A DNA stretch of 64,000 nt from Avibacterium sp. 20-132 (GTDB taxonomy: Bacteria > Pseudomonadota > Gammaproteobacteria > Enterobacterales > Pasteurellaceae): contig NZ_CP091456.1 in assembly GCF_023611925.1 (NCBI RefSeq), positions 1,426,001-1,490,000 on the forward strand. The letters are read 5' to 3'. This document shows positions 1 through 64,000 of this stretch, in pieces; the first letter of the stretch is position 1; each line of letters starts with the position of its first letter. The position numbers and the translations under genes were made by a program. Under the pieces are notes generated by a model, which was not told the DNA's origin, did not search any database, and saw only the letters and a list, made by a program, of their open reading frames with translations.

Positions 1-244
1 CCTCAACAAGCTGAATCTTTGAATGATTGAGTAAATCAATTTCCGCTAAATACGGATCACTTGGGGTTACCGCAACAATAATGTGGTTAATTGCAGGGTA
101 GTGAATTAATACATCAAGCGTATGTTCGAGAATCGTTTTTCCCTGAATGGTTAAATATTGCTTTGGTTTATCTGCCTGCATACGGCTGCCGATCCCTGCA
201 GCAGGGACAACAGCGATAATTTCACGTGGTAATGATTTCATCAT
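1..244 (-). CDS. ispD: 2-C-methyl-D-erythritol 4-phosphate cytidylyltransferase, N-terminal part
   Basis: Cut by the window edge; only about the first 80 codons are present. IspD transfers CMP to methylerythritol phosphate in the cytoplasmic non-mevalonate isoprenoid pathway. The visible N-terminus has the nucleotidyltransferase signature [10 protein letters not shown] followed by DKPKQYL, the nucleotide-binding loop and a conserved lysine segment of the family. The start overlaps the ftsB stop (ATGA), and a second ATG follows immediately, so translation may begin at 244 or 241. The ftsB-ispD order is the usual one in gammaproteobacteria. Confidence 0.93.
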
Positions 245-519
245 TTATGCTCTTTTACTATACGATAAAAGGTTTCGTTATGTTTTACCATCTCGTGTTG
301 TAATCTGGCACGCTCTTCAATGGCATCCACGCCTTCTTTGAGATCTTTAATTTCAGCCGCAATCGCTTGATTACGTTGGGATAGTTTTTCATTTTCTTGT
401 TGGCGCAAGGCAATTTCTTTTTCTGTATTTTTATAATCTACATAGCCGTTTTTTCCAAACCAAAAATCATATTGAAAAAGTAAGGCAAACCCCGCCAAAA
501 TAAAAATTAATAAACGCAT
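241..519 (-). CDS. ftsB: cell division protein FtsB
   Basis: 92 residues, normal for FtsB. It is a bitopic inner-membrane protein that joins FtsL and FtsQ in the divisome. Residues about 2-20 form a single hydrophobic helix ([20 protein letters not shown]), followed by a charged Glu/Gln-rich periplasmic coiled coil (about 30-65) and the conserved EERAR motif. It is the first gene of the ftsB-ispD operon and overlaps ispD by 4 bases. An uptake signal sequence at 593-601 lies just upstream. Confidence 0.95.
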
Positions 520-620
520 AATTTTTCTCGTTCAGTAAAAATTGCCATAGTTTACCTTGAAATGCGTAAAATTTGTAGAAATGGATAGGATTAAGTGCGG
601 TGTAATTTTTTCACATTTTA

Positions 621-650
621 TGAAAAAAGCCCCGCAAGCGGGGCCTTGTC
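621..650 (-). terminator. rho-independent terminator after nanM
   Basis: Perfect 7-bp stem GCCCCGC/GCGGGGC (629-635 and 638-644) with a two-base loop. Read on the minus strand it is followed by a run of six T. It lies 20 bases past the nanM stop and would end the siaP-nanM transcript. Confidence 0.85.
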
Positions 651-669
651 TTACATTTATCGGTCTGTG

Positions 670-1815
670 TTATTCAACAACCAGTTTTTTTCCATCATAA
701 CTCATTGTTTGAACTGAGGTGAGGGCTTTTCCTCCTTGACCTTCACCACCGATTAATAGCACTTTGTTGTCATAGCTTACACTCACGCCATAACCAATTG
801 GTTCTGGCAAGTTACCAATGATTTTCCAAGTCCCTTTTTTGGCATTGAGTGCATAAACATCACTATGCCACGTTTTTTTCAACCCACCAGTGCGGTGTGC
901 ATCGTTGATACCATTTTGATAATTTGCACGTGCGCCCGGGAAGTTTGCCCCACCTGTTACAATATAGTTACCGTAACTGTAGCCCCCCATTGCGCCCGCA
1001 ATCCCTTCTTGTTGTTTTTGCCCTTTCGGTGTTGGTAAATCACCCAATTTTTTCCAAGTCACTCCATTTTTACCGATCGTACCAAGCTCCGTGGTTTGGG
1101 TTCGCAATCCTGCTTTTACTTCTCCGTTTACAACAAGAAGTTTGTTATCCTTAATTGCCACCGCAGCTCCTGCTCGTCCTGAGTAGGGGAAAATGCCTTC
1201 ATTACGCCACGTGTTAGTAGCTGGCTCATAGCTGACAATTTCTGGTGAGAAGAAGAAATCTTGTACGCGTAAATTGAAATAAGGATCAAAAATGGCTTTT
1301 TCTTTGTCTTTATCGCCACCTGCGGCAGCAATATCTTGGAAAAGCCCATTCCAAATTTCTTGGTTAATGCCGCCGACAAAATAAATTTTACCGTTAGTTT
1401 CAGCAACACTTGCCCCTACTGCAGAGCGTGGGGAACGGGTTTGCAATTTTGTCCACGAGTTTGTTTCTGGATCATAGCGATAAGCATCATTAATCACTTG
1501 ATTTTTTGCTACATCCGTATCTTGAAAACCGCCAAATACATAGAGCTTGCCCTCTACGCCCGCAGAAACGGGTTGATTACGTTTTCCACCGGGGAAAGCA
1601 GGTAATTCTTGCCATTTAGCATTTTTCTCTTTTAGGTTAAGAGAATAAAATTTATCTCCCCCTGTTCCTAAACCAACATAAACGGTATCGCCAATTAATG
1701 CCCCTGTTCCACTTTTAATCCCGACTGGCAAATCAGGATATTGGCTTGCTTGTGTAGCAAAAGCTGTCATTGCAATTGCTGCAAATAATGCACTGTGTAA
1801 TGCTGTTTTTTTCAT
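670..1815 (-). CDS. nanM: N-acetylneuraminate epimerase (mutarotase) NanM
   Basis: 381 residues with a signal peptide ([20 protein letters not shown], then TQAS), so periplasmic. NanM speeds the alpha-to-beta anomer conversion of sialic acid before import. The mature part shows repeated Kelch blades ([47 protein letters not shown]), consistent with the six-bladed propeller of the family. The length is close to known NanM proteins. It lies 50 bases after siaP on the same strand, so it is probably co-transcribed, as in Haemophilus nan loci. Confidence 0.93.
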
Positions 1816-1865
1816 ATTGACCTCTTGTCGTTAAGGTTATTGCTTAAAGTGAGCAAGCAAACCGC

Positions 1866-2900
<1,035 letters not shown>

Positions 2901-2971
2901 TTAGGGCGTATTCTCTTTGGGGATACGACGAGACCAAATAACGGAGGGAACGACCTAATGGCTATATAATA

Positions 2972-2992
2972 AATGAAGTAATATTTCATTAC
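2972..2992 (-). promoter_or_regulatory. putative SiaR operator upstream of siaP
   Basis: The sequence AATGAAGTAATATTTCA (2972-2988) extends to TTACT and contains nested inverted repeats (AATGAA/TTCATT and AGTAAT/ATTACT). The identical 17 bases recur at 5161-5177 in the siaQM/nanE intergenic region. A TATTAT -10-like box lies immediately downstream on the minus strand, so bound repressor would cover the -35 region. Assignment to SiaR is inferred from context. Confidence 0.55.
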
Positions 2993-3008
2993 TGAGAGCT
3001 ATATCACA
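2993..3008 (-). promoter_or_regulatory. putative CRP site of the siaP promoter
   Basis: On the minus strand the sequence reads TGTGATATAGCTCTCA, one perfect CRP half-site and one with a single change (TGTGA-N6-TCTCA). Its centre lies about 41-42 bases upstream of the start point expected from the TATTAT -10 box, the position of a class II CRP-activated promoter. It directly abuts the putative SiaR operator. Confidence 0.5.
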
Positions 3009-3170
3009 AAATTGAAAAAAGATTAAAAAACTTTTTAACCGCTTTTATCTTGAATTCACTTAAGTTTAAATGTGTTGGAATATGTTAGGGTATGAAATGA
3101 TACTCCATTTTTTTGTAAAAAGTTTCTCTAGAAATTAATGTGCGGTAGTTTTTTAAGACATTTTTCGTGA

Positions 3171-3197
3171 TAAAAAAGCGGGTGAATTTTCACCCGC
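3171..3197 (-). terminator. rho-independent terminator after siaQM
   Basis: Nine-bp perfect stem GCGGGTGAA/TTCACCCGC with a two-base loop, followed on the minus strand by six T. It lies just past the siaQM stop, so siaQM and siaP are at least partly separate transcripts. Confidence 0.8.
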
Positions 3198-3217
3198 ACT
3201 TTGTTTTTTCCTTTCTG

Positions 3218-5065
3218 TTATGGCATTAACAGATTTGGAATAAAGGTGATAATTTGTGGGAAGATGGTGATAAGCACCAAGGTGGTAAACACGGGGATTA
3301 AGAACGGTAATACCCCTTTGGTTACCGTACTCACTGGCATATTACCCACACGAGCGACCACGAATAATGCCATTCCCATTGGCGGCGTTAAAATCCCCAC
3401 CATCATATTTAATGTGGTCATTACCCCAAAGAACACGAGATCAATACCAAAATGTACGGCAATTGGAATGAGCATTGGTAGCACTAAGAATTGCAGTGCG
3501 AGGGCATCAATAAACATTCCCAAGAATAATAGTAGCAAGTTGATCATAATTAGCACCATTGTTGGTGTGTCTGCCACTGCCATAAAGAGATCGGCAATAC
3601 GCATTGCCACTTGTTCACGGGCGATCATATCGCCAAAGAAAGTTACCGTCATTACCATTAAGGCAGTCACCCCTGTGATTGCCATTGCTTCAACGCAACT
3701 TTTGAACACCATTTTTAATGTGAGTTCACGGTAAACAAACATTCCAATAATAATGGAGTAGGCAGCGGCGATCACCGCAGCTTCTGTTGGTGTGAATAAG
3801 CCAGAGAAAATACCGCCAATAATGAGAATGGGGGTTAAGATCGCCCAAATCGCTTTTTTGAATGCTTCACAACGTTGTTGCAATGAGGCTTTTGGCGTTC
3901 TCGGATAATGGCGTTTTTTCGCAATGGCATAGTTCATCGCCATTAATGCAATGGTTAGTAACACACCGGGTACGAAGCCTGCTACAAAGAGTTTAGCAAT
4001 AGATTCATTGGCGATGACGCCATAAATAATCATCGCAATACTTGGCGGCACGAGAGGCCCAATAATACAAGATGCTGCGGTGATCCCACCACAAATATCA
4101 TCGTCATAACCTGCATCACGCATCGCTTTAATTTCAAGCTGACCCAATCCCCCAGCATCGGCAAGTGCTGAACCTGACATTCCAGAGAAAATTAAACTTG
4201 CGCCGATATTTACGTGTCCCATACCGCCAGAATAATGCCCTAGCAAGGCTTTCGCAAAGTTAAAAATTCGCTCGGTAATTCCCCCTGTATTCATCAAGAT
4301 TCCCGTTAGGATAAAGAAGGGGACAGAAAGCAGTGGGAAGCTGTTTAGGCTATCGACTAATTTTGAGGAGGCAGAATTAACGACATTCCAGCGCGTCATT
4401 GCAAAATATAAAATGGTAACAATAAACAACGACCAACCCACAGGTGTACCAAGAAACATAATGACAAGCCACACAATCAAGCAGACATACACGGCATTGC
4501 TACCTAGCTTGATATAGTTACTAATGCGTAAGGCTTTAAACCATTCTGGGTGGGTCATTAAAATGATAAACAGGAGCAAAGCAAGAATAATATACAAAGT
4601 GGCAGGCAAATAGCTAAGTTGATTTTTGTAATTCTCGCTTTGCGCTTGCAGAAAGCGGATAAACACTAACATTGAAATGAATGGCAAGGGCGCATAAAGC
4701 CATTTTTCCGAAATCTGCAAGGAAACAATTTCAAAACTGGCATCTAAAAAGACTTTAAAACCTAAATAGATAAATAAGAAAATACAAGCAAAAATAATTA
4801 GTTGAACAAATGAGTTTATTGCTTTTCGTGCTTTCTCTGGCATTAAATTGGTGAGAAAGTCGATATAAACGTGCTGTTGCGCACGCGTTGCCATACTAAT
4901 GCCAAACATAGCAACATAAACAAAGAGTAAACGCGCCAGTTCCTCACTCCAAATAAATGGAGAGTCAAACACTTGGCGGGCGATGATTTGGGCAAGAAGA
5001 ATGATAAAAATGGTGAGGAATAAAACACCCCCCACCCATTCTTCTAATTTATTGAAATATTTCAT
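3218..5065 (-). CDS. siaQM: sialic acid TRAP transporter fused permease SiaQM
   Basis: 615 residues from the chosen start. Small (SiaQ, about residues 1-170, four membrane segments) and large (SiaM, about 190-615, DctM type) TRAP subunits are fused in one chain, as in H. influenzae. It imports Neu5Ac with Na+ in partnership with SiaP. The SiaQ part shows the conserved [23 protein letters not shown] segment; SiaM shows [14 protein letters not shown] and [20 protein letters not shown] motifs. An upstream ATG at 5086 was rejected in favour of 5065, which has a good GGAG site and gives the family N-terminus [10 protein letters not shown]. It is transcribed divergently from nanE. Confidence 0.95.
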
Positions 5066-5160
5066 AGGAACTCCAAAGATGTCCAACTAAACATTGTGAT
5101 ATTTGTCTATAATGAAATGTGAAACGGATTTGCTTTGTAATGCTTTCGTTCTCAAGTTTT

Positions 5161-5177
5161 AATGAAGTAATATTTCA
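5161..5177. promoter_or_regulatory. putative SiaR operator in the siaQM-nanE intergenic region
   Basis: AATGAAGTAATATTTCA, identical over 17 bases to the element upstream of siaP. It lies between the divergent siaQM (start 5065) and nanE (start 5412) genes, where the RpiR-type repressor encoded downstream would be expected to act on both. The 346-bp region 5066-5411 otherwise holds only the CRP-like site and promoters. Confidence 0.55.
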
Positions 5178-5300
5178 AGATAATCCTGATTTTTGTTTAA
5201 GATGAGAACAACATCATTTTTAGCAAAAACGGTATTTCCCTTTTAAAATACAAGGCTAATGGCGTTTTTTCAAATTGTTTTATGAAATTTTACTCCAGTT

Positions 5301-5316
5301 TGAGATCTAGATCTCA
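5301..5316 (+). promoter_or_regulatory. putative CRP site of the nanE promoter
   Basis: Perfect 16-base palindrome TGAGATCTAGATCTCA, 14 of 16 positions matching the ideal TGTGATCTAGATCACA. Its centre is about 40 bases upstream of a start point predicted from a TATTTT -10-like box at 5337-5342, the class II activation position. Confidence 0.5.
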
Positions 5317-5411
5317 CTTTTGAACTATTTTTCTTGTATTTTATTTTCAGAGGTCTATCCTAGCACCCAGCGAAAATTAACTTCCTTTCTTAAAAATATC
5401 TTGGAGTTTCT

Positions 5412-6101
5412 ATGTCAAAATTATCACATCAAGATGTGCTAGATCAGATTCGCTATGGGCTTATTGCCTCTTGTCAACCCGTTGATGATGGCCCTATGGA
5501 TAAGCCTGAAATTGTGGCAGCAATGGCACAAGCTTCTGTACAAGGCGGTGCAGCGGGATTGCGAATTGAAGGAATCGAAAATCTAAAAGCAACTCGTCCC
5601 GTAGTGGATAAGCCCATTATTGGGATTGTAAAACGCGATTTGCCTGATAGCCCTGTGCGAATCACCCCATTTTTGCAAGATATTGAAGATCTGGCTCTGG
5701 CGGGGGCTGACATTATTGCGGTGGATGGCACATTGCGTTCTCGTCCAGTAGCACTTGAAAGTGCGGTGAAAAAAATTAAAGAATTAGGCTGCTTGGCGAT
5801 GGCGGATTGCTCGAACTTGGAAGAAGGATTATATTGCCAGCAATTAGGCTTTGATATTGTGGGCAGTACAATGTCGGGCTATACCGGTGGTGAAGTTCCT
5901 GATGAGCCAGATTATCAACTGGTGAAAGATCTTAAGGCGGCAGGCTGCTATGTGATGGCAGAAGGGCGCTATAACAGCCCAGAATTGGCGAAAAAAGCCA
6001 TTGAAATAGGGGCGGATGTGGTAACCGTAGGATCGGCGCTCACGCGTTTAGAACATATTGTGAGTTGGTTTGCCAGTGCGGTGAAATCAGCAAAATCCTA
6101 A
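5412..6101 (+). CDS. nanE: N-acetylmannosamine-6-phosphate 2-epimerase NanE
   Basis: 229 residues, normal for NanE. This cytoplasmic TIM-barrel enzyme interconverts ManNAc-6-P and GlcNAc-6-P, the last dedicated step of sialic acid breakdown. Visible family motifs: [15 protein letters not shown] at the N-terminus, [49 protein letters not shown] and the phosphate-binding end [13 protein letters not shown]. The start is supported by GGAG five bases upstream. First gene of the nanE-nanK-nanQ-siaR-nanA operon; 18 bases separate it from nanK. Confidence 0.96.
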
Positions 6102-6119
6102 CCAGAACAAGGATGGTAT

Positions 6120-7010
6120 ATGCGTTGTTTGGCATTAGACATTGGTGGCACAAAAATTGCAGCCGCATTGGTGGAAAATGGCGTCATTTCCCAGCGCCAG
6201 CAAATTAGCACTCCGCAAGATCAGTCTGCACAAGGAATGACGCAGGCGTTAAAAACATTAATTACCCAGTATGCTGGGCAGTTTGATGCAGTGGCAGTGG
6301 CATCCACAGGGATTATTAATCGTGGTGTACTGACCGCACTTAACCCGAAAAATTTAGGGGGATTAGCGAATTTTCCATTGAAAGATTGCATTGCGCGTTA
6401 TACTGACAAGCCGATCGGATTACTGAACGATGTACAAGCGGCGGTGTGTGCCGAATACCAATTACAAGATCAGGCTCAAAATAAAAGTGCGGTGCAAAAT
6501 TTCTTATTTATTACCGTCTCCACGGGTGTCGGCGGTGGAATTATTCTAAATGGCGAATTAACCACTGGGGTGAATGGCATTGCAGGGCATATTGGGCATA
6601 GCCTTGCTGATCCTAATGGGCCAATGTGCGGTTGTGGGCGTCAAGGCTGCGTGGAGGCTATTGCTTCTGGACGAGCCATTGAAGCAGTTGCCTCTCAATG
6701 GACGGAACCTTGTTCCCCCAAAGAAGTATTTGAACGCTTTAGAAAAAATGATGAAAAAGCCACCGCACTTGTGCAACGCTCCGCACGAGCGATTGCCAAT
6801 TTAATTGCCGATATGGTGATTAGCCTAGACATTCAAAAAGTGGTGTTGGGGGGGAGTGTAGGCTTGGCGGAAGGCTATTTACCCTTAGTTCAACAATATT
6901 TACAGGCAATGCCCGCTTTTTATCAATGCCCTGTCGAACCCGCGAGATCGGGGGCTGATGCTGGTTTATTAGGGGCGGCTTATTGGCTTACTCAACAATA
7001 TAAAGAATAA
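6120..7010 (+). CDS. nanK: N-acetylmannosamine kinase NanK (ROK family)
   Basis: 296 residues. It phosphorylates ManNAc at the 6-hydroxyl with ATP, between NanA and NanE. The N-terminus has the ATP-binding DIGGTKIAAALV; VSTGVGGGIILNG and GHIGHSLADPNG mark the sugar site. The ROK zinc motif appears as CGCGRQGCVEAIASG (about residues 171-185). The C-terminal GGSVGLAEGY is also typical. The gene lies in the nan operon with an overlap-free, short spacing to both neighbours. An uptake sequence lies within it near 6,488. Confidence 0.95.
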   Translation: MRCLALDIGGTKIAAALVENGVISQRQQISTPQDQSAQGMTQALKTLITQYAGQFDAVAVASTGIINRGVLTALNPKNLGGLANFPLKDCIARYTDKPIGLLNDVQAAVCAEYQLQDQAQNKSAVQNFLFITVSTGVGGGIILNGELTTGVNGIAGHIGHSLADPNGPMCGCGRQGCVEAIASGRAIEAVASQWTEPCSPKEVFERFRKNDEKATALVQRSARAIANLIADMVISLDIQKVVLGGSVGLAEGYLPLVQQYLQAMPAFYQCPVEPARSGADAGLLGAAYWLTQQYKE

Positions 7011-7496
<486 letters not shown>

Positions 7497-7517
7497 ACAA
7501 ACACAGGGAGAAGTTTT

Positions 7518-8387
7518 ATGGTTGCAACAAGTGGGAATATTCTGGATACCATTGGGGCGTTGTATAACAGCCTGACAAAAACGGAGAAGAAAATTGCGAC
7601 TACGATCTTATCTTCTCCACATTTGTTAAGCCAATTTTCATTAGCAGAAATTTCACAACAGTTTGATGTGGGCGAGGCGACCTTTATTCGTTTTTGTCGA
7701 ACTCTCGGCTTCAAAGGGTTTACAGACTTCAAATTACAGCTTTCTATTGAATTGGCAACTAAAGAAAAACAGCCAAATTCGTTGTTAGAAAGCGATATTA
7801 GCAAAAATGATGATACGCAAAGCATCGCAGAAAAATTACATAATTCTATAAATAATGTGATTAAAGAAACCATTAATTTACTTGATGTAAAGCAGCTAGA
7901 ACAAGTGGTGTTGGCAATGCGACAAGCAAAACGCGTGTTTCTATTTGGTGTTGGCTCTTCAGGGCTTACTGCGGAAGATACGAAACATAAGTTAATGCGT
8001 ATTGGTTTACAGGTTGATGCAATTAGTAATAATCATTTTATGTATATGCAAGCGGCTTTAATGAATAAAGAGGATGTGGTCATTGGCATTAGCCATTCAG
8101 GCTATTCCAAAGAAACCACACAATCATTGAGTATTGCGAAAAAAAATGGAGCAACCACTGTCGCATTAACCCACAATTTACGCTCACCAATTACGCAAGT
8201 TGCCGATTATGTCCTCATTAACGGGCATAGACAGGGGCAGCTACAAGGAGATTCTATCGGAACAAAAATTGCACAACTCTTTGTGTTAGATTTAATTTAT
8301 GCCTTGATCGTGCAAGCCGAAGAAGAAAATGCAACAGAAATGAAGCAAAAAACCGTGAATGTGATTTTAGAACAGCGGATCAAATAA
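7518..8387 (+). CDS. siaR: RpiR-family transcriptional regulator of sialic acid use, SiaR (NanR)
   Basis: 289 residues. The N-terminal RpiR helix-turn-helix (about 1-78) includes LAEISQQFDVGEATFIRFCRTLG. The C-terminal SIS domain (about 125-265) has VFLFGVGSSGLTAEDTKHKL and VVIGISHSGYSKET, which bind phosphosugars. In Haemophilus, SiaR represses the nan and siaPQM operons and uses GlcN-6-P as co-regulator. It sits within the operon it probably regulates. Likely operators are the shared AATGAAGTAA elements near 2,980, 5,170 and 34,550. Confidence 0.92.
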   Translation: MVATSGNILDTIGALYNSLTKTEKKIATTILSSPHLLSQFSLAEISQQFDVGEATFIRFCRTLGFKGFTDFKLQLSIELATKEKQPNSLLESDISKNDDTQSIAEKLHNSINNVIKETINLLDVKQLEQVVLAMRQAKRVFLFGVGSSGLTAEDTKHKLMRIGLQVDAISNNHFMYMQAALMNKEDVVIGISHSGYSKETTQSLSIAKKNGATTVALTHNLRSPITQVADYVLINGHRQGQLQGDSIGTKIAQLFVLDLIYALIVQAEEENATEMKQKTVNVILEQRIK

Positions 8388-8406
8388 ATCAGTTTAGGAG
8401 AAACCA

Positions 8407-9288
8407 ATGAAAAATTTAAAAGGCATTTTTAGCGCATTGCTTGTGTCTTATAACGAAGACGGCTCAATCAATGAAAAAGGGTTGCGTGAAATTATTCGCC
8501 ATAACATTGATAAAATGAAAGTCGATGGCTTGTATGTGGGCGGTAGCACAGGGGAAAACTTTATGATTTCCACTGCTGAGAAAAAGGAAATTTTCCGCAT
8601 TGCCAAAGATGAGGCAAAAGACCAAGTGGCATTGATTGCTCAAGTAGGCAGCGTGAATTTACACGAAGCCGTAGAATTAGGTAAATATGCCACCGAACTT
8701 GGTTATGACTGTTTATCTGCGGTAACCCCGTTCTATTACAAATTTAGTTTTGCGGAAATCAAACATTATTACGATACCATTATTGAGGAAACGGGCAATA
8801 ATATGATCGTTTATTCCATTCCATTCTTGACGGGTGTAAACATTGGCGTGGAACAATTTGGGGAACTTTATAAAAATCCAAAAGTATTAGGGGTGAAATT
8901 CACCGCAGGTGATTTCTATCTCTTAGAACGCTTGAAAAAAGCCTATCCCGATCATCTTATCTGGGCAGGCTTTGATGAAATGATGTTACCTGCCGCTGCT
9001 CTTGGCGTGGATGGTGCAATTGGTAGTACATTTAATGTAAACGGTATCCGAGCAAGACAAATTTTTGAATTAACTCAAGCTGGCAAACTTGCCGAAGCGC
9101 GTGAAATTCAACAGGTTACCAATGATCTGATTGAAGGTATTTTAGCAAATGGCTTATACCTCACCATTAAAGAATTACTTAAATTGGAAGGCGTGGATGC
9201 AGGTTATTGTCGCGAACCAATGACAGCCAAAGCCACTGAACAACAAATTGCTGTGGCAAAAGCATTGAAAGCGAAGTTTTTATCATAA
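8407..9288 (+). CDS. nanA: N-acetylneuraminate lyase NanA
   Basis: 293 residues. This aldolase cleaves Neu5Ac to ManNAc and pyruvate in the cytoplasm. It is a DapA-superfamily TIM barrel: [15 protein letters not shown] is the pyruvate carboxylate-binding loop, TPFYYKFSF and [12 protein letters not shown] carry the catalytic Tyr region, and [12 protein letters not shown] holds the Schiff-base lysine (about Lys164). [22 protein letters not shown] is the sugar-binding segment. Last gene of the plus-strand nan operon, ahead of a strong terminator. No nagA/nagB follow, unlike in H. influenzae. Confidence 0.97.
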
Positions 9289-9306
9289 TTTTCTATTCAA
9301 GAAAAA

Positions 9307-9331
9307 AGAGCGGAAAATCTCCGCTCTTTTT
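9307..9331 (+). terminator. rho-independent terminator after nanA
   Basis: Perfect eight-bp stem AGAGCGGA/TCCGCTCT (9307-9314 and 9320-9327) with a five-base loop and a T run. It ends the nanE-nanA operon 19 bases past nanA. The run of A ahead of it could also serve the opposite strand. Confidence 0.88.
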
Positions 9332-9423
9332 AGTCAGCAATGATTTTGGCTAGCATTTCTCGCCTTTTTCTTTGTGTTTAGCGTATTACCCAAAATAAAG
9401 TGCGGTGTAAATTTTACGCATTT

Positions 9424-9975
9424 TTATAGCAGTAGCGTCGCGCCCCACTTAATAATATCAAAGAAGAATTTATTATCATTAGTGGCAACGCCGTTGCTTG
9501 CTTTGCTATCTTCTTCTTTGTTGACTTCTGCCATACCGCTTTTATATTGCCCTTTCACAACCGCTAAATCATCGTGTGCTTTAAGACGTAACACATTGCA
9601 TTCAGCTTGAGTTAAAGGTTCAAACTCAGTTTGTTTGAATTTTTTGAACTGATATTGCGCATAACCCATTGCTTTTTCATCATCTTGAATGATTTTAAGA
9701 TAATCTTCACCGATGATATTTTCTAACGGATAGAAGAACACATATTGCGCGTGGATATAAGCATCTTCTTTACTAAAATGGGTTTGTTGAATGCGAGTTA
9801 AATTCGGGTAAATACATTGTTCTGCTTGGCGACTTGCGGCAACCCAGCGTTGTGCATCTTTATCCGATAATACATAATCTGCCCCAGCAAATTGGGCTGG
9901 AATAGGCGTTGTGGCGGTATGCCAAGTGCAAGCCGTCATCAAGCTGATAAAAAGGGTGAAGACTGATTTTTTCAT
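9424..9975 (-). CDS. putative lipoprotein of unknown function (DUF5358-like)
   Basis: 183 residues. The N-terminus [18 protein letters not shown] looks like a lipoprotein signal peptide with Cys16 as the possible lipidation site, although Met at -3 is not ideal. The rest ([24 protein letters not shown] and a Tyr/Phe-rich middle) resembles small Pasteurellaceae proteins that I recall as DUF5358; I am not certain. The final residues are hydrophobic ([10 protein letters not shown]). It starts three bases after rlmB ends on the same strand, so the two genes are probably co-transcribed. Function unknown. Confidence 0.7.
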
Positions 9976-9977
9976 TG

Positions 9978-10718
9978 TTAGCCTGCTAAACGTTGTCGCG
10001 CAATTTCAAATAAACAAACGCCCGTCGCAACGGAAACATTCAAGGAAGAAACCGATCCCGCCATTGGAATACTCACCAATTGATCGCAGGTTTCACGGGT
10101 TAAGCGACGCATTCCGTCCCCCTCTGCGCCCATCACCAAAGCCAGTGACCCCGTCAGTTTTGTTTGATACAAGGTTTCTGTTGCCTCACCTGCCGTGCCA
10201 ATCACCCACATATTATAATTTTGTTGTAATTCTCTTAGTGTACGAGCGAGATTGGTCACCCGAATAAGGGGAACAACTTCCGCAGCACCGCAAGCCACTT
10301 TGCGTGCCGTAGCATTAAGCTGGGCAGATTTATCTTTTGGTACGATCACGGCACATACACCAGCCGCATCAGCTGTTCGCAAGCAAGCGCCGAGATTATG
10401 CGGATCGGTAACCCCATCTAAAACCAAGACAAGCGGTGTTGGTTGATCACGTAAAATGCGATCGAGATCATTTTCATTTAATTCTTTTGTAGGTTGTACA
10501 CGGGCGATGATCCCTTGATGTACTTCACCATTCGCTTTTTTATCAAGGGTTTCACGGTTAAGAAATTGAACAGAAATACCAAGCTCATAAAGCGCATTGA
10601 GAACGGGCTGTAAGCGTTTATCTTCACGCCCTTTTAGCACATAAACTTCAATAATTCGTTCAGGAGCATTTGCCAAAAAAGCATTAACTGCGTGGATTCC
10701 ATAAATATTTTCAGACAT
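9978..10718 (-). CDS. rlmB: 23S rRNA (guanosine-2251-2'-O)-methyltransferase RlmB
   Basis: 246 residues, the E. coli RlmB size. It methylates the ribose of G2251 in the peptidyl-transferase loop with S-adenosylmethionine. N-terminal substrate-binding domain (about 1-80: [18 protein letters not shown]) followed by a SPOUT knot with the three classic motifs: [37 protein letters not shown] and [15 protein letters not shown]. Downstream of rnr on the same strand, as in E. coli rnr-rlmB. Confidence 0.96.
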
Positions 10719-10859
10719 TGTTATCCTTTACATTGATAGATAAAATAAGGCGGAATTATACGCTTGTTTGTCTTCCTTCCGCCAGTTTTTCGCAAACTCA
10801 TTTTTACTGAGTGCGGGGCGATTTACGTTTATTTTTCTTGGCAGAAATGGCTGATTTTT

Positions 10860-13205
10860 TCACCGCACTTTGATTTTTCGATTTTTCGATTTTTTCGCCG
10901 ATTTCTCTTTTTGCTTTTTCGCACTTTCTGCATAACGAAAGCCTTTTTTCGCTTTATCTTTGGCTGTTTTTCCTTCTCGTCGAGGTTTACGTTCAGTGCT
11001 AATGAGTGAGAAATCCACTTGTCGTTGCTCAAGGCTAACCGCCTCTACACGAATAGTAACCTTATCGCCTAGGCGGTAAATTCGCCCACTGTTTTCGCCG
11101 ATTAATTGCTGGCGATTTACATCAAATTGGTAATAATCATTATCTAAGGTTGAAATATGCACAAGCCCATCAATGAATAATTCATCTAAACGCACAAATA
11201 AGCCAAAGCCGGTTACCACAGAAATCACGCCACTAAATGCTTCGCCAACGTGATCTTGCATATATTCACATTTGAGCCAATCTGCTACTTCTCTGGTTGC
11301 ATCATCGGCACGGCGTTCAGTCATTGAACAATGTTCACCTAGGTTATCCATTTCATCAAGTGCATAATGATAACCACCAGAATCCGTGGTTTTACGTTTT
11401 GAACCTTGTAATTTAGCCAGTAAATATTTGATTCCACGATGTAAGGTTAAATCCGGATAGCGGCGAATTGGCGAGGTGAAATGCGCATATTGCGTCAAGG
11501 CTAAGCCAAAATGCCCAATATTATCAGGGGAATAAATGGCTTGGCTCAAGGATCGTAGTAACATAGTTTGGATAAGTTCGTGGTCGGGGCGTTCTTTCAC
11601 TTGCACGAGCAATTTGGCATAATCTTCTGTTGTCGGTTTTGCTCCACCACCCAAACTTAATCCTTGTTCGACTAAATAAGCACGGAAAGCGCTCAGCTTT
11701 TCTTCACTCGGACCAGCATGAATACGATATAATGCGGGTTCATTATGCGTTTCCATAAAATTTGCCGCGGCGATATTAGCTAAAATCATACATTCTTCGA
11801 TGATTTTATGGGCATCATTACGTACTACGGGTTCAATGCGCTCAATGCGTCCCATTTCATTGAAAATAAATTTACTTTCTATCGTGTCAAAATCAATTGC
11901 ACCGCGTTGCTGACGGGCTTTTACTAAGGCTTGATACAAATGGTGTAATTCTTGCAAATGAGGAACAAGAGGTTCATAACGCTGTTGTAATTCTTCATCA
12001 CCGTCTAAAATACGCGCAACTTTAGTGTAGGTTAAACGGGCGTGAGAATTCATCACCGCTTCGTAAAAACGATAATCGGTCATTTTTCCTTTGGCAGAAA
12101 TAGACAGTTCACACACCATACATAGACGATCAACTTGTGGATTGAGCGAACATAAGCCATTAGATAGGACTTCTGGCAACATTGGCACAACACGATTTGG
12201 GAAATACACGGAATTGCCTCGATTATAGGCTTCATTATCTAATGCAGTACGCAGGCGAACATAGTAACTCACATCCGCAATTGCAACCCAAAGTTTCCAA
12301 CCGCCTTTTGCGTTACGTTGGCAATACACGGCATCATCAAAATCTCGTGCATCTTCCCCATCAATCGTAACCAAAGGAAGTTGGCGTAAATCAACCCGTC
12401 CTTTTTTGGCGGCTTCTGGCACTTCTTCAGTGAATTTTTTGACTTGTTTTTGCACCGCACTTGGGAAAACGTGGGGAATATCGTGATTGCGAATAGCAAT
12501 TTCGGTTTCCATTCCTTTTGCCATATTTTCGCCTAGTACTTCAATAATCATCCCCACTGGACGGGTGAACATTGCAGTGCGTGGTTTGAGTTCAACCACG
12601 ACAACTTGCCCCATTCGCGCACCGTGGCGATATTCATTAGGGATTAAAATATCATAATTGATACGGCTATCATCGGGGACAACATAGCCAATGCCTTCTT
12701 CTAAAAAGAAGCGTCCGACAATATGTTTTTTACGCCCTTCCAATAAACGCACAATACGCACTTCTTGACGTCCTTTACGCTCAAAACCGCTTGGCTGGGC
12801 AAGAACATAATCGCCGTGCATTACCTGTTTCATCTGTCCATTTGGAATGAATAAATCTTGCTTTACACCTTCCACTTGTAAAAAGCCATAACCTTCTTTA
12901 TGCCCAATCACCATTCCTTTGATTAAGTCTAATTTTTCTGGCAAGGCATAGCGCTTACGCTTAGTAAAAATAAGTTGCCCCTCGTTTTCCATTGCTCGTA
13001 AACGGCGACGCATTGCCTCTTGGCGTTCTTCATCGCGAATAGCTAAAACGGAAAATAATTCCTCTTTTGACATTGGCGCATTATGTTCACGAATGATGTT
13101 GAGAATAAATTCACGACTTGGTACAGGATTACTGTATTTTTTTAATTCTTGTTGATAATTCGGATCGGAAAGTGCGGTGGTTTTTTTTGTTATTTTTTTA
13201 GCCAT
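10860..13205 (-). CDS. rnr: ribonuclease R
   Basis: 781 residues from the chosen start. RNase R is a 3'-to-5' processive exoribonuclease able to degrade structured RNA. Domains: N-terminal helix-turn-helix (about 20-85), cold-shock domains (about 90-240), RNB catalytic domain (about 260-600, with [13 protein letters not shown] carrying the metal-binding Asp residues) and S1 (about 640-725), then a short Lys-rich tail. The start at 13205 (MAKKITKK) has an AAGGAAAT site; the ATG at 13247 has none. The TGA stop lies inside an uptake signal sequence. Just before it an 8-bp tandem repeat sets the frame; one unit less would give a tail about 13 residues longer. Confidence 0.93.
10872..10895 (-). 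repeat. 8-bp tandem repeat in the 3' end of rnr
   Basis: The unit GATTTTTC (minus strand GAAAAATC) occurs twice exactly and a third time as GATTTTTT. As eight is not a multiple of three, gain or loss of a unit changes the frame of the RNase R C-terminus. Removing one unit keeps the frame open for a Lys/Arg-rich tail to a TAA at 10804-10806. Confidence 0.75.
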
Positions 13206-13353
13206 AATGATTTCCTTATGTGGCATAGATTGCTGTAAGTTTGACATTGCAGGAAAGGGAAAGCAAGGAAAGAATTGGAGATATTTTAGGCAAAGCGATT
13301 TTTATTATTTGTATCTATAAGCGAATAACGCGATAACTGACTTTTAAAAACAA

Positions 13354-13380
13354 AACCCAGCATTAGCTGGGTTTTTTATC
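13354..13380 (-). terminator. terminator after rplI
   Basis: Eight-bp stem AACCCAGC/GCTGGGTT with a four-base loop. T-rich stretches occur on both sides, so it can act in either direction. It lies just past the rplI stop and would end the rpsF-priB-rpsR-rplI transcript. Confidence 0.8.
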
Positions 13381-13396
13381 TTATAAAAAGCGGCGA

Positions 13397-13846
13397 TTAT
13401 TCAGCAACTACGATAAGACGTAAGTTTGCGAATACTTCACCGTGAAGTTGGAAGCGTACTTCGTGTTCACCTGTAGTACGGATTAATCCGTTTGGTAAAC
13501 GAACTTCACTTTTCGCAACTTCAACACCACGAGCTGTGATAGCATCAGCAATATCACGAGTACCGATAGAACCGAATAAACGGCCTTCATCACCCGCTTT
13601 ACTTGCGATAGTTACAGACTCAAGGGCTTCAAGACGCTCTGCGCGATCCATTGCTGCCACAAGTGCTTTTGCTGCTTTTTCTTCTAATTCTGCACGACGT
13701 GCTTCAAAATATTCAACGTTAGCTTTGGTTGCCATAACCGCTTTCCCTTGTGGGATTAAGAAGTTACGAGCATAACCAGATTTAACATTAACTTGATCAC
13801 CAACATTACCAAGGTGAACAACTTTATCTAAAAGAATTACTTGCAT
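13397..13846 (-). CDS. rplI: 50S ribosomal protein L9
   Basis: 149 residues, the exact E. coli length. N-terminal rRNA-binding domain ([19 protein letters not shown] and [14 protein letters not shown], the L9 signature), a central helix of Ala/Glu/Lys (about 45-75) and a C-terminal domain with [17 protein letters not shown]9 binds domain V of 23S rRNA near the L1 stalk. Last gene of the ribosomal operon, 18 bases after rpsR. Confidence 0.98.
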
Positions 13847-13863
13847 TACCGTATTCTCCTTAA

Positions 13864-14100
<237 letters not shown>

Positions 14101-14427
14101 CTAATCTATAAATTCGATTTGCTCGGCGTGTAATACTAATTGACTTAAACCATTTGCTGATTTATGTGAAGTAATAAACCCCACTATCAATAAGTTACTG
14201 CCGACCGTAATGCTTTGAGTTTTTGCAATTAACTGATGACCACTAACTTGAACGGCGATTTTGCACCAAGCTTGGCGAGGTAATCCTGCCTCTTGCTGTT
14301 CGGAACGGTGTTCCAAATAAAAACGACAATGTTCAATTCCGTTAGGGCTTTTGCTTCGCTTAGGAAAGTCGCTGACTTGCCCTATTAATGAGAAGCGATT
14401 ATCAATTTTTGAATTACTCTTCAGCAT
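14101..14427 (-). CDS. priB: primosomal replication protein N (PriB)
   Basis: 108 residues. PriB is a dimeric OB-fold single-strand-DNA-binding protein that links PriA and DnaT in replication restart. Motifs: [40 protein letters not shown] and [13 protein letters not shown]. The chosen ATG (14427, MLKSNSKID) matches related Pasteurellaceae proteins and overlaps the end of rpsF by 14 bases; an ATG seven codons earlier would overlap further. It lies between rpsF and rpsR as in E. coli. Confidence 0.92.
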
Positions 14428-14791
14428 CCTCAAAATCGTTGTTTTCAACTTCAGCTAAAGGTTTACGCTCTTCGCGTGCTTTAACCATTGGGGACGCTTC
14501 TGTTACGGCGTGCTTAGTACGAATAATTGCGTTACGAAGAACTGCATCATTGTAACGGAATGTTGTTTCTAGCTCGTCGATGACTTCTTGAGGCGCTTCT
14601 ACATTCATTAGCACATAATGTGCTTTGTGTAATTTGTTAATTGGGTAAGCTAATTGACGGCGACCCCAATCTTCTAAACGATGGATTTGACCGCCCGCTT
14701 CTTTAATAGAATTGGTATAGCGCTCAATCATCGCTGGTACTTGTTCGCTTTGGTCCGGATGAACCATAAACACGATTTCGTAGTGACGCAT
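14414..14791 (-). CDS. rpsF: 30S ribosomal protein S6
   Basis: 125 residues. [44 protein letters not shown] and [24 protein letters not shown] are S6 hallmarks. The C-terminus is acidic (NNDFEDAEE). S6 binds the central domain of 16S rRNA with S18. First gene of the operon, with a GGAG site and a structured leader (14792-14884). Confidence 0.98.
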
Positions 14792-14884
14792 TACTGCTCC
14801 TTACGGGTTAATCAGCCTCCGACTGTAAGACCAGCTACCAATCTTGCGGAAGCAAGGAACGAAAATGATGATGTAGCTGTAAGG
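14792..14884 (-). promoter_or_regulatory. structured rpsF leader, candidate S6:S18 autoregulatory RNA
   Basis: The minus-strand leader can pair CAGCTAC (14873-14879 complement) with GTAGCTG (14832-14838 complement). This encloses a second hairpin CTTGC-TTCC-GCAAG that displays a CCG triplet. rpsF leaders in many bacteria bind the S6:S18 complex through an exposed CCG; the match here is judged by eye only. Confidence 0.4.
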
Positions 14885-14890
14885 CGTGCA

Positions 14891-14918
14891 ATTATACAGG
14901 ATTAATGAAAAAGCACAA
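14891..14918 (-). promoter_or_regulatory. sigma-70 promoter of the rpsF operon
   Basis: On the minus strand a perfect TATAAT -10 box (complement of 14891-14896) is preceded after 16 bases by TTGTGC (complement of 14913-14918). The predicted start leaves a leader of about 93 bases before rpsF. Confidence 0.65.
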
Positions 14919-14924
14919 GGGAAA

Positions 14925-15132
14925 ATGAGGTTATTTTATGAGGAAATATTAGGCGCAAACGGTAAATTTTTTAATGTGGATGAAAATGGTGAATTATCCC
15001 AAACAAATTTAGAAAAAAACAACCGCACTTTTTAAAAGCGTAACAGAGATTAACCGTAAAGCTTCAAGATAACTTATACAGTGAACGCTATCGTGAACCG
15101 AGATGGGTAAATCAAAGTGCGGTGTAATTTTT
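14925..15132 (+). pseudogene. decayed gene remnant of unknown origin
   Basis: A 36-codon open frame (14925-15035, MRLFYEEILGANGKFF...) reads like the interior of a normal protein and ends with codons contributed by an uptake sequence. Further along, near 15,066-15,132, another frame reads LQDNLYSERYREPRWVNQSAV and then stops, again within an uptake sequence. Both look like coding sequence now split by frameshifts. No family was recognised. There is no convincing ribosome-binding site. Confidence 0.35.
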
Positions 15133-15162
15133 TTAATGTTTAATGGCTAGAACGTAAATAAG

Positions 15163-15798
15163 TTACATCCACGCATTATTACGAATAATCCCCACTGCAA
15201 TACCTTCAATCTCAAAACTTTCTGTTTGTGTGAGATCGACGACAATTGGGGCAAATTCTTCATTTTCGGCGTGAAGATAAACCATTGAGCCTTTGCGTTC
15301 AAGGCGTTTTACAGTAACTTCATCTTCAATTCTTGCGACGATCACTTGCCCATTTCGCACATCTTTGGTGCTATGTACCGCGAGGAGATCACCGTCTAAA
15401 ATACCGATATCTTTCATTGATTGACCATACACTTTTAGTAAGAAATCCGCTTGCGGTTTGAACATATTGGCATCAACTTTATAAGTGCCTTCAATATGTT
15501 GTTCGGCTAAAATCGGTTCGCCTGCGGCTACGCGTCCGATGAGTGGTAAGCCTTCAGGCTCTTCTTCTGCATTTTCTTCAAGCAGTAACCGAATACCGCG
15601 CGATGCACCGGGAATAATTTCAATTACCCCTTTTCTTGCAAGGGCTTTTAGATGCTCTTCCGCCGCATTCGGTGATCGAAATCCCAATTCACGAGAAATT
15701 TCCGCACGGGTGGGCGGCATTCCGGTGGTTTCCAAATGCCGTTTTAATAGGTCATAAACTTCTTGCTGACGGGCTGTGAGGGCTTTCATCATTGTCAT
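15163..15798 (-). CDS. lexA: SOS-response repressor LexA
   Basis: 211 residues. N-terminal winged helix (about 4-70) with [35 protein letters not shown]. The C-terminal S24 peptidase domain has the self-cleavage Ala-Gly in RVAAGEP, the nucleophile Ser in VYGQSMKD and the Lys in DEVTVKRL. LexA represses DNA-damage genes and cleaves itself with RecA. Three close ATGs (15798, 15792, 15789) are possible; GGGGAG lies four bases ahead of the first, while most relatives begin at the third-ATG equivalent. Divergent from plsB, as in E. coli. An SOS box lies upstream. Confidence 0.96.
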
Positions 15799-15826
15799 AT
15801 ATCTCCCCTGTTTTTATATCCATATT

Positions 15827-15846
15827 TACTGGTATTATATACAGAA
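15827..15846 (-). promoter_or_regulatory. LexA (SOS) box upstream of lexA
   Basis: TACTGGTATTATATACAGAA keeps the invariant CTG-N10-CAG with an AT-rich centre. A second, weaker match (CTG-N10-CAT) begins at 15808. This fits autoregulation of lexA. Confidence 0.8.
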
Positions 15847-16023
15847 AGAGAATTGTTGCAATCTTCTTTTATTTTCTCTGTGATATTTGTTTGATTTTTG
15901 TTAGATTTGTACGAAATTTTTGCTTTAATTAATTTATATCAGGCTAAATTGAAAAAAAAATGCCAAAAATTTGTGGTAAGATGGCGTAACTTTTTATCTG
16001 GATAAATAAATTACGGAATTTAT

Positions 16024-18456
16024 ATGGCAAGTATGCTTAATTTATATAGAAAATTATTAGAATTCCCCCTTTCTGTATTAGTTAAAAATAATCCGATTCC
16101 TCATCATCCTATTGAAGAATTAGCTTTAAATGTGCAGCAACCTATTGTGTATGTGCTGCCTTACACCTCGCAAACGGATTTAGTGATTTTCCGCAAAAAT
16201 TGCTTAAATGTTGGCTTGCCTGATCCTTTCGAGAAAAATGAAATTGGCGGTATTTCGTTACCTCGTTTTGTGTTTTTAGATGAAGGGCGTCGCATTTTTA
16301 AATCTAAAGGGGCAAAAAAGGAAACCATCACAATTTTTAATAAATACCTAGAATTACACCGCACTTTCTTGGATCTTGATGTGCAGCTTATTCCTGTTTC
16401 GGTATTATGGGGACGTTCACCGGGACACGAAAATAAATCAGGGTTGCCAAATTTACGTTTATTAAATGGTCTTCAAAAATTTGCAGCAGCAATTTGGTTT
16501 GGGCGTGATACGTTTGTGCGTTTTTCACAAGCGGTTTCGCTACGTTATATGGTGAATGAACACGGTTCAGATGAAAAAATTGCGGCGAAATTAGCGCGCG
16601 TTGCTAAAATTCATTTTTCTAAACAACGTATTTCTGCAACAGGACCACGTTTGCCAAATCGCCAAGCGATGTTTAATAAATTGCTGCAATCTCCGGCGAT
16701 TCTCAAAGCTATTGAAGATGAAGCAAAAAGTAAGAAAATGCCCATTGAAAAAGCACAAAAAGAGGCGTATAAAATTTTAGATGAAATTGCTGCAAATGTG
16801 AGCTATGAAGGGTTACGTGTAGCAGATCGTTTCTTACGTTGGCTATGGAATAAACTTTATCAAGGGATTGATGTGCAACACGCGGATCGGGTACGCAAGC
16901 TGGCACTTGAAGGTCACGAAATTGTTTATGTGCCTTGCCACCGTAGTCATATTGACTATTTGTTACTTTCTTATGTGTTATATCATCAGGGCTTGGTTAC
17001 ACCACATATTGCAGCGGGAATTAATCTTAATTTCTGGCCTGTGGGGGCTATGTTCCGCCGAGGAGGGGCATTTTTTATTCGCCGAACCTTCAAAGGCAAT
17101 CGCCTCTATTCAACGATTTTCCGTGAGTATTTAGCAGAATTATTCCATCGTGGTTATTCGGTTGAATATTTTATTGAAGGGGGGCGTTCGCGCACCGGAC
17201 GTTTACTTGCCCCTAAAACGGGGATGATGTCGATGACCTTGCAAGCATTACAACAACGCCAAACACGTCCTATTTCTGTCGTGCCTGTTTATGTGGGCTA
17301 CGAACACGTTTTGGAAGTGGATACGTATGCCAAAGAATTGCGTGGTGCGGCAAAAGAGAAAGAAAATGCAGGGCTTGTATTACGCGTCATTAAAAAATTG
17401 CGTAATTTAGGTAAAGGCTATGTGAATTTTGGTGAGCCAATCGTATTAAGCAGTTATTTGAACCAACATTTTCCAGAATGGAAAGAATTGCATTTAGACG
17501 ATGAGCGTTCACAATGGTTTAATAAAGCCGTTGATGCGGTGTCAAACCAAGTTATGGTGAATATTAATAATGCCGCCGCAGTCAATGCGATGAATTTAAC
17601 AGGAACTGCATTGCTATCATCTCGCCAGCGTGCATTAACGCGGAAACAGTTATTAGAGCAGTTGGCAAGTTATCAACAATTTTTACAGAATGTCCCTTAT
17701 TCTGATGATGTCATTGTGCCAAGCGAAACACCAGAAGAAATGCTCGATCACGTTTTAAATTTAGATCGTGTGGGCGTCTTGGTTGAAAAAGATAATTTTG
17801 GCGAAATCATTCGTTTAGAGCGTAATTCAGCGGTGTTGATGACTTATTATCGCAACAATATTCAGCATTTATTCGCCTTGCCTTCTCTGGTGGCGAGCAT
17901 TGTGTTGCACTATGGTGCAATGCAAAAAGATCTCGTCCTTGAGGCGGTTGAAAAAATTTATCCGTTCTTGCGTGGTGAATTATTTTTACATTTCAGCGAT
18001 GGTGAATTAAAAGATTATGTCGAAAATATTATTCAGGAATTGCAACGGCAAAATATTATTCAATGCAATGAGAATTTGCTCGCGATCCACAAACCTCAAG
18101 TCAGAATGTTACAGCTTTGGTCATCGGGCGTGAGAGAAATTTTGCAGCGTTATTACATTACGGTAAGCATTCTACAAAATGATCCAACGATTTCTCGAGC
18201 CACATTAGAAAAAGAAAGCCAATCTGTGGCACAACGTTTATCTGTGCTGCACGGTATTAATGCTCCAGAGTTTTTTGATAAAGCCGTGTTTTCTGCGTTT
18301 GTTGGAAATCTAAAACAATATGGTTATTTTGATGACAACAATCAAGTGAATGCCTCCTTGCTTGATGAACTCAGTGAAATTCTTGCGCAGATGATTTCTG
18401 CCGAAGTCAGACTTACAATTAAAAGTGCGGTGGAAAAAAACGAAGAAATTGACTAA
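16024..18456 (+). CDS. plsB: glycerol-3-phosphate 1-O-acyltransferase PlsB
   Basis: 810 residues, close to the E. coli enzyme (807). It is an inner-membrane-associated enzyme making lysophosphatidate from glycerol-3-phosphate and acyl-ACP or acyl-CoA. Acyltransferase motifs are all visible: [10 protein letters not shown] (the HX4D catalytic box), [20 protein letters not shown] and [11 protein letters not shown]. Start at 16024 ([11 protein letters not shown]) with GGAAT upstream. It is transcribed divergently from lexA with a 225-bp shared region and ends at a strong terminator. Confidence 0.97.
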
Positions 18457-18485
18457 TGGTTTGATTAAGTATTTTCAAATGAGCT

Positions 18486-18521
18486 AAAGAACCTTAGCTA
18501 AATCGCGAAGGTTCTTTTTAT
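18486..18521 (+). terminator. rho-independent terminator after plsB
   Basis: Ten-bp stem AAAGAACCTT/AAGGTTCTTT with a 12-base loop, followed by a T-rich run. Confidence 0.85.
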
Positions 18522-18528
18522 TTTTTAA

Positions 18529-18705
18529 ATGATAACCCTATCTACTAAAAATCATCTAGGTGAGCGTTGTCAGCAATTTTTCCCTATTTGCCTAGCTCGA
18601 GTAACCCGATTACTTAGATAGAGCCAGAAACGTCATAAACAGTGCCTAGAAAAAGTAAAAGAAACAGATTTTTTACGTCATCATTTCAAAAATAGCTTGC
18701 AATAA
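18529..18705 (+). pseudogene. small open frame split by an amber codon, possible gene remnant
   Basis: ATG at 18529 opens 30 codons (MITLSTKNHLGERCQQFF...) that end at TAG; the same frame then continues for 27 codons (SQKRHKQCLEKVKETDFL...) to TAA. The composition is protein-like on both sides of the stop. It lies between the plsB terminator and the end of recN, without a clear ribosome-binding site. No family was recognised; it may be the C-terminal remnant of a larger gene. Confidence 0.35.
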
Positions 18706-18726
18706 CCTTTCGCGGAACGCGAAAGG
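18706..18726 (-). terminator. hairpin downstream of recN
   Basis: Perfect nine-bp stem CCTTTCGCG/CGCGAAAGG with a three-base loop, 13 bases past the recN stop. No run of T follows on the minus strand, so it may act as an RNA-end stabiliser or weak terminator. Confidence 0.5.
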
Positions 18727-18738
18727 CTTTAGAGAAAT

Positions 18739-20415
18739 TTAGGCAATTAAACGGAGCATTTCTTCTGCGTTTGCTAAGGCACTTTCAGTGACTTTGGTTG
18801 AGCCAAGCAATTTAGCTAAGGCTTTCACACGTTGTTGCTGGGAAAGTGCGGTCATTTTTGTTTCCGTTTTTCCATCAATGGTTTGTTTTTCGACAGAAAA
18901 ATGTTGATGCCCACAACAGGCGACTTGTGGTAAGTGGGTAACGCAAATCACTTGGCATTTTTTGCCTAATTTGCGTAATAATTTTCCCACTACGCTTGCG
19001 GTTGCACCACTGATTCCTACATCAATTTCATCAAAAATGAGGGTTGGTATCGCGGATTTATCAGAGGTCAGCACTTGTAACACCAAGGCGATACGTGAAA
19101 GCTCACCACCCGATGCCACTTTTGCCAATGGTTGAGCGGATTGTCCGAGGTTTGCTTGTAGAATAAATTGCACCTGATCCATACCTTGGGCAGTCAGTTT
19201 ACTTTCCGCCTGTACCACACTAATAGAGAATTCGGCATTTTCCATTGCCAGTTGTTTAATGCCTTTAGTCACTTGTGCTGAGAGTTTTTCAGCCCCTTTT
19301 TGACGGCTTGCACTCAAGGTCTGTGCATTTGCTAACAACTGTGCATAAGCCGCTTTTTCTTGTTCAATCAGTACATCTTCGCTGTCAGCAAAATCTACAA
19401 GCTGATGGAGTTCTTGTCTTAAAGATTGATGCAATGCAACCAATTCTTCCGCTTTTACATTGTGTTTACGTGCAAGTTGTAGTGCTTGGCTCATTCGGCT
19501 TTCCACTTCCTGTAAACGATACGGATCGGGGTCAATGTTGCAGGATAAATGTTGGATCTCAGAGCTTGCTTCCTGTACTTGGATCAACGCTTCTTGTAAC
19601 ATTGTGAGTGCATCATTGTAGTGCGGATCAAGGCTGTGTAGTTCTTCTAAATTTTGCACCGCACGATAGAGCAAGCTATCCACATTCAGTTCATCATTCT
19701 CACTTAATAAATTTAAGACAGATTGAGAAAGTGCAGTGAGTTCTTTGCTGTTAGCAAGTCGGTTATATTCTTCCTCTAGCTCACTAAATTCATTTTCTTG
19801 TAAATTAAATTCATCAAGCTCTTCAACTTGATATTGTAGTAGTTGTTTTTTCGCCTCATTTTCGGCACATTTTTGTTGGAAATTCGCGACTTGTTGTTGC
19901 AACGCTTTCCATTGACGATATTGCTTTTGTACCTTGGTAAGCAGATCAGTATGCGCGCAATAGTCATCTAATAAGGTGAGCTGATAGTCATTTTTTAGCA
20001 AACGTTGTGAGGAATGTTGTCCATTGACTTGAATTAAATATTGCCCTAGTTCTTTGAGTTGGCTAGCAGAGACAGGAATGCTATTAATAAAGCCTTTGGA
20101 ACGTCCATCAGCGTTGATTACTCGACGTAAAATACAGTTTTCTGGATTATCTTCATCTTGCAATTCTTGAATTTTAAGCCATTCATCAGCGGGGCTGTTT
20201 GGTTCAATCTGGAATGTGGCACAAATATCTGCACGGTTTTGCCCTTCACGTAACATCGCGCTTTCTGTACGTTGTCCTAAGCATACGCCAAGGGCATCAA
20301 TGGCAATAGATTTACCTGCCCCCGTTTCACCAGTAATGACAGACATTCCCTGCGCAAATTCAATATCAAGGTGATGAACAATCGCAAAATTATTAATCGT
20401 AAGTTGAGTAAGCAT
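18739..20415 (-). CDS. recN: DNA repair protein RecN
   Basis: 558 residues, an SMC-like ATPase used in double-strand-break repair. Walker A GETGAGKSIAIDALG near residue 30, long coiled-coil arms rich in Leu/Glu/Gln (about 155-370), the ABC signature KVASGGELSRIAL and Walker B PTLIFDEIDVGISG toward the C-terminus. Start MLTQLTINNFAIV is the family N-terminus. Two SOS-like boxes lie immediately upstream, so induction by DNA damage is expected. It follows nadK on the same strand, as in E. coli. Confidence 0.96.
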   Translation of the reverse strand: MLTQLTINNFAIVHHLDIEFAQGMSVITGETGAGKSIAIDALGVCLGQRTESAMLREGQNRADICATFQIEPNSPADEWLKIQELQDEDNPENCILRRVINADGRSKGFINSIPVSASQLKELGQYLIQVNGQHSSQRLLKNDYQLTLLDDYCAHTDLLTKVQKQYRQWKALQQQVANFQQKCAENEAKKQLLQYQVEELDEFNLQENEFSELEEEYNRLANSKELTALSQSVLNLLSENDELNVDSLLYRAVQNLEELHSLDPHYNDALTMLQEALIQVQEASSEIQHLSCNIDPDPYRLQEVESRMSQALQLARKHNVKAEELVALHQSLRQELHQLVDFADSEDVLIEQEKAAYAQLLANAQTLSASRQKGAEKLSAQVTKGIKQLAMENAEFSISVVQAESKLTAQGMDQVQFILQANLGQSAQPLAKVASGGELSRIALVLQVLTSDKSAIPTLIFDEIDVGISGATASVVGKLLRKLGKKCQVICVTHLPQVACCGHQHFSVEKQTIDGKTETKMTALSQQQRVKALAKLLGSTKVTESALANAEEMLRLIA

Positions 20416-20432
20416 AATACACTCCTGTTTAA

Positions 20433-20473
20433 CTGTATATATATCAGTTTATAACTGATTTTATATACAGTAA
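20433..20473 (-). promoter_or_regulatory. SOS boxes upstream of recN
   Basis: CTGATTTTATATACAG at 20455-20470 is a proper CTG-N10-CAG LexA site. A second element, CTG-N9-CAG (20433-20447, CTGTATATATATCAG), is one base short of the standard spacing and may be weaker. Tandem boxes upstream of recN are also known in E. coli. Confidence 0.75.
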
Positions 20474-20492
20474 AGGGGTTTATGCAAATTTT

Positions 20493-21413
20493 TTACGCGG
20501 AATTTCTCAACCAGCCCAATTTTGTGCTTAACACATTGTAATAATTATAACTTTTTAAGTGAAGTAAACGCAGTTTATGTTTGCTTTTATAAATATGTAC
20601 CACGTCATCAGGGGTGAGCGGCAGCGCGACTTGACTATCGCAACCCGCTTCTAATTGCGGGGTGTTGTAGTCTGCAAAACGAATAGAGATTTTGCTTTCG
20701 CCATCAATGACCAAAGGGCGAGAAGAAAGGGTGTGTGGAAACATTGGTACCAGCGCGATTGCATTAAGTTGTGGAGTAAGAATCGGGCCACCAGCGGAAA
20801 GCGAATAGGCCGTTGAGCCTGTCGGTGTAGAAATAATTAAGCCATCAGAACGCTGTGAAAAGGCCAATTTATCATCAATATAAACGTGGAAATCGATCAT
20901 ATGCGCAATTTTGGCAGGGTGAATCACCGCTTCATTTACTGCATTGCTGGTGGCAATAATTTGTCCGTCTCGTTCAATGGCAGTTTCTAATAAAAAGCGT
21001 TCTTCCACAAAAAATTCACCACGATCTAAGCAAGCCTCAAGTTGGGCATAGGCATTTTTCGGATCAATATCCGTGAGAAAGCCTAAATTACCTCGGTTAA
21101 TACCAATTAAAGCAATATCATATTTAGCTAAGATTCTTGCTCGCCCAAGCATATTGCCATCACCACCGATAACAATGGCTAATTGCGCCTGTGTACCAAT
21201 CTCATCTAATTCTGCAAGATGTTGAATAGGTAAGCCTAAACGCTCGCCCACACTTTTTTCCACAAGTACTTGATAGCCTTTTTCTAAAAGCCATTGAAAT
21301 AAATTTTTGTGCATTTGCAAATTTACATCATTGCGCGGACGCCCCACCAATCCGATGGTATGGAAGGAATTATGCAAACTTTTGTTGTCGATTAAATGGG
21401 TTGTGGACATCAT
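20493..21413 (-). CDS. nadK: NAD kinase
   Basis: 306 residues from the chosen ATG. It phosphorylates NAD+ to NADP+ in the cytoplasm. Family motifs: [25 protein letters not shown] (the GGDG catalytic loop), [11 protein letters not shown] and [18 protein letters not shown] longer frame begins with a GTG inside an uptake signal sequence at 21443 but has no ribosome-binding site. The two adjacent ATGs at 21413 and 21410 fit the family N-terminus. Divergent from grpE, as in E. coli. Confidence 0.94.
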
Positions 21414-21569
21414 ATTTATTTTTATGCGGAAAACAGACCGCACTTGAATTCAAGAAATTTATGGCTATATTACACATAAACTATGTCAGTGGCTAGCCAA
21501 GTTTAGCAACTGTCAATTTTTACGTTTTTTGTTACAATAACGCAAATTTTTGAACAGATGGAGAAAACG

Positions 21570-22172
21570 ATGTCAGAACAAGAACAACAAGTGGAAAAAA
21601 CAGAAGTAAAACAAGAACAAGTAGAACAGGCGGAGAATGTGCAAGAAACAGCACAACAACAAGAAAATGCTGAAAATCTTGAAGGTGATGCGTTAGAAGA
21701 AGCCATAGCCCGTGTTCAAGAACTTGAAGAGCAACTTGTTGAAACGGCGAAGAAAGAGCAAGATATTCTATTACGTAGCCGTGCAGAAATTGATAATATT
21801 CGCCGTCGTGCCGAACAAGATGTGGAAAAAGCACACAAATTTGCTTTAGAAAAATTTGCCAAAGATTTGCTTGAAACCATTGATAATCTTGAGCGAGCCT
21901 TGGCAACCCCAGTTAGCACGGAAGACGAGAGTTTAAAAGGCGTGTTAGATGGTGTGGAATTAACCTTAAAAGGATTGTTGGCAACAGTAGCACGTTTTGG
22001 CGTAGAAGCGGTTGGGACGGTGGGAGAAACCTTTAATCCCGATTTACACCAAGCCATTTCAATGCAGCCGGCAGAAGGTTTTGAAAGCAATCAAATCACC
22101 ACTGTACTACAAAAAGGCTATTTGCTGAATGGTAGAGTGATTCGCCCTGCAATGGTGATGGTGGCTGCGTAA
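21570..22172 (+). CDS. grpE: nucleotide exchange factor GrpE
   Basis: 200 residues. GrpE releases ADP from DnaK. The first 45 residues are Gln/Glu-rich and probably disordered. A long coiled coil follows (about 45-100: [32 protein letters not shown]), then the DnaK-contacting beta domain with [10 protein letters not shown] and [12 protein letters not shown]. The ATG at 21570 has GGAG six bases upstream and is preferred to the one at 21558. Confidence 0.96.
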
Positions 22173-22199
22173 TCAATCAAATGCAATAAGTCTCATAAA

Positions 22200-22227
22200 A
22201 ATAGGCGAGTGTATCGCCTATTTTTTT
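22200..22227. terminator. bidirectional terminator between grpE and tadA
   Basis: Nine-bp stem AATAGGCGA/TCGCCTATT. T runs follow on both strands (seven T on plus, five on minus), serving the convergent grpE and tadA genes. Confidence 0.85.
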
Positions 22228-22230
22228 GGT

Positions 22231-22800
22231 CTAAATTTGAAGGGAATTTTTTTGCGTCAGCTTTTGCTGCTTTTTCTGTTCACGCCTTTTGCGGAAAAAT
22301 TCGCTAAGTTTTTGGCTACATTCTTCTTGCAGTACACCGCCAGTAATTTCAAGATTGTGATTCATTTTATAATCATCAAAAAAGTGAAAACGCGAACCTA
22401 CTGCCCCTGTTTTTAGATCATAAGCGCCGAATACTAAACGCTTAATTCGGCTATGTAAAATTGCGCCTGCACACATTGTGCAAGGCTCCAGGGTAACGTA
22501 CAGGGTGGTATTGAGTAAGCGGTAGTTTTGTTGCACTTGTCCTGCTTGGCGGAGTGCGACAATTTCTGCGTGGGCGGTGGGATCGTGCTGAAGAATAGAT
22601 AGATTCCAGCCTTCTGCCACAATATTTCCTTCATCATCAACTAACACCGCACCTACAGGAATTTCCCCTAAGGCTTCTGCTTTATCAGCAAGGCTTAGGG
22701 CGTAACGCATCATTTTTTCATCAAAATCTGACCGCACTTTTATTCCCTCAATATTTAATTCGTGTGAAAAATCAGCCACAAATTGGCTGATTGGTAACAT
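22231..22800 (-). CDS. tadA: tRNA-specific adenosine(34) deaminase TadA
   Basis: 189 residues as drawn. It converts A34 to inosine in tRNA-Arg. Zinc and catalytic motifs: DPTAHAEIVALR (His and the proton-shuttle Glu) and LEPCTMCAGAILHSRI (PCxxC). The N-terminus is uncertain: the ATG at 22800 has no ribosome-binding site. A GTG at 22737 (start VRSDFDEKMM, inside an uptake sequence) has GAGGG seven bases upstream and would give the 168-residue length typical of TadA. It faces grpE tail to tail. Confidence 0.9.
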   Translation of the reverse strand: MLPISQFVADFSHELNIEGIKVRSDFDEKMMRYALSLADKAEALGEIPVGAVLVDDEGNIVAEGWNLSILQHDPTAHAEIVALRQAGQVQQNYRLLNTTLYVTLEPCTMCAGAILHSRIKRLVFGAYDLKTGAVGSRFHFFDDYKMNHNLEITGGVLQEECSQKLSEFFRKRREQKKQQKLTQKNSLQI

Positions 22801-22849
22801 AAAGTGCGGTGCTTTTTGTGGAAGTTTTTCATTTTATTATTTTTTATGC

Positions 22850-23701
22850 TTACACCGAGAAAGGATATTTAATCGCAGGGTGAGATTCATAGCCAATAAC
22901 CTTGAAATCCTCCATTGTTACCCAAGTTTCGAGATCTTCAAGGGTTTTGATGTCAGGATTAATTTCTAATTTTGGTAGAGGCAATGGCTCTCGTTTGAGT
23001 TGTACATTTTGCATTAGCTCAAGCTGATCTTCATAAATATGTGCATTGACGATTTTATGATACGCCATTCCTGCTTTTTTCCCAGTAATTTGAGCCATTA
23101 ATGCCAAGAAAGTAAACACTTGAATTTGGTTGAAATTTAACCCTAATGGCACATCGCAAGAACGTTGATAGCTGGTTAAATAAAGGGTATCGCCAAGTAA
23201 AGAAAAGGTGTGGGTGTGCATACAAGGACGCAAACAGCCTAGCTCAATTTCTCCGGGATTGTAAAAGGTGATGATTTCGCCACGATCGTCTAGCCCTTTG
23301 GTTAAATCATTCACCACTTTACGCAATTGGTCGAGGGTTTCACCATTCGGTTTACGCCAAGCACGTCCTTGTACACCATAAACGCGCCCCATATCATCAG
23401 TGCCTTTACGGTGTGGGTTATTCAACCACGCTTGATTTTCATTTGCATTGGCATCCCACGTTTTAGTGCCAAGCTTACGGAAATCAGCGGCGTTGTCATA
23501 GCCACGAATGTAGCCTAAAAATTCTGCAATTGCGGCTTTCCAGTAACTTTTTCGGGTAGTGATTAAAGGAAATTCATTGTCCGCGACATTATAAGTGAGA
23601 TCTGCATTAATCAGGGTTAAACAACGTTTTCCTGTCCGTTCATTTTCTACCCAAGTGCCGTTATCAATAATGTTTTGGCATAAATCTAAATATTGACGCA
23701 T
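22850..23701 (-). CDS. thyA: thymidylate synthase
   Basis: 283 residues. It makes dTMP from dUMP with methylene-tetrahydrofolate. Catalytic Cys is in the [11 protein letters not shown] segment; the dUMP-phosphate and base motif is [31 protein letters not shown] follows. This subtype differs from E. coli ThyA around the active-site Cys but is like the H. influenzae enzyme. It lies 12 bases after lgt; the lgt-thyA pair is conserved in gammaproteobacteria. Confidence 0.96.
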
Positions 23702-23713
23702 TATAAATTTCCC

Positions 23714-24514
23714 CTATTTTTTCACCGCACTTTTATAAGCGATCAGCATAATCAATGCCCCCAGCAGAATCATTGGCAATGAGAGAATTTGCCCCATTGA
23801 AATGTGCTGTTGGAAGAATAAGCCAAGCTGTGCATCAGGTTCACGAAAATATTCAATAATGAAACGGAATGTGCCATAACCGACTAAAAATAATCCTGCC
23901 ACTGATCCCGTAGGGCGTGGTTTTTTGATAAACAGATTAAGAATGACAAATAGCACGAGACCCTCTAACACGGCTTCATAAAGTTGTGAAGGGTGGCGAG
24001 GTAAATAACCGCCAGAGGGGAATAACACTGCCCAAGGTACGTCTGTTACACGTCCCCAAAGTTCATCATTGATAAAGTTACCAATTCGCCCCATTCCTAA
24101 ACCAAAAGGAATAAGCGGTGCAACAAAATCTGCCGTTGCCCAAAAGCCACGGTGTTGTAATTTGGCGGTGATAAACATAGCTAAAATCACACCAATTAAT
24201 CCGCCGTGGAAAGACATTCCCCCTTCCCAGACACGAATTAAATACATCGGATCTTGTAAGAAATAATCAAATTGATAGAACAGCACATAACCGATACGCC
24301 CACCTAGGAATACACCAAGAAAGCCGTTAAATAAGAGGTTGTCCACTTGTTCTGTTGTCCAGCCACTATTTGGGCGATTGGCTCGGCGAACTGCAAGCCA
24401 ACGTGCGAAGACAAAACCGATTAAATACATTAATCCGTACCAACGCAAGGCAACAGGACCTAACTGAAAAATCACAGGATCAAAGTGAGGAAAAGGGATA
24501 AAACTAGAATTCAT
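23714..24514 (-). CDS. lgt: prolipoprotein diacylglyceryl transferase
   Basis: 266 residues with about seven membrane segments. It moves diacylglycerol from phosphatidylglycerol to the lipobox Cys of prolipoproteins in the inner membrane. Diagnostic motifs: [19 protein letters not shown] (the essential His region) and the Lgt signature [24 protein letters not shown] lies near the third periplasmic segment. Ten bases follow the upstream TSUP gene, suggesting one operon rppH-TSUP-lgt-thyA. Confidence 0.97.
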
Positions 24515-24524
24515 ATATTTCCTT

Positions 24525-25316
24525 TTATTTCATAATCATATTGATAGCAATCACAATCAATAATACAGCAAAATAACGTTTTAGGGTTTTTACAGGCAAT
24601 TTATCCGTGGTGCTTGCCCCTAATTTAGAGGTAAAAAATGACGTTGCAGTAATTGCCACGACAGCGGGTAAATACACATAACCTAATGAATAGCTTGGGA
24701 TATTCGGTTGTCCCCAGCCACCCACGATAAAACTTAGCATTCCAGAGAGACCCAGTAACATTCCACAGAATGCAGATGAACCAATGGCTTTTTTCATCTC
24801 GATCCCACGCGCATTAAGGAATGGCACAATAAAGCCACCACCGCCAATGCCAGCAATGCTAGAGGCAATGCCAATCAAGATACCGCCAATGACAGAAGAA
24901 GTCGTGGTTAATGTTTTTTTCGCTTCTTTTGGTTTAATGGAAAGCAACATTTTCAATGCAAGATACACCACCAAACAGGCGAATAATTTGCTCGAAATGC
25001 TTTTATCTAAATGACCTACAAAAAGCCCTGAAATAAACGTGGTTACCATAATCACAGGCGCTAGCACTTTTACCGCATTCCATACAATATTGCCGAGTTT
25101 TTGATGGCGTTGTGCGGAAGAAAATCCAGTTACCACAATCGTGGCAAAAGAAGTACCTAATGCTGTGGACATCAAAAGCTCACTAGGCACATCAACCATT
25201 GGCAATAAATAAACCAATACCGGGACAATAATCAGTCCGCCTCCAATGCCAAATAAGCCTGCTAAAAAGCCGACCACACAGCCGACAATTAAACAAATAA
25301 GAAAAAAACTCAGCAT
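24525..25316 (-). CDS. TSUP (TauE/SafE) family membrane permease
   Basis: 263 residues, with about eight hydrophobic segments in two similar halves. The repeated Gly-rich signatures [18 protein letters not shown] and [19 protein letters not shown] are the TauE/SafE hallmarks. Family members export or take up sulfur-containing or organic anions; the substrate here is unknown. Its start overlaps the rppH stop, and it comes ahead of lgt and thyA, a gene order I recall from H. influenzae. Confidence 0.9.
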
Positions 25317-25933
25317 TATGCTCCCCTTGTTCGATGAAATGAACGCTTATAATATTTGCCTGATGAATATTTTTTGCCAGAATGTTTGTTCGGTGTATTA
25401 GTTGCAGAATGTGTGAGTGAAGTTTTCTGCTCTTGAGGCGCCGCATTTGGCTGATTTTTCGGATTAAACAATACCCCCGCAAATTCTTTCATCGCTTTGC
25501 GGTACACTTCTTTTTTAAAAGGAACAACCTGACGCACAGGATACCAAAAATTCACCCAACGCCAACCATCAAATTCTGGCGATTTGGTGGTTTGCATATT
25601 AATATCTTTTTCGTCCGAGACTAATTGTAATAAGAACCAACGCTGTTTTTGTCCAATGCACATTGGCTTGCTGTCGTAGCGTAATAAGCGTTTAGGAAGT
25701 TTATAGCGAAGCCATTGTTTTGATACATAAAGTAATTTAACATCTTTACGAGTTAAACCCACTTCTTCAAAAAGCTCACGATACATTGCTTGTTCAGGCG
25801 TTTCATTATCATTTATACCGCCTTGTGGAAACTGCCACGAGTTTTGCCCATAGCGTTTCGCCCACAAAACCTGACCTTTACGATTGCAAATGACAATTCC
25901 TACATTCGGACGGTAGCCATCGAAATCGATCAC
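25316..25933 (-). CDS. rppH: RNA pyrophosphohydrolase RppH
   Basis: 205 residues. This Nudix enzyme removes pyrophosphate from 5'-triphosphate mRNA and so starts decay. N-terminus [17 protein letters not shown] and [17 protein letters not shown] lead into the full Nudix box (G-x5-E-x7-REL-xEEVGL) at about residues 38-60. The C-terminal 45 residues are basic and Ser/Thr-rich, longer than in E. coli (176 aa), as seen in Pasteurellaceae. First gene left of the oriC candidate. Confidence 0.95.
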
Positions 25934-26607
25934 TATCGTTTACCTTCATTTTAACTATTTTAAATTCTGAATTGGTGAATTGTTTCACAAACTTAAGGTT
26001 TTAACAACCGAAAACAAGCATTAAGCCGCTTTTCTATGAGAATTTTACAAATATGAAATCGTTATCATCTGTTAATAAATTGAATAAAAACCACAAGGCT
26101 GTGTATAACCTTGTGAAAAGTGAGGGAGTAATATTAAATTATTTGTGTATAAAGATAACAAAATCCTTATTTCAAAGTAAATTAAAGAAGATCATTGCAT
26201 CTTATTAAGATCTAAAGTTGAGATCCGAGATCGCATTATTTTATTACAATTCTCGCCTAGAAAAAAATCACACTGTATTTTTATCAGGATTTTAACCCCA
26301 TTTCTTCTCTCAAGCTGTGAGTTATTCAGTATTTTTGTGGATAAAATTGTGGTTTTATGCAGAATAGGTGGGAATTAAATAGTAAACTTGGTGTGTCTGT
26401 ATTGGTTTAGAATAATAAAATTATTTAAAATCAAAAAGATAGATAAAAAAGAAGCGTTGTTATATTGTGAATTACAGCGGATAAAAAGAGTGGTTATTAA
26501 TTAATCAAAGACAAAAGTGAGGTGCTTTTCTCTCGTTTTTTTCATAAGACTTGACCTTAACCACCCGTTAAACTTTATACTATGGCAAATTTTCTCTAGG
26601 AACATTT
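25934..26607. other. candidate chromosomal replication origin (oriC-like region)
   Basis: This is the longest gene-free stretch in the window and is strongly AT-rich. Three exact DnaA boxes (TGTGNATAA) occur in the same orientation at 26100-26108, 26144-26152 and 26336-26344, the last being the consensus TGTGGATAA. A one-mismatch box (TGTGAATTA) is at 26466. Four GATC sites fall within 26190-26232, and AT-rich runs lie at 26405-26455. Most genes to the left are on the minus strand and most to the right on the plus strand. mnmG/mioC, the usual oriC neighbours, are not seen. A different DnaA-binding region is possible. Confidence 0.5.
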
Positions 26608-27207
26608 ATGCACCACAATCACGAGCAGGGCTGGCAAAACCAGCGCATTTTAGCCTTTAGCTTTGTTATTATCACCGCTTATATGGTGATTGAATTTTTG
26701 GGCGGCTATTATTTTAATAGCCTAACGTTAATGGCGGATGCAGGCCATATGGCAAATGATAGCCTTTCCTTATTACTGGCTTTTATCGCATTATTTTTCC
26801 CCCATAAAACACAAAAATATTTCGCCCTATTTAATGGAATTTCTTTAATGGTGGTGGCGATTTGGATTTTACTTGAAGCTATTGAACGCTGGAAAAATCC
26901 CTTATTTATAAATGCGTTACCAATGCTAGGTGTGGCAGTTATGGGATTGTTGGTGAATATCATTGTGGCGTGGTTAATGCTGAAAAGCGATCAAGAAAAC
27001 TTAAATATTCGTGCGGCTTATTTACACGTCTTGGCAGATTTATTTGGCTCTGTCATCGCTATTATTACAGGGGTGAGCGCGTGGTTATGGCAAATTCAGT
27101 GGTTAGATATTGTTGCCAGTGCCATTTTAAGTGTGTTCATTTTACGCAGTGGTGGGGGGATAATAAAAGCGGTAATGGTCGGACGGTATTTAGGGCATTC
27201 TCATTAG
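26608..27207 (+). CDS. short cation diffusion facilitator (ZitB/CzcD-like)
   Basis: 199 residues with six hydrophobic segments. MADAGHMANDS and HVLADLFGS are the two metal-site motifs of CDF transporters, which export Zn2+ or related ions by proton antiport. The N-terminus has the usual His-rich start (MHHNHEQG). The protein stops right after the sixth membrane segment and ends HSH, so the cytoplasmic C-terminal dimerisation domain of about 90 residues is missing. It may be a natural short form or a truncation. TTGACC lies upstream with a TTTATA-like -10. Confidence 0.85.
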   Translation: MHHNHEQGWQNQRILAFSFVIITAYMVIEFLGGYYFNSLTLMADAGHMANDSLSLLLAFIALFFPHKTQKYFALFNGISLMVVAIWILLEAIERWKNPLFINALPMLGVAVMGLLVNIIVAWLMLKSDQENLNIRAAYLHVLADLFGSVIAIITGVSAWLWQIQWLDIVASAILSVFILRSGGGIIKAVMVGRYLGHSH

Positions 27208-27232
27208 GCAATATATTGTTAAAGTGGAATAC

Positions 27233-27268
27233 AGTGCGGTGGAAAAATCGAAAAATTTCCACCGCACT
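27233..27268. terminator. hairpin of two opposed uptake sequences
   Basis: Perfect 13-bp stem AGTGCGGTGGAAA/TTTCCACCGCACT with a ten-base loop between the convergent zitB-like gene and ampD. No long T run follows. Nearly the same hairpin recurs at 62745-62782. Confidence 0.65.
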
Positions 27269-27272
27269 TATG

Positions 27273-27827
27273 TTATAGGCAAGTTAAATATTTTTCCCAA
27301 TCAAAATATTGACCCGGATCGATTTTTCTTCCGGGGGAAATATCGCTATGCCCCACAATGCGATCTTTTCCTATTTTGGGATAGTGTTGCATTATGCTTT
27401 GTGTGAGTTTTGTCAGCGTGGCATATTGCTGTTCGGTGAATGGCTGATTGTTACTCCCTTCTAATTCAATGCCAATGGCGAAATCGTTACATTTTTCACG
27501 TCCTTGAAAGCAAGAGACACCTGCGTGCCAAGCGCGATCATTGAAACTGACATATTGCGTTATTTTCCCCTCACGATTAATTAAGCAATGTGCTGAAACG
27601 CGAAGATCTTTAATTTCGTCAAAATAGGGGTGAATAGCAGGATCTAAACGCCCTTGGAAAAACGCATCAATGTAATTTCCACCAAATTGCTCGGGGGGCA
27701 AGCTGATGTAATGAATGACGAGCAAGGAAATATCTTGTGGATCGGGACGTAAATCACAATGGGGAGAAGGACAATGTTTTTGGTTGGCCAACCAGCCTGA
27801 TTGATTAATGGAATATGTTGATTTCAT
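27273..27827 (-). CDS. ampD: 1,6-anhydro-N-acetylmuramyl-L-alanine amidase AmpD
   Basis: 184 residues from the chosen ATG, the E. coli size. AmpD recycles cell-wall fragments by cutting the MurNAc-L-Ala bond in the cytoplasm. Zinc ligands: His in LLVIHYISLPP, His and Asp in VGHSDISPGRKIDPG. CPSPHCDLRPD and GIELEGSNNQPF are family motifs. A longer frame from a GTG at 27896 would add 23 residues that include an uptake sequence and was rejected. It is divergent from pilA, as in Haemophilus. Confidence 0.94.
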   Translation of the reverse strand: MKSTYSINQSGWLANQKHCPSPHCDLRPDPQDISLLVIHYISLPPEQFGGNYIDAFFQGRLDPAIHPYFDEIKDLRVSAHCLINREGKITQYVSFNDRAWHAGVSCFQGREKCNDFAIGIELEGSNNQPFTEQQYATLTKLTQSIMQHYPKIGKDRIVGHSDISPGRKIDPGQYFDWEKYLTCL

Positions 27828-27830
27828 ATA

Positions 27831-27855
27831 TTTTTTGCGATCGTGATCGAGAAAA
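27831..27855 (+). promoter_or_regulatory. putative CRP-S (competence) site upstream of pilA
   Basis: The core TGCGATCGTGATCGAG is flanked by TTTTT and AAAA. It matches the Pasteurellaceae competence element TGCGATC-N2-GATCGCA at 12 of 14 core positions, including the C at position 3 that makes it Sxy-dependent. It lies about 135 bases ahead of pilA, overlapping the ampD upstream region. Confidence 0.5.
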
Positions 27856-27977
27856 AGTGCGGTGCTTTTTGGCTTTATTTTTAATTTGAGCCACACTTAT
27901 TCACAGAGGTTATTGATTATCCATATTTTATCTTAATTTTACGTTAACTTTAATAAAACTTATATAGGAGAGATGTT

Positions 27978-28412
27978 ATGCAAAGATCCAGCGTAATACG
28001 TATTAATAAGAAAGGATTCACCCTTATTGAGCTAATGATTGTTATTGCTATTATTGCAATTTTGGCAACTATTGCAATTCCATCGTATCAAAATTATACC
28101 AAAAAAGCGGCAATTTCCGAATTACTACAAGCTGCCGCCCCCTACAGAGCAGATGTGGAACTATGTATTTATAATACAGGTGAAAAACAACATTGTAATG
28201 CTGGTACAAATGGTATTCAGAATAAATTAGAAAATAAAGGAAAGGTTAAATCAATTGATGTGAAGAGTGGCGTTATAACAGTAACGGGGCAAGGAGCTTT
28301 AGAAGAAATCAGTTATACACTTACTGTTGATGGTGATGTAAGTTCGGGAATTTCTTGGACTGTTGACTGTGGTTCATCAGCAGACTTATTTCCAGCAGGT
28401 TTCTGTCAATAA
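27978..28412 (+). CDS. pilA: type IV pilin major subunit PilA
   Basis: 144 residues. A short positively charged leader ([13 protein letters not shown]) is cut by prepilin peptidase before the methylated Phe of [25 protein letters not shown], the classic N-terminal helix with Glu5. The globular part has Cys pairs ([19 protein letters not shown]) probably forming disulfides. GGAG precedes the start. In Haemophilus, PilA forms pili needed for DNA uptake and twitching. First of a pilA-pilB pair; expression is likely Sxy/CRP-dependent. Confidence 0.93.
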
Positions 28413-28424
28413 TATTTAAGGCTA

Positions 28425-29849
28425 ATGATGAGTGTTGAAGAACAAATTCGAGAAGAAGAGATTTTAGTTATATCTAATAATGGGGAAGAATTTAGATTAT
28501 CACCAAAGTTATGGCAAAAGAATAAACAAAATAAGGAAATTTTATTACGTTATTTTGCTTGCCCTATTCAAGAAGATTTACAAACGCTATGGCTTGCTAT
28601 TGATGATTTAAAAAATATCTCGGCATGTGAAGTATTTTCCTTTTTAACTGGAAAACTCATTGAGCCTATACTGTTAGACAATGCTCAGCTAAAAGCAATA
28701 TTGCAAAAACTTACGCCACAAGTACAGAATCATAATGTAGAAGATGTATCTAGTTTTTATGTCGTAAATAATGAAGAAATGGAGCAAAATCAAGCAGAGC
28801 TAGATGAGCCGGTCATCAGGCAACTAGATCATCTTTTTGAACTTGCATTACAACACAATGCTTCTGATATTCATCTTGAACCTCAAGTAATGGCGTTACA
28901 AGTTCGTTTTAGAATTGATGGGGTTTTGCAATGTCAACAGGCGTTACCTAAAACCTTAGCAAAGCGGTTAATTTCACGTTTGAAGCTACTGGCGAAATTA
29001 GATATTAGTGAAACGCGTCTACCACAAGATGGACGTTTTCATTTTAAAACTACTTTTTCTGATGTATTAGATTTTCGTTTATCTACTTTACCAACGCATC
29101 AAGGAGAAAAAGCTGTACTCCGATTACAAAAAAATAAGCCAGTAAATTTTGACTTCTCTGAATTAGGTATGACTAGTGTACAGCAGCAAACGTTACAGCA
29201 AGCACTTTCTCAACCCCAAGGTTTGATTTTGGTTACAGGCCCAACAGGGAGCGGAAAAAGTATCACCCTTTATACCGCACTTGAGTGGTTAAATCAGTCA
29301 GAAAAACATATTCTCACCGCAGAAGATCCCATTGAAATCGAGCTACCGGGCATTATCCAAACACAAATTAATCCCCAAATTGGGCTTGACTTTAATCGCC
29401 TATTACGCACTTTTTTAAGGCAAGACCCCGATATCATTATGCTTGGTGAAATTCGTGATGCAGAAAGTGCTTCAATTGCCTTGCGTGCCGCACAAACAGG
29501 GCATTTAGTACTTTCTACATTGCATACGAATGATGCACATTCAGCGATCTCTCGTTTGTTGCAACTTGGTATCCAACAGCACGAAATTGACAATAGTCTA
29601 TTGCTTGTTATTGCACAGCGATTGGTACGAAAGAAATGTCATCATTTGACTAAAGATTGCGATTGCTATCAAGGCTATAAAGGGCGCAGTGGCATTTACC
29701 AATTTTTACAACCGCACTTTTATAATGGGGAACGTTCCTATCAAACGGATTATGCTTCCCTACGAGAAAGTGGATTGGAGAAAGTAAAAGAAGGAATAAC
29801 AGATTTAGCTGAGGTAGAACGAGTATTAGGGAAACGGATGGATAAATAA
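28425..29849 (+). CDS. pilB: type IV pilus assembly ATPase PilB
   Basis: 474 residues; drives pilus extension. After an N-terminal domain (about 1-130), HNASDIHLEPQ, the Walker A GPTGSGKSITLYTAL (about 279-293), Asp box EDPIEIELPG, Walker B DPDIIMLGEIRDAE and His box TGHLVLSTLHTNDA are all intact. A reduced metal-binding Cys cluster is seen (KKCHHLTKDCDCYQGYKGRSG). The first of two adjacent ATGs is used. In Haemophilus pilC and pilD follow; here the operon stops and a sialidase gene faces it 50 bases later. Confidence 0.94.
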   Translation: MMSVEEQIREEEILVISNNGEEFRLSPKLWQKNKQNKEILLRYFACPIQEDLQTLWLAIDDLKNISACEVFSFLTGKLIEPILLDNAQLKAILQKLTPQVQNHNVEDVSSFYVVNNEEMEQNQAELDEPVIRQLDHLFELALQHNASDIHLEPQVMALQVRFRIDGVLQCQQALPKTLAKRLISRLKLLAKLDISETRLPQDGRFHFKTTFSDVLDFRLSTLPTHQGEKAVLRLQKNKPVNFDFSELGMTSVQQQTLQQALSQPQGLILVTGPTGSGKSITLYTALEWLNQSEKHILTAEDPIEIELPGIIQTQINPQIGLDFNRLLRTFLRQDPDIIMLGEIRDAESASIALRAAQTGHLVLSTLHTNDAHSAISRLLQLGIQQHEIDNSLLLVIAQRLVRKKCHHLTKDCDCYQGYKGRSGIYQFLQPHFYNGERSYQTDYASLRESGLEKVKEGITDLAEVERVLGKRMDK

Positions 29850-29884
29850 AAAAAGTGAGAGAAATGATAGCTTTTCTCTCACTT
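29845..29884 (-). terminator. terminator of the sialidase gene
   Basis: Eleven-bp stem AGTGAGAGAAA/TTTCTCTCACT. On the minus strand it is followed by a long T-rich run, 15 bases past the sialidase stop. It may also stop the convergent pilB transcript. Confidence 0.8.
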
Positions 29885-29898
29885 CAGAGGTTAGTCTA

Positions 29899-32800
29899 TT
29901 AGAAACGATAGGTTAATTTACCCGCAAAATAAGTTTGTTTTAGCCCATAATCAGAAAGCGATGTTCTATGGCTAATTTGTGCACTGATATTTAGATTTTG
30001 CGTAATATCATAACCTGCACTGGCAGAGAATAATAATGCGTTACCTAATTTACCCGTTTTATATTGCTGGGTTGTTCCATCATTGAGGGTTAAAGTTGGG
30101 GTATTTCCTGTATTGTGTTCATACATCGCACGGAACTTTAATAATTTCCACGCAATTTCACCACCGATTTGTTGAGTGAAAATAGCTTGTCGATCATTAT
30201 TAATATTCCAACTGAAAGTATGATCTTCAATCTTGGCTTTACTACGTTGGTATTGTAAAGCCATAATTGGCGTTAAACGGATTTCATTTAATAAGAAATG
30301 ATAACCCATTTCTGTTCCAATCCCCCAGGAATGACCTCTCACTTTAGCTAAATCTTTATGTTGTGAAGTCGAAATTTTACCTCTTACATATTGATAGTTT
30401 CCACTGATATTAATATAGCTTTGCTCAGTAAGTTTATTTTCTAATGTGAACAATAAGCCGACAGACTTGTATTTTGCAGAGCTGCTTCCTTCAATTTTTG
30501 TGGTTTTTGGTTCGATTGAGAATTTACTCAACGCAAGCCCTAAGTGAAGAGGGTGTTTATCATTGAGATCAAGTTTTCCCCCAAATAACGTGCTGTTCGT
30601 AGTGGATTTGTATCCATATCCATAATCAGTAAAGCCAAGATTGCTATCATAAGAAGCTTTACGATGTTGCTGTAAAACATAGAAGTTTTTTGTGTCTTGC
30701 GTAATGTTCTGTGTAAAGGTTTGAGTCTGCATATAACTATGCTCTAGCAAAGCTAAATTAGTTATCAAATAGGCAGGGACTTGACTATTTAGTGCAGCGC
30801 GATAGGTTGCTGTTCTTCCTGTTAATTCCTCATTTTGATTTGCAGACGGTGTTACTGCCGTATTAGTACTTGCCGTTGGCAAAGTAGGTGTTGTGGTGTG
30901 ATCAGGTTTAGTTATTACCCCTTTTGGTGGTTTTTGAGATGCTTTTATGATTGGTGATAGTGTTTCGCCTTTTTCATTAACTAATAAGGTTTGCAATCGA
31001 TAATCGTAGAAATCATTATTATTTGTACCAAAGTGATTTTCACTTGCCGTAGTCGCACCTTTTTCAATGCTGACTAAGGCATAGCGATGAATATGGCTTT
31101 CATCATTGTGAACCACTTTAGCCAAGTTGAAGGCATCAATACGACTGGTTTCTCCTTTTACTTGAATTAGCGAGATCCCCTCATTCGCATCATAACGATT
31201 ATTTTCATTGGTATCTGAGCGACCAATATGGCTATTACGTAAGTTAATGTTCACTGGAATTGCTTGTGTGGTAGTTAAATCACCATTAATCAGAACCTGA
31301 TCAGAGCGCCATTTTGTCATATCTTCGGAAACGTTATCTACATTTAACGTAATAACCGCGCCTTCATTGTTTACATCTGCAAAGGAGAGTGTTTTAGGTT
31401 GGAAATCAGTATTGGTGGATTTATCTCCGTTTGTCGTGTGATTTAATTGTGGGGTATTATTTGGCATAATGTGGGCATTGGTTTTCCAATACGTATGTGA
31501 ATGAATTACGCCATTTCCCATTAAACTCGCATTTTCTTGGATATATAATGGAGAATGATTTAATTCTCCCTCTAAAATAGTTACCCCTTGATTTAACAAA
31601 GTTTTTCCTGTGTGATTGAGTTGTCCAATTAAATATAATGTTCCATCTCCATTTTTGCTGAGTGTACCTGTGCCTTGTGTATCAGCAAATAAATGGCTTG
31701 TTTGGTTGGTGTTAATGTCGGCATTAATTTGGCTTGTGTCATCAAGTGTAATTGTATTAAAACGAGCAATCACATTATCTTTTATGCTTAATGTTGCATT
31801 ATTTGCTAAATTTGCATTATGCGTTAAATGTGACGTGTTTGAGGCATAAATTATTTTACCTTGATTGATGTTAAGTTCATTTAATGTCGAATTCGTTTCT
31901 AAGGTCAGTTGGTTATTATTAAGTGCGGTCGGTTTATAAGAAAAATTTAATTTACCCTGCTCATCACCGAGTATTTCACCCTTAATTTTTCTTATTCCAG
32001 ATTGTAAATAGTTGAGTGTGCTGGTTTTGCTTGTATTGCTGTTTATAATATTACCGTTAATTGTTCTAGCTTGCAGCCCGTTATCATCGCCATTTGCGAT
32101 GGTGAAATTATTTCCATTTAAGTCAAATGTGCCTTTATTCAAGCTGAGGCTTTCGGATTTAATTTGGTTTTCTCCATATAATTTGACTGTACCTTCAGGA
32201 TTTACAATGATTTCAGAATAGGCTTGAACTTTACCATCTTTTTCCTGCTGTTTTAAACCTAAGGTGCCTTCATTAACAATGATTTTAGCCGGATTAATTC
32301 CTTCACCAATTTTAATTATTTCTCCATCACCAATTTTATAGAACGTTTCCGCCACCGTGCTATTACGATCATATTCAAATGGCGTATTTCGTTTATCTCG
32401 GTGTAGGATATTATTTTGCCATACAAGCTCTTGAATATTTAAACGCACAAATTCGATTTTACCTTCTGCACCTTCATAGAGTAATCCAATATCTCCGTTT
32501 GGTAATTCCGTTAAGCTGCTATAAGCATAATTGTTTGGTGTAATCGTGGTGGTATATTTCCATTCGATAGAGCCATCTTCTTGCACTTCTCCGAGCCAGA
32601 CTTTCCCATTGGCGCGTTTGTTTGAGTGTGGGTTGGCAAAAAGGATATGTTCTTTGCCATTAATTCGTTTGGAATATTTAATCACTGAAAGTTGACAATA
32701 AGGTTCTAATAGCACATCGTCTAAAATAGCCTCTTTTTCCCAAGTGTAACCACCGTCATAGCTAGTGGAAATATGAACACGATTATGTGGTGTGACACGG

Positions 32801-34476
32801 GAAAAGAGTTTTAATTGTCCATTGTCTAACTCAATCACTTGGGATTCGGTAATTTCATAACCGTAAGTACCGTCAAGAAGACGGGATCCGCCTTGTGCTG
32901 CAAATCGGCTATCAATTGGTGATTCGCCACGTTCCCAAGTTTTTCCGCCGTCTTTACTGATGATGACAGCAGCCGCTTGTTTATTGTTATTATTCGTATA
33001 GTAAACAGGCATTACTAAAGAACCATCTTTCAGTTGAATTCCTGTTCCTGGACCTGTTCCCATAAAACGCATCCAATCCGCTTTTACTTGAGCATTAATA
33101 TTGACAGGATTAGACCAAGTTTCACCATCATTACCACTATAAGTTAGCCATAAATTGCTGGTGATGGTTGATTTAAGTGGTGCGCTGTCATTATCTGGAT
33201 TTTTAGTCTGTAAATAAATATTGCCTAAGCGTGTATTACCTTGATATAAATCACCAAGATCTTTAAATGCCAGTTCAGGATTGCCATTAATTACTACACG
33301 ATAATCAGTTGGTTTATTTTTATCATTATAAACAATACCGTTTTCACGAATGGTATAACGATTATTATATTCATCAGTTAATAATTGATAATATTTCCCA
33401 TTAATATTTTTATAACCTGAGCCTTCTGCATTTTGATTTTTGATCCCAAAGAAACCGCGTGTTTCAGGAAACATATCTACAATCATAAAGACACGTCCAT
33501 TGCGTTTATCTTGCACCATAAGAGGATCGATTAAGAATGCGGAATTTTGATCACCATAAGACTGACTAGCAAGGTCAATCACGGTTTGGCTTTTTTGCCA
33601 AGTTAAACCACCATCAAAACTGCGGCGGATTGCGGTATCAATATTTCCCCAGTCCGCAGAATGTTGCCAACGTTTATCAATTGCTGCAATCACAACGCCA
33701 TTTTGTGTGGTGAGTAAAGAGGGAATACGATAGTTTCTTGCGTCATCTTGATTGGGTTGAAAGAGGGCGTTTTTTTCCGTTAGCATTGCGCCTGAAGCAC
33801 GATATTTATCCACATTTTCAATTTCGTTTCGGTGATAAGTATCTGCTAATTCTTGGTGTAACGCTTTAATTTTTTCTTCTGACAAGACGTGTTCGGTCAC
33901 TCCAGCAGAATAAATGTTTCCACTAAACTGCATTTCATTACCAGTACTTCTTGGGGTTTTCCCTAAATAAGCAATATTTAAATTTTCAATATCTTTGAAA
34001 AATTTAGAATTATTGTGTGTTTGCTTTAATTCACCATTGACATAAATTTTAATTTGATTATTTGTTTTATCAAAAGTGTAAGTAATCGTTTGATAATCTT
34101 TATTTTGATTATTGACATTGGCAGCAAGTAAAGCATTTTGAATTAGATAGTGGTTATTATTTCTTAACTCCAAGCCAAAGGTATCCGTACCCTGTTTCCT
34201 TAACATATAGAAATTAATGTAGTGGTTTGCAGGCCCGCCTAATGTTGAGGCGCCTAAGAGAGAATAAACATTATCACCACCATTAGTTTTAAAACCAAAA
34301 GTTAATGAACCATTTTCTAAATTGAATACGTCATTTTTAGCAAAGGTTTCCGTGATATTAAGCGGTTTGAAAAGTTCAGTATTGGATTTGAAATCTAAGA
34401 TTCCTTCGCTACTCGCCATGGCATATTGGCTGATAAAGCACGAAGAGATTAAAGCTGCCAATGTTGTTTTTTTCAT
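29899..34476 (-). CDS. nanH: autotransporter sialidase (exo-alpha-sialidase)
   Basis: 1,525 residues. Order: signal peptide (MKKTTLAALISSCFISQYAMA), LamG-like beta-sandwich (about 25-215), sialidase propeller (about 235-700) with the Arg of NYRIPSLLT at 250, an active-site Asp region HSADWG, and four Asp boxes (SFDGGLTW, SGNDGETW, SKDGGKTW, SYDGGYTW). A repetitive beta-helix passenger follows (about 720-1,180), a Pro/Thr-rich linker (PPKGVITKPDHTTTPT), and a C-terminal autotransporter barrel ending in Phe (KLTYRF). It would act on the cell surface, releasing sialic acid for SiaPQM. Relatives occur in Pasteurella and Avibacterium; the closest match is unknown. The promoter shares elements with the nan locus. 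Confidence 0.93.
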   Translation of the reverse strand: MKKTTLAALISSCFISQYAMASSEGILDFKSNTELFKPLNITETFAKNDVFNLENGSLTFGFKTNGGDNVYSLLGASTLGGPANHYINFYMLRKQGTDTFGLELRNNNHYLIQNALLAANVNNQNKDYQTITYTFDKTNNQIKIYVNGELKQTHNNSKFFKDIENLNIAYLGKTPRSTGNEMQFSGNIYSAGVTEHVLSEEKIKALHQELADTYHRNEIENVDKYRASGAMLTEKNALFQPNQDDARNYRIPSLLTTQNGVVIAAIDKRWQHSADWGNIDTAIRRSFDGGLTWQKSQTVIDLASQSYGDQNSAFLIDPLMVQDKRNGRVFMIVDMFPETRGFFGIKNQNAEGSGYKNINGKYYQLLTDEYNNRYTIRENGIVYNDKNKPTDYRVVINGNPELAFKDLGDLYQGNTRLGNIYLQTKNPDNDSAPLKSTITSNLWLTYSGNDGETWSNPVNINAQVKADWMRFMGTGPGTGIQLKDGSLVMPVYYTNNNNKQAAAVIISKDGGKTWERGESPIDSRFAAQGGSRLLDGTYGYEITESQVIELDNGQLKLFSRVTPHNRVHISTSYDGGYTWEKEAILDDVLLEPYCQLSVIKYSKRINGKEHILFANPHSNKRANGKVWLGEVQEDGSIEWKYTTTITPNNYAYSSLTELPNGDIGLLYEGAEGKIEFVRLNIQELVWQNNILHRDKRNTPFEYDRNSTVAETFYKIGDGEIIKIGEGINPAKIIVNEGTLGLKQQEKDGKVQAYSEIIVNPEGTVKLYGENQIKSESLSLNKGTFDLNGNNFTIANGDDNGLQARTINGNIINSNTSKTSTLNYLQSGIRKIKGEILGDEQGKLNFSYKPTALNNNQLTLETNSTLNELNINQGKIIYASNTSHLTHNANLANNATLSIKDNVIARFNTITLDDTSQINADINTNQTSHLFADTQGTGTLSKNGDGTLYLIGQLNHTGKTLLNQGVTILEGELNHSPLYIQENASLMGNGVIHSHTYWKTNAHIMPNNTPQLNHTTNGDKSTNTDFQPKTLSFADVNNEGAVITLNVDNVSEDMTKWRSDQVLINGDLTTTQAIPVNINLRNSHIGRSDTNENNRYDANEGISLIQVKGETSRIDAFNLAKVVHNDESHIHRYALVSIEKGATTASENHFGTNNNDFYDYRLQTLLVNEKGETLSPIIKASQKPPKGVITKPDHTTTPTLPTASTNTAVTPSANQNEELTGRTATYRAALNSQVPAYLITNLALLEHSYMQTQTFTQNITQDTKNFYVLQQHRKASYDSNLGFTDYGYGYKSTTNSTLFGGKLDLNDKHPLHLGLALSKFSIEPKTTKIEGSSSAKYKSVGLLFTLENKLTEQSYINISGNYQYVRGKISTSQHKDLAKVRGHSWGIGTEMGYHFLLNEIRLTPIMALQYQRSKAKIEDHTFSWNINNDRQAIFTQQIGGEIAWKLLKFRAMYEHNTGNTPTLTLNDGTTQQYKTGKLGNALLFSASAGYDITQNLNISAQISHRTSLSDYGLKQTYFAGKLTYRF

Positions 34477-34538
34477 AGGGCATCCTTATTTTGAGTGGAA
34501 GAGAAAATAGCTCAAACCAGATGATATTTTCACTCCGT

Positions 34539-34570
34539 AATGAAGTAAATCAATAACATTTTACTTCGTG
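34539..34570 (-). promoter_or_regulatory. putative SiaR operator upstream of the sialidase gene
   Basis: AATGAAGTAA (34539-34548), the first ten bases of the element found at siaP and siaQM/nanE, is followed 12 bases later by an inverted copy TTACTTCGTG with two differences. It lies 60-95 bases ahead of the sialidase start. Confidence 0.45.
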
Positions 34571-34608
34571 ATGCTCTTCACAGAATCATCTTTACTTTCG
34601 ATTAAAAA

Positions 34609-34624
34609 TGAGAGATCTCTCGCA
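34609..34624 (-). promoter_or_regulatory. CRP-like site upstream of the sialidase gene
   Basis: TGAGAGATCTCTCGCA (TGAGA-N6-TCGCA) contains the perfect palindrome GAGAGATCTCTC. It lies upstream of the putative SiaR operator, the same relative order as at siaP. The match to CRP is weaker than at the other two promoters. Confidence 0.35.
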
Positions 34625-34748
34625 TTTCTATAAAGCGAGAATTTCTCAAAGAGCATTAGAGCCTGTATTTAAAACGTGATAATATGCCAACTAACAATCA
34701 AATGATGTTGGCTGTAACCTGAAAAACAAAAATAGAAAGGAACACAAT

Positions 34749-35864
34749 TTGTCCAATCCAATAAACGAAATAAGTGAAACTTTTACCCTTGAACCGCAAG
34801 ATAATGCCCGTTTACAGGCACTGTGTGGGACATTTGATGAAAATATCCAGTTAATTGAAAAAGAATTTTTCTTAGATATTGCACGGCGTAATTTTACTTT
34901 TACGCTAAAATCGAAAGATTCTCACCCTAAATCTCACCACGCTAAATTATTAGATAAAGTAGCGACATTGATCCAAGCCTTGTATTTGGAAACCGCTCCA
35001 GTACGTGGCGTAGTGAAAGAAATTGATTTGTCTGATGTGCATTTAGCTATTCAGGAAAATCGAATATTATTACAAGAAGATACGGAGCTAGCAGAGCAGA
35101 ATGCGGTGCCAAAAGTGTATCAAACCACCATTAAAACAAAACGTGGTTTGATTAAACCGCGTGGCGCAAATCAAATTCAGTATTTGCATAATATTTTACG
35201 TTACGACATTAGCTTTGGGATTGGGCCTGCTGGAACCGGAAAAACATTCTTAGCTGTCGCAGCGGCGGTAGAAGCCTTAGAACGACAAGAAGTTCGCCGT
35301 ATTTTGCTCACTCGTCCAGCAGTGGAAGCTGGGGAAAAATTGGGGTTTTTACCCGGCGATTTAGGGCAAAAAATTGAGCCATATTTACGACCGCTCTATG
35401 ATGCCTTGTTTGAGATGTTAGGCTTTGAAAAAGTACAAAAGTTAATGGAACGCAATGTCATTGAAATTGCACCGCTTGCCTATATGCGTGGACGTACGCT
35501 AAATGATAGTTTTATTATTTTAGACGAAAGCCAAAACACCACAACAGAGCAGATGAAAATGTTTTTAACCCGTATTGGGTTTAATTCTAAAGCGGTAATT
35601 ACGGGCGATATTACGCAAATTGATTTGCCACGTAGCCAAAAATCAGGCTTACGCCACGCCATTGAAGTGCTAGAAAATGTGCCGGAATTGAGCTTTAATT
35701 ATTTTGATAGTAAAGATATTGTGCGTCATCCAGTGGTCGCTAAAGTGGTACAGGCGTATGATAAATGGGACGAACAAGAAGAAATTCGCCGCCAAGAACG
35801 CACCTTACAGCGTCAGCAAGAACAATCCAAACAACAAGCTTTAGAACGAGAAGAAACAGAATGA
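34749..35864 (+). CDS. ybeZ: PhoH-family ATPase YbeZ
   Basis: 371 residues. PhoH-like P-loop protein that partners with the endoribonuclease YbeY in rRNA maturation and ribosome quality control. N-terminal KH-like part (about 1-115), then Walker [18 protein letters not shown] (about 159-175), [18 protein letters not shown], Walker [13 protein letters not shown] and [11 protein letters not shown]. The start is TTG with AAGGA eight bases upstream; no ATG lies nearby. The Gln/Arg/Glu-rich C-terminus overlaps ybeY by an ATGA. Confidence 0.93.
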
Positions 35865-36328
35865 AAGATGTGATCGTTGATTTACAAATTGCCTCACAAG
35901 AGCTAGAAAATTTGCCGACAGAACAGCAATTTCAACAATGGGCAACGGCGGCAGTACAAGCAGAAAACCTACAACCAGAGATCACCATTCGTGTGGTGGA
36001 CGAAGCCGAAAGCCAAATGTTAAACGCTACTTATCGTGGCAAAGATTATCCCACTAACGTGCTTTCTTTTCCTTTTGAATGTCCTGAAGAAGTGGAATTG
36101 CCATTGCTCGGCGATTTAGTGATTTGCCGTCAAGTGGTGGAACGTGAAGCCAAAGAACAGGACAAACCTTTAATGGCTCACTGGGCGCATATGGTGGTTC
36201 ACGGTTGTTTGCATTTACTTGGTTATGATCATATTGAAGATGATGAGGCAGAAGAAATGGAAAGCCTTGAAACGGAAATAATGCAAGAATTGGGCTTTGC
36301 CGATCCTTATTTAATGGAAAAAGGCTAG
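35861..36328 (+). CDS. ybeY: endoribonuclease YbeY
   Basis: 155 residues from the ATG overlapping ybeZ. YbeY is a zinc-dependent single-strand RNase for 16S rRNA 3'-end maturation. The metal site [11 protein letters not shown] (H-x3-H-x5-H) and the preceding [14 protein letters not shown] and TNVLSFPFE are diagnostic. A longer frame starting at 35765 would run inside ybeZ and was rejected. The ybeZ-ybeY coupling is conserved; tmcA follows two bases later instead of the usual corC. Confidence 0.95.
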
Positions 36329-36330
36329 CC

Positions 36331-38292
36331 TTGCAACCCCGTCAGCTTTGTTTCTTGGTTGGAGAAAATGAGTGGTTACAGGCACAACTTTCTCCGTTAT
36401 TCTCTTATTTAGAACGCTTTGAAACGCAAAGTGCGGTGCTTTTTTTCGATGAAAATTCTAGCGCACTTTTCGCCATTGAAAAGATTAAGTTAATTCCTTT
36501 TAGTAAAGCGAAAAATCAGCTTGGACGTGAACATTCGCTGATTATTTATGATGCTAGACAAAGCCTAAATTTGGATACGCTTGCGATTGCAGCTGGCACC
36601 CTACAAGCAGACGGACAGCTTTATATATTGTGTCATCATTGGCAACATTTAGCCACCCAAATTGATTTAGATAGCCTACGTTGGAGCGGGGTTCCACAAG
36701 GTATTCCCACGCCAAATTTTGTACAATTTATGCAACAAAAAGTGCGAGAGTATGGTTTTCCTGTTTACCAGCAGCACAATAACGCGTTATTTTTACCAGA
36801 GCCCTATAAGCCAGTGAGCGAAGTGGTAGAACTGGTTTATTCAGCTACCCAAGATCAACAACATATTTTACAGCGGTTATTGGATCAACCAAAAGAGATC
36901 AATGTCATCACCGCCAAACGTGGACGAGGAAAATCGGCATTGGCGGGATTATTTGCTACTCATTTAGACAAGGTTATTCTCACCGCACCGAATAAAAGTG
37001 CGGTGCAAATTTTACAAGATTTTGCCCAGAAGGATTTGCCTTTTATTGCCCCAGATGATCTCGCTCAGCAAGTACAACAAAATCCAGATAAATTTACCCA
37101 ATATTGGCTGATTATTGATGAAGCCGCAATGATCCCTCTGCCGTTATTAATGCAGCTAACCTCTCATTTTCACGCGATTTTATGCACGACGACAATCCAA
37201 AGCTATGAAGGAACAGGACGTGGTTTTTTGTTTAAATTTATGCAAAAAAATCACCGCACTTTGCAACATTTTGAGCTAAACACGCCGTTACGCTGGCGTG
37301 AAGATGATCTTATTGAGCCTTTTATTGCTGATCTTCTTTTATTAGAGGCAGAAAACAACTTAGTACAGCCAAATTTCCAACCAAATTCAGCGTTACAGTT
37401 TTATTGGCATAATAGCTTGAGCCTTTTCCAACAAGCGCAATATCAAGCGCTCTATGGCTTGCTTACTCTTGCGCATTACAAAACCTCTCCCACTGATTTA
37501 CGGCGTTTACTTGATGGTAAAGATCAGCAATTTTTATTGGCGAAAGCAAAGGACGATTTGTTAGGGGCGGTTTGGTTATTGCAGGAAGGCGGAATGCAAG
37601 ATAGGGCTGTGCTTGAAGGAATAATGCAAGGTATTCGTCGTCCAAAAGGGAATTTAGTGGCGCAAATATTGTGTCAAGCTAGTTTGAATGAAGCCGCCTG
37701 TAAACTGACTTCTACCCGCATTTCACGCATTGCGGTACAACCAAAATGGCAACATCAAGGGATCGGTACGAGATTAATTTCACAAGTGATAGCGCATAGT
37801 GAGAGCGATTTTCTTTCTGTAAGTTTTGGTTATTCAGCAGAATTAGCTTATTTTTGGCAAAAATGTGGTTTTGAGCTGGTTTATTTAGGCGAGCATAAAG
37901 AGGCGAGTAGCGGTTGTTATACCGCAATAGCACTAAAAGGAAAGAGTGTGGTAGGAAAACAGTTTTGTAACGAATTGGTGCTAGCATTTCAGCGTAATAT
38001 TGGGCTATCTTTTCATCCTTTAGCAGCGCAATTTATAAGTGTAGAACAGGATAAGAAATTAACGGAAGCAGATAAGAAAGCATTATATTATTTTGCTTAT
38101 TATCAGCGAAATCTTGCCAGCACAGTACCAGCTATTCAGCGTTTACTTGCACAAGTTAGCCCACAAAATATGCCATTGTTAGCGCATTATTGTGAAATGA
38201 AAATGTTGCCTTTAACCGGTAAAAAAAAATGGTTGCAAGGTTGTCGGGAAGAAATAAAACGGTTATTGCAAAAGCAAAAAATTCTTTTATGA
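36331..38292 (+). CDS. tmcA: tRNA(Met) cytidine acetyltransferase TmcA
   Basis: 653 residues (E. coli 671). It adds N4-acetyl to C34 of elongator tRNA-Met, using ATP hydrolysis. N-terminal DUF1726 domain, helicase-like ATPase with Walker A ITAKRGRGKSALAG (about 193-206) and Walker B WLIIDEAAMIP, and GNAT acetyltransferase (about 375-540) with RISRIAVQPKWQHQGIGTRL and SVSFGYSAELAYFW. TTG start two bases after ybeY, with AAGG upstream. Uptake sequences lie within the gene near 36,428 and 36,996. Confidence 0.93.
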   Translation: MQPRQLCFLVGENEWLQAQLSPLFSYLERFETQSAVLFFDENSSALFAIEKIKLIPFSKAKNQLGREHSLIIYDARQSLNLDTLAIAAGTLQADGQLYILCHHWQHLATQIDLDSLRWSGVPQGIPTPNFVQFMQQKVREYGFPVYQQHNNALFLPEPYKPVSEVVELVYSATQDQQHILQRLLDQPKEINVITAKRGRGKSALAGLFATHLDKVILTAPNKSAVQILQDFAQKDLPFIAPDDLAQQVQQNPDKFTQYWLIIDEAAMIPLPLLMQLTSHFHAILCTTTIQSYEGTGRGFLFKFMQKNHRTLQHFELNTPLRWREDDLIEPFIADLLLLEAENNLVQPNFQPNSALQFYWHNSLSLFQQAQYQALYGLLTLAHYKTSPTDLRRLLDGKDQQFLLAKAKDDLLGAVWLLQEGGMQDRAVLEGIMQGIRRPKGNLVAQILCQASLNEAACKLTSTRISRIAVQPKWQHQGIGTRLISQVIAHSESDFLSVSFGYSAELAYFWQKCGFELVYLGEHKEASSGCYTAIALKGKSVVGKQFCNELVLAFQRNIGLSFHPLAAQFISVEQDKKLTEADKKALYYFAYYQRNLASTVPAIQRLLAQVSPQNMPLLAHYCEMKMLPLTGKKKWLQGCREEIKRLLQKQKILL

Positions 38293-38338
38293 TAAGAGAT
38301 AAATCACACCAAGGAACAATAGCGATATAGGAGGAAAA

Positions 38339-38506
38339 ATGGATAATCAGCCAAAAGGCGTGTTACGCAGATTATGGGATAAATATAGCGAATTTTGCAA
38401 AGAATTGGGGGTTGATCAAGGGGCTTGTCGTAGTTGTGTGCCGGTGGTGAAATTTGATGATGAACCACCGAAAAAAGTAGAAAAGGATCAGAAAACCAAT
38501 TCTTAA
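38339..38506 (+). CDS. conserved small protein (DUF5363-like)
   Basis: 55 residues: starts MDNQPKGVLRRLWDKYSEFC, then KELGVDQGACRSCVPVVKFD and a charged tail. An excellent AGGAGG site precedes the ATG by six bases. Cys20 and a CxxC pair (CRSC) are reminiscent of a metal or redox site. I recall the pattern from Pasteurellaceae DUF5363 proteins but cannot verify it. It follows tmcA closely on the same strand and ends at a terminator, so it may be in that transcript. Function unknown. Confidence 0.8.
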   Translation: MDNQPKGVLRRLWDKYSEFCKELGVDQGACRSCVPVVKFDDEPPKKVEKDQKTNS

Positions 38507-38537
38507 GATCCGATCGCGATCTTGCATTTTTTACAAT

Positions 38538-38571
38538 GCCATTTGGGGCTTTCTCAAATGGCTTTCTTTTT
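38538..38571 (+). terminator. terminator ahead of the dcw cluster
   Basis: Eight-bp stem GCCATTTG/CAAATGGC with a nine-base loop and TTTCTTTTT. A weaker AAGATC/GATCTT hairpin with its own T run lies just upstream (38506-38532). Both insulate the dcw cluster from ybeZ-tmcA. Confidence 0.8.
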
Positions 38572-38650
38572 GCCTGAAATAGACAAATCTTTACATAAGG
38601 CAGGATCAAATTGCTTGCAACTTAGTCAAACTAATACTAAACTTACGCAT

Positions 38651-38680
38651 AAGTGGTAAAAAGTGGTGTTTTGTGGTAAA
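38651..38680 (+). promoter_or_regulatory. putative MraZ operator
   Basis: GTGGT occurs three times at exact 10-base spacing (38653, 38663, 38673), upstream of mraZ. MraZ binds tandem TGGG-like repeats with about this period ahead of its own operon in E. coli and other bacteria. This fits autoregulation of the dcw cluster. Confidence 0.6.
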
Positions 38681-38739
38681 AACTGCAAAAAATCTGTAAA
38701 AAACAACCGCACTTATTTTTAACCAAGAGATCTCAAACA

Positions 38740-39198
38740 ATGTTTCGTGGCGCATCATCGGTAAATTTGGATTCAAAGGGACGGCTTGCCATTCCTACCC
38801 GTTATCGCGCAGAGATCCTAGAAAAAAATAATGGTCAAATGGTTTGCACGGTAGATATTCGCCAACCTTGCTTGCTACTTTATCCTCTAGATGAATGGGA
38901 AATTGTTGAGCAAAAGTTATTAAGTTTGTCGAATTTTGATCCTGTGCAACGCAGTTTACAGCGTGTGATGCTCGGTTATGCTACGGAATGTGAGCTTGAC
39001 AGCGTAGGGCGAATTTTGATTAGCGCGCCATTACGCCAGCACGCAAAACTGGAAAAAAGCACAATGTTAGTGGGTCAGTTAAATAAATTTGAAATTTGGA
39101 GCGATGTAGAATGGCAAGCTCAAATTCAACAAGATATGGCCCTCGGTGCAAGTGGGCAGCTTGCTCAATCCCCTGAATTAATTACGCTGTCGTTATAA
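38740..39198 (+). CDS. mraZ: transcriptional regulator MraZ
   Basis: 152 residues, the standard length. Two SpoVT/AbrB-like repeats carry the DxxxR signature: [16 protein letters not shown] and [17 protein letters not shown]. It forms a ring that represses the dcw operon, including itself. First gene of the cluster; three 10-base-spaced repeats lie in its promoter. Confidence 0.96.
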
Positions 39199-39236
39199 GA
39201 GAAGATGAACTTCCAGCAAGCGCAGCGGCACTAGCA

Positions 39237-39273
39237 GAGATAAGCGGTGTACTTGAGTACACCGCATTATCTC
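39237..39273 (+). terminator. strong hairpin between mraZ and rsmH
   Basis: Sixteen-bp stem with one bulge (GAGATAAGCGGTGTAC paired to GTACACCGC-A-TTATCTC) around a TTGA loop, followed after three bases by an A/T-rich stretch ending in TTTTTT. It could attenuate read-through from mraZ into the rest of the dcw cluster. Confidence 0.55.
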
Positions 39274-39311
39274 ATTTTAATATTTAATTTTTTATTATTT
39301 TACAACGAGTT

Positions 39312-40277
39312 ATGAACGCGCAGAACCTTTTTTCTTCACCTGAACATTTTACCGTTTTATTGAATGAAGCGGTGGACGGCTTGGCATTGAAAGAAAAAGG
39401 CATCTATATTGATGGTACCTTTGGGCGTGGTGGTCATTCTCGTCTGATCTTATCTCGCTTATCACAAGATGGCAGATTAATAGCCATTGATCGCGATCCT
39501 CGCGCCATTGCAGCAGCACAGCAAATTCAAGATCCGCGTTTTCAGATTGAGCATCAGAGTTTCTCAGCGATCCCTGAGATCTGCGAGAAACTCGGTTTAG
39601 TTGGGAAAATTGATGGGATTTTGCTCGACCTTGGCGTTTCTTCACCGCAATTAGATGAAGCAGAACGCGGTTTTAGCTTTATGAAAGATGGGCCACTTGA
39701 TATGCGAATGGATACTACGCAAGGTTTATCAGCGGCAGAGTGGTTACAACAGGTTTCAGAGCAAGATCTTGCTTGGGTACTGAAAACCTTTGGTGAAGAG
39801 CGGTTCGCTAAGCGTATTGCGCAAGCTATTGTTAATTATAATAAAAACGCACGTCAAAATGGCACAGAGCCACTGCATCGTACCTTGCAATTAGCTGAAT
39901 TAATCGCTCAATCAGTACCTTTTAAGGATAAACATAAACATCCTGCAACACGCAGTTTTCAGGCAATTCGTATTTTTATTAATGCCGAATTCGAAGAGCT
40001 AGAGCGTGTTTTAACCGGGGCTTTACAAGTGTTAGCGCCACAAGGACGTTTGTCAATCATCAGTTTCCATTCCCTAGAAGATCGTATGGTGAAGCATTTT
40101 ATGCGTAAGCAAAGTAAGGGGGAAAGTTTACCAAAAGGCCTTCCATTGCGCGAAGATCAAATTCAGCGTAGTCAAACCTTAAAAACCATTGGTAAAGCAA
40201 TTATGCCAACAGAACAAGAAATTGCACAAAATGCACGCTCTAGGAGTGCAGTACTGCGCATTGCGGAGAGGGTATAA
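39312..40277 (+). CDS. rsmH: 16S rRNA (cytosine-1402-N4)-methyltransferase RsmH
   Basis: 321 residues. S-adenosylmethionine motif [15 protein letters not shown] near residue 35; [32 protein letters not shown] and the C-terminal [18 protein letters not shown] are diagnostic. It methylates N4 of C1402 in the ribosomal P site. Its end is two bases ahead of ftsL. Confidence 0.97.
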
Positions 40278-40279
40278 AA

Positions 40280-40600
40280 ATGATTGAAAATTCAGAACGC
40301 TATCCATTGCGTAGCATTATTGTCGAGGATCTTTTTGCCTCAAACAAACTCTTGATGGCGTTAATGGCATTAGTGATTGTGAGTGCGCTAAGCACAATTT
40401 GGATTACTCACCAAACGCGTGGGCTGATTGCAGAAAAAGGCGAATTAGTACTACAACACCAAGCCTTAGAAAATGAATTTTTAAACTTAAAGTTAGAAGA
40501 AGCAACCCAAAGTGATAATACTCGTGTTGAGGCGATTGCAACTGGGAAATTACAAATGCAACATATCTCGCCAGAACAAGAAATTTTATTATTAGAATAA
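40280..40600 (+). CDS. ftsL: cell division protein FtsL
   Basis: 106 residues. One membrane helix (about 20-45: LLMALMALVIVSALSTIWITH) followed by a leucine-zipper-like coiled coil (about 55-85). FtsL joins FtsB and FtsQ to recruit FtsI and FtsW. Identified mainly by size, topology and position between rsmH and ftsI. Confidence 0.92.
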   Translation: MIENSERYPLRSIIVEDLFASNKLLMALMALVIVSALSTIWITHQTRGLIAEKGELVLQHQALENEFLNLKLEEATQSDNTRVEAIATGKLQMQHISPEQEILLLE

Positions 40601-40614
40601 TTTGAGGGGCAAGG

Positions 40615-42414
40615 ATGATTAAGAAAAATAATAAAGCAAAGCGTAGCACTAGCACAGGCAGTGCGATTAAACGCAATAAACCTAAAATTTCTTACGATAG
40701 TAGTTTTTTGCTGATACGTTTTCGTGTTGCTGTTTTTTTCACTATGCTTTTGTTAACTGCATTGATTGCCCGAGCGGCTTATGTGCAAGTGGTAAATGCG
40801 GATCCCCTTGCTGATGAGGCAGATAAGCGTTCAGTGCGAACACAACAGGTGCTTTCAGTTCGAGGTTCAATTTTAGATCGTAATGGACAATTACTTTCTG
40901 TAAGCGTGCCAATGTATTCCGTGGTGGCTGACGCAAAATTTGTGTTTGAAGAGAATTCGTTACAGGATAAAGATCGTTGGCAAGCCTTAGCCAAAGCCCT
41001 CGGTGTTTCTTATAGCCAGTTAGTTAAACGCGTGGAAAAAGATCCTTCTTCGCGTTTCGTGTATTTATCTCGTCAGGTTTCACCAACCGTCGCGGATTAT
41101 GTTAAGCAACTAAAAATTAAAGGCGTTGTACTGAAAACAGAGGCTCGCCGTTTTTATCCTAGAGTCGAGGAGACAGCTCATTTAATTGGTTATACCAATA
41201 TTGATGGTGAAGGCATTGAAGGGATTGAGAAAAGTTTTAACGCGTTATTGGTGGGAAAATCGGGTTCTCGTACTTACCGCAAGGATAAATTTGGACACGT
41301 TGTAGAAGACATTGCAGATGTAAAAAAATATGATGCCCACGACGTTACCTTGAGTATTGATGAAAAACTGCAATCAATGGTTTACCGTGAAATCAAAAAA
41401 GCGGTGGCAGAGAATAAGGCGGAATCAGGTACCGCAGTATTAGTGGATATTCGCACTGGTGAAGTGTTAGCGATGGTCAATGCCCCTTCCTATAACCCAA
41501 ATAACCGTGTTGGTGTGAAAGCAGATTTAATGCGAAACCGAGCGATTACAGACACCTTTGAACCCGGTTCGACAGTAAAACCTTTCGTTGTTTTGACCGC
41601 ACTTCAAAACGGTGTGGTAGGGCGTAACGAAGTGATTAATACAGGGCCTTTGGTGTTAAATGGACACGAAGTGAAAGACGTTGCCCCTAGAGATCGCCAA
41701 ACCCTTGATGAAATTCTCGAAAATTCCAGTAACCGAGGGGTAAGTCGTTTAGCTTTGCGTATGCCACCGAGTGCATTAATGGAAACCTACCAAAATGCGG
41801 GGTTAGGGAAGCCAACAGAGTTAGGGTTGATTGGTGAACAATCAGGCATTTTAAATGCAAGTCGTAAACGCTGGGCAGATATTGAACGCGCTAACGTGGC
41901 TTATGGTTATGGGATAAATGCGACACCACTACAAATTGCGCGTGCTTACGTAACGTTAGGAAGCTTTGGGATTTATCGTCCACTTTCCATTACTAAGGTT
42001 GATCCGCCAGTGATTGGTCAGCGTGTGTTTTCCGAAAAAATTACCCGTGAAGTGGTCAATATGATGGAAAAAGTGGCAATTAAAAATAAACGCGCAATGG
42101 TAGAAGGTTATCGTGTCGGGATTAAAACAGGGACGGCAAAAAAACTGGAGAAAGGTCGCTATGTGGATAAATATATTGCTTATACCGCAGGCATTGCCCC
42201 AATTTCTGATCCCCGTTATGCCTTGATTGTACTGATTAATGAACCAAAAGCAGGACAATATTATGGTGGTGCGGTTTCTGCCCCATTATTCTCAAATATT
42301 ATGGGATATGCACTACGAATGAATAATGTTACGCCGGATGGCATCGCGCAACAAAAAGTCGCAAAACGCACTGTTCGTTTAAGTGATCAGAAAAAAGATG
42401 AAAAAACCAACTAG
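40615..42414 (+). CDS. ftsI: peptidoglycan transpeptidase FtsI (PBP3)
   Basis: 599 residues. Septal cross-linking enzyme and beta-lactam target. One N-terminal membrane helix (about 38-58), the pedestal domain with [13 protein letters not shown], then the transpeptidase: nucleophile in [13 protein letters not shown] (STVK), SSNRGVS (the SxN motif) and GIKTGTAKK (KTG). All three active-site motifs are intact. Located in the fixed ftsL-ftsI-murE order. Confidence 0.97.
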
Positions 42415-42435
42415 CTTCTGGTAGAGGAAAAAAGA

Positions 42436-43911
42436 ATGAAAAAACTCACCGCACTTTTGGGGATAAACCATTTGCCTCAAGAGGTTGAGCTGACCGAAAT
42501 GACCTTAGACAGCCGCTCTGTAAAGACTGGCTGTCTTTTCGTTGCGATAAAAGGGCATCAAACAGACGGCAGAAATTATATTCCACAAGCTATTGCCAAT
42601 GGCGCAAGTGCGGTGCTTTTTGAGGCAGATTTTCCGCAACAACATTTAGCCGTCAAAATGGAACAAGGTATTCCGCTTATCGCTTATTATGAGTTAGCAT
42701 CACATTTATCTCATCTTGCAGGGCAATTTTATGATGATCCTTCTCATCATTTAACATTAGTCGGTGTAACAGGCACGAATGGTAAAACCACGGTAGCTCA
42801 GCTTTTGGCGCAGTGGGCGAACTTGCTTGGGCATCGCAGCGCGGTAATGGGGACGATTGGGAATGGGGTGCTTGGGCAAATAAAGGAAGCGACAAACACC
42901 ACCGGTTCAGCCATTGAAATTCAATCTGCGTTGGATCATTTTGTGCAAGCTGGGGCAGATTTTGCAGCGATTGAAGTATCTTCACACGGCTTAGTACAAC
43001 ATCGTGTTGAAGCTTTGCAATTTGCTGTGGCGATTTTTACCAATCTGAGCCGTGATCATCTTGATTATCATCATACAATGGAAAATTATGCAGCGGCGAA
43101 ATATCGTTTATTCAGCGAATTAGCGACTCAGCATAAAGTGATTAATGCTGATGATCCCGTTGGTGCACAATGGTTGCAGGCATTGCCGAATGCCATTGCA
43201 GTAAGTGTAAAAGCTGATTATCAACCAACGCATCAACAATGGTTAAAAGCAGAGCAAATCCAATTTCATCATCAAGGCGCGGTCATTCATTTTGCGTCCA
43301 GTTGGGGCAAGGGGGAATTACATAGCCCATTGATCGGTGCATTTAATGTCAGCAATTTATTATTCGCTTTTGCAAGCCTCCTTGCTTTAGGTTATTCCTT
43401 AACCGAACTTTGCCAAAGTGTGGCAAAATTACGGGGCGTTTGTGGGCGAATGGAGCGTTTGAATGCCCCAAACCAAGCAACCGCTATTGTGGATTATGCC
43501 CACACGCCAGATGCGTTAGAAAAAGCGTTGCAAGCCGCACGCTTACATTGTGATGGCGTGCTTTACTGTGTTTTTGGTTGCGGTGGCGATCGAGATACGG
43601 GCAAACGTCCACAAATGGCACACGTTGCAGAACAGTTTGCTGATTTCGTGATTGTTACTGATGACAACCCACGCACTGAAGATGCAACGAAAATTATTCA
43701 AGACATTCAAGCTGGATTTGTTGATTTAACCAAGGTGAAGATTATTCATCAGCGTGATCAAGCAATTAGACAAGCACTTACAATGGCGCAACCACAAGAT
43801 GTGGTGCTGATTGCGGGTAAAGGCCACGAAGATTATCAAATTATTGGCACAAGCAAATTGCCATTTTCCGATCAAGCCACAGTAAAACAATATTTTAGTG
43901 AAACAAAATGA
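42436..43911 (+). CDS. murE: UDP-MurNAc-tripeptide synthetase MurE (meso-DAP adding)
   Basis: 491 residues. Adds meso-diaminopimelate to UDP-MurNAc-L-Ala-D-Glu. ATP loop [28 protein letters not shown] for UMAG binding; [12 protein letters not shown] contains the DNPR motif that marks meso-DAP specificity. Its stop overlaps the murF start (ATGA). The N-terminal codons KLTALL include an uptake-like sequence. Confidence 0.97.
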
Positions 43912-45290
43912 TTAAATTAACGACACAACAATTGGCGAATATTCTCAATGGCACACTTTCTGGTGAAAGTGGTGTGGTGATTGAAAATATCAGCACGGAT
44001 ACCCGTCAAGCCAATCCACAAGGCGTATTCTTTGCCTTGAAAGGTGAGCGATTTGATGGCCATCAATATTTAGCCAATGCCGTAGAACAAGGGGCATTGG
44101 CGGTGATTGTGGATCACCTATGTGAAATTAACGTACCACAGATCATTGTGGCTGATACTCGCCTTGCTTTAGGACAATTGGGCAAATGGTTAAAAGCAGA
44201 AATTAACCCTTTAACTGTGGCAATAACAGGATCATCAGGCAAGACCACGGTAAAAGAAATGACGGCTGCCATTTTGCAACAAAGTGCGGGGGATTTTTCT
44301 CAGGTTTTATTTACCAACGGTAATTTTAATAACGATATTGGCGTGCCATTAACCCTATTACGTCTTACGCCACAACATAAATTTGCGGTGATCGAATTAG
44401 GTGCGAATCATCTTGGTGAAATTGCTTACACCACCGAATTAGTGCGTCCTAATGTAGCAATGGTCAATAATGTTGCCGCCGCACATTTAGAAGGTTTTCG
44501 TAGCCTTGCTGGGGTAGCACAAGCCAAAGGGGAAATTTATCAAGGCTTAGCACCGCAAGGCATTGCGTTAATTAATTTAGATTGCAATTATTTATCTGAT
44601 TGGCAAAAGAATATCGCCGATCACCAAGTGCGGTCGTTTTCTTTAACAAATTCACAAGCTGATTTTTATGCCACAGAAATTCAGCTCAACGAGCAAGGAT
44701 CGCAATTTGTCTTACACAGTCCGCAAGGGGATATTGCAATTCAGTTACCTTATTTAGGTGAACATAATATCAGTAATGCCTTAGCCGCTGCTGCTTTGGC
44801 AATGAATGTGGGGGCAACGCTTTCTGATGTGCAACGAGGTTTGGCAACAGGGACAAAAGTGAAAGGGCGTTTATTCCCCATTCAGCCTTGCAAAAATTTA
44901 TTGTTACTTGATGATACATACAACGCCAATGTGGATTCTTTGCAATCGGCGATTCAAGTGTTACAAAAATATCCCGCTTTTCGCATTTTAATTGTTGGCG
45001 ATATGGCAGAATTAGGCGAAAATAGTCAGTTTTGTCATCAGCAAGTGGCAGAGGCTGCACAAGCCGCACAATTAGATTTTGTCGCAAGTTATGGTAAGGA
45101 AAGTGCCGTAATTTCAGCCCAATGTGGCGGAACGCATTTTTCTCAACAAAATCAATTAGCTGATTTTGTTACTGAATTAGTTAAAGAAAAATTAGCACAA
45201 AATCAATCTGTCGTGGTGTTAGCCAAAGGCTCTCGCCGAATGCAATTAGAAAATGTGATTGAATTATTAAAGGATAGCTTTCAATGTTAG
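43908..45290 (+). CDS. murF: UDP-MurNAc-pentapeptide synthetase MurF
   Basis: 460 residues. Adds D-Ala-D-Ala to the tripeptide precursor. N-terminal substrate domain with [23 protein letters not shown] loop [29 protein letters not shown], and [18 protein letters not shown] in the C-terminal part. It overlaps murE at the start by four bases and mraY at its end by seven. Confidence 0.97.
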
Positions 45291-46366
45291 TTTGGCTCGC
45301 AGAATATCTGCAACAATACCAGAGTGGTTTTAATGTTATTTCTTATATTACCGTACGTGCGATCTTGGCATTATTAACGGCATTGTTAATTTCTTTATGG
45401 ATTGGACCAAAAGTGATCCGCCGCTTACAAATTCTAAAATTTGGGCAAGAAGTGCGTAATGACGGGCCAGAAAGCCATTTAAGCAAAAAAGGTACCCCAA
45501 CGATGGGGGGGATTATGATTTTATTCGCCATTACCGTCAGTACATTACTTTGGGCGAATTTAGCCAATCCTTATATCTGGTTTAGCTTACTTGTTTTGCT
45601 CGGCTATGGTGTGGTGGGGTTTGTGGATGATTACCGTAAGATCACCCGCAAAAATACAGACGGCTTAATTGCACGCTGGAAATATTTTTGGCTTTCTGCG
45701 ATTGCCTTAGTGGCAGTGTTTGGTATGTATGCAGTCGGCAAAGATACTGATGCAACACGCCTTGTTGTGCCATTTTTTAAAGAAGTGATGCCACAGCTTG
45801 GCTTATTCTATGTTGTGTTAGCCTATTTTGTTATTGTTGGTACAAGTAATGCGGTAAATTTAACCGATGGCTTAGATGGGCTTGCCATTATGCCAACGGT
45901 ATTTGTTGCTGGGGCATTTGCCTTGATTGCGTGGGCAACGGGTAACATAGAATGGGCGAATTATTTGTATATTCCGCACATAAAATATACTTCTGAATTG
46001 GTTGTGTTTTGTACTGCGATTGTTGGGGCGGGATTAGGTTTCCTTTGGTTTAATACTTACCCAGCACAAGTTTTTATGGGCGATGTGGGATCACTTGCGC
46101 TAGGTGGCGCATTAGGCGTGGTTGCAGTGCTTGTGCGACAAGAATTTCTATTAGTGATTATGGGCGGGGTTTTTGTGATGGAAACGCTGTCAGTGATTTT
46201 GCAAGTGGGTTCTTACAAACTGCGTAAACAACGTATTTTTCGTATGGCACCCATTCATCACCATTTTGAATTAAAAGGCTGGCCTGAGCCGCGTGTGATT
46301 ATCCGCTTTTGGATTATTTCCTTAATGCTTGTATTACTTGGCTTGGTTACGTTGAAATTACGTTAG
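45284..46366 (+). CDS. mraY: phospho-MurNAc-pentapeptide translocase MraY
   Basis: 360 residues, ten membrane segments. It links phospho-MurNAc-pentapeptide to undecaprenyl phosphate, making lipid I. Motifs: [26 protein letters not shown] (the DD pair), [16 protein letters not shown] and the C-terminal [15 protein letters not shown] with the triple His. Exactly the family length. Confidence 0.98.
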
Positions 46367-46385
46367 AAAAGGGTGAAAGCAAACA

Positions 46386-47696
46386 ATGAATCAATATCAA
46401 GATAAAAATATCTGTGTGGTTGGCTTGGGGAAAACCGGTCTATCTTGTGTGGAATATTTACTTGCTCAAGGAGCAAAGGTTCGAGTGATGGATACCCGCC
46501 AATCACCTGCTGGTGTAGAGCAGTTGGGGAAAAATGTCCTCGTGCATACAGGGAGCCTGAACTCACAATGGTTGCTGGAAAGCGATATGATTGTGATAAG
46601 CCCCGGGCTTGCAGTAAAAACACCAGAAATTTACACCGCACTTCAAGCTGGCGTTGAAGTGGTGGGCGATATTGAATTGTTCTGCCGTGCCGCAGATAAA
46701 CCGATTATTGCGATTACCGGTTCAAATGGAAAAAGTACCGTTACCACACTGGTAGCTGAAATGGCGAAAGCAGCGGGCTTGAAAGTGGGAATGGGCGGTA
46801 ATATTGGTATCCCAGCCCTTTCTTTACTTGAACAACATCACGATATTTATGTGTTGGAGCTATCAAGCTTTCAACTAGAAACCACTTATAGCTTAAAAGC
46901 CGTTGCTGCCACAGTGCTGAATGTGAGTGAAGATCATATGAATCGCTATGTGGATTTAGAAGATTATCGCCAAGCAAAGTTAAAAATTTATCATCATTGC
47001 CAAACTGCAGTAATTAACGCCGAAGATCCACTCACTCAACAAGAAGGGAGCTTGCGAGCGAGAAAACAAGTCAGTTTCGCCGAACATAATGCGGATTATT
47101 GGTTAAAAACAGAAAACGGTAAACAATATTTAATGGCATATGATGAGGTGATATTACCTTGCGATGAAATCAGATTGACAGGTCGCCATAATTATATGAA
47201 TGCGCTTGCTGCCATTGCCCTTGCACAAAGTGCGGGGATAAATTTGCAAGGAATTTGCACCGCACTGCGTGAGTTTACCGGTTTAGATCACCGCTTTCAA
47301 TTAGCTCATTTGGCACAGGGGGTACGTTGGATTAACGATTCCAAAGCCACTAATGTCGGTAGCACCGTTGCCGCACTCACTGGCTTGCAAGTGGCGGGCA
47401 AACTTTATTTATTGCTCGGTGGAGACGGCAAAGGGGCTGATTTTTCTGAACTCGCTGCGCTTATTAATCAACCGCATATTGAATGTTATTGCTTTGGGCA
47501 AGATGGTGTAAAACTGGCACAACTTTCTACGCAAAGTCATTTATTTGACACAATGGAACAGGCGATAGAGGATTTTCGTGCAAAACTAAAAGAGGGCGAT
47601 ATGGTGTTACTTTCCCCTGCTTGCGCGAGTCTTGATCAATTTGCCTCGTTTGAAAAACGCGGTGAGGAATTTACTCGTTTAGCGAAACTAAGTTAG
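46386..47696 (+). CDS. murD: UDP-MurNAc-L-alanine:D-glutamate ligase MurD
   Basis: 436 residues. Adds D-Glu to UDP-MurNAc-L-Ala. N-terminal Rossmann VGLGKTGLSCVEYLL, ATP loop AITGSNGKSTVTTLV, LELSSFQLETT, NVSEDHMNRY and NDSKATNVGSTVAAL are all present. Twenty bases after mraY and eleven before ftsW. Confidence 0.97.
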   Translation: MNQYQDKNICVVGLGKTGLSCVEYLLAQGAKVRVMDTRQSPAGVEQLGKNVLVHTGSLNSQWLLESDMIVISPGLAVKTPEIYTALQAGVEVVGDIELFCRAADKPIIAITGSNGKSTVTTLVAEMAKAAGLKVGMGGNIGIPALSLLEQHHDIYVLELSSFQLETTYSLKAVAATVLNVSEDHMNRYVDLEDYRQAKLKIYHHCQTAVINAEDPLTQQEGSLRARKQVSFAEHNADYWLKTENGKQYLMAYDEVILPCDEIRLTGRHNYMNALAAIALAQSAGINLQGICTALREFTGLDHRFQLAHLAQGVRWINDSKATNVGSTVAALTGLQVAGKLYLLLGGDGKGADFSELAALINQPHIECYCFGQDGVKLAQLSTQSHLFDTMEQAIEDFRAKLKEGDMVLLSPACASLDQFASFEKRGEEFTRLAKLS

Positions 47697-47706
47697 AGAA
47701 TCATCA

Positions 47707-48885
47707 ATGCAGTTTATTGAAAAGTTAAAAGCCCAGTTAAGAATCACACCAAATAATTTGCTCTACGATAGAGCATTATTATGGTTGTTTGTGAGTTTGC
47801 TCGTGATTGGATTGATCGCCGTATCCTCAGCATCTATTCCTGTGGGGGCGAGATTATTCAATGATTCTTTTTATTTTGCAAAACGTGATGCCATTTATGT
47901 GGTGTTGTCTATTTTTGCTTGCTACACCGTCTTAAATATTCCAATGACATTTTGGGAAAAATATTATGGCTATATTTTTTGGATCGCAATCATTTTGCTC
48001 GTAATGGTGCTTATTCCGGGGATTGGGTCAAGAATTAACGGTGCGAGACGCTGGATTCCAATGATTTTCTTTAATTTCCAACCCGCTGAATTTGCGAAGT
48101 TGGCGCTCACTTGTTTTTTGGCGAGCTATTTTACCCGTCGTTACGATGAAGTGCGCAGCCGCAAACTCAGTGCTTTCAAGCCATTCATTGTAATGGGAGT
48201 ATTGGGCGCTTTATTATTGTTGCAACCCGATTTAGGAAGTACCGTTGTATTATTTGTGATTACTTTTGGCTTGCTTTGGATTGTCGGAGCAAATCTCTGG
48301 CAATTCTTAGCGTTGGGTTGTTCTGGCGTATTGCTTGTATTATGGCTAGCGATTTCATCAGCTTACCGCTTTAAACGTTTAACGGGGTTTTCCGATCCCT
48401 TCAAAGACCCTTATGGTACGGGATTTCAGCTTTCAAACTCATTAATGGCATTTGGTCGAGGCGAAATTACAGGTGAAGGATTAGGAAACTCCATTCAGAA
48501 ATTAGAATATTTACCCGAAGCCCATACTGACTTTGTGATGGCGGTAGTCGGAGAAGAATTTGGTTTAATCGGCATTTTATTTGTCATTGCATTGTTAGCA
48601 TTATTGGTGTTTAGGGCAATGAAAATTGGGCGAGAATCATTACAACTAGAGCAACGTTTCAAAGGGTTTTTCGCCTTCGGTATCAGTTTTTGGATTTTCT
48701 TCCAAGGCTTTGTGAATTTAGGAATGGCATTAGGTTTATTACCGACCAAAGGATTAACCTTCCCCTTGGTAAGTTATGGGGGATCAAGTTTGATTATTAT
48801 GTCGGTGTGTATCGGCATTTTATTGCGCATTGATCACGAAAATCGACTGATGCGAAGTGGACACGCACGCTTGCGTGATGATTAA
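47707..48885 (+). CDS. ftsW: septal peptidoglycan glycosyltransferase FtsW
   Basis: 392 residues with about ten membrane segments. SEDS-family polymerase acting with FtsI. GARRWIPMIFFNFQPAEFAKLA, LLLQPDLGSTVVLF (conserved Asp region), YLPEAHTDFVMAVVGEEFG and the C-terminal LPTKGLTFPLVSYGGSS are SEDS hallmarks. Position between murD and murG distinguishes it from RodA. Confidence 0.96.
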   Translation: MQFIEKLKAQLRITPNNLLYDRALLWLFVSLLVIGLIAVSSASIPVGARLFNDSFYFAKRDAIYVVLSIFACYTVLNIPMTFWEKYYGYIFWIAIILLVMVLIPGIGSRINGARRWIPMIFFNFQPAEFAKLALTCFLASYFTRRYDEVRSRKLSAFKPFIVMGVLGALLLLQPDLGSTVVLFVITFGLLWIVGANLWQFLALGCSGVLLVLWLAISSAYRFKRLTGFSDPFKDPYGTGFQLSNSLMAFGRGEITGEGLGNSIQKLEYLPEAHTDFVMAVVGEEFGLIGILFVIALLALLVFRAMKIGRESLQLEQRFKGFFAFGISFWIFFQGFVNLGMALGLLPTKGLTFPLVSYGGSSLIIMSVCIGILLRIDHENRLMRSGHARLRDD

Positions 48886-48901
48886 GACAAAAGGATAAAT
48901 T

Positions 48902-49960
48902 GTGGCACAACAAAAAAAACGTTTATTGGTGATGGCGGGGGGGACTGGCGGACACGTTTTCCCAGCTATTGCGGTTGCACAATATTTACAGCAACAAGGT
49001 TGGCAGATCTGTTGGCTTGGTACGCAAGATCGTATGGAAGCCCAATTATTGCCGAAGCACGGTATCCCGATTAAATTTATTCAAATTTCTGGTTTGCGAG
49101 GTAAAGGAATAAAAGCCTTACTTGCCGCGCCATTTAAAATTGTGCGGGCAATTTTCCAAGCGAAAAAAATTATTCAAGATTATCAGCCTAGTGCCGTGCT
49201 TGGTATGGGAGGGTATGTTTCTGGCCCGGGTGGGGTGGCAGCAAAATTGTGTGCGGTTCCCATTGTGTTACACGAACAAAATGCGGTGGCGGGATTGACC
49301 AATTCTTGGCTGGCTAAAATTGCAACGCGCGTATTGCAAGCCTTTCCTAACACTTTCCCGAATACTGAAGTCGTGGGCAACCCTGTTCGCCAATCTTTAT
49401 TTGCAATGCCAAGCCCCGCCGAGCGTTTTGCCGCGCGTTCAGGAAAATTAAATGTGCTTGTGGTGGGGGGAAGTCAAGGCGCACGCGTATTAAATCTCAC
49501 TTTACCAAAAGTGGTGGAGGCATTAGGGGATAAATTGACCGTTCGTCACCAAGTTGGGGCAAATATGTCAGAAAAAATCACCGCACTTTATCCGCCAGGG
49601 GCTGATGTACAAGTAACTGATTTTATTGATGATATGGCGGAGGCCTATGGCTGGGCAGATATTGTTATTTGCCGTTCCGGTGCTTTAACCGTGTGTGAAC
49701 TTGCGGCTGTCGGGACACCTGCGATTTTTGTGCCATTCCAACATAAAGATAGACAGCAATATTTGAATGCAAAATATTTAGCTGATGTGGGCGCAGCCAA
49801 AATTATTGAACAAAAAGATCTCAGCGCAGAAGCACTTATTGAGATGTTGAACCAATTTGATCGTAGCCAATTATTAACAATGGCAGAAAAAGCCAAAGCA
49901 ATGGCCACACCTCAATCTGCTCAGCAGGTGGCCGAGGTGATTATGGCGGTGGCAAAATAA
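48902..49960 (+). CDS. murG: UDP-GlcNAc:lipid I GlcNAc transferase MurG
   Basis: 352 residues. GT28 glycosyltransferase making lipid II on the inner face of the membrane. N-terminal [46 protein letters not shown] and the C-terminal nucleotide motif [15 protein letters not shown]. Starts with GTG; AAAGGATA lies just upstream. Seventeen bases after ftsW. Confidence 0.97.
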
Positions 49961-49983
49961 GAATAAAAGCAAGAGGCAGAGCA

Positions 49984-51414
49984 ATGAAAGAATTTCAAAA
50001 ACGAGTAAGACAAACCGTGCCAGAAATGCGTCGCGTGAAACAAATTCATTTTGTCGGTATTGGTGGTGCGGGAATGGGCGGTATCGCGGAAGTATTATTA
50101 AATGAAGGCTATCAAGTAACAGGATCTGATATTGCGGAAAATGCGGTAACTCAACGCCTAAGTGCATTGGGGGCAAAAATTTATTTTTCTCACCAACCCG
50201 CTAATGTAGATGGCGCCAGCGTGGTGGTGGTATCCAGTGCGATTAAAGAAGATAATGTTGAGGTTGTGGAAGCGCATAATAACCGCATTCCCGTTATTCA
50301 ACGTGCGCAAATGTTAGCGGAGATTATGCGATTCCGTCACGGCATTGCTATTGCAGGAACACACGGAAAAACCACAACAACAGCAATGATTTCAATGATT
50401 TATGCACAAGCAGGGCTTGATCCTACCTTTGTAAATGGCGGATTAGTGAAATCAGCAGGGACAAATGCACATTTAGGGGCAAGCCGTTATTTAATCGCTG
50501 AAGCAGATGAAAGTGATGCCTCTTTTTTACACTTACAGCCAATGGTTTCTGTGGTAACAAATATTGAACCCGACCATATGGAAACCTATCACGGTGATTT
50601 TGAAGAAATGAAACAAACCTATGTCAATTTCTTACATAATTTACCGTTTTATGGCTTAGCGGTAATGTGTGCAGATGATCCTGTGTTACTTGAACTTATT
50701 CCAAAAGTGGGGCGTCAGGTGATCACTTATGGCTTTAATGAAAATGCCGATTATCGCATTGAAGATTATCAGCAAACAGGTTTTCAAGGCCATTACACGG
50801 TTGTTACACCGCAAGGTGAACGGGTGAATGTATTGCTTAACGTCCCGGGTAAACATAATGCGTTAAATGCAACGGCAGCCTTTGCCGTGGCAAAAGAAGA
50901 AGGGATTAGCAATGAGGCTATTTTAGCCGCCTTAGCCGATTTCCAAGGGGCAGGACGTCGTTTTGATCAGCTTGGTCAATTTATTCGTCCAAATGGAAAA
51001 GTAATGTTAGTGGACGATTATGGACATCATCCGACTGAAGTGGGCGTAACCATTGAAGCAGCGAAAAAAGGTTGGGAAAATAAGCGAATTGTGATGATTT
51101 TCCAACCTCATCGTTATTCGCGTACTCGAGATCTGTTTGATGATTTCGTACAAGTATTATCGCAAGTGGATGTGCTATTAATGCTTGATGTGTATGCTGC
51201 AGGTGAAGCCCCTATTGCAGGAGCTGATAGTCGTTCATTATGTCGTTCGATTCGTAATTTAGGTAAAGTCGATCCGATTTTTGTCGCTGAACAGGAAAGT
51301 CTTGCGGAAATCTTAGATCAGGTGATTCAAGATGGAGATCTGATTTTGGCGCAAGGGGCGGGTAATGTGAGTAAGTTATCCCGTCAATTAGCAACAAATT
51401 GGGCAGAAAATTAA
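49984..51414 (+). CDS. murC: UDP-MurNAc:L-alanine ligase MurC
   Basis: 476 residues. First amino-acid ligase of the stem peptide. [18 protein letters not shown] (UDP-binding), [14 protein letters not shown] (ATP loop), [22 protein letters not shown] and [10 protein letters not shown] are diagnostic. The GTHGKT loop with His identifies MurC rather than other Mur ligases. Followed by ddlB. Confidence 0.98.
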
Positions 51415-51425
51415 TTGGAAGCAGT

Positions 51426-52352
51426 ATGAAGAAAACATTAAAACAAGAAAAAATTGCCGTATTACTTGGGGGAACTTCTGCAGAGCGTGAAGTATCGCTT
51501 AATTCCGGTGAAGCGGTGCTTAATGCCTTAAAAAGTCTAGGTTATGATGCTCACCCAATTGATCCTAAAACGTTTCCCGTGGCGGAATTAAAACAACAAG
51601 GATTTGATCGCGTATTTAATATTTTACACGGACGTGGTGGCGAAGATGGCACAATGCAAGGATTGCTTGAGCAAATAGGTCTTCCTTACACTGGCTGTGG
51701 GGTAATGGCATCCGCTTTAACAATGGATAAAATGCGTACTAAGATGCTGTGGAAAGCCTTTGGTTTACCTGTGGCGAATATGGAAATCGTAACGAAATCA
51801 ACAGTCTCTGAACTAAATCCTGCCGCTGTTGTCGAAAAATTAGGTCTGCCATTAATGGTGAAACCTTCGTTGGAGGGGTCAAGTGTAGGTTTAAAGAAAG
51901 TCAATCATCTTGATGAATTACAAAGTGCGGTGGAATTTGCGTTAGGTTTTGATGAGACGATTTTGATTGAAGAATGGCTTGCTGGCGATGAATTTACTGT
52001 GCCTGTTTTAGACAATGAAGTGCTACCTGCCATTAAAATTGTTCCTGAAGGCGAATTTTATGATTATGAAGCAAAATATGTTTCTGATAATACGCAATAT
52101 TTTTGTCCAGCCGGTTTAACTGATGAGCGTGAACAGGAATTACGTCAATTAGTCAAGCGTGCTTATGATGCAGTAGGTTGCCGTGGGTGGAGCCGTATTG
52201 ATGTAATGATGGACGGTGAAGGGCAATTCCGCTTAGTGGAAGTCAACACTAACCCGGGAATGACGAGCCATAGTTTATTCCCGAAATCAGCGGCGAGCGT
52301 TGGTTATTCTTTTGAACAGTTAGTAGAGAAAATTTTGGAGCTGAGTGTTTAA
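51426..52352 (+). CDS. ddlB: D-alanine:D-alanine ligase
   Basis: 308 residues from the chosen ATG. An ATP-grasp enzyme making D-Ala-D-Ala. [51 protein letters not shown] and [15 protein letters not shown] match the family. An upstream start at 51399 would overlap murC; 51426 has GGAAG six bases upstream. Its TAA shares one base with the ftsQ ATG. Confidence 0.96.
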
Positions 52353-53122
52353 TGAAGTTATGGCGGCATAAAGCGATACAAAGCATACGCACGGGGGAGC
52401 CAAGATCTCGCTTTTTTATGCAGGTCAAGCCATTAATTGTGCTATTATGTCTAGGGTTACTGTTTTATGTTTACTCAAATTGGCAAAACTGGCTGGAAAA
52501 ATTAGATGATCGTCCAATTAGTGCTTTTAATCTGGTAGGAACGCCAGCATTCACCACCGATGAAGATGTGCGTGATATGCTGATAAAAATGGGCGATCTT
52601 AAAGGTTTTTTTGGACAAGATGTAAGTTTAGTTCGTGAGCAAATTCAAAAAATGCCTTGGGTCAAACAAGCCGTAGTGAGAAAAATTTGGCCTGATCGCC
52701 TTAATATTTTAGTGAGTGAGTATACACCTGTCGCAGTTTGGAACGATAATGAATTTTTATCTAGTGATGGCGTGGTGTTTAAATTGCCAATGGATAAGTT
52801 GCAAGATAAAAACTTACCGCATTTAGCAGGGCCTGATTATCAAAGTCTAGTCGTACTGGATGCGTGGAAAAAGATTTATCAAGATCTTAAAACAAAAGGC
52901 TTAACGTTAAAATCTGTTGCAATTGATGATCGCGAAGCTTGGCAATTAGAACTTGATAATGGCGTATTATTAAAATTAGGACGCGGAGAATGGAAAAGCA
53001 AACTTGATCGTTTTGCTACTATTTATCCGCAAATTGAAGTTCCTGAAAATAAAAAGTTATCCTATGTTGATCTACGCTATAAAGTAGGGGCAGCAATAGG
53101 AATGATTGATATAAATGAATAA
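52352..53122 (+). CDS. ftsQ: cell division protein FtsQ
   Basis: 256 residues. One membrane helix (about 27-44: PLIVLLCLGLLFYVYSNW), then a POTRA domain (about 55-125, with NLVGTPAFTTDEDVRDML and MPWVKQAVVRKIWPDRLNILV) and a beta domain. It links FtsA/Z to the FtsLB complex and FtsWI. Start overlaps the ddlB stop by one base. Confidence 0.96.
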   Translation: MKLWRHKAIQSIRTGEPRSRFFMQVKPLIVLLCLGLLFYVYSNWQNWLEKLDDRPISAFNLVGTPAFTTDEDVRDMLIKMGDLKGFFGQDVSLVREQIQKMPWVKQAVVRKIWPDRLNILVSEYTPVAVWNDNEFLSSDGVVFKLPMDKLQDKNLPHLAGPDYQSLVVLDAWKKIYQDLKTKGLTLKSVAIDDREAWQLELDNGVLLKLGRGEWKSKLDRFATIYPQIEVPENKKLSYVDLRYKVGAAIGMIDINE

Positions 53123-53146
53123 TTTTACCTGATAAGAAGTTAGAAA

Positions 53147-54424
53147 ATGGCAAAGATTGTGGAATCAAAAACGATTGTCGGATTGGAAGTCGGTACTTCT
53201 AAAGTTGTCGCTGTTGTGGGTGAAGTGTTGCCAGACGGCGTAGTAAATATCTTAGGTGTAGGAAGTTGCCCTTCTAAAGGGATTGATAAAGGCAGCATTA
53301 CTGATCTCAATGCAGTGGTGACCTCTATTCAACGTGCGATTGAGGCAGCCGAATCAGTGGCAGATTGCCAGATTATGAGCGTTACTTTAGCAATTACGGG
53401 CGATCACATCCAAAGTCTGAATGAAAGTGGCTTTGTTCCTATTGCCGAAGGAGAAGTTACGCAAGATGAAATTGATTCCGCAATGCACACTGCTAGCTCA
53501 GTGAGAATGGGCGAAGGGCTTTCCTTATTGCACATTATTCCACAAGAATATGCGGTAGATAAGCAGGTAAATATTAAAGATCCCCTTGGTTTACAAGGTG
53601 TACGTTTAAAAGCGCAAGCGCATTTGATTGCTTGTCACCAAGATTGGCAAAACAACCTTAAAAAAGCCGTAGAGCGTTGTAAATTAAAAGTGGATAAAAT
53701 CGTTTATTCAGGCGTTGCATCAGGTTGCTCTGTGTTAACCGAAGATGAGAAAGATCTTGGTGTTTGCTTAATTGATTTTGGTGCAGGCACAATGGATATT
53801 GTCGTTTACACTAATGGGGCATTACGTTTTAGTAAAGTCATTCCTTATGCAGGAAATCGTGTTACCGATGATATTGCTTATGCTTGTGAAACATCAAGAA
53901 CAGAAGCTGAACGGATCAAAGTGAATTATAGCAGTGCGTGGAATCCCCCTTCTTCACACCCAGAAAAACGGATTGAAGTAGCGGGAATTGGCGGACGAGC
54001 GCCACGCGTGCTAACCAAAGAACAATTATCTGTTGCCACCTCAGCGCGTTATGAAGAATTACTCGGCTTAGTTCGCCAAGAATTAAACCAATTGCAGTAT
54101 GAACTTGAAAGCAAACAAATGAAGTTTGAATTAATTGCTGGTGTTGTGATTACCGGTGGGGGCGCACAAATTGAAGATTTAAAACAATGTGCCACTAAAG
54201 TATTTGGAATGCAAGTACGTGTCGGTAGCCCATTAAATATAACTGGGCTAACGGATTATGTAAATAAACCCCAATATTCTACCGTTGTTGGTTTGTTACA
54301 GTATAATCATAATGATGAAGATGAAAGCCCTATTAATGATCAATATGGCTCAGGAGAAAGCTTTTTAGGCGCTGCTTGGGCTGGGGTGAAAAAAATTATG
54401 AATAAAGTGCGGTCTGAATTTTAA
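53147..54424 (+). CDS. ftsA: cell division protein FtsA
   Basis: 425 residues. Actin-like ATPase that tethers FtsZ to the membrane. [18 protein letters not shown] (phosphate 1), [15 protein letters not shown] (phosphate 2) and [13 protein letters not shown] (adenosine loop) are intact. The C-terminal amphipathic membrane-targeting helix is [13 protein letters not shown]; its last codons overlap an uptake signal sequence. That 3' end is repeated 724 bases downstream, ahead of ftsZ. Confidence 0.97.
54396..54422 (+). repeat. direct repeat copy 1 (ftsA 3' end)
   Basis: 27 bases, identical to 55120-55146 except for one base; the last 22 are exact. It contains the AAGTGCGGT uptake core but the identity extends well beyond it. 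It encodes the last residues of FtsA. Confidence 0.8.
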
Positions 54425-54456
54425 TCAATTTTTATTTAAGCTGAGAGGAAAGAAAA

Positions 54457-55059
54457 GTGGGTGATAAATTATTGATTAGTGTGCTGGGTGTTGGAAGTTA
54501 TGGTACAAAAAAACTCCAGATGATTATGGATAAAATGCAAAAAAATGCTCAAGACGATACGTTCATTAGTTCCCCCCATAGCAATGAGTTTGCTTTTTAT
54601 GCTATAGATAACGATAAAGATGTACTCAATACGAGCAAGGCACAAGATAGCTTGCTGCTAAGTGATGAGTTAAATCAAGAAACATTAGTTGCTCAACAAG
54701 TAGAAGAAAAATTACGCCAAATGGTTGGTAATAGTGATTTGGTTATCTTAGTTTCAGCTGCTGGTGGTAACACATCCTCAATGGTGATTCCTGCGATTGT
54801 AGAGAGTCTTAATGAGATTAAAATCCCATTGGCAGCAGTGGTAGTGAAGCCTTTTGATTTTGAAGGAAGCAAACGTAGTGTAAATGCAGAAATTGCGATC
54901 AGCAAAGTGGAAAAATTAGCTACAACGCTTAAGGTATTAGATAATAATAACTTGATCTCAGTACTAAATCATCAGCCTTTGAATGAGGCATTTGCACAAA
55001 TGGATCGTGAAGCGGTTGAGTTCGTATTGAGTTTTGCTGAAAAACATTTTGTTGCCTAA
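54457..55059 (+). CDS. FtsZ-like GTPase-domain protein lacking canonical nucleotide loops
   Basis: 200 residues, in frame and well formed, between ftsA and ftsZ. GTG start with AGAGGAA eight bases upstream. By eye it aligns with FtsZ from its strand 1 to the start of helix 7: VLGVGSYG (9-16) against [15 protein letters not shown] (47-53) against FYAVNTD, DLVILVSAAGG (94-104) against [11 protein letters not shown], and VVVKPFDFEGSKR (128-140) against [13 protein letters not shown]. The tubulin signature GGGTGTG is replaced by GGNTSSM and the GGGGN loop by SYGTK. The T7 loop and the whole C-terminal domain are missing. So it probably cannot hydrolyse GTP or polymerise alone. It could modulate FtsZ, or be a decaying duplicate, although the reading frame is intact. 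Confidence 0.85.
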   Translation: MGDKLLISVLGVGSYGTKKLQMIMDKMQKNAQDDTFISSPHSNEFAFYAIDNDKDVLNTSKAQDSLLLSDELNQETLVAQQVEEKLRQMVGNSDLVILVSAAGGNTSSMVIPAIVESLNEIKIPLAAVVVKPFDFEGSKRSVNAEIAISKVEKLATTLKVLDNNNLISVLNHQPLNEAFAQMDREAVEFVLSFAEKHFVA

Positions 55060-55119
55060 AATAGAGTGCGGTGAAAAATTTACGATTTTTTGGTTTCTTT
55101 TATTATTTTTTTGGAATTT

Positions 55120-55146
55120 TTATTAATAAAGTGCGGTCTGAATTTT
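55120..55146 (+). repeat. direct repeat copy 2 (upstream of ftsZ)
   Basis: Second copy of the ftsA 3'-end sequence (one mismatch in 27), now non-coding and placed 87 bases ahead of ftsZ. Together with copy 1 it brackets the FtsZ-like gene. Another uptake-like sequence lies at about 55,064-55,072. Confidence 0.8.
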
Positions 55147-55232
55147 GAGAATTTGCATTTTTCATCTACAATAAGAGCAATTTAGGTTTTAATTTTGTGC
55201 CAGCAAAACCCTGGCATTAACGGAGAATAACT

Positions 55233-56540
55233 ATGTTTGAACCAGTGGATTATGATCTTGGTGATATGAACGGCGCACTTATTAAAGTCGTTGGCGTTGG
55301 CGGTGGTGGCGGTAACGCTGTGGATCATATGGTTGCTAATATGATAAAAAACGATATTGGCGGCACATTAGTGGGGGCTGATGAATTAGCTTTCCCAACT
55401 GCAAATGACGAACACGATAGAATTATTTTCTATGCGGTAAATACTGATGCACAAGCCTTGCGTAAAAGCAAAGTACAACAAACCGTTCAAATTGGTGGTT
55501 CAACAACCAAAGGACTGGGAGCAGGTGCTAATCCAAATGTTGGTCGTAAAGCCGCAGAAGATGATCAAGAGGCGATTCGTGCAATGCTTGAAGGGGCGGA
55601 TATGGTATTTATTGCCGCAGGTATGGGCGGTGGTACAGGAACAGGTGCCGCTCCAATTGTTGCGCAAATCGCAAAAGACTTGGGTATCCTTACTGTTGCT
55701 GTAGTAACCAAGCCTTTCGCATTCGAAGGTCCAAAGCGTATGCAATTTGCCGAAATGGGAATTAAAGAGCTTTCTAAACACGTTGATTCTTTGATTATCA
55801 TTCCAAATGAAAAATTATTAAAAGTATTAGGTAAAAACATCAGTTTAGTAAATGCCTTTGCTGCTGCAAATGATATTCTCCGTAATGCAGTAACGGGTAT
55901 TTCCGATATGATTACTTCTCCCGGCTTAATTAACGTGGACTTTGCAGACGTTCGTACCGTAATGTCTGAAATGGGGCGCGCGATGATGGGATCTGGTGTG
56001 GTTGAAGGTGAAGCGGGTGATGGACGTGCAGAGAAAGCTGCACAGGAAGCGGTTGCTAGCCCATTATTGGAAGATGTGGATTTATCTGGGGCAAGAGGCG
56101 TGTTAGTTAATGTCACTGCTGGATTTGATTTAACCTTAGATGAATTTACCATAGTGGGGGATACGATTAAAGCCTTTGCATCAGAAGAGGCAACGGTTGT
56201 GGTAGGAACAACGTTAGTACCAGATATGTCGAATGAAATCCGTGTAACCATTGTCGCAACGGGGATTGGTGATATTGATGCACCAGATATTAAAATTGCA
56301 CCACGTACCGTACCATTAGGTCAGCCAATGCAAAAAGTTAATCAAGAACCATTTGGACAACAGCAAGCAACAGGCTATCAGACGCATAATTCACAAGTGG
56401 GGCAAATGCCAAATCGTCCTGCTGATTTAACACATAGAAATATTTTAGATACGCCAATTACTGATCGTTTAAATTCACTTAAAAGAGAAGAAGGCTTAGT
56501 GAATGCGAACAGTTTTATGCGTAAACCGGAAGATAAATAA
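55233..56540 (+). CDS. ftsZ: cell division GTPase FtsZ
   Basis: 435 residues. Tubulin homologue that forms the Z ring. [13 protein letters not shown] (loop T1, about 21-33), the tubulin signature [11 protein letters not shown] (131-141), [13 protein letters not shown] and the T7 loop [16 protein letters not shown] are intact. An extra segment of about 20 residues (about 41-62, [18 protein letters not shown]) sits between helix 1 and strand 2, as I recall for H. influenzae FtsZ. The C-terminal tail ends [10 protein letters not shown], unlike the usual DIPAFLR peptide. It has a GGAG site. Confidence 0.97.
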
Positions 56541-56582
56541 AGGAATAAATCTTATTGTTATTCAATGGATTTAGGAAATATT

Positions 56583-57500
56583 ATGATTAAACAAAGAACC
56601 TTAAAACAAAGTATTAAAGTAACGGGTGTTGGGTTACATAGTGGAAACAAAGTCACACTAACTTTACGCCCAGCAATGGCAAATACCGGTGTTATTTATT
56701 GCCGTACGGATTTAAATCCGCCAGTAACTTTCCCTGCCAACGCCAATGCAGTGCGTGATACGATGCTTTGTACCTGCTTGATAAATGAAGAAGGAATTAG
56801 AATTTCCACGGTTGAGCATTTAAATGCCGCATTAGCAGGATTAGGGATTGATAATGTGATTATTGAGGTGGACGCACCTGAGATTCCAATTATGGACGGT
56901 AGTGCTAGCCCATTTATTTATCTTTTATTAGATGCTGGTATTGAAGAACAAAATGCCGCGAAAAAATTTATTCGCGTGAAAAAGCCAATTCGCGTAGAAG
57001 ATGGTGATAAATGGGCAGAATTTAAACCTTATAATGGTTTCCGTCTGGATTTCACCATTGATTTTAATCATCCAGCGATTAGCAAAGATGTGCGTAATTA
57101 TGTGATGGATTTTTCAGCTCAAGCATTCGTGCAACAGATTAGCCGTGCAAGAACCTTTGGTTTTATGAAAGACATCGAATATTTACAATCACAAGGTTTA
57201 GCACTCGGTGGTAGCCTAGATAACGCGATCGTGCTTGATGATTATCGCATTTTAAATGAAGATGGTTTACGTTTTAAAGATGAACTCGTTCGTCATAAAA
57301 TGTTAGATGCGATTGGTGATTTATATATGTGTGGTTATAACATCATTGGCGATTTCAAAGCCTATAAATCAGGACACGGTTTAAATAATAAATTATTAAG
57401 AGCCTTGCTTGAAGATCAAGAGGCGTGGGAGTTTGTTACCTTTGAAGATAAACAGCAAGTACCACAAGGTTATCTCGCACCAAATCAAGTATTTATCTAA
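56583..57500 (+). CDS. lpxC: UDP-3-O-acyl-N-acetylglucosamine deacetylase LpxC
   Basis: 305 residues from the chosen ATG, the E. coli length. Committed step of lipid A synthesis; zinc enzyme in the cytoplasm. [38 protein letters not shown] (zinc His), [27 protein letters not shown] and [11 protein letters not shown] are all present. The first ATG at 56565 was rejected; 56583 has AGGA seven bases upstream. Last gene of the dcw cluster, followed by a terminator. Confidence 0.97.
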
Positions 57501-57511
57501 ATATTAAAAGG

Positions 57512-57547
57512 AATAAAGCCATATTGAAAAATATGGCTTTATTTTTT
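57512..57547 (+). terminator. terminator of the dcw cluster
   Basis: Fourteen-bp perfect stem AATAAAGCCATATT/AATATGGCTTTATT with a four-base loop and a T run, 12 bases past lpxC. Confidence 0.9.
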
Positions 57548-57562
57548 ACCGCACTTTTTATT

Positions 57563-58483
57563 TTATTTGCTTTTTTTCATTTCTATCTGATGGACAATAC
57601 TTTTTAAAATAGTACTTAATTTTTCAAAAACAAATAATACTCGCTCACTCACCACACTTTGATAAGGTCGATATAAATAAAGTTGCCATTTTTGTTTTTC
57701 TATTTCAGGGAAAAGCTCTACTAATTTTCCTTGCTCAATATAAGGTTGGCATAAAATATCAATTAACTGCGAGCAAGTGCGTCCAACTAAGGCAGATTGT
57801 AATTCACTATACATATCAGAAGCCAAAAATTTTGGGTGGGTTGGAATAAAATGTTGTTGAGAGTTAATTTGCCAGTGCCAAATACGTTTAAGTTTGGGGT
57901 TGATCAAACCGCTGAGTGGATAGTTTAATGCAAGATCTTGCAGATTTTCAGGTGTTCCTAAACGCTGTAATAATTTTGGCGAAGCGACAATTTTTTCTTG
58001 TATAGTAAAGATGTGATGAGCAATCCAATCTTGTTCTGGTTCAAGGCATACGCGCAACCCAATATCAATTTGATCATCAATCGTTTTTAGCTTATCTAAG
58101 GATACACGCCAATCAATTACCAAATCAGGATAAGGCTCGAGGGCAAGCAATAATTCATACAAAAGTTGATCGTTATAAGGCATTGGTGGCAGGGTAATTC
58201 TCACAATGCCTTGCATTGCTTTATCATTAATTTTTTGTGAAGAAAACAATCGTTCGCTATCTGCTAATAATTGTTGTGCTTGAGGGAGAAATTGTTCGCC
58301 AAATTCTGTCAGTTTAATGCTACGTGTATTACGTTGAAATAAGGGTTCGCCTAGCAGATTTTCTAGCTCGGCTATTATGCGTGTTACCACTTGTGGCGAT
58401 ACGGCAAGCCGTTGTGCCGTTTCACGAAAATTTAAGGTTTCACTCGCGACACTAAAATAACGAAGCGCATCAAGTTTATTCAT
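57563..58483 (-). CDS. LysR-family transcriptional regulator
   Basis: 306 residues from the chosen ATG. N-terminal winged helix (MNKLDALRYFSVASETLNF, SPQVVTRIIAELENLLGEPLFQR) and a C-terminal effector domain without a clear effector. The first ATG at 58531 was rejected; 58483 has AAGGA five bases upstream. It is divergent from hchA, and a palindrome GAATAGTCTATTC lies in the shared region, so it may control the hchA-SDR-oxidoreductase genes and itself. Effector unknown. Confidence 0.9.
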   Translation of the reverse strand: MNKLDALRYFSVASETLNFRETAQRLAVSPQVVTRIIAELENLLGEPLFQRNTRSIKLTEFGEQFLPQAQQLLADSERLFSSQKINDKAMQGIVRITLPPMPYNDQLLYELLLALEPYPDLVIDWRVSLDKLKTIDDQIDIGLRVCLEPEQDWIAHHIFTIQEKIVASPKLLQRLGTPENLQDLALNYPLSGLINPKLKRIWHWQINSQQHFIPTHPKFLASDMYSELQSALVGRTCSQLIDILCQPYIEQGKLVELFPEIEKQKWQLYLYRPYQSVVSERVLFVFEKLSTILKSIVHQIEMKKSK

Positions 58484-58499
58484 ATTATTCCTTTTTTGC

Positions 58500-58512
58500 G
58501 AATAGTCTATTC
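58500..58512. promoter_or_regulatory. candidate LysR-type operator
   Basis: Perfect 13-base palindrome GAATAGTCTATTC in the 145-bp region between the LysR gene and hchA. Assigned by position only. Confidence 0.4.
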
Positions 58513-58628
58513 CAATTTTATTCCTTTTCAACCCAATTATCTAGGGGTAAAATGCACGCCAGAAAAAACGCTAAAACGGTTTTTCATTGTGAACTTTATA
58601 CAATATAAATACTTTTGGAGAGTAAATA

Positions 58629-59495
58629 ATGACAGATTTAAGTAAAAATCCAGTAGCAGATCGCGCTGAACACAATGCATTCTTCCCATCAGAATATTCT
58701 TTAACCCAATATACCAGCAAAAAAACGGACTTCGATGGCTTCAAATTCGATAAACCATATACGGGCGGTAAACACAAAGTATTAATGATTGGTACTGATG
58801 AGCGCTATATTGAAATGCAAAACGGCAAATTATTCTCAACAGGTAACCACCCCGTTGAAATGTTATTACCGATGTTGCATATGCACCACGCTGGTTTTGA
58901 AATTGATGTGGCAACGTTATCAGGTAACCCTGTGAAATTAGAAATTTGGGCAATGCCAGAAGAAGATAAAGCCGTTATGGATTTATATAATCAATATTTG
59001 CCAAAATTAGTAAATCCAAAAAAATTAGAAGAGATTTTACCTGAGGTATTGGCTGAAAATTCACCTTATATCGCCGTATTTATTCCGGGAGGTCACGGTG
59101 TATTAGCTGGGGTGCCACACAGTAAAGAGGTGAAGAAAGTATTAGATTGGGCATTAGCGAAAGATAAACACGTGATTACTTTATGTCACGGACCAGCTTC
59201 TTTGTTAGCAGCAGGTGTCGGCGAAAAAGCAGAAGATTTTCCATTTAAAGGCTATGAGCTTTGTGTTTTCCCTGATGCATTAGATGAAGGTGCAAACCAA
59301 GCAATTGGTTATATGCCGGGTAAATTACAATGGTTAGTGGGTGAAAATTTAGCTAAATTAGGTGTGAAAATTATGAATGAAGGCATCACAGGACAAGTTC
59401 ATAAAGATCGTAAATTGCTTACTGGTGATAGCCCATTGGCATCAAATAATTTAGGGATTTTAGCTGCTGATGAATTATTGAAAGCAGTGAAATAA
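58629..59495 (+). CDS. hchA: glyoxalase III / chaperone Hsp31 (HchA)
   Basis: 288 residues (E. coli 283). DJ-1/PfpI superfamily protein that detoxifies methylglyoxal without cofactor and acts as a holding chaperone. [32 protein letters not shown] carries the active-site Glu and a metal site. VIPGG-like [11 protein letters not shown] and the nucleophile elbow [14 protein letters not shown] (catalytic Cys) are present. The protein ends with a normal [21 protein letters not shown] precedes the start. Confidence 0.93.
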
Positions 59496-59503
59496 TTTTT
59501 AAA

Positions 59504-59545
59504 AGAGCGGTGTAAAAATTGAGGAAATTTTCACCGCTCTTTTTC
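59504..59545 (+). terminator. terminator after hchA
   Basis: Stem AGAGCGGTG/CACCGCTCT extended by A/T pairs, with a GAGG loop and TTTTTC tail. Confidence 0.85.
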
Positions 59546-59589
59546 TATTTCTGTTTTATCAATAAATTAAGCCAAACAAAGGAACGATA

Positions 59590-60339
59590 ATGAACAACAA
59601 CATTCAAGATAAAGTCGTATTAATTACAGGTGCATCAAGTGGCTTAGGTGAGGAAACGGCTCGCCATCTAGCCGCTTTAGGTGCGAAAGTAGTTTTAGGT
59701 GCAAGACGCTTAGAACGCTTACAAAAGTTAGCAACGCACATTAAACAACAAGGTGGACAAGCTGTTGTGGTGCAAATGGATGTATCAAAACGTGAAGAGG
59801 TAGAAAAACTAGCACAAACCGCATTACAGGAATTTGGTCGTATTGATGTGCTAATTAACAACGCAGGTATTATGCCGGGAGCGGTAATGAGTGCGTTAAA
59901 AGTGGATGAATGGGATCGAATGATTGATGTCAATATTAAAGGCGTACTCTATGGTATTGCCGCTGTGTTACCGACAATGTTAAGCCAGAATGCGGGGCAT
60001 ATTATCAATTTATCCTCAGTCGCGGGCTTGAAAGTATCATCAGGTGGCGGCACAGTATATAGTGCAACAAAATTTGCGGTGAAAGCCATTAGCGAAGGTT
60101 TGCGTGCTGAAATGGCGGGGCATAATATTCGTGTTACCACCCTTTACCCCGGTGCGATTGAAAGTGAGCTAAAATTCAGCAGTAGTGACCCTGAGTCTCG
60201 TGAGCGTGTACAAAAATTTTATGCTGCTCACGAAATTCCTGCTAGTTCTATTGCGCGAGCCATTGCTTATGCGGTGGAACAGCCAGATAATGTGGCGGTG
60301 AATGAAATTACTGTTCGCCCCACTGTACAGGAGTTCTAA
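59590..60339 (+). CDS. short-chain dehydrogenase/reductase
   Basis: 249 residues. Classical SDR: ITGASSGLGEETARHLA (NAD(P)-binding TGxxxGxG), INNAGIMPGA (NNAG), INLSSVAGL (catalytic Ser) and YSATKFAVK (YxxxK). The cofactor pocket residue after strand 2 is GARRLERL, suggesting NADPH. Substrate unknown. It is followed by the quinone-oxidoreductase-like gene after 15 bases, and comes after hchA. Similar SDRs are found in E. coli YdfG-like and clavaldehyde-type groups. Confidence 0.9.
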   Translation: MNNNIQDKVVLITGASSGLGEETARHLAALGAKVVLGARRLERLQKLATHIKQQGGQAVVVQMDVSKREEVEKLAQTALQEFGRIDVLINNAGIMPGAVMSALKVDEWDRMIDVNIKGVLYGIAAVLPTMLSQNAGHIINLSSVAGLKVSSGGGTVYSATKFAVKAISEGLRAEMAGHNIRVTTLYPGAIESELKFSSSDPESRERVQKFYAAHEIPASSIARAIAYAVEQPDNVAVNEITVRPTVQEF

Positions 60340-60354
60340 ATTAAGGAATAAAGG

Positions 60355-61350
60355 ATGACAATGCAACAAATTGCGATGCGAGAAGCGGGAGCACCCGACG
60401 TTTTATTTATTCAACAAGCTACCATTCCAACACCACGAGCGGGTGAACTGTTAGTGAAAGTGGCTTACGCTGGGGTAAATCGCCCTGATATTATGCAGCG
60501 TCAAGGATTGTACCCAATGCCGAAAGGGGTAACCCCCATTATGGGGTTAGAGCTTTCAGGTACGGTCGTTGCCATTGGCGAAGGCGTAAGTGGATTTCAG
60601 CTAGGTGATAAGATTTGTGCCTTAACTGATGGCGGCGCTTATGCGGAATATTGTCTCGTACCAGCCAGTCAAGCTTTGCCTATTCCGAAAAATTATTCTT
60701 TAGTAGAGGCGGCTGCTTTGCCTGAAACATTGTTTACTGTATGGGTAAATTTATTTATGCAACAACAGGTTAAAGCTGGAGAACACTTATTGGTTCACGG
60801 TGGGACAAGTGGTATTGGCTTAACTGCCTTAGCGATTGCCAAAAGTCTTGGTATCAAAACCTACGCAACCGTAGGTAATACAGAAAAATGTACTATTGTT
60901 GAACAATACGGTGCGGTTGCGATTAATTATAAAACGCAAGATTTTGCAGAAGTCATCAAACAGGCAGGCGGTGTTGATGCTATTTTAGATGTGGTTGGTG
61001 CCAGTTATTTCCAACGCAATTTAGATTGCTTAAAACAAAATGGCAGATTATTTTTGATCGGCTTTATGGGCGGAGCAGTGGCATCAAACGTGGATTTATT
61101 GCAAATCGCGTTAAAGCGTGTCCATATTACAGGTTCAACAATGCGTAGTCGCACCAAGGAAGAAAAAGCTGAAATCGCACAATCGTTAAAAGAGAATGTG
61201 TGGCATCAATTAGAAAACGAGCAAATTGGCAAACCCATTATTCATCAATTGTTTGATTTTAAAGAGGTTAAACAGGCACACCAAGAAATGGATAAAGGAA
61301 CGCATATTGGCAAGATAATGCTTGCATTTGATAAAACGCAAACTATTTAA
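60355..61350 (+). CDS. zinc-independent alcohol dehydrogenase / quinone oxidoreductase
   Basis: 331 residues. MDR superfamily, PIG3/QorA-like: N-terminal GroES fold (GVNRPDIMQRQGLYP, GLELSGTVVAIGEGVSGFQLGD) and Rossmann domain with VHGGTSGIGLTALAIAKSLG. No catalytic or structural zinc Cys cluster is present. It probably reduces quinones or enals with NADPH. The start MTMQQIAMREAGAP has AAGG upstream; the second ATG is nearly as good. Probably one transcript with the SDR, ended by an uptake-sequence hairpin. Confidence 0.9.
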   Translation: MTMQQIAMREAGAPDVLFIQQATIPTPRAGELLVKVAYAGVNRPDIMQRQGLYPMPKGVTPIMGLELSGTVVAIGEGVSGFQLGDKICALTDGGAYAEYCLVPASQALPIPKNYSLVEAAALPETLFTVWVNLFMQQQVKAGEHLLVHGGTSGIGLTALAIAKSLGIKTYATVGNTEKCTIVEQYGAVAINYKTQDFAEVIKQAGGVDAILDVVGASYFQRNLDCLKQNGRLFLIGFMGGAVASNVDLLQIALKRVHITGSTMRSRTKEEKAEIAQSLKENVWHQLENEQIGKPIIHQLFDFKEVKQAHQEMDKGTHIGKIMLAFDKTQTI

Positions 61351-61360
61351 CTATAAAATA

Positions 61361-61417
61361 AAGTGCGGTGAAAATGATTTAGTTTTTTTGTGTAAAAAGC
61401 ACCGCACTTCTTTTTTC
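61361..61417 (+). terminator. terminator formed by two opposed uptake sequences
   Basis: AAGTGCGGTG pairs with CACCGCACTT across a loop of about 29 bases, followed by TTTTTT. The long loop makes it weaker than its relatives. Confidence 0.6.
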
Positions 61418-61559
61418 TGACTTTTAATATTAATTCATTAGTGTTAACCCTTATTCATTAAAAAGCCTCATTATTTCCTTATGATTAATACGATATTCAT
61501 TTGATCTCCTTAACAATCTTGTTTATCCTACCTCCATTCCCCATAACCGAGAGAATAAA

Positions 61560-62723
61560 ATGGCATTGGATTTAGCAGAAATCAGACAACAGATCACTCA
61601 AATTGACCGCAGTTTATTAAAACTGCTTTCGGAACGTCATCGTTTAGCTTATGATGTTGTGCGTAGTAAGGAAATCACACAAAAAGCGTTGCGTGATGTA
61701 GAACGTGAACAGCAATTATTACAAGAGCTGATTCAGTTTGCAGAAACACAAAATTATCAGCTTGATCCGCAATATATTACGCAAATTTTCCAAAAAATTA
61801 TTGAAGATTCTGTACTCACTCAACAAGCTTATCTACAAAAGAAACTCAATGAACAGCGTGAGCAAAATAGCCATATTGCATTCTTAGGCAAACGCGGTTC
61901 TTATTCTCACCTTGCGGCGCGTAGTTACGCAACACGCTATCAAAAGCCATTTATTGAACTAAGTTGTAGTTCTTTTGAGCAAGTCTTTGAAAAAGTGCAA
62001 AATGGCGAGGCGGATTACGGCATTTTACCGCTAGAGAACACCACATCAGGCTCAATTAATGAAGTTTACGATTTATTGCAACATACGGATCTTTCTTTAA
62101 TCGGAGAATTAGCGTATCCGATAAAACATTGTGTATTAGCCACAGAGCAGGGGGAATTAAGTCAAATTGACACGTTATACAGCCACCCGCAAGTCATTCA
62201 ACAATGTAGTCAATTTATTCGTCGCCTTGACCGTGTGCATATTGAATATTGCGAAAGTAGCTCTCACGCAATGCAGCTTGTAGCGAGCCTGAACAAGCCA
62301 AATATTGCTGCGTTAGGTAATGAAGATGGCGGTCATCTGTACGGCTTGCGTGTACTCAAAAACAACATTGCCAACCAAGAAAATAACATTACAAGGTTTA
62401 TTGTATTAGCGAAAGCACCTGTTGCGGTATCGCCTCAAATTCAGGCAAAAACCTTATTGCTGATGACAACCAATAAACGACAAGCGGGGTCATTGGTGGA
62501 CGCGTTATTGGTATTTAAAAAGCACAATATTAATATGACGAAGTTAGAATCTCGTCCGATTTATGGTCAGCCTTGGGATGAAATGTTCTATTTGGAAATT
62601 GATGCGAATATCCATAATCCTGCCGTACAACAAGCGCTAGAGGAGTTAAGAGAATACAGTAATTATCTTAAAATACTCGGCTGCTACCCAAGTGAGATTG
62701 TAAAGCCGGTGGAAGTCAATTAA
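61560..62723 (+). CDS. pheA: bifunctional chorismate mutase / prephenate dehydratase
   Basis: 387 residues (E. coli 386). Chorismate mutase (about 1-90: [29 protein letters not shown] with Arg/Lys), prephenate dehydratase (about 105-285: [39 protein letters not shown]) and ACT regulatory domain (about 300-385) with [11 protein letters not shown] and [15 protein letters not shown] for phenylalanine binding. No Phe-rich leader peptide is visible in 61418-61559, so attenuation is not evident. Confidence 0.97.
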
Positions 62724-62744
62724 ACGGGTAAGATGTGTAAATTT

Positions 62745-62788
62745 AAGTGCGGTGGAAAAATCGAAAAATTTCCACCGCACTTCTTTTT
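62745..62788 (+). terminator. terminator of paired uptake sequences after pheA
   Basis: Fourteen-bp perfect stem AAGTGCGGTGGAAA/TTTCCACCGCACTT with a ten-base loop and CTTTTT tail. The 35-base core is the same as at 27234-27268, including the loop. Confidence 0.85.
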
Positions 62789-62797
62789 AGTGAGAGA

Positions 62798-64000
62798 TTA
62801 AATATTCCAGCCACCTAAATAGAAGGCTAATAATGCCACGGCGATTAATACCGTACCGATATTCAGTTTTTTCACTTCACCGCTGATAATTCGTCCGATC
62901 ACCAGTGTGGCAAAACCTAGCATAATGCCTGTTACGATATTTGCAGTTAGTACAATAAATACCGCACAAACTAAACCGCTCATCGCACCAATAAAATCAG
63001 AAAAATCTAATTTGTTTACGTTGCTTAACATTAGCAAGCCGACATACATTAACGCAGGTGCCGTGGCGTAGCTAGGCACAAGGCTGGCAAGGGGTTGGAA
63101 AAAGAGCATTAAAAGGAATAAGAGACCCACAACAATCGCACTGATCCCTGTTTTACCGCCCGCTGCGGTACCAGCGGCGGATTCAATATATACCGCTGCT
63201 GGCGCTGTTCCAAATAAGCCTGAAAATAAGCTACTCACTGAATCTGAAGTGAGGGCTTTGCCGCCATTGATGATTTGCCCGTCTTTATCTAACAAGTTTG
63301 CTTGCCCTGCTACGGCACGGATTGTGCCAGTGGCATCAAAAACGGCGGTCATTACTAAGGCAAAAACAACGGGCAAGATCGCAGGTTGTAATGCGCCCAT
63401 TAAATCCAGCTCAAGGAATAAGGATTGTTCACCAAAAGTGGGGATTTTGAATAATTCACCACTAAATTTTACATTTGGATCAATCACTAAACCGATAAGC
63501 GTGATAGCAATAATTACCCACAAAATGCCGCCTTTGATTTGCATTTTTTCTAAGCCGATGATTGCCGCTAACCCCGCAAGGGAAATTAGCACAGGGAAGG
63601 TGGTGAAATCACCGAGTTTTACCGGCAAACCAGCTTGGTTGCCAACCACAATCCCCACGCCATTGGCTGCGATTAATAATAAAAATAAACCAATCCCAAT
63701 TCCCGCACCTTGCGCAATGCTTGCAGGCAAGTTGCGTAAAATCCACGCACGAATGCCTGTTGCAGAGATTAAGGTAAAAACAAGCCCCATAAAAAATACT
63801 GCACCCAGTGCAACAGGAACGCTCACGCCTTGCCCTAGTACAAGGCTGAATGCCGTAAAGGCGGTTAATGAAATGGCGCAACCAATTGCCATTGGGGCGT
63901 TTGCCCATAAGCCAATCAGAATTGAGCCTAAGCCTGATACCAAGCAAGTGGCGATAAATACGCTTTCTGGTGGGAAGCCGGCGGCACTCAACATATTTGG
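62798..64000 (-). CDS. NCS2-family purine permease (AzgA/PbuG-like), C-terminal part
   Basis: Cut by the right edge; about 400 C-terminal residues are present, with around eleven hydrophobic segments. [21 protein letters not shown] and [30 protein letters not shown] are the AzgA-type substrate-site motifs. Relatives import adenine, guanine or hypoxanthine by proton symport. It faces pheA tail to tail. Substrate not determined. Confidence 0.92.

Follow-up and report, generated by a model that had tools for sequence, protein, structure and literature searches.

The gene order ftsQ-ftsA-ftsZ is highly conserved among gammaproteobacteria. In Staphylococcus aureus FtsZ filaments, contacts between subunits reportedly pair H6-H7, T5, T3 and H1-H2, in the N-domain of one subunit, with H10, S9, H8 and T7, respectively, of the next, and the filament end that exposes T7 was tentatively assigned as the growing end (PMC8936486). 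SulA, MciZ and MinC all bind the C-domain (bottom) polymerisation face of FtsZ (PMC11938149). Here we describe, in a window of 64,000 nucleotides (the whole stretch of DNA analysed) from Avibacterium sp. 20-132, a relative of FtsZ encoded between ftsA and ftsZ, which we consider a real, genus-restricted and selected gene product, consisting of the N-domain only, devoid of the GTP motifs and born by local duplication.

The list of open reading frames bears out the 200-codon gene that an earlier note, made from the sequence alone, had placed between ftsA and ftsZ: ftsA (53147..54424, + strand) is followed by a frame of 200 codons with a GTG start (54457..55059, + strand), and this by a full-length ftsZ (55233..56540, + strand; 435 aa) in which GTP motifs, T7 loop and C-domain are all present. 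The last codons of ftsA, NKVRSEF-stop at 54401-54424, form the first copy of a repeated ftsA tail. A ribosome-binding region, GAGAGGAAAG (54443..54456, + strand), stands ahead of the GTG start, as the note had said, and its description of the frame as intact agrees with ten relatives, 63-98% identical to the window protein, that span 200 alignment columns with no indel; a frameshifted copy in Avibacterium gallinarum NCTC 11188 departs from this. A simple pattern scan of the + strand listed one promoter-like site ahead of ftsZ and none in the stretch from ftsA to the paralogue. The site ahead of ftsZ, TTGAGA-16-TACAAT (55145..55172, + strand), is the likely ftsZ promoter by the scan and by its conservation behind the ftsA tail in other Pasteurellaceae; the scan as such did not exceed chance (10 sites against 10.3 expected from shuffles). 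Since a promoter-like site is conserved before ftsZ and none was seen 5' of the paralogue, the latter is probably read from upstream transcripts, with its expression tied to that of ftsA.

Profile searches, alignment and a structure model together mark the 200-aa product as an N-domain-only FtsZ paralogue and predicted pseudo-GTPase. It matches Pfam Tubulin (PF00091; E 3.3e-20, 73.6 bits against a cut-off of 33) and scores 81.5 bits against NCBIfam ftsZ (TIGR00065), for which 295.2 are required, so that it does not count as an FtsZ equivalog; nor is there a match at E<=1 to Tubulin_2 (PF13809), which we take to cover FtsZl1, and it does not class as FtsZl1 either. Aligned with the neighbouring FtsZ and 21 other FtsZs (24-32% identity to FtsZ), the paralogue tracks the N-domain into helix H7 and ends there, which upholds the likeness claimed up to helix 7. 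The two nucleotide loops said to be replaced (GGGGN and GGGTGTG) are indeed so: T1 reads GSYGTK where the neighbouring FtsZ has GGGGGN, and T4 reads GGNTSSM in place of GGGTGTG. To these we add two losses absent from the earlier note, the deletion of the T3 loop (GLGAGANP) and of the FtsZ N-terminal tail ahead of the first strand. The T5 motif KPF.FE is retained. Neither T7 loop nor C-domain nor C-terminal peptide was found, and PF12327 gave no match at E<=1, in keeping with the truncation first proposed. A shortened form of the H1-S2 insert is present; the insert occurs in 15 of 17 other Pasteurellaceae FtsZ rows and in none of the four rows from outside the family. We read the protein as a Pasteurellaceae FtsZ N-domain without GTP motifs, for which loss of nucleotide binding is predicted.

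Structure prediction of the protein alone, which had been suggested as a check, returned the FtsZ N-domain fold when FtsZ rows were in the alignment: AlphaFold2 gave a model in N-domain element order (pLDDT 86.3, pTM 0.85), biased to the FtsZ fold by those rows and of low confidence over residues 31-40 and the ten C-terminal residues. With paralogue rows alone (pLDDT 64.6) the same elements appear to about residue 130, the C-terminal third being unreliable. Among the matches listed by Foldseek, 50 of 50 (of 287 at E<=0.001) are FtsZ by title, with TM 0.61-0.77 on the query. Score and predicted fold thus place the protein in the Tubulin/FtsZ GTPase-domain superfamily (PF00091), and the idea of a pseudo-GTPase gains in part, namely in a predicted FtsZ N-domain fold from which the GTP motifs are gone.

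A protein search returned 14 relatives at E<=1e-3 out of 319 candidates, and all seven that carry a name are from Avibacterium. The paralogue is present in five of seven Avibacterium genomes and intact in four of them: the window genome, A. volantium (G001), A. avium (G003) and A. endocarditidis (G004). The A. volantium protein matches P0007, and the A. avium protein differs from P0013 by two residues. In A. gallinarum NCTC 11188 (G005) it is frameshifted around codon 84, in an A-rich stretch, and intact copies named A. gallinarum exist in other strains (P0005, P0006); two of the seven genomes compared, G002 and G006, are without it. In the remaining 133 of 140 Pasteurellaceae genomes no orthologue-level match stands among the matches listed: the best is at E 1.5e-26 or weaker, the four intact orthologues being at 1e-115 or better, and these best matches are FtsZ itself or other short FtsZ-likes. 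Orthologues do exist, then, and the expectation that they would extend across Pasteurellaceae failed, the gene being found, over the 140 genomes, in Avibacterium only. A viral origin was considered and rejected: no relative is encoded at any of 201 pattern matches in viral contigs, and phage records give no support, with 11 weak matches (<60% identity, E<=0.01), eight in unannotated records and three under FtsZ-annotated genes. A search of the literature on FtsZ in Avibacterium and Pasteurellaceae and on truncated FtsZ paralogues, over titles and the opening lines of abstracts and with subscription journals mostly uncovered, turned up no publication on this gene.

The interval itself records how the gene may have arisen. 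At 14 outgroup Pasteurellaceae loci, 78-100 nt separate the ftsA stop from ftsZ, and in 13 of these the ftsA product closes with NKVRSEF or something close to it, a conserved TACAAT stretch coming directly behind; G006 has the same layout (gap 81 nt). The five paralogue-bearing genomes have gaps of 797-808 nt, ftsA retains its own tail, and directly 5' of ftsZ lies a unit of 71 nt that comprises ftsA tail and promoter region and is 96-99% identical to its counterpart in G006. In the window this scar contains a second ftsA 3' end outside ftsA (AATAAAGTGCGGTCTGAATTTTGA, NKVRSEF-stop; 55125..55148, + strand). Repetition of the ftsA tail and promoter region just 5' of ftsZ supports a local origin, by tandem duplication or insertion at the ftsA tail: a segment running from the ftsA tail through the ftsZ promoter into the 5' part of ftsZ would have been duplicated in the Avibacterium lineage, leaving a copy of half the length of FtsZ between the two genes. 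A 39-row N-domain tree puts the four intact paralogues in one clade (100/100) inside the insert-bearing Pasteurellaceae FtsZ, on a saturated stem of 7.8 changes per column that leaves the sister group unresolved; with such a stem the tree alone is weak, and the argument on origin therefore rests on the scar. Acquisition from a distant FtsZ is not favoured, given the Pasteurellaceae-type H1-S2 insert, the tree position and the scar.

In G002, which has no paralogue, a second ftsA tail is present in a gap of 283 nt; because this scar is still there, G002 has lost the gene. Genome G006 may keep the ancestral layout, never having had the gene, or may have lost it cleanly: by dS at murE, murF, mraY, murD, murG, murC and gyrB it is more distant from A. 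volantium than the window genome is, at rpoB and lpxC it is nearer, and the ftsA tree has a polytomy around it. The sequence AAGTGCGGT, presumably the Pasteurellaceae DNA-uptake core, occurs at 54405-54413 (ftsA tail), at 55064-55072 (with one mismatch, just 3' of the paralogue) and at 55129-55137 (scar); as it flanks the paralogue on both sides, it could have aided the duplication via natural transformation.

As to function, a role in FtsZ assembly, as a home-grown regulator, is likely, and capping is the leading proposed mechanism. The idea of a cap is structurally reasonable, since the half-interface that contacts the T7/C-domain face belongs to the N-domain. We tentatively propose, with somewhat less than even confidence, that the paralogue docks on the T7/C-domain face that FtsZ leaves exposed, so capping or sequestering FtsZ: the folded N-domain would offer its half-interface (T5 loop, H2 aspartate) to that face; without T7 loop, C-domain or nucleotide it could not be extended, and once docked it would stop growth, having no T7 face of its own. 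Weak capping of filaments or sequestration of monomers, in amounts tied to ftsA expression, would then tune Z-ring assembly. The T5 motif and D53 (aligned to D46, in what we take to be the S. aureus numbering) are invariant in ten aligned relatives; the counterpart of S. aureus R143 is kept in two of three haplotypes and changed in A. avium, the N25 position is changed in all paralogues, and the Q48 position in two of the three haplotypes. Against capping, the T3 loop, one of the four published contact regions, is deleted, and two of the long blocks invariant over three haplotypes, MIMDKMQKN.QDD.FI (H1 and the start of the insert) and FVLSF.EKHF.A (the end of the protein), lie mostly outside known contacts; against capping as a needed function stand the frameshift in NCTC 11188, the loss in G002 and an evolution faster than that of ftsA. 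The fuller picture of self-mimicry, in which the duplicated N-half of the cell's own FtsZ serves as a nucleotide-free subunit that plugs the growing filament end and is encoded in the division operon next to its target, is more doubtful still. To our knowledge, the well-studied FtsZ inhibitors are not FtsZ paralogues. A selected, nucleotide-free FtsZ N-domain at this place would provide a natural experiment on filament polarity and end-capping, and an example of a polymer controlled by a shortened version of the subunit it is built from.

The same invariant block over H1 and the start of the Pasteurellaceae insert is a point for a different regulator, a positive or structural modulator that would bind the disordered FtsZ N-terminal tail, a lateral surface or FtsA and stabilise or remodel filaments without capping the T7 face. 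In E. coli, residues 1-10 of FtsZ, its N-terminal tail, reportedly contact the N-domain of the adjacent subunit and serve as an element of disassembly (PMC12137876). A free N-domain without a tail could titrate that tail. We consider such a modulator unlikely; a literature search over titles and the opening lines of abstracts yielded no study of an isolated FtsZ N-domain.

Less probable again is a decoy or sensor for phage-encoded FtsZ inhibitors, which would soak them up or report them to a defence system. Its precedent is T7 Gp0.4, which reportedly sequesters FtsZ in a complex that triggers CapRel (PMC13423816). Adjacency of FtsZ-likes to PD-(D/E)XK nucleases (PADLOC candidate PDC-S26) in two other Pasteurellaceae genera speaks for it, as does the far divergence of A. 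avium ftsW, ftsQ, ftsA and ftsZ from those of A. volantium, not shared by neighbouring mur genes, as might befit targets under attack. The window gene, however, sits in the dcw cluster with no adjoining defence gene recognised (PADLOC reported only DpdF, E 0.037), and SulA, MciZ and MinC bind the C-domain face, whereas the paralogue is without a C-domain.

The divergence between A. avium (G003) and A. volantium (G001) is confined in an uneven way: ftsW, ftsQ, ftsA, the paralogue and ftsZ stand at dS 1.0-2.3, ftsI at 0.71 and ddl at 0.35, and murE, murF, mraY, murD, murG and murC, around and between them, at 0.08-0.21. These division genes look replaced as a set. A divergent ftsZ allele is shared by G002 and G003 (dS 0.05-0.06), the ftsA genes of the two being 0.97 apart.

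Short FtsZ-likes that end in H7 also occur elsewhere in Pasteurellaceae, outside the ftsA-ftsZ interval, and do not look orthologous to the window paralogue; from them it appears that N-domain-only FtsZ proteins arise repeatedly and also get lost, and the capping trick may itself have arisen more than once. At L077:912-2691 (+) a PD-(D/E)XK nuclease (PF14281; PDC-S26) lies directly upstream of a 185-aa N-domain-only FtsZ-like on the same strand, and at L078:913-3051 (-) such a nuclease (PF14281; PDC-S26) lies directly downstream of a 296-aa degenerate FtsZ-like, again on the same strand. Nuclease and FtsZ-like possibly form a defence pair at both loci; a literature search on PDC-S26 found nothing. 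At L076:2603-4412 (-) a 179-aa N-domain-only FtsZ-like adjoins a DUF6892 protein. The genus that includes Actinobacillus arthritidis has a two-gene set, which may encode the two subunits of a split FtsZ-like system: gene 1, of about 262 aa, has an N-terminal extension and the FtsZ N-domain only and keeps GLGGGNGTG, and gene 2 (about 284 aa; four of nine genomes of the genus) is a strongly degenerate FtsZ with a T7-like NIDIQDV, its A. arthritidis form giving no Pfam match above cut-off. G064 and G066 have gene 1 complete (the pair is whole at L142 and L143); in G061 (A. arthritidis) a stop interrupts it, and in G065 just its start is left (broken forms at L140/L141 and L144).

A protein family around L077 was looked for and rejected, as no close relative was found: the other 46 of 47 hits all have PF00091, 27 of them also the C-domain; the remaining 19, of 111-323 aa, lack it and may be either fragments or short paralogues. 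Among these 19 are P0055-P0062, FtsZ-domain proteins of 225-248 aa for which the C-domain gave no match and of which one is named from an archaeal MAG (Methanomethylophilaceae); they may represent a further N-domain-only form, or fragments. A class-wide search with L078 matched 346 of 369 genomes, with open frames of at least 360 aa among the matches listed; plasmid searches gave 45 records for L078 and 39 for L077, all below 60% identity and, among the matches listed, with FtsZ annotation or none.

The gene in the window is under selection. All six pairs of the four intact paralogues have dN/dS (NG86) of 0.128-0.214, with bootstrap 97.5% limits of at most 0.441, none of 1000 bootstraps at or above 1 in any pair and Fisher p of 1.6e-4 to 3e-22, pairs with A. 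avium (G003) being saturated at silent sites. The recent, unsaturated pair A. volantium/A. endocarditidis (dS 0.11, dN/dS 0.18, Fisher p 1.6e-4) places the constraint in the present. All four copies have exactly 200 codons and zero indels; in a neutral simulation 0.3% of copies were still open at 0.39 substitutions per site. The dN/dS check proposed beforehand, run within Avibacterium, therefore came out for purifying selection, and on this ground the copy, after losing the GTP motifs and the N-terminal tail, has been retained as a separate protein. Over all pairs of the seven genomes, dN/dS is 0.012-0.060 for ftsA and 0.011-0.242 for ftsZ (one outlier, G002/G003, at 0.513); in the same pairs the paralogue has 2.5 to 10 times the ftsA value. 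That excess, with the frameshift in NCTC 11188 and the loss in G002, is what a decaying, functionless relic of duplication would have in its favour, but dN/dS well below 1 and the kept frame mark a selected gene and not a simple decaying relic. The decaying duplicate named in the earlier note as the alternative is disfavoured by orthologues and purifying selection, and we regard it as very improbable. The frameshift and the loss do mean that the paralogue is useful but dispensable, not essential. Least probable of all is a translated spacer that sets the coupling of ftsA and ftsZ expression, the protein itself being secondary: the frame does put distance between ftsA and the likely ftsZ promoter, and in other genomes that promoter overlaps or adjoins the end of ftsA, but constraint acts at the amino-acid level and internal blocks are conserved.

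Set beside known systems, the paralogue is like the N-domain of FtsZ (TIGR00065) in its predicted fold, its strand and helix order to H7, its PF00091 match and its Pasteurellaceae H1-S2 insert, and unlike FtsZ in having no T1, T3 or T4 GTP motifs, T7 loop, C-domain, C-terminal peptide or N-terminal tail. With FtsZl1 and FtsZl2 it shares the character of a divergent FtsZ-like domain outside the canonical FtsZ family, whereas those proteins carry further domains or, in FtsZl2, all FtsZ elements (PMC2875224). Chloroplast FtsZ1 and FtsZ2 offer a parallel in that one paralogue reportedly modulates the filament dynamics of the other (PMC8142252, PMC12343686); both, in contrast, are FtsZ proteins in the Z ring, and neither is an N-domain fragment. 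The proposed cap would resemble SulA, MciZ and MinC in acting on the same bottom (C-domain) face of FtsZ (PMC11938149).
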